Below the pieces are notes generated by a model. It made no database searches. It saw nothing but the letters and a program-made list of their open reading frames with translations, and was not told where the DNA came from. From contig JAFIEY010000192.1 in the NCBI GenBank assembly GCA_020832345.1, positions 1 to 35,169 of the forward strand: a stretch of 35,169 nucleotides of DNA, given 5' to 3'. This stretch comes from Cryomorphaceae bacterium. Its GTDB lineage: Bacteria > Bacteroidota > Bacteroidia > Flavobacteriales > Schleiferiaceae. Below, piece after piece: positions 1 to 35,169 of this stretch; positions within the stretch are counted from its first letter, which is position 1, and the number at the start of each line of letters is the position of its first letter. A program made the position numbers and the translations under genes.

Positions 1-289
1 CCGCCCCCACCCGCTACCCCCCCCCCCACCCCCCTCCTCCGACGTCGTTCATGACAATCACACCCGCCACATAATCCGAACACAAACCTACTTCCCTAAA
101 CCTACCCCCGACATCCTACCTCCGACTTCCGACCCCGTAAATAACATCCACAATCCAAACCGCACCCAACCCACGTTTCCGAAAAACAAACGATTTAACC
201 CATAAACATTACAATAACGGAAAAAAGGACAACCACAAGGGATCGCCCCTACAACTGTATTGCGCCTAAAACCAGTAAAATATTATAAA
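1..289. other. Low-complexity intergenic DNA, no gene seen
   Basis: No plausible gene was found here. The first 45 bases are almost pure C on this strand, with runs of up to 11. Bases 40-180 stay C-rich and G-poor. On the minus strand this becomes a G-rich tract with degenerate GTCGGA-like units around 105-136. It lies at the window edge, so it may be real simple sequence or a poorly assembled end. Confidence 0.6.
227..254 (-). repeat. Possible dispersed GTAGGGGCGATCCC-type motif
   Basis: On the minus strand this reads GTAGGGGCGATCCCTTGTGG followed by TTGTCC, just downstream of the nsrR-like gene. From memory, sequences of this form are scattered in many unrelated bacterial genomes, but I cannot check that here. 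There is a single copy in the window. The role is unknown. Confidence 0.35.
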
Positions 290-739
290 TCAAACATTTA
301 ACTTCGGATTGTACAAATGTGCCAAACCACTTTTTAGATCCTTGCTAAGGGAGCTTACGGTGCTTGTTCGAAGCATTCTCACCAGTCCATCGCGAATGAC
401 TTTGTACTGGTCGTGGAGTGGACAAGGATGTAATTCTGAGCAGTTTTTCAAACCCAGGCCACAGCCGGTTAGTAAGTCATCGCCATCAATGGCACGAACA
501 ATTTCCAACAGACTGATATTCTCTTGTTCGGGAGAAGTATAAAACCCACCACCGGGTCCTTTTACGGATGAAATCAATCCCTTTCTACTGAGCTTTTGTA
601 AGATTTTGGCCGTAAATGGCTCCGGAGAGTCTATTTCTTTAGCAATATCTTTTATACTAAGTCGATGATGATTTTTTGCCGTTTCCAGATAGATATACAC
701 CGAGGCCCTAATACCATACTCGCACGCTTTTGAAAACAT
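290..739 (-). CDS. nsrR: Rrf2-family Fe-S transcriptional regulator, NsrR-like
   Basis: The 149-residue length is typical of Rrf2 regulators. The N-terminal winged helix-turn-helix covers about residues 1-65, with an Rrf2-type GPGGGF wing at 61-66. Cys93, Cys100 and Cys106 (C-X6-C-X5-C) sit where NsrR and IscR hold their Fe-S cluster. In known NsrR proteins this cluster reacts with NO and releases DNA. The proximity of nirK, norCB and a cytochrome c gene favours an NO-sensing role over iron-sulfur homeostasis, and no isc or suf genes are nearby. IscR-like function cannot be excluded, so the symbol is tentative. The ATG start gives the usual MFSKACEYGIRA beginning. No clear promoter was found upstream. 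Confidence 0.78.
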   Translation of the reverse strand: MFSKACEYGIRASVYIYLETAKNHHRLSIKDIAKEIDSPEPFTAKILQKLSRKGLISSVKGPGGGFYTSPEQENISLLEIVRAIDGDDLLTGCGLGLKNCSELHPCPLHDQYKVIRDGLVRMLRTSTVSSLSKDLKSGLAHLYNPKLNV

Positions 740-1063
740 AGGCTATTTTAAAAAAATAAAAACACAGAATAATGCAGAACAATTACGCAAATTCAGCACT
801 TTGAAATATTCACTTTTTTGTTGGCACAAAATTACATCTAAAACCACAGAAATTCTTATCAATATAAAGGCAAATTTCAAACGATCTTATCTGTACATTT
901 AGCACAAAAGATACTCATTTATTGTTAAAGGAGAAAATATTCAGCTAATTCAATAGAAAAAATATTTTATAAGGGGGAACTTAAAACAAAAAAAGGTTGA
1001 GGAGTTTTTCCCCTCAACCCTGACACACACTAAATCCAAAAAGGATTTACACTGAACTTTGTG
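740..1063. other. Intergenic region between nsrR-like and cytochrome c genes
   Basis: This AT-rich, non-coding stretch holds the upstream region of the minus-strand nsrR-like gene and the terminator of the cytochrome c gene. A CAAATTCA at 788-795 is a one-mismatch match to a -7 element read on the minus strand. I see no matching -33 element and do not call it. A small hairpin AAATCC/GGATTT lies at 1032-1048. Confidence 0.6.
988..1019 (-). terminator. Rho-independent terminator of the cytochrome c gene
   Basis: The 8-bp stem GGTTGAGG/CCTCAACC (995-1002 with 1012-1019) is followed on the minus strand by a T run opposite 988-994. It lies 44 bases beyond the stop codon of the minus-strand cytochrome c gene. 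Confidence 0.8.
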
Positions 1064-1582
1064 CTACTTGCTCGCATCGTATTGGCGAAAATATTCCAAC
1101 AATGATCTGGCCTGTTCTTCAGATAAGTTTTGGTTGGCCATCGGCGCTTTGTATTCAGCCAACAACTTTTTGGCAGTGGGATCTTTCTTCAACATAATTT
1201 CAGGATGCAAAATCATATTCATGATCCATTCCGGCTTTCTTCGCTCTGTAATTCCAGCCATTGGAGGCCCAACAGTTCTGTCTTCCATTTTATGACAGGC
1301 GGCACATAGATTACCAAATAGTTCCTCTCCTTTAGAAGCCATTTTACCATCAATTCCAGATCCCAGGTTTACCTCGGTAATAGATCCAAAACCCTTGCCG
1401 TCATCTTCAACTTCGGGTTCTTCTACTTTATCCGGCTTGGTTTCGGCTACAGGAGTTTCAGTTTTTGGCTTTGGCTTAGGTCCGGACGTACCCGTTGTGC
1501 TTTCCCCGGATTCACCGCCACATCCTTGTAAAATAAATGCAAATAATGCAAAAAACAATGTGATTTTGACAGTACTGCTCAT
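1064..1582 (-). CDS. Lipoprotein mono-heme cytochrome c
   Basis: This is a 172-residue electron carrier predicted to be tethered to a membrane. It starts with a lipoprotein signal (lipobox ILQGC, lipid Cys21). A Pro/Lys/Glu-rich linker follows at about 31-62. Then comes a class I cytochrome c domain with the heme motif CAACH at 93-97 and a probable axial Met in APMANQ. I chose the ATG at 1582 because it begins directly at the signal peptide. The frame stays open to a TTG at 1645, but that start would lie upstream of the likely transcription start, since a good -7 element sits at 1632-1639. The shared operator dyad at 1651-1674 suggests it is induced together with norC and may pass electrons to NirK or NorC. 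The partner is inferred. Confidence 0.85.
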   Translation of the reverse strand: MSSTVKITLFFALFAFILQGCGGESGESTTGTSGPKPKPKTETPVAETKPDKVEEPEVEDDGKGFGSITEVNLGSGIDGKMASKGEELFGNLCAACHKMEDRTVGPPMAGITERRKPEWIMNMILHPEIMLKKDPTAKKLLAEYKAPMANQNLSEEQARSLLEYFRQYDASK

Positions 1583-1631
1583 AGTAATGAAATTAAGATT
1601 CTTATGGTGTTCATGTCCCTCACGAACGAGG

Positions 1632-1639
1632 CAAATGTA
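1632..1639 (-). promoter_or_regulatory. -7 promoter element of the cytochrome c gene
   Basis: The minus strand reads TACATTTG, an exact match to the Bacteroidota TAnnTTTG consensus, about 50 bases upstream of the ATG at 1582. It places transcription start near 1626, so the gene has its own promoter just after the nrdG stop codon. Confidence 0.6.
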
Positions 1640-1650
1640 CAACAAAAGAA

Positions 1651-1674
1651 TAAAAAGACAAAGAGGTCTTTATT
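1651..1674. promoter_or_regulatory. Candidate operator dyad (AAAGAC-N6-GTCTTT type)
   Basis: TAAAAAGAC-AAAGAG-GTCTTTATT is an inverted repeat whose spacing matches Crp/Fnr-type sites. Its centre lies about 30 bases upstream of the end of the -7 element. The same dyad occurs before norC (12586-12609), with weaker forms before nirK and nadA. The binding protein is inferred, most likely the FNR-like regulator at 11249-11968. Confidence 0.55.
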
Positions 1675-1682
1675 GAAAAATC

Positions 1683-2345
1683 CTAGCGTAATTGAAAATC
1701 TCTATCATCCTCAAAATCAACAAGAATAGATGAGTTTTTCAAGTTACCAAGCGTGGGAATATTTGCCACGGCTTGTTGCACAAAAAAAGTACCCGAATAC
1801 CTTTTTTTTCTTAGCCACAAAAGCATTTGCTGTAAATGGTTTTTATCCATTATCTGATCGTGAAAGGTAGTGCGAACCTCAAAGCTCAAACAAGAACTCA
1901 CCAGCAATTCTATCGACTTTTCAAAGGCAGAAAATTTGGAAAACCCCGTAATACTAAAAAACTTTTCCTCTGGCGCCTTGAAATCCAAAGCAACATAATC
2001 GAGTAGTTTTTCGTCGAGCAACTTTGCTATAACATCCGGACGGGTACCATTGGTATCCAGCTTTATGGCAAATCCTAAATTTTTTAGGTCTTGACAAAAT
2101 TCGAATAATCCTCGGTGAAGGGTACACTCCCCTCCGCTTAAAACCACCCCGTCTAACAAGTTCTTTCTGGTTTTTAAAAACTTCAATATTGAACTGTAAT
2201 TCATTTGGCCTTTCCCCAAAACAATTTCGGGGTTGTAACAATATCCACATCGCATATTGCAACCGGTAAACCAAATGATGGCCGCTAGTTTTCCAGGGAA
2301 ATCAAGCATGGTAAAGGGAGTGTAGTTGAAAATCGGCTTATTCAT
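1683..2345 (-). CDS. nrdG: Anaerobic ribonucleotide reductase activating enzyme NrdG
   Basis: This radical-SAM protein of 220 residues generates the glycyl radical on class III ribonucleotide reductase. Cys29, Cys33 and Cys36 form the CX3CX2C cluster motif (GCNMRCGYC). It is followed by the SAM-binding GGE segment in VLSGGECTLH. It starts 19 bases after the stop of the small glycyl-radical gene and lies in the same operon as nrdD. It resembles the NrdG type that begins with a MLDFPGK segment (residues 13-19), as in the NrdD/NrdG pairs of anaerobes such as Thermotoga. Its substrate here should be the separately encoded peptide at 2365-2532. That is an inference from the missing glycyl motif in NrdD. 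Confidence 0.92.
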   Translation of the reverse strand: MNKPIFNYTPFTMLDFPGKLAAIIWFTGCNMRCGYCYNPEIVLGKGQMNYSSILKFLKTRKNLLDGVVLSGGECTLHRGLFEFCQDLKNLGFAIKLDTNGTRPDVIAKLLDEKLLDYVALDFKAPEEKFFSITGFSKFSAFEKSIELLVSSCLSFEVRTTFHDQIMDKNHLQQMLLWLRKKRYSGTFFVQQAVANIPTLGNLKNSSILVDFEDDRDFQLR

Positions 2346-2364
2346 TTTAAGTGGTCAACGTGCA

Positions 2365-2532
2365 TTATTCTCTAAAATGTATCCTTTCCTTATGTTCACC
2401 TTTTTTACCAATGTTAAAACTTTCTACCGGACGGTGATAACCCATAACCCTAGTAAAAACCAAACATTTAGTTCGCTTTTCTTCATTTTGATTTAGCCAT
2501 TCGGCTGACTTTTTAATGGTCTTAATTTTCAT
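2365..2532 (-). CDS. Separate glycyl-radical subunit of anaerobic ribonucleotide reductase
   Basis: This 55-residue protein carries the radical motif RVMGYHRPVESFN (Gly31 in RVMGY). The motif corresponds to the extreme C-terminus of ordinary NrdD proteins (RVxGY followed by RPV and a GK-rich tail). NrdD here ends without it. The ATG overlaps the end of nrdD by 11 bases (ATGAAAATTAA), which suggests translational coupling. Residues 1-20 form a charged, probably helical stretch that ordinary NrdD lacks between its zinc site and the glycyl loop. A simple sequencing frameshift is therefore unlikely, although +1 ribosomal frameshifting at the nrdD stop would also fuse the two. Cys23 lies eight residues before the glycine. 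Expected role: a trans-acting glycyl-radical peptide that docks into NrdD after activation by NrdG. Confidence 0.85.
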   Translation of the reverse strand: MKIKTIKKSAEWLNQNEEKRTKCLVFTRVMGYHRPVESFNIGKKGEHKERIHFRE

Positions 2533-4630
2533 GTTGATTGGAATTTAATTGTGAAATAATCGCTTCATCGCAGTGCGGGCAAAAACTGTGTTCGCCGGCG
2601 AGGTAACCGTGTTTAGGACAAATACTAAACACGGGTGTAACGGTGATGTAGGGCAGTTTAAATTGTGTTATCACCCTTTTCACCAATTGTTTGCAAGCTT
2701 TTGTTGAGCTGAGTTTTTCACGCATATACAAGTGGAGCACGGTGCCTCCGGTGTACATGCACTGTAAATCATCTTGAAGCATTAATGCCTCAAATGGATC
2801 GTCTGTATGATTGGCAGGAATTTGTGAACTATTGGTATAATAGTTATGTTCTGGATCTCCAGCCTGAATGATTTCCGGGAATCGTTTTTTGTCTTCTTTG
2901 GCAAAGCGATAGGTTGTTCCTTCAGCGGGGGTTGCTTCCAGATTATACAGATTTCCAGTTTTTTCCTGAAATTCAGTCATTCGTTTCCGTATATGTTCGA
3001 GCAAGAATGACGAAAACGCCATACCTTTTACCGTAGTGACATCCTCCTTATCGAAAAAGAAATTTCGCACCATTTCATTCATTCCATTTACCCCAATGGT
3101 AGAAAAATGGTTTCTAAAATGCGCCAAATACCTCTTTGTATATGGATATAAGCCTCGATCGTACATTTCTTGAATAAAGATGCGTTTTTTCTCCAAACTC
3201 CCGACAGCAAGATCGAGCAAATGATCCATGCGCTCCACCAGGGCATCCCGGTCTCCGGCATATAAAAAACCCAATCGTGCCATGTTGAGCGTAACGACTC
3301 CAATGCTTCCGGTCATTTCTGCACTTCCAAAAAGACCATTTCCCCTTTTCAGCAATTCCCGTAAATCAAGTTGCAATCGACAACACATGCTGCGAACTGC
3401 ATTGGGTTTATAGGCTTTGGGATTCTCCACTTTGTTGCCGTTTTCATCCGTAATGTACTGACTTCCGACAAAGTTTTGAAAATATGAGGAGCCAATTTTA
3501 GCCGTATTTTCAAAAAGTACATCTGTGTTTTTACCGTCCCAGTCAAAATCTTCTGTAATATTTACCGTAGGAATGGGAAAGGTAAAAGGCTGGCCATTGG
3601 CGTCACCTTGGGTCATGACCATATAATACGCCCTGTTGATCATATCCATTTCCCGTTGGAAATGCCGATACGTCATTCCACAAATTTCAGAAACACCACG
3701 ATGTTTGGCGACTTCTACCAAAATAGGATCCTTCATATTTTTAAAGAGGTGCTCGTCGTTTCGGGTGGGAATCTGATCGCGTAAATCTTCCGGTACTGTC
3801 CAATCCAAAGTAATATTAGTAAACGGCGACTGTCCCCATCGTGCGGGCACATTTAGGTTGTACACAAAACTTCTGATGGCCTTAAAGACCTCCTCAAATG
3901 ACAAACTATCTTTAAACACATAAGGTGCTAAATAAGTGTCAAATGAACTGAAAGCTTGTGCTCCTGCCCATTCACTTTGAAGGATCCCCAAAAAATTAGC
4001 CATTTGCCCCAAAGCTTCTCGTAAGTGAGATGGCGGCTTGCTTTCTACCCTTCCGCGAACGCCATTAAAACCTTCATTGAGCAGCACCCTTAAACTCCAT
4101 CCCGCACAATAACCTGTGAGACAATCGAGATCGTGAATATGTAAATCACCATTTCGGTGAGCATAACCTTCATCTTTAGCATAAACTTTATCCAGCCAAA
4201 AATTGGCGATAACCTTTCCGGCAACATTGTTGACTAAACCGGCATTGGAGTACGAGGTATTTGCATTTGCATTAATTCGCCAATCCGATTTACTAATATA
4301 TTCGTTGATGGTTTGTGAGCTATCCACAAAAGTCGTGTCTTCAGCTAGTCCATCAACGTGCTCCCTTTGCATTTTTCTTCGGTGACGATACAACATAAAA
4401 GCACGCATAACCTCGAAGTGCCCTATATCGAACAAAGACTTTTCGATGATATCTTGAATCTCCTCTACAGTCCATGTAACCTTTTCATTTAATCTGGACA
4501 ATACATCCCGATATACCGTTTCGGTCAAAACAGAACCCTGACTTTCATAAGCTTTTTCCAAAGCATCAAATATTTTGTGTGCTTGAAAGGGCTGATACTT
4601 TCCGTCCCGCTTTATCACATACATTTCCAT
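2522..4630 (-). CDS. nrdD: Anaerobic ribonucleoside-triphosphate reductase NrdD lacking its glycyl-radical tail
   Basis: This class III reductase core of 702 residues makes deoxynucleotides without oxygen. An ATP-cone allosteric domain occupies about residues 3-90. The barrel carries conserved family segments such as GDLHIHDLDCLTGYCAGW, and a Cys-Cys pair at about 414-415 (RSMCCRL) is in the region of the thiyl-radical cysteine. The C-terminus holds a metal site, CPKHG...CPHC (Cys671, His674, Cys684, Cys687), in which one of the usual four cysteines is His. The protein then stops 15 residues later, before any RVxGY glycyl motif. That motif is on the overlapping small gene at 2365-2532. The gene has its own -7 element at 4651-4658, so the order is nrdD, glycyl subunit, nrdG. 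Confidence 0.93.
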   Translation of the reverse strand: MEMYVIKRDGKYQPFQAHKIFDALEKAYESQGSVLTETVYRDVLSRLNEKVTWTVEEIQDIIEKSLFDIGHFEVMRAFMLYRHRRKMQREHVDGLAEDTTFVDSSQTINEYISKSDWRINANANTSYSNAGLVNNVAGKVIANFWLDKVYAKDEGYAHRNGDLHIHDLDCLTGYCAGWSLRVLLNEGFNGVRGRVESKPPSHLREALGQMANFLGILQSEWAGAQAFSSFDTYLAPYVFKDSLSFEEVFKAIRSFVYNLNVPARWGQSPFTNITLDWTVPEDLRDQIPTRNDEHLFKNMKDPILVEVAKHRGVSEICGMTYRHFQREMDMINRAYYMVMTQGDANGQPFTFPIPTVNITEDFDWDGKNTDVLFENTAKIGSSYFQNFVGSQYITDENGNKVENPKAYKPNAVRSMCCRLQLDLRELLKRGNGLFGSAEMTGSIGVVTLNMARLGFLYAGDRDALVERMDHLLDLAVGSLEKKRIFIQEMYDRGLYPYTKRYLAHFRNHFSTIGVNGMNEMVRNFFFDKEDVTTVKGMAFSSFLLEHIRKRMTEFQEKTGNLYNLEATPAEGTTYRFAKEDKKRFPEIIQAGDPEHNYYTNSSQIPANHTDDPFEALMLQDDLQCMYTGGTVLHLYMREKLSSTKACKQLVKRVITQFKLPYITVTPVFSICPKHGYLAGEHSFCPHCDEAIISQLNSNQHEN

Positions 4631-4650
4631 AATTGATCAATTTAGTAAAC

Positions 4651-4658
4651 CAAAACTA
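4651..4658 (-). promoter_or_regulatory. -7 promoter element of nrdD
   Basis: The minus strand reads TAGTTTTG, an exact TAnnTTTG match, about 20 bases upstream of the nrdD ATG, giving a short leader. A half-site TTAAAAGAC at 4685-4693 resembles one arm of the operator dyad at norC. The second arm is missing, so control by the same regulator is uncertain. Confidence 0.55.
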
Positions 4659-4753
4659 CTGCGTAAAAAAAGAAAAACACATAATTAAAAGACTTTTTTA
4701 TCCACAATTAAATTAACAACTGCTCTTCGTAATAATATTTATTTTAAATCCTT

Positions 4754-4895
4754 GAGTCTGCTCTAAAAAGTCCCTTTCTGCCAAAATCTTCCTTGTCGGT
4801 AGATTTTTGAATCCTCACTAACACATGGTTAGCTCCGGTTCAAAAATCCCCTCCGCGTCGATTTTGATTGAAATCATCCTTTTTAGAGTGGACTC
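4754..4895 (+). repeat. MITE-like element, copy 1 (142 bp)
   Basis: The ends are inverted repeats: GAGTCTGCTCTAAAAAG on the left, and on the right the complement of GAGTCCACTCTAAAAAG, with two mismatches in 17. Inside is a second palindrome centred on CTAAC-ACATG-GTTAG (4818-4832), flanked by GATTTTTGAATCC and CGGTTCAAAAATC. The flanks are ATCCTT and ATCTTT, a 6-bp duplication with one mismatch. It encodes no protein. It sits between the divergent nrdD and mbnP-like genes, which are separated by a non-coding stretch of 352 bases (4631-4982). Confidence 0.85.
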
Positions 4896-4955
4896 ATCTT
4901 TTATGTACTATAAAAAAATATTATTGCATTAAAAGGATAATTTGGTATTTTATTG

Positions 4956-4963
4956 TATCTTTG
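4956..4963 (+). promoter_or_regulatory. -7 promoter element of the MbnP/MauG operon
   Basis: TATCTTTG matches TAnnTTTG exactly and lies 19 bases upstream of the ATG at 4983. No good -33 TTTG is found at the normal spacing. The MITE copy 1 ends about 60 bases upstream. Confidence 0.55.
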
Positions 4964-4982
4964 AAAAACAATTTAATTCGTT

Positions 4983-5684
4983 ATGTTTATACTTCGTTAT
5001 ATAAACTTTGGTATCCGAGCTATAATCGTTTTGGTTCTGTTTATTAGCTGTAAAAAAGAAAAGCCATTAAATCCGGTTACCCAAGATATACCGGTGGTTT
5101 TCACCTGGGCAAATCAACCACTGCTCTTTCAAAAAAGCGGATACAGTCTATTCTCCGATTGTTGCTCGGGGTATGAAGTTAGGGTAAGTCGATTACAATT
5201 GTTCATTAGTAATCCGATTGTTGACAGCAGCCTCTCTACAGTCAATAAATACATTTATATTGATTTGGCCTTAGAAGACTATCAATTCATTACCGTAAAA
5301 AAGATGCCTAATGAACCAATTAAATTTCTTAATTTTATAGCCGGCTTGGCACCCGAGGCTAATCAAACCGATTATTTAGGCAATAACTTCATGTACCAAA
5401 ACATGTTTTGGCCCGACCCCATGGGCGGTGGATACCATCATTTGAAATTTGAGGGACGAATTACTGGTCAGGAGGAAAGCTGGGGTTTTGCCTTTCACAC
5501 AGGGAAAATTGGTTTTGAAACGCCGATTAAACTTGAAGGCCAGGGCAATGCGATTCAAATTGACGCAAAGCGATGGTTTGATGGTTTTAGTCCGGAAGAT
5601 AGTTTGTGGAATACAATGTACCACGATGACTTAATGCTTTTTTTATCTAAGAACACAAAAAATGTTTTCTCATGGAAACCTTAA
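4983..5684 (+). CDS. MbnP-like lipoprotein
   Basis: This is a 233-residue lipoprotein with the signal peptide ending LFISC (Cys23). The body shows MbnP-family features: the segment YEVRVSRLQLFISN near 64-77, and NMFWPDPMGGGYHHLKFEG near 140, similar to the family's tryptophan-rich segment leading to GY...LKxEG. MbnP proteins of methanotrophs bind copper after their partner MbnH, a MauG-type di-heme enzyme, oxidises a tryptophan. The next gene here is such a di-heme protein and overlaps by 13 bases. This supports a working MbnP-MbnH pair. Adjacent Cys60-Cys61 are noteworthy. Copper binding is inferred from the family. The recognition is from memory and is moderately sure. Confidence 0.68.
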   Translation: MFILRYINFGIRAIIVLVLFISCKKEKPLNPVTQDIPVVFTWANQPLLFQKSGYSLFSDCCSGYEVRVSRLQLFISNPIVDSSLSTVNKYIYIDLALEDYQFITVKKMPNEPIKFLNFIAGLAPEANQTDYLGNNFMYQNMFWPDPMGGGYHHLKFEGRITGQEESWGFAFHTGKIGFETPIKLEGQGNAIQIDAKRWFDGFSPEDSLWNTMYHDDLMLFLSKNTKNVFSWKP

Positions 5685-6700
5685 CCAAAATCACCATTCT
5701 AACCATTGCCATCTTGTTGGGTAGTTGTAAAAACGAAAGAGAGACGGAAAACCACGAAAAGGATGAACTTACCTATATTCAACCGCCTGCCCCGCCGGGA
5801 TTTGACAACATGATGGTGCCTCCCGACAACCCATTAAGCAAAGAGGGTATTGCTTTAGGTCGGAAACTCTATTACGACAATCGACTTTCAAAAAATGGCC
5901 CATTAGAAGGCGCGAGTTGCTCCTCTTGTCATATCCAGGAAAACGGATTTGGCATAGGGTTGCCCGTGGGGAATATGCCGCCCATACCGCACATAAATCT
6001 CGCCTGGAGTCAACATTTTTTGTGGAATGGCGAAGAACCCGGCCCTTTGGAAAACGTAATGCGATTTGAGGTAGAGGATTTTTTCAAAACTGACTTGGAC
6101 TATATCAACACCCTAAGTGAATATATCGATGCGTTTAAAAAAGTTTATGGTGTAAATGAAATAGACTATGAACATCTCGCAAAAGCTTTATCTCAATTTT
6201 TCCGAATGCTCAACAGTTATAATTCTCCATTTGACAAATGGAAAAACCATGGTGGTTCTTTGACTACCCTGGAGCTTCACGGCCAGGCACTGTTCTTTTC
6301 GGAAGATGGAGACTGTTTCCACTGCCACGGTGGGCCATTATTTACAGATGGTATTTTCCACAATACCGGCTTAGATGCAGTAAGCAACCCGGGATCCGGC
6401 AGGGAGTCCTATACCGGTCACAGTTACGACCGTGGTGTTTTTAAAACGCCCACCTTGAGGAATGTAGCACTTAGGTCGCCTTATATGCACGACGGGCGTT
6501 TCTCATCGTTGCGAGAGGTGATAGAATTTTACAACAGCGGTGTACACGACAACCCGAATTTGTCGCCAATTTTATCAAAAACCGGAGGGCCACAACGGCT
6601 AAATCTTTCGGAATACGATAAAAATGCCCTTGAGGCTTTTCTTTTAACACTTACCGATGAGGAGTTTGTAACAGACCCTAATCTAGGTCCACCTAATTAG
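5672..6700 (+). CDS. MauG/MbnH-like di-heme cytochrome c (cytochrome c peroxidase family)
   Basis: This is a 342-residue lipoprotein (LLGSC, Cys19) with two c-heme motifs, CSSCH at 83-87 and CFHCH at 215-219. It has the family's NPLSKEGIALGRKLYYDNRLS start and the late PYMHDGRF segment. Bacterial di-heme peroxidases reduce peroxide. MauG and MbnH relatives instead use a high-valent di-heme state to oxidise protein tryptophans. Because it overlaps the 3' end of the MbnP-like gene by 13 bases, modification of that lipoprotein is the likeliest job. Detoxifying peroxide is the alternative. Both proteins would act in the periplasm or at the outer membrane. The following 245 bases (6701-6945) hold no recognised gene or signal. 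Confidence 0.85.
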   Translation: METLTKITILTIAILLGSCKNERETENHEKDELTYIQPPAPPGFDNMMVPPDNPLSKEGIALGRKLYYDNRLSKNGPLEGASCSSCHIQENGFGIGLPVGNMPPIPHINLAWSQHFLWNGEEPGPLENVMRFEVEDFFKTDLDYINTLSEYIDAFKKVYGVNEIDYEHLAKALSQFFRMLNSYNSPFDKWKNHGGSLTTLELHGQALFFSEDGDCFHCHGGPLFTDGIFHNTGLDAVSNPGSGRESYTGHSYDRGVFKTPTLRNVALRSPYMHDGRFSSLREVIEFYNSGVHDNPNLSPILSKTGGPQRLNLSEYDKNALEAFLLTLTDEEFVTDPNLGPPN

Positions 6701-6945
6701 TGTCTGTCTATAAAAGTCGGATGAAGGCGTTATGCTCACCTTAAATTAAAGTCACTTACTTTAGTAAAATCACCGAATTCCCTGATAGTATCTCGGTTGC
6801 AAGCCTTGTCCTCAAACTTTCTAGCCTAGCCACTTTACTTTATGGACAATCTTCAATTAGTCTTTGCAAGAAAACGTCAACTAACCATACAAAGTTTTGA
6901 ATCAATTGTATTTTTATCAAAGTTAAACATCTGAAAATAAATTCA

Positions 6946-8160
6946 ATGCCGACAAAAAACGGATTAGCTATTCGCGGATTTACCTTCGCATTAGCCAACT
7001 TGGCCATAGCCACCTCACTTGGGCTTATTCTTCGTTTTCTATATTTTGGTGCGATTCCCGGCGCAAATTTCAAATATATCCTTCATGCCCATTCCCATGT
7101 TGGTATGCTAGGGTGGCTTTTCTCGGGGTTTTACGTTTTTATTTGGCGATATTTTGTCCCGGAAAGCATCGGGCATTCATTTTACAAAAAACTTTTTATC
7201 GCTATTCAAATGGCTGTACTGGGGATGCTACTTAGTTTTCCCTTTCAAGGATACGGAGCCATTTCTATTACCTTTAGTACAATTCACCTTATCCTTTCAT
7301 ACATTTTTGTATTTCGAGTTTATAAAGACACAAAAGGTAATAGACAGTTTTCAACCCAATTAATAAGACTCGCATTATCCTTCCACTGCATTTCCACTAT
7401 TGGTGTATGGTCATTGGGGCCTATTATGGCACAAGGTGGTAGAGATTCAGATATTTATCATCTGGCCATTCAATTCTTTTTACACTTTCAATTTAACGGT
7501 TGGTTTACCTTCGCTACCCTAGCAATGATATTTTATTCCATTTCAAAATATTCAATTCCCAGCGGGATAAAGAAGGCTTTTTTATACTTGTGGATTTCCG
7601 GTACTGTTCTGGCTTTTGGCCAGGTTATCCCAGAAGATTTACAAACCCAATTTTCTACACTTTGCTACGGAATAGGCGGATTGATTAGGATTGTGGGCTT
7701 TTTGTTATTTACGTATATTCTATTCCGAATCCCTACTTATGTTTTCCGCACGGCAAATGACTTTGTCCGAATATTAATTACAATAGCCTTTTTGGTTTAT
7801 GGAATAATGGTTGGATTATTTATGGCGACGTTTATTTTAGAGTGGTTCACCAATTTTTACATCAACAGGTTTCTCTCCATTGGATATATCCACTTGAGTC
7901 TGTTGGGTGTTTTTTCACTCATCCTGGTGGTATTTTTTAGTCGCTACATCCATCCGCTTACTTTTGGCAACAAAGTTTCGTGGGTCATATTTACCTTAGG
8001 CTTTATTTTAAGTGAGGTGTTGCTATTTTCGTTTGGCCTCGGAATTATTTCAGGCAACGCTATTTTTCACAAAATTCTTTTTGCTGCATCGGCACTAATG
8101 CCTCTGGGCGCATGGATTGTTTTGGCGCAAACACAAATTATTGCCCGACGAGTTCGGTAA
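6946..8160 (+). CDS. Polytopic membrane protein, heme-copper oxidase subunit I/NnrS-like
   Basis: This 404-residue protein has roughly 11-12 hydrophobic helices. Histidines lie inside or next to helices: HAHSHVGMLGW near 47-57, LHFQFNGW near 178-185, YIHLSL near 314 and FHK near 378. This layout recalls heme-copper oxidase subunit I and the NnrS family found beside denitrification genes. I cannot place it firmly in either, and heme or copper binding is an inference from the histidines alone. It lies between the MauG-like gene and the convergent SCO gene, overlapping the latter's 3' end by 23 bases. No upstream promoter consensus was found. Confidence 0.6.
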   Translation: MPTKNGLAIRGFTFALANLAIATSLGLILRFLYFGAIPGANFKYILHAHSHVGMLGWLFSGFYVFIWRYFVPESIGHSFYKKLFIAIQMAVLGMLLSFPFQGYGAISITFSTIHLILSYIFVFRVYKDTKGNRQFSTQLIRLALSFHCISTIGVWSLGPIMAQGGRDSDIYHLAIQFFLHFQFNGWFTFATLAMIFYSISKYSIPSGIKKAFLYLWISGTVLAFGQVIPEDLQTQFSTLCYGIGGLIRIVGFLLFTYILFRIPTYVFRTANDFVRILITIAFLVYGIMVGLFMATFILEWFTNFYINRFLSIGYIHLSLLGVFSLILVVFFSRYIHPLTFGNKVSWVIFTLGFILSEVLLFSFGLGIISGNAIFHKILFAASALMPLGAWIVLAQTQIIARRVR

Positions 8161-8749
8161 TGGCATTTACCGTTTTTTCATTATTTACATTTAGGCCTTC
8201 CATTTGGTGCACCAAAACCCCATTTTGATCAAACACACTTATGATATTAGAATGCGAAAAATCGACAGGGCTAATCTGCTTATATTTAACGGCTAAGACA
8301 TTGGCAAAATCCCTCACCGTACCCGGTGTGCCACGTAAAAATAACCAGTGATCCTCAGTCATTTTATTTTCCAGGGCAAAGGCAGCCATCCGCTCAGGCG
8401 TATCCTGTTCTGGGTCAATGGAAACCAATACATATTTTACATTTCCCTTCGCAATGGGGCTAACTTTAGACTCAATATTTCGCATATCCGCGACCAATCT
8501 GGGACATGCCGCCTGACATTGGGTATAAATCATCACCAAAACCAAAACATCGCCGCGCAAATCTCCCAATTCTATGGAATCTCCGCGATGGGTAGTCCAC
8601 GTTGACGGTAAGTGATAAATAGACATTTCGGGAAGTGGCCCCTTTTCTTTCACTACGTCTTGTTCACTTTTACTTTGACATCCAAGGACCAAAGCAGAAA
8701 GCATGACCACAGAGAATAAATTTCGAATACTATATGACATTTTCAGCAT
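8138..8749 (-). CDS. SCO family copper chaperone lipoprotein
   Basis: This 203-residue thioredoxin-fold lipoprotein (lipobox VLGC, Cys24) has the SCO copper site CXXXC at Cys78-Cys82 (YTQCQAACP) and a downstream His in VDFSHSN. SCO proteins deliver copper to, or reduce cysteines of, cytochrome oxidase CuA sites, and some serve other copper enzymes. Here it ends the nirK-side group, 3 bases after the FGE-fold gene, so supply of copper to NirK is a reasonable inference. An internal ATG at codon 4 is an equally good start. Its 3' end overlaps the convergent membrane protein gene by 23 bases. Confidence 0.88.
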   Translation of the reverse strand: MLKMSYSIRNLFSVVMLSALVLGCQSKSEQDVVKEKGPLPEMSIYHLPSTWTTHRGDSIELGDLRGDVLVLVMIYTQCQAACPRLVADMRNIESKVSPIAKGNVKYVLVSIDPEQDTPERMAAFALENKMTEDHWLFLRGTPGTVRDFANVLAVKYKQISPVDFSHSNIISVFDQNGVLVHQMEGLNVNNEKTVNAITELVGQ

Positions 8750-8752
8750 AGT

Positions 8753-9532
8753 TTAAGGTTGAATGGTGGGTTCAATATCGCCTGCACATCTAAACCCGGT
8801 ATTGGTTAGCGAAAAGCGGGCTTTTATACTCGACCGAAAAGCATACCGCATAAAGGCGGCGTAATCCATAAGGTCACTTGCGCCAACCGATCCCGCAGCA
8901 CAAAACAAACCCTGGTCTGTACTACGGTCACTGCGAGACTCACCTGTAATGATAACCGAATTAAAATCGTCAACCCACTCCCAAACCAAACCGTGCATAT
9001 CGTACAATCCCCAATAATTTCGATAACCTGATTGTACGGGAAAGAGGTATGTTTTTGGCTTTTCGTAGGTCCTAACAATAAAGGCATTAAAAAGGCTATC
9101 CTTTCGGGCATCCGGCTTATATTCATTTGCCATCGCGGCGTATTCCCACTCGTCCAAAGTAGGCAATCGTTTGCCGTAACACGCACAATATGCTTTTGCG
9201 GCAAACCACGACACATTGTTTACCGGGCGATCGAGCAAATGTTCGGGCACAACCGTATCGTTCTCCCAAAGTGCGAGGTAACGTTCATCGGCAAAAAGCG
9301 GCTTAACTTCAGAACGCATCCAACCGGGATGTTTTTTTACGAAAGCTAAAAACTGCTCATGGGTAACTTGATTTTTATCCATTTGAAAGGTGGCCACCTC
9401 AACTAAAACACTTTTATCCGACCCATATAGCGGCAAATAGCGACCTCCCTCCACCCTTGCCATTTTGGTTGTTTGGGCAAAAAGCATCTGCCCGATAAGA
9501 AGCATAAAAAGAAGTGGCAAGAGATTTCTCAT
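8753..9532 (-). CDS. FGE/SUMF1-fold secreted protein
   Basis: This 259-residue protein has a signal peptide (cleavage near LFAQ) and the formylglycine-generating-enzyme fold. Typical segments are VTHEQFLAF, DRPVNNVSWFAAKAYCAC, KRLPTLDEWEYAA, GLYDMHGLVWEWVDD and the ending NTGFRCAG. The two catalytic cysteines of true FGE, which lie between the GGSW-like segment and the final GFRCA, are absent (AAGSVGASDLMDYAAFM is found there). It is therefore unlikely to make formylglycine and may instead be a binding or assembly factor. It lies between nirK and SCO on the same strand, suggesting a role in NirK maturation. That is inference. Confidence 0.8.
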   Translation of the reverse strand: MRNLLPLLFMLLIGQMLFAQTTKMARVEGGRYLPLYGSDKSVLVEVATFQMDKNQVTHEQFLAFVKKHPGWMRSEVKPLFADERYLALWENDTVVPEHLLDRPVNNVSWFAAKAYCACYGKRLPTLDEWEYAAMANEYKPDARKDSLFNAFIVRTYEKPKTYLFPVQSGYRNYWGLYDMHGLVWEWVDDFNSVIITGESRSDRSTDQGLFCAAGSVGASDLMDYAAFMRYAFRSSIKARFSLTNTGFRCAGDIEPTIQP

Positions 9533-9551
9533 GGAAAAAATAATTTAAAAT

Positions 9552-9579
9552 GCGCAGTCCGAAAAACATCGGACTACGC
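9552..9579 (-). terminator. Stem-loop between nirK and the FGE-fold gene
   Basis: GCGCAGTCCGA (9552-9562) pairs with TCGGACTACGC (9569-9579). On the minus transcript all 11 positions pair, one as G-U, around a 6-base loop. An AT-rich stretch with T runs follows up to the FGE-gene ATG at 9532. It may terminate or attenuate nirK transcripts. Confidence 0.6.
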
Positions 9580-9624
9580 AAGATATGGGTTTACAATTCA
9601 AAATTGAAAATGGCTAGTATTTAG

Positions 9625-11079
9625 TTAGCGCTGTTTTGCCACCATTTCGGGTGTCACAACCGCTCCATTATTCCCCCAGCTATTGTAGATATAGGTAAGC
9701 ACATTGGCGGCTTCCTCATCCGTAAGCACTTGAGCAGGCATCATATTGTTGTACTTTTTCCCATTTACGGTAATTTCACCACTAAGTCCATGAATAACAG
9801 CGCGAATCGTTCTATCCACATCTTTATTCATCCAGTCAGATTCAGCCAAAGGTGGGAAAGTACCGGGAATTCCTTGTCCTTCCGGCTGGTGGCATGCAAA
9901 GCAAGCCTGACCATAAATTCTTTTCCCCATGGCCAAACGCTCATCCAAGGTTTTAGCCCTAGTTTCGGTTTCAGCAGCACCATTGGGCATTTTCTGCATA
10001 ATTGCACCTTCTGGCTGGTATATACCACTGGCAATTTCACCTTTAAACACCTGATCATTTTCATCACCGGTGACTGTTATCATTCCGAGCGCACCTTTGT
10101 TAAAAGCCCTAAAAATGGAATGATCTACAAGTATTAAATGAGAGGGAACATCAACCTTAAATTCAACAATGGCAGAACCTCCTGCGGGAATTAACGTCGT
10201 TTGCACGTTTTCATTTATCACATCTCCGCCTTCTATGTACACACGGTCGAAAATTTCCCCGATAACGTGAAAGGAAGACACCAAATTGGGTCCGCCATTA
10301 CCCATAAAAATTCTAACCGTTTCGCCGACCTTGGCCTGAAGTGCATTATCTCCCATAAGGGCTCCAACCTTTCCGTTAAATACCACATAATCTGCAAGTT
10401 CATTATAGGCTTTTTCCATATCAAATGGTTGCAGACCTTCCTCTCCGTGTTTTCCTTTGGTATAAAAATCGCCTTGTACCACATAAAATTCGCGATCAAC
10501 GGGCGGCAAGCCACCTTCCGGTTCTACCAAAATAAGGCCGTACATGCCATTGGCAATATGCATTCCTACAGGGGCAGTGGCACAGTGATAAATATACAAG
10601 CCAGGATTCAAACATTTAAAGGAAAACGTCTTTTGCTGACCTGGGGCGACAAAAGATGCTTCAGCTCCTCCACCCTGCCCGGTAACTGCATGCAAATCGA
10701 TATTGTGGGGCAATTTATTATCGGGATGGTTTTTGAGGGTAAACTCAACCTCATCACCTACACGGGTGCGGATAAATGATCCGGGTACTGTGCCACCAAA
10801 AGTCCAGTAAACATAACTTACACCGTCATCCATTTCAGCTTCCTCTTCAATAATTTCCATATCGACGATAAGTTTCATAGCCGGACGATTCCCAACAGGA
10901 GCAGGCACGTGCGGCGGAGCAGTAAGGTCAGCGACCATTTCACCTTCCACTTTTATTTCGGAAGCATGTTTATAGGATGTTTTTCGATTATCTCCATTGT
11001 TGGTCTGACAGGCAAAAACACCGAAGACCAGCAAAATCGCTAAAGTGCGTCCGATGGTTTTAATTTTTGAAATTCTCAT
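9625..11079 (-). CDS. nirK: Copper nitrite reductase fused to cytochrome c (NirK)
   Basis: This enzyme of 484 residues reduces nitrite to NO in the periplasm. It has a lipoprotein-like signal (VFGVFAC). Type 1 copper ligands are His125, Cys166, His174 and Met179. Type 2 ligands are His130, His165 and His320. Catalytic Asp128 and His271 are also in place. The Cys-His spacing and HCATAPVGMHIANGM segment resemble class II/AniA-type enzymes. After about residue 375 comes a cytochrome c domain with CFACH at 393-397, giving a built-in electron donor. I chose the ATG at 11079 because it begins at the signal peptide. The frame is open to a TTG at 11103. A 5' leader of about 75 bases with a hairpin precedes it. 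Confidence 0.95.
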   Translation of the reverse strand: MRISKIKTIGRTLAILLVFGVFACQTNNGDNRKTSYKHASEIKVEGEMVADLTAPPHVPAPVGNRPAMKLIVDMEIIEEEAEMDDGVSYVYWTFGGTVPGSFIRTRVGDEVEFTLKNHPDNKLPHNIDLHAVTGQGGGAEASFVAPGQQKTFSFKCLNPGLYIYHCATAPVGMHIANGMYGLILVEPEGGLPPVDREFYVVQGDFYTKGKHGEEGLQPFDMEKAYNELADYVVFNGKVGALMGDNALQAKVGETVRIFMGNGGPNLVSSFHVIGEIFDRVYIEGGDVINENVQTTLIPAGGSAIVEFKVDVPSHLILVDHSIFRAFNKGALGMITVTGDENDQVFKGEIASGIYQPEGAIMQKMPNGAAETETRAKTLDERLAMGKRIYGQACFACHQPEGQGIPGTFPPLAESDWMNKDVDRTIRAVIHGLSGEITVNGKKYNNMMPAQVLTDEEAANVLTYIYNSWGNNGAVVTPEMVAKQR

Positions 11080-11108
11080 AGTGTATAAATTTAGGTTATC
11101 CAAAAAAG

Positions 11109-11157
11109 GCGGTAAAAATCAAAACAACTTCAAAGTAAATGTATTCATTTTTACCGC
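11109..11157 (-). promoter_or_regulatory. Stem-loop in the nirK mRNA leader
   Basis: Perfect 11-base arms, GCGGTAAAAAT (11109-11119) and ATTTTTACCGC (11147-11157), are separated by 27 bases. Given the -7 element at 11160-11167, the stem would begin at or close to the 5' end of the nirK transcript. It could stabilise the mRNA or be an operator. Confidence 0.6.
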
Positions 11158-11159
11158 AT

Positions 11160-11167
11160 CAAAAGTA
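11160..11167 (-). promoter_or_regulatory. -7 promoter element of nirK
   Basis: The minus strand reads TACTTTTG, an exact TAnnTTTG match, with a GTTG about 17 bases further upstream as a weak -33 element. The predicted start is near 11154. Confidence 0.55.
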
Positions 11168-11174
11168 CATCGTC

Positions 11175-11200
11175 TAAAAAAGGACAACGATGACCTTTAT
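11175..11200. promoter_or_regulatory. Degenerate operator dyad upstream of nirK
   Basis: AAAAGGAC-AACGAT-GACCTTTAT has the same arm order and N6 spacing as the norC and cytochrome c dyads, and shares the GACAA core. Its centre is about 28 bases upstream of the end of the -7 element, close to the value at the cytochrome c gene. The arms are less perfect than in those two. Confidence 0.4.
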
Positions 11201-11248
11201 CAATAATCGCCACTTTTGTTTGCAGAGAAAAGTATGCAAAAATGCAGA

Positions 11249-11968
11249 TTATTGATGCTTTCCAATAAAATACATCGCGATTTCATTTTTCAATTTTTGC
11301 AGATTTGGAATCATCAAGGATTTGCCCACAACCTTTACTAAAGACCTGTTTTTCAAACTTGAAATTGCCCTACTTACTTGATCCGCATTGGTTCCAGCTA
11401 TATTAGCCAACTCTTGTCTGGGTAAATCAACACCGATTGTTGACTTATCCGGACAAATGCCAAATGTTTCAGCGGTATAAACAATTGCATAGATCACCTT
11501 TTCTTCAGTGGTCATTTGAGCAAAGCATTTAGCTCGAAGCTCACTTTTACGCAATTCTCTGGAATAAAACATCATAACCTCAAAAGTAAACCTTGGATTA
11601 TGCATGAAGGCTTGATAAAGGATATCATTATCCAAAAAACACAAATGAGAATCCTCCAATGTAAAGGCACCGATTGGGTATGTTTCACTGCCGTACCCCA
11701 TGTGTCCCAACATGTGCCCATTTCCAGCCAGTCGAACAGTTTGTTCCTTGCCCATAAGGTTTGAACTCACAACTTTCACCTTTCCCTCCTGAATAAAATA
11801 AGCCCCGAAAACCCTTGATCCTTCGCGAAAAATAGATTGTCCTTTCGGATACCGCAAATGGGTTTTTTGATTAGAAATTTTATCCTGCCATTCCTTATCA
11901 ACGTGTTTTACCAAACAATTGGAATTAGCACAGGCAAAGCAATTACTTTCAATTTGGGAATTGGACAT
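11249..11968 (-). CDS. Crp/Fnr-family regulator with FNR-like cysteines
   Basis: This 239-residue regulator has an N-terminal Cys cluster, CFACANSNC (Cys10, Cys13, Cys18), a cyclic-nucleotide-binding fold at about 30-135 with a further Cys110, and a C-terminal winged helix at about 175-225. Three N-terminal cysteines plus one inside the beta-roll is the FNR pattern for an oxygen- or NO-labile 4Fe-4S cluster. The recognition helix reads NADQVSRAI, different from the E-x-x-S/G-R seen in FNR and CRP, so an unusual DNA site is possible. It lies divergent from norC and upstream of nirK, a natural place for a denitrification activator. The ATG at 11968 is preferred over TTG at 11992, because the -7 element (11990-11997) overlaps the latter. 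Confidence 0.85.
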   Translation of the reverse strand: MSNSQIESNCFACANSNCLVKHVDKEWQDKISNQKTHLRYPKGQSIFREGSRVFGAYFIQEGKVKVVSSNLMGKEQTVRLAGNGHMLGHMGYGSETYPIGAFTLEDSHLCFLDNDILYQAFMHNPRFTFEVMMFYSRELRKSELRAKCFAQMTTEEKVIYAIVYTAETFGICPDKSTIGVDLPRQELANIAGTNADQVSRAISSLKNRSLVKVVGKSLMIPNLQKLKNEIAMYFIGKHQ

Positions 11969-11989
11969 TCGGGCAAAATTAATTTGCGT

Positions 11990-11997
11990 CAAAGGTA
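11990..11997 (-). promoter_or_regulatory. -7 promoter element of the FNR-like gene
   Basis: The minus strand reads TACCTTTG, an exact TAnnTTTG match, about 22 bases upstream of the ATG at 11968. It supports that start codon and a very short leader. Confidence 0.55.
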
Positions 11998-12129
11998 AAA
12001 AATACTATCTAGTCTGAAAATAGAAATTTTCATTGTTTTTATTGATGCCTTTTAGCAAAAGCACTTCGATAAAATAATAATCAAATTAACAACTATTATA
12101 TTGCATTTATTTATTAAAAATCAATTATT

Positions 12130-12271
12130 GAGTCTGCTCTAAAAAGTCCCTTTCTGCCAAAATCTTCCTTGTCGGTAGATTTTTGAATCCTCACTAACAA
12201 CTGGTTAGCTGCGGTTCAAAAATCCCCTCCGCGTCGATTTTGATTGAAATCATCCTTTTTAGAGTGGACTC
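12130..12271 (+). repeat. MITE-like element, copy 2 (142 bp)
   Basis: Nearly identical to copy 1: I see only a few differences, around the central loop (CTAAC-AACTG-GTTAG) and one base beside it. It is flanked on both sides by ATTATT, a perfect 6-bp direct repeat consistent with a target-site duplication. It lies between the divergent FNR-like gene and norC. Confidence 0.87.
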
Positions 12272-12585
12272 ATTATTTAAGATTTTTATTTATCATTCCA
12301 AAGTTTTTCCTGAAACTTTAAAATTGCAAAAATGATTGTTAACAAGAATTTTCCGGTAATTACTCGGCTCAAAAAAAAGATAAAAGTTTATTTATATCAA
12401 CAAAAGAATTTTTTTGTCCAAAAATTATCCTGAAAAATTATATGACACAATATTATTAATAAAGTATAAACCAGTGCAATAAAAATAACTCTAAAAACTG
12501 ATGTACAGTCTTTTATGCATTTTCGCAGAATGAAACATGATGATGGTCATATCTCAATTAAAAATAATTTTGTTGGTTTGTGGTA

Positions 12586-12609
12586 TTAAAAGACAATAAA
12601 GTCTTTTAA
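12586..12609. promoter_or_regulatory. Operator dyad upstream of norC
   Basis: TTAAAAGAC-AATAAA-GTCTTTTAA is a perfect inverted repeat with 9-base arms, ending 35 bases upstream of the norC ATG. It is the best copy of the motif shared with the cytochrome c gene (1651-1674). A Crp/Fnr-type N6 gap separates the arms. No convincing -7 element lies at the matching distance downstream, so activation versus repression cannot be decided. Confidence 0.6.
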
Positions 12610-12644
12610 AGAATTTTATCACTAACCGGTAAACCTAATACACT

Positions 12645-13097
12645 ATGCTATCAAAATCACAAGCAAGGTCGTTTTTCTTAGGCGGAACGGTGGTTACATT
12701 TATGATTTTCATAGGATTAACCATTTATTCCATGGCACCTTCAAATGACCAATCCAACCACGAAAACATCACCGAAGGTGTTATTCGAGGCAAACACCTT
12801 TGGGAAACAAATAATTGCATGGGTTGTCACACCCTGCTGGGAGAAGGCGGATACTACGCCCCGGAACTCACCAAAGTCATCGACAGAAAAGGCGAAGGTA
12901 TGATTAGGGCCATTTTGCAATCACCGGTACCTTGGCAACCAAATGGACGAAAAATGGTCGCCTATGGTATGAGCGATGCAGATGCTGATGCCATGATCGA
13001 ATTTTTCAAATGGATTGGCGAAATAGATCTGAACGGTTTCGATCGTGTTGTTTCTCCACTCGCCAAAGACCGCGTTCCCAGACAAGAAGAAGATTAA
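12645..13097 (+). CDS. norC: Nitric oxide reductase subunit C (cytochrome c)
   Basis: This 150-residue, membrane-anchored cytochrome c is the small subunit of NO reductase and feeds electrons to NorB. One transmembrane helix at about 10-30 is followed by the heme motif CMGCH (58-62) in the NorC-typical setting NNCMGCHTLLGEGGYYAPEL. Length and layout match the family. The conserved WQPNGRKM and MPAY-like (VAYGMSD) segments near the end hold the likely axial Met. It is the first gene of a norCBQDEF operon and starts 12 bases before norB, with the strong dyad 35 bases upstream. Confidence 0.96.
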   Translation: MLSKSQARSFFLGGTVVTFMIFIGLTIYSMAPSNDQSNHENITEGVIRGKHLWETNNCMGCHTLLGEGGYYAPELTKVIDRKGEGMIRAILQSPVPWQPNGRKMVAYGMSDADADAMIEFFKWIGEIDLNGFDRVVSPLAKDRVPRQEED

Positions 13098-13109
13098 AAC
13101 CCAAATACC

Positions 13110-14444
13110 ATGAAATATAAATCACAAAAAGTCGCATACTGGTTTTTTGCACTATGTATGCTGTTGTTTGCCCTTCAAATCGTTTACGGTTTCATTATGG
13201 GTTTTGCCCGAATAGGCATGGATGGACTCCATGAGTTTATACCTTTTAATACAGCACGTGCTGTTCACACCAATCTTTTGGTCGTTTGGCTACTCACCGG
13301 CTTTATGGGGGCTGCGTATTACATCATTCCCGAAGAGGCACAACGAGAACTCGTCAGTGTTAAATGGGCCTATATTCAACTTATTTCCCTCGCTCTAGTC
13401 GGTGTGGTGGCCATAGTAGGTTATCACTTCAACCATTGGGAAGGAAGAAAGTTTCTGGAAATTCCCAGGGAATTGGATTATCTGGTGGTGGCCAATGTAC
13501 TGCTCTTTTTGGGTATAATTCTCGCAACGCTTTACAAGGGCAAACGACGAACAACAACCGCTTTGGTTCTTACCATGGGGCTTGTATTTGCGGCGCTGCT
13601 CTACCTGCCCGGTATGATTTGGTTTGACAGTCAGGTTACGGATTCCTTTTTCCGTTGGTGGGTTGTTCACCTTTGGGTAGAGGGTGTTTGGGAACTCATC
13701 ATGGGCGGTATTTTAGCTTTCCTTCTTATTAAAATTACCGGTATAGATCGCGAAATCATTGAGAAATGGCTTTATGTCATTGTGGGCTTAACCTTCCTAT
13801 CTGGTATTTTAGGAACCGGTCACCACTATTACTACATTGGCGTAAACAAAATCTGGTTGATTGTTGGTGGTGTGTTTTCAGCACTTGAGCCACTGGCATT
13901 TTTAGCCATGGCCCTTTTTGCCGTATATATGTATCGCAAAGGTGGGCGCAATCACCCAAACAAACTGGCCCTATTCTGGACCATAGGCGCGGCCATTGTT
14001 TCCTTTATTGGTGCGGGATTGCTGGGATTTGCGCATACCCTGCCCCAAACCAACATTTACACCCACGGCACATTGGTAACCGCGATGCATGGCCACTACG
14101 CTTTCTGGGGCGCTTATGCCATGATTGTGTTGGCCATTATTTCCTATAGCCTGCCAAATATGACCGGAAGAAAACGCTACGATCACGTGAATGGACACAT
14201 GGCATTTTGGTTTTCCAATATTGGAATTCTGGGCATGGTAGTGGCGATGGGTGTGGCAGGCGTAGTTCAGGTTTACCTTGAAAGACGTTTGAAAATGGAC
14301 TTTATGGTAGCACAGGAAGAAGTAAAAATTCACTTTGTGGTGATGCTGCTTTGCGCTGCACTTTTTACTCTTGGTATTGCCATGTACATATATGAGTTTA
14401 TCAAACATGGCAAACCCACTGATGAAGCTTTAGAAGAAACTTAA
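13110..14444 (+). CDS. norB: Nitric oxide reductase subunit B
   Basis: This is the catalytic subunit of cNOR, 444 residues with about 12 helices. It reduces 2 NO to N2O. Heme ligands are His53 (HTNLLVVW) and His327/His329 (AMHGHYAFWG). The iron FeB site is His187, His238 and His239. Glutamates Glu191, Glu195 and Glu260 match the essential acidic residues of Pseudomonas NorB, with a constant offset of 20 (211, 215, 280). There is no N-terminal quinol-oxidising extension, so it is the cytochrome-c-dependent type, consistent with the norC partner. A repeat-derived hairpin of about 80 bases follows before norQ. Confidence 0.97.
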   Translation: MKYKSQKVAYWFFALCMLLFALQIVYGFIMGFARIGMDGLHEFIPFNTARAVHTNLLVVWLLTGFMGAAYYIIPEEAQRELVSVKWAYIQLISLALVGVVAIVGYHFNHWEGRKFLEIPRELDYLVVANVLLFLGIILATLYKGKRRTTTALVLTMGLVFAALLYLPGMIWFDSQVTDSFFRWWVVHLWVEGVWELIMGGILAFLLIKITGIDREIIEKWLYVIVGLTFLSGILGTGHHYYYIGVNKIWLIVGGVFSALEPLAFLAMALFAVYMYRKGGRNHPNKLALFWTIGAAIVSFIGAGLLGFAHTLPQTNIYTHGTLVTAMHGHYAFWGAYAMIVLAIISYSLPNMTGRKRYDHVNGHMAFWFSNIGILGMVVAMGVAGVVQVYLERRLKMDFMVAQEEVKIHFVVMLLCAALFTLGIAMYIYEFIKHGKPTDEALEET

Positions 14445-14479
14445 GCGCTTCAACTACCCGAGGAAAAAAAGTAAAAAAA

Positions 14480-14558
14480 GAGTCTGCTCCAAAAAGTAGT
14501 TTTCACATTTTAATTAAATCCACCATTCCCTAAGTTTAAGGGTTTGGTGGATTTTAAT
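14480..14558 (+). repeat. MITE left-end fragment joined to a strong hairpin
   Basis: GAGTCTGCTCCAAAAAG at 14480-14496 is the MITE left terminus, but the rest differs. It continues into a stem of AAATCCACCA (14516-14525) with TGGTGGATTT (14545-14554), plus inner CCCT/AGGG. No right MITE end is seen. It lies between norB and norQ inside the operon and could act as an mRNA processing or attenuation structure. Confidence 0.6.
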
Positions 14559-14595
14559 CAAATGCGCCCCACATTTTTAAAAACAAAATGATTTT

Positions 14596-15408
14596 ATGCA
14601 ATTTACAAACGACAAACAACAACCAATAAATAATGCTGAAACACCTTATTACCAGCCTATTGGTAACGAAGTCGAGGTATTTTACAAAGCTTGGGAAAAT
14701 AAAATCCCCTTACTGCTTAAAGGTCCTACAGGGACAGGGAAATCAAGATTTGTGGAATTTATAGCCCAGAAACTCGGGAAAAAACTCATCACAGTCAGTT
14801 GCCACGAAGAAACCTCCTCTACCGACCTAATCGGAAGATTTATCATAAAAGGCTCCGAAACGGTATGGATAGATGGCCCTATGACCAGAGCTGCCCGTGA
14901 AGGTCGTATTTTGTATTTAGACGAAGTGGCCGAAGCCCGTCCGGATGTGGTCGTGGCCATTCACGCCCTTACCGACCACCGAAGGGAATTATTTATAGAT
15001 AAACTTGGCGAAAGCTTCAGGGCACATCCCGATTTTATGTTGGTAGCATCATTTAATCCCGGATACCAAAAGGGATTTAAAGAACTCAAACCCTCCACCC
15101 GACAAAGATTTATCGCGATTTCATTTCACTATCCAGAAGAAAAAGTAGAAATAGAAATCATAGCAAATGAATCTGGGGTGGGTAAGGATGTGGCCAAAAA
15201 ATTAGTCGCCATCGGGCAAAAAATCCGGAATCTCACGGAATTGGGTCTCACAGAAACAGTTTCTACCCGCCTGCTAATCGATGCAGGCAAACTTATTCGA
15301 TCAGGATTACCGCCACGCCTCTCACTTCACGTGGCCGTGGTAGAACCACTAACCGACGATGAGGACACCATAAGTGCTTTGAAGGATCTTTGTAATTTGA
15401 TGATATAG
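14596..15408 (+). CDS. norQ: NorQ, MoxR-type AAA+ ATPase for NO reductase activation
   Basis: This 270-residue AAA+ protein of the CbbQ/NirQ/NorQ type has Walker A GPTGTGKS at 43-50, Walker B LYLDE at 106-110 and the sensor region SFNPGYQ. The C-terminal CbbQ-specific part covers about 200-270. NorQ works with the VWA protein NorD, encoded 3 bases downstream, to insert the non-heme iron FeB into NorB. The upstream gap of 151 bases after norB is long for an operon and carries a repeat-derived hairpin, which may set the NorB:NorQ ratio. Confidence 0.95.
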   Translation: MQFTNDKQQPINNAETPYYQPIGNEVEVFYKAWENKIPLLLKGPTGTGKSRFVEFIAQKLGKKLITVSCHEETSSTDLIGRFIIKGSETVWIDGPMTRAAREGRILYLDEVAEARPDVVVAIHALTDHRRELFIDKLGESFRAHPDFMLVASFNPGYQKGFKELKPSTRQRFIAISFHYPEEKVEIEIIANESGVGKDVAKKLVAIGQKIRNLTELGLTETVSTRLLIDAGKLIRSGLPPRLSLHVAVVEPLTDDEDTISALKDLCNLMI

Positions 15409-15411
15409 ACC

Positions 15412-17175
15412 ATGGGCCTAGACCTAGACGAAATCATTTACGGATGGACGGTAAAGCGAATGCGTAAAAACCGCAAATCCGCTGAAGAACAGCTGCCCCA
15501 ACGCGTAACTTTGGAGGAGTTAAAACCCAGACTTACCATTCTTGCGCGCGCTTTAAACGGACAGGCAATCGATGTTTACCCCGCAGAAAGAGAAGGAGGC
15601 TTTAAAAACCACAACTTTTTTCTCCCCATATCTTTTAGTGAATTTGCCGATAAGTCTGAAAATATTCAGTTTTACATCTACAGAACACTTTACCTTACCA
15701 TTCAAAGAGAACTGGGCAAAAATTGGCACCACCGCGAAGATGACCTGAAGCTATCCAGAATAAAAGCGCTCGAATGTTCAGGAGAAATACTGGCCACCTT
15801 ATTTGAACGGTTTCCGGGAATTCAACCGATCCACAACAGTGCAAAAAACCACTTTTGGTCTATAGCCGGACAAAACACATCTCCGGATTTGACTTGGCTT
15901 TACGGTAAATGGATGTACGACACGCCAGACGAAACAACCGGGATGCTAGAAAATATTGACGAGAAAGTTAAACCCAACCATCTCGAAAAACCAGAAACTA
16001 CCCTCCGCGCAAAAGCAGTGGAAGATATAGAAACCAAAACCATCGACAAAAAGCAACAGGAAGATTATGTTTTACTGCACAGTTTTGAAAAAGTAGAAAC
16101 AGCTGAATCCTTTAACGGCATTTGGCGAGACTTTGACGGTTCCGATGATTTGGAAAAACATCAGGATGCATTGGACGAACTCAGCATGCGTTTTACCGTT
16201 CGTGTTGATGAACCGACGCACGCTGTGTATCAGGCCGAATTTGTGGAAAACACCACCATCTCAGAAAGTGCCACCACGGACGAAAAAGGATTTCACCTCA
16301 CCTACCCCGAATGGGATTATAAAAAAAGTGCATATCGACAGGGGTTTTGCAAAGTCTATCCCAAAACGCAATTAAAAACCCATCCCGACTTTTACCACAA
16401 AACCTTGCAAAAAAATGCATCTACCCTAATGGAACTGCGCAAAATGCTAACCAGTCTGAACAACAAAATGCAAATGCAGCGGAGACAGCGCTATGGAGAA
16501 GATTTAGACATTGATGCACTTACCGACTTTCACGTGGATGTACAGTCGAAAAGAACACCCGATGAAAACGTTTACCTCGCAAACAGAAAGCGCGATAAAG
16601 ACATTTCCATTTTAATGCTTTTAGACCTTAGTCTTTCGAGCGATGGATTTGCAGGAGGAAATCGCGTAATCGAGGTCGAAAAAGAAGTTTCCATTTTATT
16701 TGGCGAGATCCTATACGAATTCAACATTGACTTTTCCATCGACGGATTTTATTCCAAAACCCGAAACTATTCCAACTACATAAGCTTAAAATCCTTTGAA
16801 GAAGATTGGATTAAAGTCAGAAATCGCATTGGCGCTGCTGAACCAGGAGGTTATACCAGAATAGGTGCAGCCCTCAGGCATGCGGGTGCGCGTATGGACA
16901 TGAGAAACACCAAAAACAAATGGATCATTTTGCTCTCCGATGGAAAGCCAAATGACTTCGATCGGTATGAGGGAAAACATGGGATTCAGGACGTAAAGCA
17001 GGCGCTGCGCGAACTCAACGAGCGCAAGATCAATGCTTACGCCCTTGCCATCGAAGCCCAGGCGAAGTACTATTTGCCTCAAATGTTTGGACAAAACCAC
17101 TATCAAATTCTCACCAAACCGAGGGAATTACTTACGGCGTTGGTTAAGTTGTATGAAAAAATCAAACACCAGTGA
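15412..17175 (+). CDS. norD: NorD, VWA-domain partner of NorQ
   Basis: This 587-residue cytoplasmic protein has a C-terminal von Willebrand A domain. The MIDAS motif DLSLS lies at 405-409 (MLLDLSLSSDG), and LLSDGKPND follows near 508-516. The N-terminal 390 residues are the charged, helical NorD region. NorD and NorQ form a chaperone pair needed for active cNOR. The start 3 bases after norQ implies coupled translation. Several ORFs inside it in other frames are not genes. Confidence 0.94.
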   Translation: MGLDLDEIIYGWTVKRMRKNRKSAEEQLPQRVTLEELKPRLTILARALNGQAIDVYPAEREGGFKNHNFFLPISFSEFADKSENIQFYIYRTLYLTIQRELGKNWHHREDDLKLSRIKALECSGEILATLFERFPGIQPIHNSAKNHFWSIAGQNTSPDLTWLYGKWMYDTPDETTGMLENIDEKVKPNHLEKPETTLRAKAVEDIETKTIDKKQQEDYVLLHSFEKVETAESFNGIWRDFDGSDDLEKHQDALDELSMRFTVRVDEPTHAVYQAEFVENTTISESATTDEKGFHLTYPEWDYKKSAYRQGFCKVYPKTQLKTHPDFYHKTLQKNASTLMELRKMLTSLNNKMQMQRRQRYGEDLDIDALTDFHVDVQSKRTPDENVYLANRKRDKDISILMLLDLSLSSDGFAGGNRVIEVEKEVSILFGEILYEFNIDFSIDGFYSKTRNYSNYISLKSFEEDWIKVRNRIGAAEPGGYTRIGAALRHAGARMDMRNTKNKWIILLSDGKPNDFDRYEGKHGIQDVKQALRELNERKINAYALAIEAQAKYYLPQMFGQNHYQILTKPRELLTALVKLYEKIKHQ

Positions 17176-17215
17176 AGGCTTTTTTAAAAAAAACAAACTA
17201 AACCACATTAAATAC

Positions 17216-17788
17216 ATGGAAAACCCCATCAACCACAAAAGCATCTTTTACCCACCCGGCGGATTACTCATCTGGGTTGTGATACTACTGGAAGTCGTCA
17301 CCTTTGGCATTGCCATCGGAGGACTGGCCTACTACGCCACGCTAGAGCCGGAAGTATTCCACGAATCCAGATTAAAACTCAATCCGGTAATGGGTGCAAT
17401 AAATACCGTATTTTTATTGATCAGCGGATATTGTATGGCTTTGGCGGTGAAGAATTACAACCTCGGCAACCCGCGCAAAACTTATCTCTATTTTCTGGGC
17501 ACCATTTTGGGCGGTCTGCTCTTTATTTTCGTAAAATACTTCGAATATAAAGACAAAATAGATTTAGGACTTTATCCAGACGAAAATATGTTTTTCACCT
17601 TTTACTGGTTACTCACCGGTTTTCATCTGGTTCACGTGCTGGTTGGCATCGCCATACTTATTATCATTTTTTTCAACATCCACCGCAATGGTTCCTCTTC
17701 GGAAAGTGTAGAAGCCGGTGCCGCCTTTTGGCACATGTGCGATCTCATTTGGTTGTTGCTGTTTCCCGCACTTTATCTCATTCTATAA
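17216..17788 (+). CDS. norE: NorE, cytochrome c oxidase subunit III-like protein
   Basis: This 190-residue protein with five predicted helices is related to subunit III of heme-copper oxidases. Typical segments are GLLIWVVILLEVVTFG and TGFHLVHVLVGIAILI, and the ending FWHMCDLIWLLLFPALYLIL is COX3-like. NorE is an accessory of NO reductase, not part of the purified enzyme. I chose the ATG at 17216, 40 bases after norD. The frame is open to 17033 but that extension lies inside norD and lacks any family resemblance. Confidence 0.92.
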   Translation: MENPINHKSIFYPPGGLLIWVVILLEVVTFGIAIGGLAYYATLEPEVFHESRLKLNPVMGAINTVFLLISGYCMALAVKNYNLGNPRKTYLYFLGTILGGLLFIFVKYFEYKDKIDLGLYPDENMFFTFYWLLTGFHLVHVLVGIAILIIIFFNIHRNGSSSESVEAGAAFWHMCDLIWLLLFPALYLIL

Positions 17789-17856
17789 AAATCCGATTTA
17801 TAACCTACGGCTTTCGTAATCAATACAAAGAGGAAAACAAATAAAACATTGACAAT

Positions 17857-18099
17857 ATGAAAAACACCACCGGCATTACCATGGCAGCCTTACTATTGCT
17901 CACCTTACTCAGCGCCATTTTCGCACCATATTCACATACAAATGTGTGGATTAGACAATTGATTTTATTACTGGCCTTAAACAAATTTCTTCTTGTGGCC
18001 TGGGTGTTTATGGAAATTCACAAGGCGCATGGGTTTTGGAAATTTTGTATAACCTTTTTGGGTATAATCATTTGTGGTGCAATAGGAATAGTGGTTTGA
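17857..18099 (+). CDS. norF: NorF, small membrane protein (cytochrome oxidase subunit IV-like)
   Basis: This 80-residue protein has three hydrophobic helices and a middle HKAHGFWK segment, typical of the prokaryotic subunit-IV/NorF family. It is the last gene of the norCBQDEF order known from Paracoccus, 68 bases after norE. Its role is accessory, aiding full NO reductase activity. A MITE copy begins 15 bases after the stop codon, so the operon's 3' end is repeat-bordered and I see no separate terminator. Confidence 0.85.
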   Translation: MKNTTGITMAALLLLTLLSAIFAPYSHTNVWIRQLILLLALNKFLLVAWVFMEIHKAHGFWKFCITFLGIIICGAIGIVV

Positions 18100-18114
18100 T
18101 TGGACACAAATTTT

Positions 18115-18256
18115 GAGTCTGCTCCAAAAAGTCCCTTTCTGCCAAAATCTTCCTTGCCGGTAGATTTTAGAATCTTCACTAACAAATGGTTAGCTCCGGT
18201 TCAAAAACCCACTCCGCGTCGATTTTGATTGAAATCATCCTTTTTGGAGTGGACAC
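18115..18256 (+). repeat. MITE-like element, copy 3 (142 bp)
   Basis: Same length and order as copies 1 and 2. The ends carry paired changes: CTCCAAAAAG on the left and CTTTTTGGAG on the right, where copies 1 and 2 have CTCTAAAAAG and CTTTTTAGAG. It is bordered on both sides by AAATTTT; a longer direct repeat TGGACACAAATTTTG spans 18101-18115 and 18250-18264. It lies between norF and the pirin gene. Confidence 0.85.
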
Positions 18257-18287
18257 AAATTTTGTATATTGTGCCCAAAATCACATC

Positions 18288-19166
18288 ATGTCCAATATAG
18301 ACCTCATCATAGAAGAACGCGCCGCCGACATTGGTAATTTCATGGTAGGACGACTGTTGCCCTTTCGTCAGAAGCGTGCAGTAGGGCCATTTGTCTTTAT
18401 CGACCACATGGGGCCGGCCCAATTAGGCCCGGGCGAAAATCTCGAAGTCCTTCCCCATCCGCATATCGGATTATCCACACTCACCTTTCTGTTTGAAGGC
18501 GCCATTTTGCATCGCGACAGCATTGGAAGTGAAATAGAAATCCTTCCCGGAGCCGTGAACTGGATGACAGCCGGCAAGGGCGTCGTGCATTCCGAACGCA
18601 CACCCGAACGGCTTCTGCAAACGGAAAAAGTATTACACGGGCTTCAAATCTGGGTCGCGTTGCCCAAAGCATTGGAAGAAAGCGAACCCACCTTTTCCCA
18701 CGTAAAGGCCGGGGACATACCGACCTGGAAGCAAGGGGATGTTTCCATAAAACTCATTGCCGGAAAAGCCTTTGGCAAAACCTCCCCCGTACCCGTCCAC
18801 AGCGAATTATACTTTATAGAAATAAAAAGTGAAAGTGCGCAAACCATTGAAATAGGGGAACATCTATATGGAGAAAGTGCACTTTATATTCTCGATGGTC
18901 AAATAAAAAGCGATGGACATACATATTCAAACCGACAAATATTGGTCGCCAAAGAAAGTTCACTTTGCGCATTTGAAATGGAAGCCAATACCACCGTATA
19001 TATATTTGGCGGCGAACCCTTTCCCGAAGAGCGTTTTATCAATTGGAATTTCGTATCCTCCAGCGTGAAACGCCTTGTACAAGCCAGGGAAGACTGGATC
19101 GCGCAAAAATTCCCCAAAGTACCGGGGGAATCAGACTTTGTCCCCTACCCCGGTGCAAACAAGTAG
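18288..19166 (+). CDS. Pirin family protein
   Basis: This 292-residue bicupin has the pirin metal site His57, His59, His101 and Glu103 (PHPHIGLST and VVHSE), almost identical in position to human pirin. Bacterial relatives include quercetin 2,3-dioxygenase (YhhW). Others bind redox partners. The substrate is unknown here. I chose the ATG at 18288 because it begins at the conserved pirin start. The frame is open to 18186, but that part would be translated from MITE copy 3. It is not clearly part of the nor operon. Confidence 0.9.
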   Translation: MSNIDLIIEERAADIGNFMVGRLLPFRQKRAVGPFVFIDHMGPAQLGPGENLEVLPHPHIGLSTLTFLFEGAILHRDSIGSEIEILPGAVNWMTAGKGVVHSERTPERLLQTEKVLHGLQIWVALPKALEESEPTFSHVKAGDIPTWKQGDVSIKLIAGKAFGKTSPVPVHSELYFIEIKSESAQTIEIGEHLYGESALYILDGQIKSDGHTYSNRQILVAKESSLCAFEMEANTTVYIFGGEPFPEERFINWNFVSSSVKRLVQAREDWIAQKFPKVPGESDFVPYPGANK

Positions 19167-19341
19167 GAAGTTGTCTTTGGGGAAAAACTAAAACAATTTC
19201 CAAATCCCATTTATATTTCGAGGGGACATTGAGAAACAACACAGCATAATTGCAAAATTTAAAACCGAGCAAAACAAACATGTAAATAGAGTTTGCGTTA
19301 CATTAACTATAGTAACAAACCAATCAACGTATGTTTTTTTG

Positions 19342-19349
19342 TAGATTTG
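19342..19349 (+). promoter_or_regulatory. -7 promoter element of the envelope locus
   Basis: TAGATTTG matches TAnnTTTG exactly, 15 bases upstream of the ATG at 19365. It argues against the TTG at 19293 as start of the first gene. The 198 bases between pirin and that ATG hold nothing else I recognise. Confidence 0.5.
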
Positions 19350-19364
19350 CCATTTATTTTAAGT

Positions 19365-21368
19365 ATGCTGAAAAATTCTCAGAAGGAAATGTGGAAATCC
19401 ATTTGGACTTTGATTTATTTACTCATTCTGGGCGGTTTTGCTAATGCCCAATCCAAAGAAACGTACAATGGCCCATATACCATCAATCAAGACAGCGTTT
19501 CTGGTGAAGCCACATACAGTTTTTATTTAGAAAACGGAGATACGATTTTTGACGGTTCTTTTGAATTTCAAAGGGTAAGATTGAATCCATTAAGTAACGG
19601 AAAAGGGGAGGTTATTTCAAAAGAAATATCTGGCAAATTTGAAAAAGGCAAGAAGAACGGTTCATGGGCCTATTATAACAAAAAATTGGTCCCAGGAAGC
19701 AACTTGCGGGTTTTTGATTATGATGTTGCATATCCGGCAGATGGCCGATCTATATTTCTAAATGTTCAATTTTCTATGGACAAACCACAAGGAGAATGGA
19801 GGTTTTTGGAAAAAATCATTAAAAACGGCAGCGTAAGCGATACTGTACACTTTGGAATCATGAGATTTAAAGATGGGCAAATAGAAGGTGATTTGGAATT
19901 ATACGCAGATGACATATCCGCTAAAGGCTTGGTAAACAATGGATTATTTCACAAAGATTGGTTGTTTACTGCTGAAAACGACAGCTTAAAAATTAAAGAG
20001 CATAGGATTTATGACGATGGATGGTTAAAGCACCTTTCATTTGAAATAAATGAAAATACATACACAATTGAATTAAAAAAATATACTGATAAAGATAGTT
20101 TAGCCGTTTTAGACACACTGGAATTTAATGATCTATATAGAAGGGTTTTATCTTTATCCATTCGTTTAAGCGACGTAAATAATAAAACACAAATTTTAGA
20201 GGTATTAAACACAAATTCCAGCTTTTTTATCAACTTTCAAAAAAAGTTTATTTTTGATAATAAGCGACGTATTTGGAAATCAGTATCCAAAGGTGCAGAC
20301 ACCATAAAATTTCCAACGGTAAGATTAAATAAGTATCCATTGGATGAAAGAGAAAGAGATACAATAACATGGGCAATTGGTGTTATTGACAATATAGGAC
20401 ATTCCATAAAGCGCTTTTTTGATAATCCCTTTGTTGAAATTGGCCGATATACGTATCGTGATTTAGCATTTATTCATAGTGAATTTATTTTGCTTGATTC
20501 TTTGTTTTTAGAATACAAAAAAATAAAATCATTGCTAAATGATGAGGCAATAGTGTATTTTCCAAGAGACACTCTTTATACAAAGCTTTTAAATGAGGTT
20601 TTATTTCCAGACACAATTTCATTTGAATTTAACGACAAAGTTTATTTTGAAAAGTTAGATTTACCTTTGGGTTTGGGTAAAAACAACGAACAATTTGAAG
20701 ACATATTAACGCATTTTAATGATATGCAAAGTCATATTAATTTGGTAAATAAGCGTTCCGATTCTTTGCTGGATATTGTGCGTAAAGAATCCGCTTTAAG
20801 TGAGCTTGAGGAAGAGCTTGTTAGAAAAAGAGACTCCGTTAATATTTTATTTTCAAAGGGGTACGAAGGATTTAATGAATTCCATGAATCGATGGCGAAA
20901 CGCGTTATAGAGTTTACCGACCTATCATTTAAGTCCTATGTTAGGATGGATGTCGAAGAAAAGAAGGAACATATTGATGACCGAATTAAATGTTTTTCAG
21001 ACCTTATAGAACTCTACGAAATCATAAGTACTGTGCCCAGAAAACTCAAGCGTATGGATGATGAATATACCCGTACGGTTTGGAATGCTTATATGATGGT
21101 TGACATGGATGAGCGTGTAAAAGAACGATTGTACAATCCGGTAATAAAAATTGCATTTCCTTATTTATTAGATGTAATATCTGAAAACCTGTATTGCGAT
21201 AAGTTATTAGTAAACGCCAAGTACATTTCAGTTATTTACAACATAATGTTAGACTTAAGAGAAGTTGATACCAAGGATTTTGAGCGAACCCTTAGACGGG
21301 AGCGGGACGCGCAAAAAATCCTTCAGGTATTAGGAATTGAGGATTTATTTTTTATAGATGAAAAATAA
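19365..21368 (+). CDS. Exported MORN-like/coiled-coil protein, paralogue A1
   Basis: No function is known to me. The protein of 667 residues starts with a signal peptide (LILGGFANAQ). The mature start YNGPYT leads into MORN/YwqK-like segments (GEATYSFYLENGD, GKFEKGKKNGSWAYY, FSMDKPQGEWRF) over about the first 250 residues. A helical region with coiled-coil potential follows (about 440-520), and the C-terminus has RTLRRERDAQKILQVLGIEDL. The gene at 24247 is a full-length paralogue with matching start and end. It overlaps the next gene by 11 bases. The ATG at 19389 is an alternative start just before the signal peptide. Confidence 0.7.
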   Translation: MLKNSQKEMWKSIWTLIYLLILGGFANAQSKETYNGPYTINQDSVSGEATYSFYLENGDTIFDGSFEFQRVRLNPLSNGKGEVISKEISGKFEKGKKNGSWAYYNKKLVPGSNLRVFDYDVAYPADGRSIFLNVQFSMDKPQGEWRFLEKIIKNGSVSDTVHFGIMRFKDGQIEGDLELYADDISAKGLVNNGLFHKDWLFTAENDSLKIKEHRIYDDGWLKHLSFEINENTYTIELKKYTDKDSLAVLDTLEFNDLYRRVLSLSIRLSDVNNKTQILEVLNTNSSFFINFQKKFIFDNKRRIWKSVSKGADTIKFPTVRLNKYPLDERERDTITWAIGVIDNIGHSIKRFFDNPFVEIGRYTYRDLAFIHSEFILLDSLFLEYKKIKSLLNDEAIVYFPRDTLYTKLLNEVLFPDTISFEFNDKVYFEKLDLPLGLGKNNEQFEDILTHFNDMQSHINLVNKRSDSLLDIVRKESALSELEEELVRKRDSVNILFSKGYEGFNEFHESMAKRVIEFTDLSFKSYVRMDVEEKKEHIDDRIKCFSDLIELYEIISTVPRKLKRMDDEYTRTVWNAYMMVDMDERVKERLYNPVIKIAFPYLLDVISENLYCDKLLVNAKYISVIYNIMLDLREVDTKDFERTLRRERDAQKILQVLGIEDLFFIDEK

Positions 21369-22329
21369 CCAATTGTGTGATTTTATTATGTTGAAAACAA
21401 TAATACCAACTGATTTTATGACACTGGAAAGTTTTCCTATTCCTAGTCTCCATAAATCGACCACGACTAAACAATATTGTAAAGTAAAAGCAAATTCTAT
21501 TTTTAAAATTATGAATTTACTTGTCGTTTTTATGAATGGAATTTCAGGAAACAAAACCTATGGTCAAACAGAACGGCCCTTGCCGGAAAAATCAGAATTG
21601 GAACCACCTTCTACTTTAGTTTGGCTTGGGACTTATGGCATAATTCGCTTGGGAGATAAATTGTTTTGGGATGCTCAGACACATTATAGAAGAGGTAGTC
21701 ACGGTGGTGTGCCATGGGTTGGTCGGATGACTCAGATATATAATCGTCACGGTTTAACTTACCAGTTCAACAAAGATTTTAGAGCGACAATAGGAGGGGT
21801 ACTTCGTTTAAATTTCACCCCTGAACCGACAGGAGATGACAAAGACCTTTACGACTATATTACCCCTGAACCTCGAATTTGGCATGAATATCTTTTTAAA
21901 CAAGAGTTTGGAAGGGTTCAGATTTTCCATCGACTCAGAATGGAGCACAGGTGGAATAGGAGTAATCTAAAAAACTCCGAATTTATTTATCGGGACCGTT
22001 GGCGTTATAAAATTTTTGCCAACATTCCCATTAATAAACCGCGATTTGAGCCCGGAACCTGGTTTTTTACCCCCGATGTGGAAATTATCATGCAAAGTGG
22101 TAGTCCAGTCATTGATAGCCCATTGGAAGACCTTCGAATTCAACCTATTATTGGATATATCGCAAGTCCTAGAATTAAACACACTCTCAGCATGATGTAC
22201 ACCATGGGGCAACGACGGTATGATGGTTCAATATATCGTCAACGTTGGATTGGTCGGTTAAATGTGTATTTCAATCTTGATTGGCGCAGTGGCGACAGTA
22301 AAGTTCCAATAATGCAGATGTTAGATTAA
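21358..22329 (+). CDS. DUF2490-type outer-membrane protein, paralogue B1
   Basis: The body of this protein (323 residues from this ATG) is made of alternating strands with many aromatic and arginine residues. It includes FHRLRMEHRWNR and RDRWRYKI, the pattern of DUF2490 beta-barrel-like proteins of Bacteroidota. The genes at 26313 and 27178 share this HRxRxExRW segment. The ATG overlaps the end of the preceding gene (ATGAAAAATAA), which suggests coupled translation. The first 51 residues do not look like a signal peptide, so the ATG at 21511 (MNLLVVFMNGISG) may be the real start. Function unknown. Confidence 0.68.
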   Translation: MKNNQLCDFIMLKTIIPTDFMTLESFPIPSLHKSTTTKQYCKVKANSIFKIMNLLVVFMNGISGNKTYGQTERPLPEKSELEPPSTLVWLGTYGIIRLGDKLFWDAQTHYRRGSHGGVPWVGRMTQIYNRHGLTYQFNKDFRATIGGVLRLNFTPEPTGDDKDLYDYITPEPRIWHEYLFKQEFGRVQIFHRLRMEHRWNRSNLKNSEFIYRDRWRYKIFANIPINKPRFEPGTWFFTPDVEIIMQSGSPVIDSPLEDLRIQPIIGYIASPRIKHTLSMMYTMGQRRYDGSIYRQRWIGRLNVYFNLDWRSGDSKVPIMQMLD

Positions 22330-22340
22330 TTTATAAAACC

Positions 22341-23276
22341 ATGAATAAAAAGTATATGTCGGGATTTAGAAAATTAATGCTCTTCCTTTCATTTTTGTCT
22401 TTGGGTATTTTAAGTGCTTTACTTTGGTTTCAGATAGCCAATAAGTCAAGTAGCGCCGAAGAGGAAGCATTAAAAGCAGAACTAAATGAATTTAAATACG
22501 CTTTGTCCATTTACGAATCGTTAATTACCCTTGACGGACATACTTTAAGTACCGACAATTTTGATGATATTTCCGAAAAATACAACGAATTATTTCGCGA
22601 AATTGACTCTCTTGGTGTTTTGAGAGAAGAGTGGATCAACAATAGGTTGAGTTATATTGAAAACAGTAACATGTCAGTTGATGAGCAAAACCTAGCCATA
22701 AACCAATTAAAGCAACAAGTAAGGTTTCTAAGATTGAAGAGGGACTCTATTCACACTGATTATAATGAAGTTGCGAATCAGTTAAATCACTCAAAGATTC
22801 GTTTGGATAAACTTCAGGACAGTATCGATATCCTGCTTTTTGAAAATAAACGAATCAAAGATAGAAAAGACAAAATTAGGGTAATTACATTTACCATAAA
22901 ATCAGGAAAAAAAATCCATTATTTAGGAGAGGTAGAGAACGAAATGGCCAATGGAAATGGCGTGGGTATTTGGAATAATGGAAACATATACCGTGGTGAA
23001 TGGAAAAACAATATGCGACATGGAGAAGGAACCTATGAGTGGTTTGAAGGTGACAAATATGTGGGTGAGTTTGTAAGTGGCGATATAGAAGGCGAAAGCA
23101 TATATTATTGGAAGAGTGGTGAACGATACGAGGGGAAATTTAAAAGTAATCGCCGAAATGGACAGGGGACTTTGTTTGACCCCGATGGAAATGTCAAATT
23201 TAAAGGTCTTTGGAAAGACGATACCACAGTAATTTGTTTAAAATTGATAAATACCCATTATGAATTGTACAGGTAG
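22341..23276 (+). CDS. Membrane-anchored coiled-coil protein with MORN repeats
   Basis: This 311-residue protein has one transmembrane helix at about 12-31 and a long coiled coil at about 38-180. Four MORN repeats follow at 194-283 (for example IYRGEWKNNMRHGEGTYEW and YEGKFKSNRRNGQGTLF), with a partial fifth (VKFKGLWKDD). MORN repeats often bind membranes or serve as scaffolds. Its topology suggests an inner-membrane anchor with the repeats in the periplasm, or the reverse; the sequence does not decide. It sits in the middle of the locus, 11 bases after the preceding gene and overlapping the next one by 17. Function unknown. Confidence 0.8.
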   Translation: MNKKYMSGFRKLMLFLSFLSLGILSALLWFQIANKSSSAEEEALKAELNEFKYALSIYESLITLDGHTLSTDNFDDISEKYNELFREIDSLGVLREEWINNRLSYIENSNMSVDEQNLAINQLKQQVRFLRLKRDSIHTDYNEVANQLNHSKIRLDKLQDSIDILLFENKRIKDRKDKIRVITFTIKSGKKIHYLGEVENEMANGNGVGIWNNGNIYRGEWKNNMRHGEGTYEWFEGDKYVGEFVSGDIEGESIYYWKSGERYEGKFKSNRRNGQGTLFDPDGNVKFKGLWKDDTTVICLKLINTHYELYR

Positions 23277-24051
23277 AGTCGTTTTAATTTTGACAGTATT
23301 ATTAATTGTACAAAAAGGTGCCTGCAATGCTTCTGTGCACAAATTGGCCTTTAATAACCAAATTGGCCTTTTAGAAAATGAAAATTATTCATCTCAATCC
23401 TCAGCTGATACTATTGCAGATTCTACAGAGTTGTCCAAACCAAATTTATTCCCTTCCATTCCTTGGTCAAATCTACCATATTTCATGGATGACATAATGG
23501 TAATTGGTGGATTGAATCACGGAGGATTGATTTATTCAAATTATTTTCGTGAGCTTGGAAACCTTAAAGGATTTCAAATTGGGTTGGAGGGTTATTATCC
23601 TTTGGCAGAAAAAGTGTTTTTAAATGTTGGATTACAATATCGGCAAAATGGATTTGCGCATGAAACCCATGATATTGATTTTCAATTCCACAATATTGAT
23701 ATCCCAATACTTTTTGCATTTGAACTACCTGTATTTCGAAGATATGATTGGCGAATATTTATGGGTACGCAAATGAATTCGGTGCTTGGTGTAAATGTTC
23801 AAGGTGAATATGCCAATGACTACGACGGATTTAGGTATAACGCCGATGAAATTAATAAATTTGACTTTGGATTTACTTTCGGACTAAGTATTGAACGTCA
23901 TGATTTTTACTTAAGGGGTAAAGGATATTTTGGCGCAAATAGAGTGTTTAGATCATTGGATCCAAATTCTCAAATAGGAGAAACTGCTTCATTTAGCTTT
24001 TTTCAAATTGAGTTGGGATACTTTTTGTTTAGAAGATTAAGGGAGTTTTAA
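23260..24051 (+). CDS. Outer-membrane beta-barrel protein (PorT-like)
   Basis: This 263-residue protein has a signal peptide ending near GACNAS and a low-complexity Ser-rich stretch to about residue 65. An eight-strand type barrel then begins, with segments such as GFQIGLEGYYPLAEKVFLNVGLQYRQNGF and FDFGFTFGLSIERHDFYLRGKGYFG, and the final residues FFQIELGYFLFRR. This resembles the Bacteroidota outer-membrane beta-barrel families. Its ATG lies inside the preceding MORN gene (17-base overlap), so the two products probably work together. Function unknown. Confidence 0.75.
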   Translation: MNCTGRVVLILTVLLIVQKGACNASVHKLAFNNQIGLLENENYSSQSSADTIADSTELSKPNLFPSIPWSNLPYFMDDIMVIGGLNHGGLIYSNYFRELGNLKGFQIGLEGYYPLAEKVFLNVGLQYRQNGFAHETHDIDFQFHNIDIPILFAFELPVFRRYDWRIFMGTQMNSVLGVNVQGEYANDYDGFRYNADEINKFDFGFTFGLSIERHDFYLRGKGYFGANRVFRSLDPNSQIGETASFSFFQIELGYFLFRRLREF

Positions 24052-24203
24052 TGTATAACCGAGAGGATAAACTATGTTTGAAATATATTTTTCAATATAG
24101 ATGTAAGGTTTTTGTAAATGAAATTTGCTGTTAAAACATTTAAATTGTTTGCATTTTAAAAAACTATGATTGAAAAATGAATGGAGAAAGAAGATGGTTA
24201 TGT

Positions 24204-24233
24204 TTTGGGTTTCAAATTGTTTGTAATATTTTG
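24204..24233 (+). promoter_or_regulatory. Candidate promoter of the second envelope module
   Basis: TTTG at 24204-24207 is 19 bases upstream of TATTTTG at 24227-24233, close to the Bacteroidota TTTG-N19-TAnnTTTG arrangement though one base short. It ends 13 bases before the ATG at 24247. The 195 bases from 24052 hold no gene. Confidence 0.4.
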
Positions 24234-24246
24234 AAAATATAAAAGA

Positions 24247-26316
24247 ATGAAGTACTTACCTAGGTATATCGCGCCGAGTTGGGGGAAAATTTTTTTTCTA
24301 CTCTTCTGTCATTTCGGACTTTTCAGTCAGGGGTTAAAGTATTATAATGGCCCATTTACCGTTTTAGATTCCGTAGAAGGAAGGGCCGTATATGCGTATT
24401 ACCCTATTGATGAGGATTCAATTCAATTTCAAGGGCGATTTTCATTCAGCTCGCGATTATTGCTTGCAGAAGAAAAGAGCGATGTTCGACAATTACTTAT
24501 AGATGGTGGATTTAGTCGGGGATTGAAAAACGGTTCATGGAATTATGAACTCGGAAAATTTGAGGTTCAACTTCACGAAATTAGGGATTTAAAATTAAAG
24601 GCGTCGCTTGAGGGAATTCAGTTTGTAATCAAAGGCAATTACCGAAACGGTATTCCAAGTGGGCAATGGCAGACAATCAGGTTTCGGGTGGAGGACAGCA
24701 AACAAGTAGGACACGCATCAAATTCAGAAATATTTTTTGAGGATGGAATTGCAAAAGGCACATTTCGTTTTACTAAGAAAGATCAACACCATGATTTCCT
24801 TGCCCAGGGTGATTTTGATGACAACGGCTTTTTCCATGGATCTTGGTTACTTGAATACATAATTGATTCAGTTCCATACCTTGAGAAAAGACAATACAAT
24901 CATGGGTTTTTAGTTGAATTAGAGTTGTTTAGCCTAGAAGATGGAAAAATTGCTGACACCAACTATATTTTGTCATTTACCGATGTGAAAGACAAATTAT
25001 TAGAGCTTGTAATTTCTTCTGATAGTGCCAATTTTAGAAAGGGAGAAAAGTCTTTTGGAATTGAATTTAATAGTGGGTATCGATTAGATGACCCACGGAT
25101 AGAGGCGCAAAAACAAGGGAATTCATTTTTAAAAAGCGTTTTCGAGGCCTATGATGTAAAAAAATCTATTATTGGTGCGATTGCAGAACCTCGCCCACCA
25201 ATTATTCGCTTTACTACTCGGTTTTTATATAAGTATCCGGAAATAGAAGATTCTATTATCAACGTGATTCTAAAAAAAACTGAGATCTTTAAAAGTGAAA
25301 TAGACACGTTTTTAAACAATCCATCCCTAACCTTAAACCGAAACAAAACTGATTCCTTAAGCAAATCCTACGCCTACTTTCAATATGCTAAGAAAAAGGT
25401 TCAACGAATAGAAGACTTGGCTACCCGGATTCAGGATGGAGAGTTTGATTTTGTCAATAGGGCAATTTATTACGAAAATGGCGTCCCGGGATTCCAAAAT
25501 GCAGACACCATCAAATACGATGGCGCAAATGGAAAAGGCGGTGTGATAATTCAAGAGTACCCTCTTTATTTAAATTCCAGTGACGATTTGGTGTTAAATC
25601 TACACGCTTATCTGGAACATTTGCAAGAATCCTCTAAAAAAACAATAAATGCTGTTGAAGTGAAAATTAGCATCCTTCAAAAAGAAAGTCAAATTGCTGA
25701 ATTGGACAAAAAGATTGTGCATTTGTCTAGTTTAATTGAATCATTATACGACTTAGATGAAGGAGATTCAGTATTAGTAAATGTTAATGATTTACTGAGC
25801 ACCTTTTTGAAAAGACAAAATGAAAAAAGTGTATTGGGTAATGAAATGTACGGTATTCTAATATCTAAACATTACAATCGTTTAATTTCCTCATATTCTA
25901 ATGAAGAAGATTTTGAAAAGAAGGTGGAGAGGGGTAATTTTATTGTAGATCTGTTGAACGCATTTAAAGTAGTACACCCCAAATTACGCGAAATAGACCG
26001 TATGCCTTCACAGCTCGACAGCGCATTTACACACTACAAAGAACACCCCTTTGACTACCGAATGATGGAGTCAAAGTTTTTGACGGGTATTTACAGCAGA
26101 GGAGCAGAACGTTTACTCCCCCATTTAATTGATGAGTTAAAGCGATTTCAGAATGGAAATGATGTGATCAATGGTGTTTCTGAAATTTTTGCATTGCGCG
26201 ATCGACTTATTGAACTTTCGAAAACCGATGAGGATGATCGAGATGTCAAGCGACTCAATACCAGATTGAGAAGAGAAAATGTTCCTGAAAGGATAAAAAG
26301 ATTACTCGGTTTATGA
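24247..26316 (+). CDS. Exported MORN-like/coiled-coil protein, paralogue A2
   Basis: This 689-residue protein is a divergent paralogue of the one at 19365: signal peptide, then YYNGPFT, then SVEGRAVYAYY and GGFSRGLKNGSWNYE where A1 has SVSGEATYSFY and GKFEKGKKNGSWAYY. It ends RLRRENVPERIKRLLGL where A1 ends TLRRERDAQKILQVLGIEDL. The middle (about 440-560) is helical with coiled-coil potential. It overlaps the next DUF2490-type gene by 4 bases (ATGA), so the A-B pairing of the first module is repeated. Function unknown. Confidence 0.7.
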   Translation: MKYLPRYIAPSWGKIFFLLFCHFGLFSQGLKYYNGPFTVLDSVEGRAVYAYYPIDEDSIQFQGRFSFSSRLLLAEEKSDVRQLLIDGGFSRGLKNGSWNYELGKFEVQLHEIRDLKLKASLEGIQFVIKGNYRNGIPSGQWQTIRFRVEDSKQVGHASNSEIFFEDGIAKGTFRFTKKDQHHDFLAQGDFDDNGFFHGSWLLEYIIDSVPYLEKRQYNHGFLVELELFSLEDGKIADTNYILSFTDVKDKLLELVISSDSANFRKGEKSFGIEFNSGYRLDDPRIEAQKQGNSFLKSVFEAYDVKKSIIGAIAEPRPPIIRFTTRFLYKYPEIEDSIINVILKKTEIFKSEIDTFLNNPSLTLNRNKTDSLSKSYAYFQYAKKKVQRIEDLATRIQDGEFDFVNRAIYYENGVPGFQNADTIKYDGANGKGGVIIQEYPLYLNSSDDLVLNLHAYLEHLQESSKKTINAVEVKISILQKESQIAELDKKIVHLSSLIESLYDLDEGDSVLVNVNDLLSTFLKRQNEKSVLGNEMYGILISKHYNRLISSYSNEEDFEKKVERGNFIVDLLNAFKVVHPKLREIDRMPSQLDSAFTHYKEHPFDYRMMESKFLTGIYSRGAERLLPHLIDELKRFQNGNDVINGVSEIFALRDRLIELSKTDEDDRDVKRLNTRLRRENVPERIKRLLGL

Positions 26317-27158
26317 CAATTACGCTTAATACCTCAGGTCTTGGTAGGGTCTTGGCCTTGATTACCTTGTTTACGCTAAACTCTACCTTAAAGGCGCAGA
26401 ATGATGTTGAAATGCTCGACAACAGAATTCTCTATACGAAGTACTACTTTGCAGATTTTTTTAATGATACGACGAAATGGGTCTGGGAAATGGATGTGGT
26501 TTACCGCAGGCAAAGCGAACTTGGAGGTTCAAACATTTTTTCCAATCCGCTTCGCGCAAGTTTTCGTCCCTGGATAGCGTATCAGTTTACCAAAATGACC
26601 CGGGTTAGTTTAAACCCCATTGGCGTTTTTAATTCGGCGCCCAGGTTACCACTTCAAAGTGATTTGGACAATTTAGACAATTTAGACAGACCCTTTGAAC
26701 GTGAATATCGAACAACCTTACAAATAAATAATTATGCTTACTATGGTCGGTTTAACTTTACCCACAGGATGCGCTTTGAATCCAGATGGAGAGGCATTGA
26801 CAATGCCAATTGGCCAGGAGTAGAAAGCAATAGGCCCAACCACAATTTTCGATTTAGATACCGTATTAGAACGAGAATCCCCCTAAATACAGATTATTTT
26901 TACACGAACAAAACTTGGTACATCAGCCAATATTCAGAAGTGCATGTGGAGTTTGGAAGAGATTATGGCACAAACTACTTTAGTCAGAACCGAAATTACC
27001 TGGGAATTGGCTATCGATTTTGGGATTGGGTTCGACTGGAGTTGGGCTACCTTCACCAGTACAACACCCGGGGCAATAATTATCAAATTGATTTAAGCAG
27101 AGGCCCAATGTTTTATTTATTCATAGATTTGATGGGTAAAACGCAACACAGACGATAA
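26313..27158 (+). CDS. DUF2490-type outer-membrane protein, paralogue B2
   Basis: This 281-residue secreted protein (signal peptide ending LKAQ) has a strand-rich body, including FTHRMRFESRWRGIDN and RFWDWVRLELGYLHQYN. It closely resembles the next gene and more distantly the gene at 21358. A 12-base tandem repeat near 26666-26689 encodes LDNLDNLD. It starts within the stop codon of the preceding gene. An outer-membrane barrel is likely, but the function is unknown. Confidence 0.75.
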   Translation: MTITLNTSGLGRVLALITLFTLNSTLKAQNDVEMLDNRILYTKYYFADFFNDTTKWVWEMDVVYRRQSELGGSNIFSNPLRASFRPWIAYQFTKMTRVSLNPIGVFNSAPRLPLQSDLDNLDNLDRPFEREYRTTLQINNYAYYGRFNFTHRMRFESRWRGIDNANWPGVESNRPNHNFRFRYRIRTRIPLNTDYFYTNKTWYISQYSEVHVEFGRDYGTNYFSQNRNYLGIGYRFWDWVRLELGYLHQYNTRGNNYQIDLSRGPMFYLFIDLMGKTQHRR

Positions 27159-27177
27159 TACTAAAAAGTCAGTCAAA

Positions 27178-27987
27178 TTGATTAGTGAAAACTATAGGTT
27201 TCTAAAGTTGTCTTTCAGAATTTCAATTCTGCTGTTATATTGCAGTCCAATTGTTGCTCAAGAAGGTGGAAATGCTGAGTTTTTAGATCATAAAGTTTTT
27301 TACAATAAATATACTTTTGCAGATTTTTTTAAAGTTGGATCTCCATGGAATTGGGAGTTTGATGTGTATGCACGTACACAAAGTGACCCTGGCGAGCAAA
27401 ATATTTTTTCCAATCCCATGCGCTTGAGTTTTCGACCGTGGATTGGATACCAACCGGCAAAACTCACGCGCTTTTCAATTTCCCCAATTGCGTTGATGAA
27501 TTCCTTTTCGCGTCTGACGCTGGACGATGATTCGCCCGGAAGAAGTGAACGAGAATTGCGTTCCTCCTTTCAAATTAACAACAACGCCTATTATAAGCGT
27601 TTTAACTTTACACACAGAATGCGCTTTGAAAGCAGGTGGAGAGGTATAGATAATCCCGTGGTATTTCAAAATTATCGATTTCGTTACCGTCTTCGGGTAA
27701 GGACTCCTCTAAACACTGACTATTTTTATATCAACAACACTCTGTACCTAAACATATACTCTGAAATTCATTTAGAATTTGGCAATAACTTTGGTGGAAC
27801 CAATTATTTAACGCAAAACAGAAGTTACGGTGGAATTGGTTATCGATTTTGGGACTGGGCAAGGGTAGAACTTGGTTATATCCATCAGTATGTTCCAAGG
27901 GGAGATCATTTATATGTTGACCTCGTCAATGGCCCCATGGTATATTTATACATTGACTTAATGAGTCAACTAAAAAAATATAGATAA
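27178..27987 (+). CDS. DUF2490-type outer-membrane protein, paralogue B3
   Basis: This 269-residue protein closely matches the preceding gene throughout, as in FTHRMRFESRWRGIDN, YRFRYRLRVRTPLNTDYFY and GIGYRFWDWARVELGYIHQY, and is clearly a tandem duplicate. No ATG precedes the signal peptide (RISILLLYCSPIVAQ). The first possible start is TTG at 27178, with another TTG at 27208, so it probably uses a weak start. It ends 14 bases from the convergent acyl-CoA synthetase gene. Function unknown. Confidence 0.72.
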   Translation: MISENYRFLKLSFRISILLLYCSPIVAQEGGNAEFLDHKVFYNKYTFADFFKVGSPWNWEFDVYARTQSDPGEQNIFSNPMRLSFRPWIGYQPAKLTRFSISPIALMNSFSRLTLDDDSPGRSERELRSSFQINNNAYYKRFNFTHRMRFESRWRGIDNPVVFQNYRFRYRLRVRTPLNTDYFYINNTLYLNIYSEIHLEFGNNFGGTNYLTQNRSYGGIGYRFWDWARVELGYIHQYVPRGDHLYVDLVNGPMVYLYIDLMSQLKKYR

Positions 27988-28001
27988 TCCACTCATTCAA
28001 A

Positions 28002-30047
28002 TTACCCAATCCGTATTCTAGCGTCAACCGCAACCAATTGCTCCTCATTCCCCATAAAAGGATTTATGTCGAGCTCCTCAATTTCCGGGGCAACACAAAC
28101 CAGGGAAGACACCCGAACCACTGCGTCAACAAAAGCTGACTCCAATACCCCGTGACGCCCACGATACCCCTGAATGATTGGATATCCGCGCAGTGAACGA
28201 ATCATCCTTTCCACATCAGCTTTGTCGAGCGGTGCAATACCACTTGCGGTGTCTTGCAATATTTCCACAAAAATCCCACCCAATCCACATACGATTAAGT
28301 GTCCAAAATTAGCGTTGCGAATGGCGCCACAATACAGCTCATGACCTTTGATCATCTCCTGAATTAACACGCCCTTCGCACCGGGAATTTTCATCAAACG
28401 ATCAAATTCACAATGCAATAATTCATTTGAACTCACATTGAGGGAAACGCCGCCAACATCAGTTTTGTGTACCACGCCCTCAACTTTCATTACCACGGGA
28501 AATGGAATATTACAATTTGATAAGGATTCACGAGTTGTAAAAAGGGATTGTCGCGCTGTCTTTATGCCGGATGCTTCGAGCATGGCACGTGTTGCCTCCG
28601 CCGACAAATAACCCTGCTCATTGGATTTCACAACATGTCTAACAGTGTTTAAATCAATATCCCCCACTATGTGGGACATGCCAAAAGTGGGTGGAGGAAC
28701 CGCATGCGCATTACCCAAAGCCCTTCCCAAAACAACCTCGTCTGAAAAATGAACATGACCTTTGCTCACAAAATGTTCAATTTCTTCTGCGGCATTCACT
28801 AAGGATGGCAAAACCGGGAAAATAGGTTTTTCACATATTTCCATCTTTTCGTGAAGCACATCATATACTTTTCCAACACGAAAAAGACCCGGACTACCAA
28901 AAACCACCGCCATTCCGTCTATTTCGTCCAGTGCTTCGCAAAAGTCAATAATCAACCCCAGCTGCTCTGCTGTGCCGGTGGCCAAAAAATCTATTGGATT
29001 GGCGACTGAAGATCCGGGGTGAAGCATGGGTAATAGTTTGCTGCCTTTTTCCTCGGAAATCGTAGGAACGGAAAGTCCTGAGGTCGTTAATGCATCGGTC
29101 AGCATCACTGCCGAACCGCCGGCATGGGTAATTATAGCGATATTCTTTCCCTTTAAGGCTTTGTTTTGCCATACACAGGCTACATTTATCAGTTCTTCCC
29201 GACTGCTGCAATATGCTACTCCGCATTTTTTAAACATCGCGCGAATAATCCCATCCGAGGTAGCCATCGCGCCGGTATGGGAAGAAGCGGCCCGGCTTCC
29301 CGCTTCGGAGTAACCCGATTTAATGGCCGCGATTTTACATCCCTTTTGAATTAATGAAGCAGCGTGTTTCATAAATCGAAAAGGATGTTTGATATTTTCC
29401 AGATACAGTAATTTCACTTTGGAACTGTTTTCCGGATCATACGTTATATCCATCCATTCCAATAAATCTTCCACCCCGGTTTGGGAGGCATTTCCGATAG
29501 AAAAAATATTGGAGAATGTCAAACCGGTATGGCGTGCTGCTTCCATGATAAAAACGGCAGTGGCTCCGGAACTAGAAATCAACTCACACCCCTTCGGGTC
29601 GAAGTCGGGCACCGGGGTCGTAAAAACGCCCTTGTACTGTTTCGTAATTACACCTACACAATTGGGTCCAATTAGGGTAGCGCCGTACTGATTGACCAAA
29701 CGAACCATTTCATTTTCAAGTTGCACCCCGTCGTCTCCAGCTTCGGAAAATCCGGCGGAAAAGACAATAAATCCGGAAACCCCCATATTGGCCAAAGCCT
29801 TTATGGCAGCAACACAGGATTTAGCCGGTATGGCCAAAATAGCCAAATCAACCAGGGGTAAATCATCAACAGACGAAAAATAACCAACCCCATTAATGTC
29901 AATTGGCTTGGGATTTACGGCATAAATTTCACCGGGAAATCCACCATCCAAAAGATTTTTCAAAACTTTACCCCCGGGTTTTACCGGATTTTCGGAAGCG
30001 CCAATTACAGCGATGGAATCAGGAGAAAAAATCTTGGGGTTAAGCAT
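28002..30047 (-). CDS. ADP-forming acyl-CoA (acetate-CoA) synthetase, fused alpha/beta
   Basis: This 681-residue enzyme interconverts acyl-CoA, ADP and phosphate with acid, CoA and ATP. An N-terminal CoA-binding domain (SIAVIGASENPVKPGG) is followed by succinyl-CoA-synthetase-like domains with the phospho-histidine near residue 256 (SSHTGAMATSDG). A C-terminal ATP-grasp domain (VVMKVEGVVHKTDVGGV near 510) completes the fused form. The substrate range is unknown; acetate is the default guess. It lies 41 bases after nadB and could be cotranscribed with the NAD genes, though a functional link is not obvious. Confidence 0.88.
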   Translation of the reverse strand: MLNPKIFSPDSIAVIGASENPVKPGGKVLKNLLDGGFPGEIYAVNPKPIDINGVGYFSSVDDLPLVDLAILAIPAKSCVAAIKALANMGVSGFIVFSAGFSEAGDDGVQLENEMVRLVNQYGATLIGPNCVGVITKQYKGVFTTPVPDFDPKGCELISSSGATAVFIMEAARHTGLTFSNIFSIGNASQTGVEDLLEWMDITYDPENSSKVKLLYLENIKHPFRFMKHAASLIQKGCKIAAIKSGYSEAGSRAASSHTGAMATSDGIIRAMFKKCGVAYCSSREELINVACVWQNKALKGKNIAIITHAGGSAVMLTDALTTSGLSVPTISEEKGSKLLPMLHPGSSVANPIDFLATGTAEQLGLIIDFCEALDEIDGMAVVFGSPGLFRVGKVYDVLHEKMEICEKPIFPVLPSLVNAAEEIEHFVSKGHVHFSDEVVLGRALGNAHAVPPPTFGMSHIVGDIDLNTVRHVVKSNEQGYLSAEATRAMLEASGIKTARQSLFTTRESLSNCNIPFPVVMKVEGVVHKTDVGGVSLNVSSNELLHCEFDRLMKIPGAKGVLIQEMIKGHELYCGAIRNANFGHLIVCGLGGIFVEILQDTASGIAPLDKADVERMIRSLRGYPIIQGYRGRHGVLESAFVDAVVRVSSLVCVAPEIEELDINPFMGNEEQLVAVDARIRIG

Positions 30048-30088
30048 AATAGAAAAGTAAATTATTATATTGGCGGACTCAGAATTTA

Positions 30089-31573
30089 CTATTTTTCATT
30101 TGGCATTATAAATCTTTGCATACACATAAGATTTGCAACCCAAACCAAATCTCGAAAAATCCAATCTTGAATCGATACGCATTTTTTTGATGAGAAAGCC
30201 TTATAAAGTTCCTGCAAATCTACCCCGGCCTTTTGCAACAAAAAATGATTATCCTCATAGGACAAACAATCCGTTGCTTTATACAATAATTCTTTTTTAT
30301 AGGACGAAACACTTGACTTTTCGTTCGACACCGAAGGTTTGTCTCCCAGAATTAAGTCGGGTTTTTGAACGCGTTCATTTGCGAAGACACACATTTCCTC
30401 CGCGACATACTTGGCAAAAACCAGTGCTTCACTCAGCGCGTTTGACGCCAATCTATTCTTTCCTTGCAGACCCGAATTTGCGCATTCCCCCAGCGCAAAT
30501 AATCCTGGGACGTTTGTTCGGCCATATTTATCGACATCGATTCCGCCACACAAATAATGTGCAGCCGGACAAACCGGAATAAGGTCGGTTTCCGGATCAA
30601 TTCTTCGTTGTTTTAATTTACTGTAAATCAATGGGAATGATGACTTAAAGAAGCCATGTTTAAAGTGTCGCGCATCTAAAAAAACATAAGGATAAGCGGA
30701 GGTTTTTAATTCTCCTGTTATGGCTTTGGAAACTACATCGCGGGTCGCCAACTCGCCCCTATCATCTAATTTAAAAACAAACCGTTCCCCATGATGATTT
30801 ACCAAATATGCTCCTGCACCCCTTACTGCTTCAGATATTAAGAACAGTGGATTTTCATTTTTCGCATACAGTGCTGTTGGATGAAATTGCATATACGCCA
30901 GTCCGGAAATAGAGGCTCCCATATAAGAAGCCATTGCCAATCCATCACCGGTAGCCACAGCGGGATTTGTGGTAAACCTGAACAACTGTCCACATCCTCC
31001 GGTTGCAAGCAACACAGATTTAGCGGTATATCCTTTTACCTCTTTACCATTCCATACCCAAATACCCGCACAATTTCCCTGTGCATCTTTAATAAGTCTC
31101 AACCCGTGTTGATTTTTCAACAATTGAATTCTCGGGTGTTGTTTTGCCCTGTGCAGCAGATTGTCAATCAACGACTTTCCAGTATGATCTTTTTGATGAA
31201 CAATCCTATTAGCAGAATGGCCACCTTCTAAGCCGAGGGCCAGAGCACCGTCGGATTCAGTGTCAAAATCAACCCCATTTGCAATGAGATCTAAAATTCG
31301 ATTTGGCGCTTGCATTACCAGGGTTTCAATCATGGCAGGGTTTCCCAATCCACCACCGGCCAATAAAGTGTCATTGAAATGTTTTTCTATTGAATCATTC
31401 ACCCGATCAAAAACCGCGGCAATACCGCCCTGGGCAAAATGCGAATTAGACATAGAAAAATCTGACTTGCTCAAAACCACAACTTCGCATTTTGGGCAAA
31501 CCCGGACCGCCTCTAAAGCCGCAGATAATCCCGCAACACCGGCACCTATTATAATTAAATCACAACTATCCAT
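30089..31573 (-). CDS. nadB: L-aspartate oxidase NadB
   Basis: This FAD enzyme of 494 residues oxidises L-aspartate to iminoaspartate, the first step of de novo NAD synthesis. An N-terminal dinucleotide fold (LIIIGAGVAGLSAA) is followed by SNSHFAQGGIAAVF, the active-site HFxHG-like region and AHYLCGGIDVDKYGRTNVPGLFALGE. I chose the ATG at 31573, which overlaps the end of nadA by 8 bases (ATGGATAG). The frame continues to a TTG at 31618 inside nadA, which is not needed. It is slightly shorter than E. coli NadB. Confidence 0.95.
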   Translation of the reverse strand: MDSCDLIIIGAGVAGLSAALEAVRVCPKCEVVVLSKSDFSMSNSHFAQGGIAAVFDRVNDSIEKHFNDTLLAGGGLGNPAMIETLVMQAPNRILDLIANGVDFDTESDGALALGLEGGHSANRIVHQKDHTGKSLIDNLLHRAKQHPRIQLLKNQHGLRLIKDAQGNCAGIWVWNGKEVKGYTAKSVLLATGGCGQLFRFTTNPAVATGDGLAMASYMGASISGLAYMQFHPTALYAKNENPLFLISEAVRGAGAYLVNHHGERFVFKLDDRGELATRDVVSKAITGELKTSAYPYVFLDARHFKHGFFKSSFPLIYSKLKQRRIDPETDLIPVCPAAHYLCGGIDVDKYGRTNVPGLFALGECANSGLQGKNRLASNALSEALVFAKYVAEEMCVFANERVQKPDLILGDKPSVSNEKSSVSSYKKELLYKATDCLSYEDNHFLLQKAGVDLQELYKAFSSKKCVSIQDWIFRDLVWVANLMCMQRFIMPNEK

Positions 31574-32504
31574 AAGAGCATTGGAACATTTTTTCGAGGG
31601 GAATTTTAGCCTTGGCAATAATTTCCGAATCGATTAAAATTTCGGGGCTTTCTAATTGCATGCAGCGTAGCAGTTTTTCCAAAGTATTCACCTTCATATA
31701 TGCACATTCGCTGCAAGCGCAAGTATTGTCCTCTTCCACGGGTGCCGGAATGTAAGTTTTATGAGATGCAATTTGCTGCATTTGATGTAAAATCCCCGGC
31801 TCCGTAGCTACAATATACATTTGATCCGGTGTGGTTTTCACATATTTAAGCAGCGCTGAAGTTGAACCCACAAATTTGGCTAATTTCAAAATTTGTTCTT
31901 CCGATTCAGGATGGGCAATAATTTTTGCACTTGGATATTTCCGTTTTAATGCAACCATTTTATCAAAAGAAAACGCTTCATGAACCACGCAAACGCCATC
32001 CCATAGAAGCATATCCCGCCCGGTTTCACGGATGAGATATTTGCCCAAATTTTTATCAGGCGCAAAAATGATGGGTTTTTCCTTTGGAATGGACTCAATT
32101 ATTTTCAAGGCGTTTGATGAAGTGCAAATTATGTCACTCATCGTTTTTATGGCAGCAGAACAATTGATGTAACTCACAACAATGTGATCCGGATGATTGG
32201 CAACAAACTTTGCAAACTCTTCTGGCGGGCAAGAATCAGAAAGGGAACAACCCGCGCTTAAATCGGGTAGCAACACCTTTTTGCTTGGGTTTACGATCTT
32301 AGCAGTTTCTGCCATAAAATGCACGCCGGCAAATACAATTATTTCTGCATTGGTTCGCGCAGCATGTTGGGCCAAGACAAGACTATCTCCAACAAAATTG
32401 GCAATGTCCTGTATGCTTTTATCCTGATAATAATGGGACAAAATCACCGCATTCTTTTCTCTTCGAAGGCGATTAATTTCCGCAATCATTTCTGTTTTAG
32501 TCAT
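31566..32504 (-). CDS. nadA: Quinolinate synthase NadA
   Basis: This 4Fe-4S enzyme of 312 residues condenses iminoaspartate with dihydroxyacetone phosphate to quinolinate. Likely cluster ligands are Cys86 (GCSLSDSC), Cys172 (WDGVCVVHE) and one of the cysteines in CACSEC (262-267). His24 and His62 are in the conserved SHYYQD and VHFMAE segments. The gene precedes and overlaps nadB, as in many bacteria. It has a -7 element at 32536-32543 and, further upstream, a dyad resembling the denitrification operator. Confidence 0.95.
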   Translation of the reverse strand: MTKTEMIAEINRLRREKNAVILSHYYQDKSIQDIANFVGDSLVLAQHAARTNAEIIVFAGVHFMAETAKIVNPSKKVLLPDLSAGCSLSDSCPPEEFAKFVANHPDHIVVSYINCSAAIKTMSDIICTSSNALKIIESIPKEKPIIFAPDKNLGKYLIRETGRDMLLWDGVCVVHEAFSFDKMVALKRKYPSAKIIAHPESEEQILKLAKFVGSTSALLKYVKTTPDQMYIVATEPGILHQMQQIASHKTYIPAPVEEDNTCACSECAYMKVNTLEKLLRCMQLESPEILIDSEIIAKAKIPLEKMFQCSYG

Positions 32505-32535
32505 GCCGTTGGTTTTCTTAAGTGGGTTTTAACGG

Positions 32536-32543
32536 CAAATATA
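32536..32543 (-). promoter_or_regulatory. -7 promoter element of nadA
   Basis: The minus strand reads TATATTTG, an exact TAnnTTTG match, 31 bases upstream of the nadA ATG. A TTTTTTTG lies closer than the usual -33 distance. Confidence 0.5.
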
Positions 32544-32556
32544 TAACATTCACTCA

Positions 32557-32580
32557 AAAAAAGACAATACTATCTTTTTT
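32557..32580. promoter_or_regulatory. Operator-like dyad upstream of nadA
   Basis: AAAAAAGAC-AATACT-ATCTTTTTT matches the norC dyad in spacing and in the GACAAT core, with one arm mismatch. Its centre is about 32 bases upstream of the end of the -7 element, similar to the cytochrome c gene. It could equally be a weak AT-rich terminator for the porin gene, which ends at 32623 on the same strand. Confidence 0.35.
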
Positions 32581-32622
32581 GATTTATATGTTTTTTAAGG
32601 GAGAAAAGTTTTTAACTGCCCG

Positions 32623-33948
32623 TCAAAAAAGCAGACCGACAAATCGATTTTTCATTTTTGGTCGATAAATCAACATCACGTAGCCCCATTGTTGGATTCC
32701 GGATGGATTTATATTGGCCTGAATACGTTCAAGGGTATTCGTGGCAAAAAGGTGACTGTAGCCTAACTGAATGGATAAAGAAGGATTGAAGATTTTCCCA
32801 ATAGTAAGATCTATTTCAGTCCCCAAAAAATCATCCATTTTATCACCGTTTTGGTCATAAAAATCTGCGGCAGTGGCAAATTGATGAACATTAATGGAGG
32901 TGAAAAAACTCGAACTAAAATCGTATTTAAACTTCGCAAAGAAATCCTGCAAACCCAATCCGTCATTGGCCCTGCCAGCAACAAAAAAATAGTCCAAATA
33001 ACCATTGTGGATATGGTTTGTACCATACATCGGATCAAAAGAACGGTTTACCCCGGTTTCATCTGTATTGGAAGTGCCTGACAAAATTTCAAATCCAAGT
33101 GTCGCCGTAAAACCATTGCTATTTCCCTTTACCGCCCTTTTCCATTGAAAATGTGCCGAAAGGTCGAAAGCATCAACACGGTTGTTTTGACCATCCCTTC
33201 CAAGTTGGTGATAATAAAATCCAGAAAATTCAACTTCTTTAATTTTGTATATCAATTTTGGTATGCCAATCGTCTGAGCGTATCTAATAGACATTTGCTC
33301 AACCTCACCTAAGTCGTTATAATTGACCTGCTCTACCCCATTATTCCAAAATAGCACAGCGAATTTCAAATTTTTAAACTCATTTTCATAACGTGCGAAC
33401 TGAGCTGCTCTGTAATGACCAGGCACCAAAAAAGGTTGCGCAAAAAGGTTCATCGTATTTTGATTATACGCAAATCCCAAATCCAATTTATTAGATTCTT
33501 TTGAATATCGAAGTAGCACAGCATCGTGAGCTCTAGCTTGAAAAGCCCAGTCGAGGTTACCCAAAAAACGAGCATTATCATAATTCAACTCCTGTCGTCC
33601 CAGCTTTATTTGCCACCGCTTATGGATATCAATTTCCGTAAATGCCTCGTGCATAGATAAAAATCCATCAGCAAGTTTGGTTGTAGGAACCGCGCCCCAA
33701 ACGCGAATATCTTGTACACTGGCAAAAAACCTGACATTATCTGTTCTATAATCTGCCTGTATGCGAAATCGTTGACCAATAAACCCAATAGGATCTTGAT
33801 TGTCACCAATCAACTGACCAAATCCATTATTGAATTCAGCCCGTTGAAAACTGTTTACTGAAAAATCGACCTGTGCGCAGGTTATGGAAGAAAATCCTAG
33901 CGCTAACAATATCAACATAATACGAAGGTGAAGATTTGATTTTTTCAT
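32623..33948 (-). CDS. Alginate-export-type outer-membrane porin
   Basis: This 441-residue outer-membrane barrel protein has a signal peptide ending SITCAQ and a strand-rich body of the alginate-export family. Segments include QRFRIQADYRTDNVRFFASVQDIRVWG, WQIKLGRQELNYDNARFLGNLDWAFQ and ARAHDAVLLRYS. Relatives in Bacteroidota are common porin-like proteins of unknown substrate, and the family name does not prove alginate export. Its leader contains the hairpin at 33971-33994 and lies next to MITE copy 4. A link to denitrification is not shown. Confidence 0.82.
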   Translation of the reverse strand: MKKSNLHLRIMLILLALGFSSITCAQVDFSVNSFQRAEFNNGFGQLIGDNQDPIGFIGQRFRIQADYRTDNVRFFASVQDIRVWGAVPTTKLADGFLSMHEAFTEIDIHKRWQIKLGRQELNYDNARFLGNLDWAFQARAHDAVLLRYSKESNKLDLGFAYNQNTMNLFAQPFLVPGHYRAAQFARYENEFKNLKFAVLFWNNGVEQVNYNDLGEVEQMSIRYAQTIGIPKLIYKIKEVEFSGFYYHQLGRDGQNNRVDAFDLSAHFQWKRAVKGNSNGFTATLGFEILSGTSNTDETGVNRSFDPMYGTNHIHNGYLDYFFVAGRANDGLGLQDFFAKFKYDFSSSFFTSINVHQFATAADFYDQNGDKMDDFLGTEIDLTIGKIFNPSLSIQLGYSHLFATNTLERIQANINPSGIQQWGYVMLIYRPKMKNRFVGLLF

Positions 33949-33970
33949 AAGTTCAAAATGGTTTTTTAGC

Positions 33971-33994
33971 GGTTCCCGTCTAAACGGGAGAACC
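33971..33994 (-). promoter_or_regulatory. Hairpin in the porin leader
   Basis: On the minus strand GGTT-CT-CCCGT pairs with ACGGG-AACC around the loop TTAG, giving nine pairs with a two-base bulge. It lies 23 bases upstream of the porin ATG and has no T run, so it is more likely a leader structure than a terminator. Confidence 0.45.
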
Positions 33995-34010
33995 CATACA
34001 TTTAATCATT

Positions 34011-34094
34011 GAGTCTGCTCTAAAAGGTCCCTTTCTGCCAAAATCTTCCTTGTCGGTGGATTTTGATTTAAATCATCCTTTTTGGCGTGAACCC
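34011..34094 (+). repeat. MITE-like element, copy 4 (84 bp, internal deletion)
   Basis: The left end is intact. The sequence jumps from CCTTGTCGGTGGATTTTGAT to the distal AAATCATCC part, missing the central palindrome, as expected from deletion between the two GATTTT stretches. The right end has mutated to GTGAACCC. Both flanks are ATCATT, a perfect 6-bp direct repeat. Confidence 0.8.
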
Positions 34095-34447
34095 ATCATT
34101 CTCCTCCAAGATACAAGTGTCGAAAAAGGGTGTGTGTCAAAATTGTTTGTCGTGTAGATTTCAAGGCAAATAAACATAATGTTTCCGCGAAACTAAACCA
34201 ACTAATTATCTAAAAACCTGACTTTTATCATTAGTGCAAACAAACACAAAGCAATCTGTAAAAACGCAGAAAACCACCTGAGAAATGTCGTATAAAGCCC
34301 AATATCCGGTCATATCCACGGTCTGCTTTCGAGGGAAAGTATTGGTTTAAATTAATGGAATGATTTTGTAATCTGGCAAATAAGGCTAAAACCGAACTGA
34401 TTAAAATTAAAACACTCAGGAAAAGACCATAGGATAAAAGAAACTTT

Positions 34448-34577
34448 GAGTCGGCTCCAAAAAGTCCTTTTCTGCCAAAATCTTTCTTGTCTGTAGATTT
34501 TTAATCCTCACTTGCTTCGTTTCAATAATCACCTCTGCGTCGATTTTGATTGAAATCATCCTTTTTTAAGAGGACTC
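34448..34577 (+). repeat. MITE-like element, copy 5 (130 bp, diverged)
   Basis: The left end is GAGTCGGCTCCAAAAAG and the right end is AAGAGGACTC. The middle is shortened by 12 bases relative to the 142-bp copies, and the central CTAAC/GTTAG stem is lost. The flanks (AACTTT and AGCTAT) no longer match well, which suggests an older insertion. It ends 45 bases before the next ATG. Confidence 0.75.
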
Positions 34578-34622
34578 AGCTATTAAATTAAGCAAGACTT
34601 ATCTTTGCAAAAAACAAGCACA

Positions 34623-35169
34623 ATGGCCATCCAGAAATATCCAGTTGGTTTACAGGATTTTAGCGAAGTTATTTCCCGGGGATGTGTATATGTAGACAAA
34701 ACTGAATTTATATTCAAACTTATTACCACCCACAAATACTACTTCCTTTCACGCCCCAGAAGATTTGGTAAATCACTCCTTATCAGTACTTTTGATTATC
34801 TGTTTAAGGGACAAAAGGATTTATTTGAAGGGTTGTACATCCGTGATAAATGGAATTTTGACGAATATCCCGTCATCAGAATTTCATTTTCAAATATTGG
34901 GTATCGCACCAAGGGTTTCTCCATGGCAATTGAAGATGCTTTGAAAAGTATATTTGAGGGGTATCATTTAACCTCAAATTCAAAATCAGGTGCAGTGGAT
35001 GATCAATTTAAAGAGCTCATCCAAGCCTTGCACAAAAAGTACAATCAAAAAGTAGTGGTGCTCATCGACGAATACGACAAGCCATTGATCGATTACTTAG
35101 ATGCCGAAAACCTGCACAAAGCCATTGAAAACCGCGCCATCCTCAAGAGTTTTTACAGCATCCTAAAAG
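34623..35169 (+). CDS. AAA-ATPase-like/PD-(D/E)XK nuclease family protein, cut by window end
   Basis: The first 182 residues are present and the frame is still open at the window end. The start MAIQKYPVGLQDFSEVISRG, then CVYVDKTEFI and the P-loop-like SRPRRFGKSLL (about 44-54), are typical of the AAA-ATPase-like family with a C-terminal PD-(D/E)XK domain, very abundant in Bacteroidota. A Walker B-like VVVLIDEYDKPLID follows near 141-154. The C-terminal nuclease domain would lie outside the window. The function of this family is poorly understood, and association with mobile DNA is often suspected. Two MITE copies lie upstream. Confidence 0.85.
   Translation, partial: MAIQKYPVGLQDFSEVISRGCVYVDKTEFIFKLITTHKYYFLSRPRRFGKSLLISTFDYLFKGQKDLFEGLYIRDKWNFDEYPVIRISFSNIGYRTKGFSMAIEDALKSIFEGYHLTSNSKSGAVDDQFKELIQALHKKYNQKVVVLIDEYDKPLIDYLDAENLHKAIENRAILKSFYSILK

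Follow-up and report, generated by a model that had tools for sequence, protein, structure and literature searches.

The window analysed here is a 35,169-nt stretch of Cryomorphaceae bacterium DNA, and three successive genes on its reverse strand are considered. The first, nrdD (4630..2522), encodes the 702-residue catalytic chain of a class III ribonucleotide reductase. It scores 1072.7 bits against NF006126 (cut-off 548; model positions 3-655) and matches the ATP-cone (PF03477, residues 3-86, 70.5 bits) and the NRDD family (PF13597, 2-529 of 562 positions, 531.6 bits). No RVxGY motif was found anywhere in its 702-residue frame. The second gene (2532..2365), which has relatives at all 80 genome loci kept from the scan described below, encodes a 55-residue protein, MKIKTIKKSAEWLNQNEEKRTKCLVFTRVMGYHRPVESFNIGKKGEHKERIHFRE, that carries the motif RVMGYHRPVESFN and covers the remaining C-terminal part of PF13597 (532-562). 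It starts at an ATG within nrdD, in the +1 frame, so that the two genes overlap by 11 nt. The third gene (2345..1683) encodes the radical-SAM activase NrdG (NrdG2, TIGR02495, 200.5 bits, cut-off 131.15). We refer to the NrdD catalytic chain as the body, to the small chain with the glycyl-radical motif as the tail, and to the arrangement in separate genes as split. The first-pass annotation, made from the sequence alone, had described an nrdD that ends 15 residues past its metal site without RVxGY and an overlapping gene that supplies an RVxGY-type peptide, and both descriptions agree with the profile matches. The tail scores 28.2 bits (E 1e-6) against PF13597, above the curated cut-off of 26.2, and 25.3 bits in a six-frame search of the genome, slightly below it. 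Against NF006126 it matches positions 649-682 with 20.6 bits, far under the whole-protein cut-off because the tail corresponds to a fragment of that model.

Two cysteines of the body align with cysteines of Prevotella copri NrdD (8p23): Cys175 (4106..4108), a candidate active-site residue, and Cys417 in RSMCCRL (3380..3382), the candidate thiyl-radical cysteine of the finger loop. Cys175 is invariant among the split relatives (alignment A4) and Cys417 is invariant in both A4 and alignment A6. The putative metal site C671-x2-H674 ... C684-x2-C687 (2570..2620) has all four residues invariant in A4. The body ends in VFSICPKHGYLAGEHSFCPHC-DEAIISQLNSNQHEN, with the stop codon 15 residues past the last metal-site cysteine (CPHC), and this 15-residue extension (2525..2569) is predicted to form a helix (model residues 685-698). 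The tail starts with another predicted helix (tail residues 6-15; 2488..2517), a possible docking element, followed by Cys23 (RTKC; 2464..2466) and by Gly31 of RVMGY (2440..2442), the presumed radical glycine, which aligns to the NRDD C-terminus. Since Cys23 is invariant in the tail alignment A2, it was considered as a residue completing the metal site; we do not claim it as a metal ligand because some phage tails (L260 and L266) have no cysteine at that place.

In a profile search of the window genome, a draft of 260 contigs, no full-length NrdD was found, and the matches comprised one body and one tail only. The genome also holds one PF02867 reductase of the class I/II type. The operon adjoins genes that we read as a denitrification island, with neighbours of the Cu-oxidase/cytochrome c, COX1-family, cytochrome c, VWA, SCO1, Crp and Rrf2 families.

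Scanning one genome per species with the window peptide yielded 532 relatives, and the best 80 of them were retained. By scripted call, 79 of these 80 loci are split, one is cut by a contig end (L113) and none is fused, in a set of strongest matches to the window peptide that therefore leans to near relatives. One of the 79 split loci (L109) has an incomplete body. The set includes Flavobacterium, Aureitalea, Sphingobacterium, Parapedobacter, Belliella, Cecembia, Algoriphagus, Chitinophagaceae, a Balneolaceae isolate and Campylobacter majalis. The bodies examined beside separate tails lack the motif. The close relatives examined are split, so that in-frame fusion in all of them, which the first pass had named as a refutation, was not observed; fused forms occur further away within the subfamily.

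Bodies and tails also occur together in broader samples. Among 345 sampled Bacteroidota genomes, 22 gave a tail match: ten in a short frame (56-92 residues), ten within a frame of 714-805 residues, and two weak matches in genomes that have no body (G433, G309). Bodies above the model cut-off were found in 20 of the 345, each with a tail (10 split, 10 fused), and three Bacteroidota genomes with a distant NrdD (G138, G398, G405) gave no tail match. Of 121 Campylobacterota genomes, 44 have a body above the cut-off, all 44 with a tail. The tail was likewise detected in 44 genomes, lying in a short frame in 43 and fused in one (G595), and was absent from the other 77, 12 of which have a more distant NrdD. 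Split pairs were found on the opened plasmid records of Cupriavidus necator, Bradyrhizobium, Shinella, Azospira, Sulfuricystis, Aquabacterium, Thiothrix (with the body in two pieces) and Sulfuricurvum, and fused forms on those of Actinomyces, Acidiphilium, Acidithiobacillus and Geoalkalibacter. The sequences of C. metallidurans, Cereibacter and Paracoccus also show the split form. Three forms were assigned by hand, L032 and L214 as fused and L259 as split with unlinked tails. The split form occurs in four phyla or more, among them Bacteroidota, Balneolota, Campylobacterota and Pseudomonadota; the first pass had anticipated neither this breadth nor the orphan tails of phages.

The tail core is under purifying selection. 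Comparison of 34 codons between the window and 85 related loci, which include near-copies, gave 1316 synonymous and 274 non-synonymous codon differences, against a ratio of 61:245 expected from random single-base changes. The peptides of six genomes have RxKCLVxTRVMGYHRPVESFNIGKKGEH in common. A sequencing error or a decaying gene might be suspected in a draft of 260 contigs; however, the core is under selection and several phyla show the same split in plasmids that are complete and in genomes of a single contig, and we regard the chance of such an artefact as negligible. The opinion of the first-pass annotation that this is no simple sequencing frameshift is supported by the same cross-phylum pattern together with the 79 split loci.

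Programmed +1 frameshifting at the nrdD stop, giving one polypeptide, had also been put forward. The frame and overlap of the window tail would by themselves permit it, and 54 of the 79 split genome loci have one or more in-frame tail starts upstream of the nrdD stop. At the other 25 loci, however, every in-frame tail start lies downstream of the stop. The distance from the nrdD stop to the tail ATG is 19, 160 and 267 nt in three Flavobacteriales relatives and 142 nt on C. necator pHG1. In one genome (G638), a NAMPT-family gene and about 1590 nt separate body and tail. In another (G609, a 1.85-Mb contig), the body at 104 kb has no adjoining tail, a tail with nrdG lies at 9.4 kb, about 94 kb away, and two further tails are located in prophage-looking regions. 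The order of the genes also varies in viral loci, where the tail lies upstream of the body (L304), nrdG is placed between body and tail (L322), or the tail follows about 1.8 kb downstream of the body, behind nrdG (L313). In a phage record of 196.5 kb (G651) the distance reaches about 110 kb. Since frameshifting cannot join genes that are split by another gene or by tens of kilobases, it is excluded for the family, and overall we consider it extremely improbable.

Most tails outside Bacteroidota have their own ribosome sites, which also argues against frameshifting. We scored AGGA, GGAG or GAGG upstream of the nearest tail ATG, at ribosome distance, as a Shine-Dalgarno sequence. One was found at all 12 loci from Campylobacterota genomes, of which 3 are prophage-like, at 9 of 10 Pseudomonadota plasmid loci and at 45 of the 68 scorable viral loci (of 80), compared with a background of 7-10% of other ATGs. 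None was found at 79 loci, namely the best-80 set minus C. majalis, which are nearly all from Bacteroidota; inspection of the window likewise revealed none upstream of its tail. Separate initiation in Bacteroidota is therefore argued from the spacing and from the other phyla.

The chain ends differ between split and fused forms. The 107 split bodies extend a median of 17 residues (8-32) beyond the last CxxC, whereas the radical loop begins nearly immediately after CPxC in the 16 fused viral rows of A6 and after 7-15 residues in 13 fused cellular rows. Split tails carry an added leader, for instance ILEQNQxLRTKC. A structural model was calculated with AlphaFold for a surrogate in which the body is tethered to the tail by an artificial join, using an alignment of 35 relatives (16 fused viral rows, 10 split cellular bodies, 5 split viral bodies and 4 read through stops). 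It has a pLDDT of 87.2 and a pTM of 0.82, with tail blocks at 73-89, and is biased toward the known NrdD pose because of the tether and the 16 naturally fused viral rows. Superposition of the surrogate against P. copri NrdD (VIA-align) gave a Z of 34.5 and 2.5 Å over 550 residues (model 85-753), the alignment against T4 NrdD reaches T4 residue 587, and Foldseek placed class III enzymes at the top of the ranking. In this model the glycyl-radical domain docks in the same place as in the solved NrdDs. Helices 685-698 and 705-714 are predicted on either side of the break, in agreement with A6 and with an extra N-terminal helix of the peptide noted in the first pass. An earlier AlphaFold model from split relatives only (A4), with a mean pLDDT of 69.1 and the radical-loop part 721-754 at 25-60, was set aside as evidence, and a MAFFT alignment with free tails (A3), which placed the tails on the ATP-cone, was dropped.

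Based on the gene structure, the conservation, the start signals outside Bacteroidota, the co-occurrence, the unlinked or reordered positions and the tethered model, we consider it highly probable that the window encodes a two-chain class III (anaerobic) ribonucleotide reductase in which the glycyl-radical domain is a free subunit. The first-pass suggestion of such an enzyme is strongly supported by the near-uniform splitting among the best loci, the unlinked and reordered pairs and the ribosome sites outside Bacteroidota. From the same evidence we infer that the cell keeps the two chains separate, that the radical sits on Gly31 and that the small chain binds the body. We propose the following mechanism. 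The large chain would provide the ATP-cone, the catalytic barrel, the active-site cysteines and the C-x2-H/C-x2-C metal site, and the 55-residue chain would be the glycyl-radical domain produced as its own protein. NrdG would remove a hydrogen from Gly31 of the small chain, which would dock in the barrel of the large chain. The radical would then be handed from Gly31 to the finger-loop cysteine (Cys417 by alignment), like that of the covalent domain in ordinary NrdD. The helix added to the body end and the helix added to the tail start probably keep both chains together.

The NrdD of C. necator is reportedly 76.2 kDa in the 1999 work of Siedow on nrdDG, which would fit the body alone. C. necator H16 reportedly requires the nrdDG genes on pHG1, where nrdD is split, in order to denitrify completely (PMC2864759), which gives indirect in vivo support to the two-chain mechanism. 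In the part of that source available to us, NrdDG of strain CH34 is listed as Rmet_5137 and Rmet_5139, and 5138 is not mentioned there (PMC2864759). NrdD of Pseudomonas aeruginosa may be split as well, because it is listed as 76 kDa (PMC12284477, seen in part).

The system resembles the class III NrdD/NrdG enzymes (PRK08270/NF006126; solved for P. copri, S. thermophilus, T. maritima and T4) in its ATP-cone, NRDD barrel, aligned cysteines, metal site, NrdG neighbour and tethered-model fold. Unlike in ordinary class III NrdD, the glycyl-radical domain is a separate gene product, and both chains appear to have extra helices at the break. A parallel to GrcA/YfiD, drawn in the first pass, holds in that both are free small proteins with a glycyl-radical motif and would work somewhat alike; it does not extend to family membership. 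In a Pfam search to E 1, the tail gave no match to the C-terminal domain of pyruvate formate-lyase, only the NRDD match and a sub-threshold one to YdfZ. The tail might nevertheless be mainly a repair part, replacing the oxygen-cleaved end of a complete NrdD as GrcA/YfiD does for pyruvate formate-lyase. Such a function would fit a stand-alone glycyl-radical protein, the additional tail copies in prophage-like regions and viral contigs, and the spare-part role reported for YfiD (PMC8683613, seen in part). Against it, the window genome gave no full-length NrdD to be mended, and 43 of the 44 tail-positive Campylobacterota genomes have a tail in its own frame and a single body match. We therefore judge this function to be very unlikely. 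Because its partner has no radical domain of its own, the small chain looks required rather than spare.

Other reductases in pieces are known. The class II reductase NrdJa/NrdJb of P. aeruginosa is likewise encoded by two consecutive genes, but is B12-dependent (PMC4860495, PMC4009431, PMC9669993; portions consulted). Broken reductase genes of single phages (Aeh1 nrdA, phiAS4 nrdD, 949 nrdD and others) have been explained by homing endonucleases, by introns or by inteins, or have been given no explanation, and none is described in the portion consulted as a conserved separate radical subunit (PMC3653736). In the accessible portions of the literature, the radical domain is assigned to the C-terminal end of the catalytic polypeptide (PMC9669993, PMC9531940), and NrdD and NrdG of pHG1 are listed in a survey (PMC3019208). 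RefSeq-derived tables already give names to both pieces. No description of this split arrangement was found in the literature that our search could reach, which left out most subscription papers, so an earlier description is possible.

Tails are also present in viruses. In IMG/VR, 129 stretches encode a relative of the peptide, and 80 of their loci were kept. One is split. In the other 79, neither strand of the stretch examined shows an NrdD body, although at 37 of these the sequence flanking the tail is shorter than 2.2 kb on one or both sides, and IMG/VR contigs are often fragments or prophages. When 22 of the 79 tail-only records were searched whole, the tail was found in all 22, one of them with an extra weak match, and a body in none. 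Five of ten proteins neighbouring the viral tails (8 loci) match endolysin, holin, structural, neck or terminase PHROGs; the other five are one phosphoesterase, three members of unknown families and one without a match. Seven phage tails tested match phrog_4132, a family of unknown function (E 5e-8 to 8e-12). Orphan tails occur on two Allochromatium plasmids, and no body was found in the one searched, pALVIN01. A tblastn search of phage GenBank records with the window tail gave nothing at E 0.01, and one started from a phage tail yielded 3 weak hits (E 0.07-0.1), so the viral evidence rests on IMG/VR.

A second scan found 12 viral bodies of the subfamily, some of them near-copies. Ten have an adjacent tail, one has its tail about 110 kb away (G651), and one has none in the record searched (G652). 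Automatic labelling of body ORFs at 49 loci placed RVxGY near the ORF end in 32 and found it absent in 17, which is no clean count of fused and split forms, as the fused L282 carries a variant of the motif, L300 and L301 continue into an extra C-terminal stretch, and others are cut or interrupted. A separate tail ORF is present at six of the 49 (L304, L307, L313, L316, L318 and L322). It is possible, and we suggest it tentatively, that the split radical domain is an exchangeable and renewable subunit, and that phages encoding the small chain only feed fresh radical subunits to the headless NrdD of the host, sustaining dNTP synthesis during infection.

A quick tree was built from 57 rows with a body (44 split, 13 fused), thinned to below 88% identity, after L201-L210, L041, L052, L063, L079, L109, L129 and L217 had been dropped. 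The split rows cluster, requiring 5 changes, at least 3 of them on starred branches, and none of 500 shuffles was as low. Three fused rows are nested among the split ones, Actinomyces (L199), Acidiphilium (L200) and G595 (L252), on long branches with support of 81-99 at the surrounding forks; the matches of L199 and L200 begin only near residue 100. The tree, with its uneven support, suggests an old single split with later re-fusions. Two viral loci outside the tree, L304 and L313, are split and lie close to the fused type, which suggests that splitting occurred more than once.

To our knowledge, descriptions of glycyl-radical enzymes place the radical on the chain that performs catalysis. The branch of an essential enzyme considered here appears to run with the radical on a separate protein of about 6 kDa. 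The split reductase offers a system for separating radical installation, docking and catalysis, and for asking if exchange of the radical domain mends oxygen damage. If the exchange reading is true, oxygen-damaged small chains could be replaced without remaking an enzyme of about 80 kDa. The two-chain reading would also explain the small phage gene family phrog_4132, and counts of "NrdD + NrdG" can overlook a required subunit.

Glycyl-radical subunit genes also occur on viral contigs without a nearby NrdD body, the catalytic chain of the class III reductase. In 79 of the 80 IMG/VR loci (L115-L194, the best 80 of 129 stretches), the subunit gene is present and no body lies within the stretch examined. 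At some of these loci its neighbours encode phage proteins of lysis, tail, neck or terminase type, and the seven phage subunits compared with PHROGs match phrog_4132, a family of unknown function. By eye, a Cys-rich in-frame stretch precedes the subunit in L169, L181, L182 and L192 and may give these phage subunits a separate metal site.

Extra subunit genes were found in two Campylobacterota genomes (G609 and G645) whose own NrdD is split, at L243 (3857-4045), L245 (3958-4134) and L247 (3967-4113). These regions were called prophage-like by eye, with a terminase confirmed in L247 only. Orphan subunit genes with no adjoining nrdD lie on two Allochromatium plasmids (L198, 3477-3686; L211, 2460-2645).

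In a 196.5-kb phage record (G651), a segment containing a LAGLIDADG ORF breaks up the subunit gene (L276, 185.3-186.2 kb) close to its radical glycine, and the NrdD body (L262) also carries an insert of about 240 residues. Two other viral NrdD ORFs (L300, L301) reach about 810 aa, and their C-terminal end, judged by eye, may be a thioredoxin-like domain.

A split nrdD locus of Flavobacterium type was seen on a contig titled Bifidobacterium breve MAG (L105, CALPUN020000002.1), which probably reflects an error of binning or naming.

Around nrdD, between positions 290 and 17175 of the window, Pfam matches revealed Rrf2 and Crp regulator genes together with genes for a Cu-oxidase/cytochrome c protein, a COX1-family protein, SCO1, MbnP and MauG-type proteins. 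By gene content, these surroundings read as denitrification-type.
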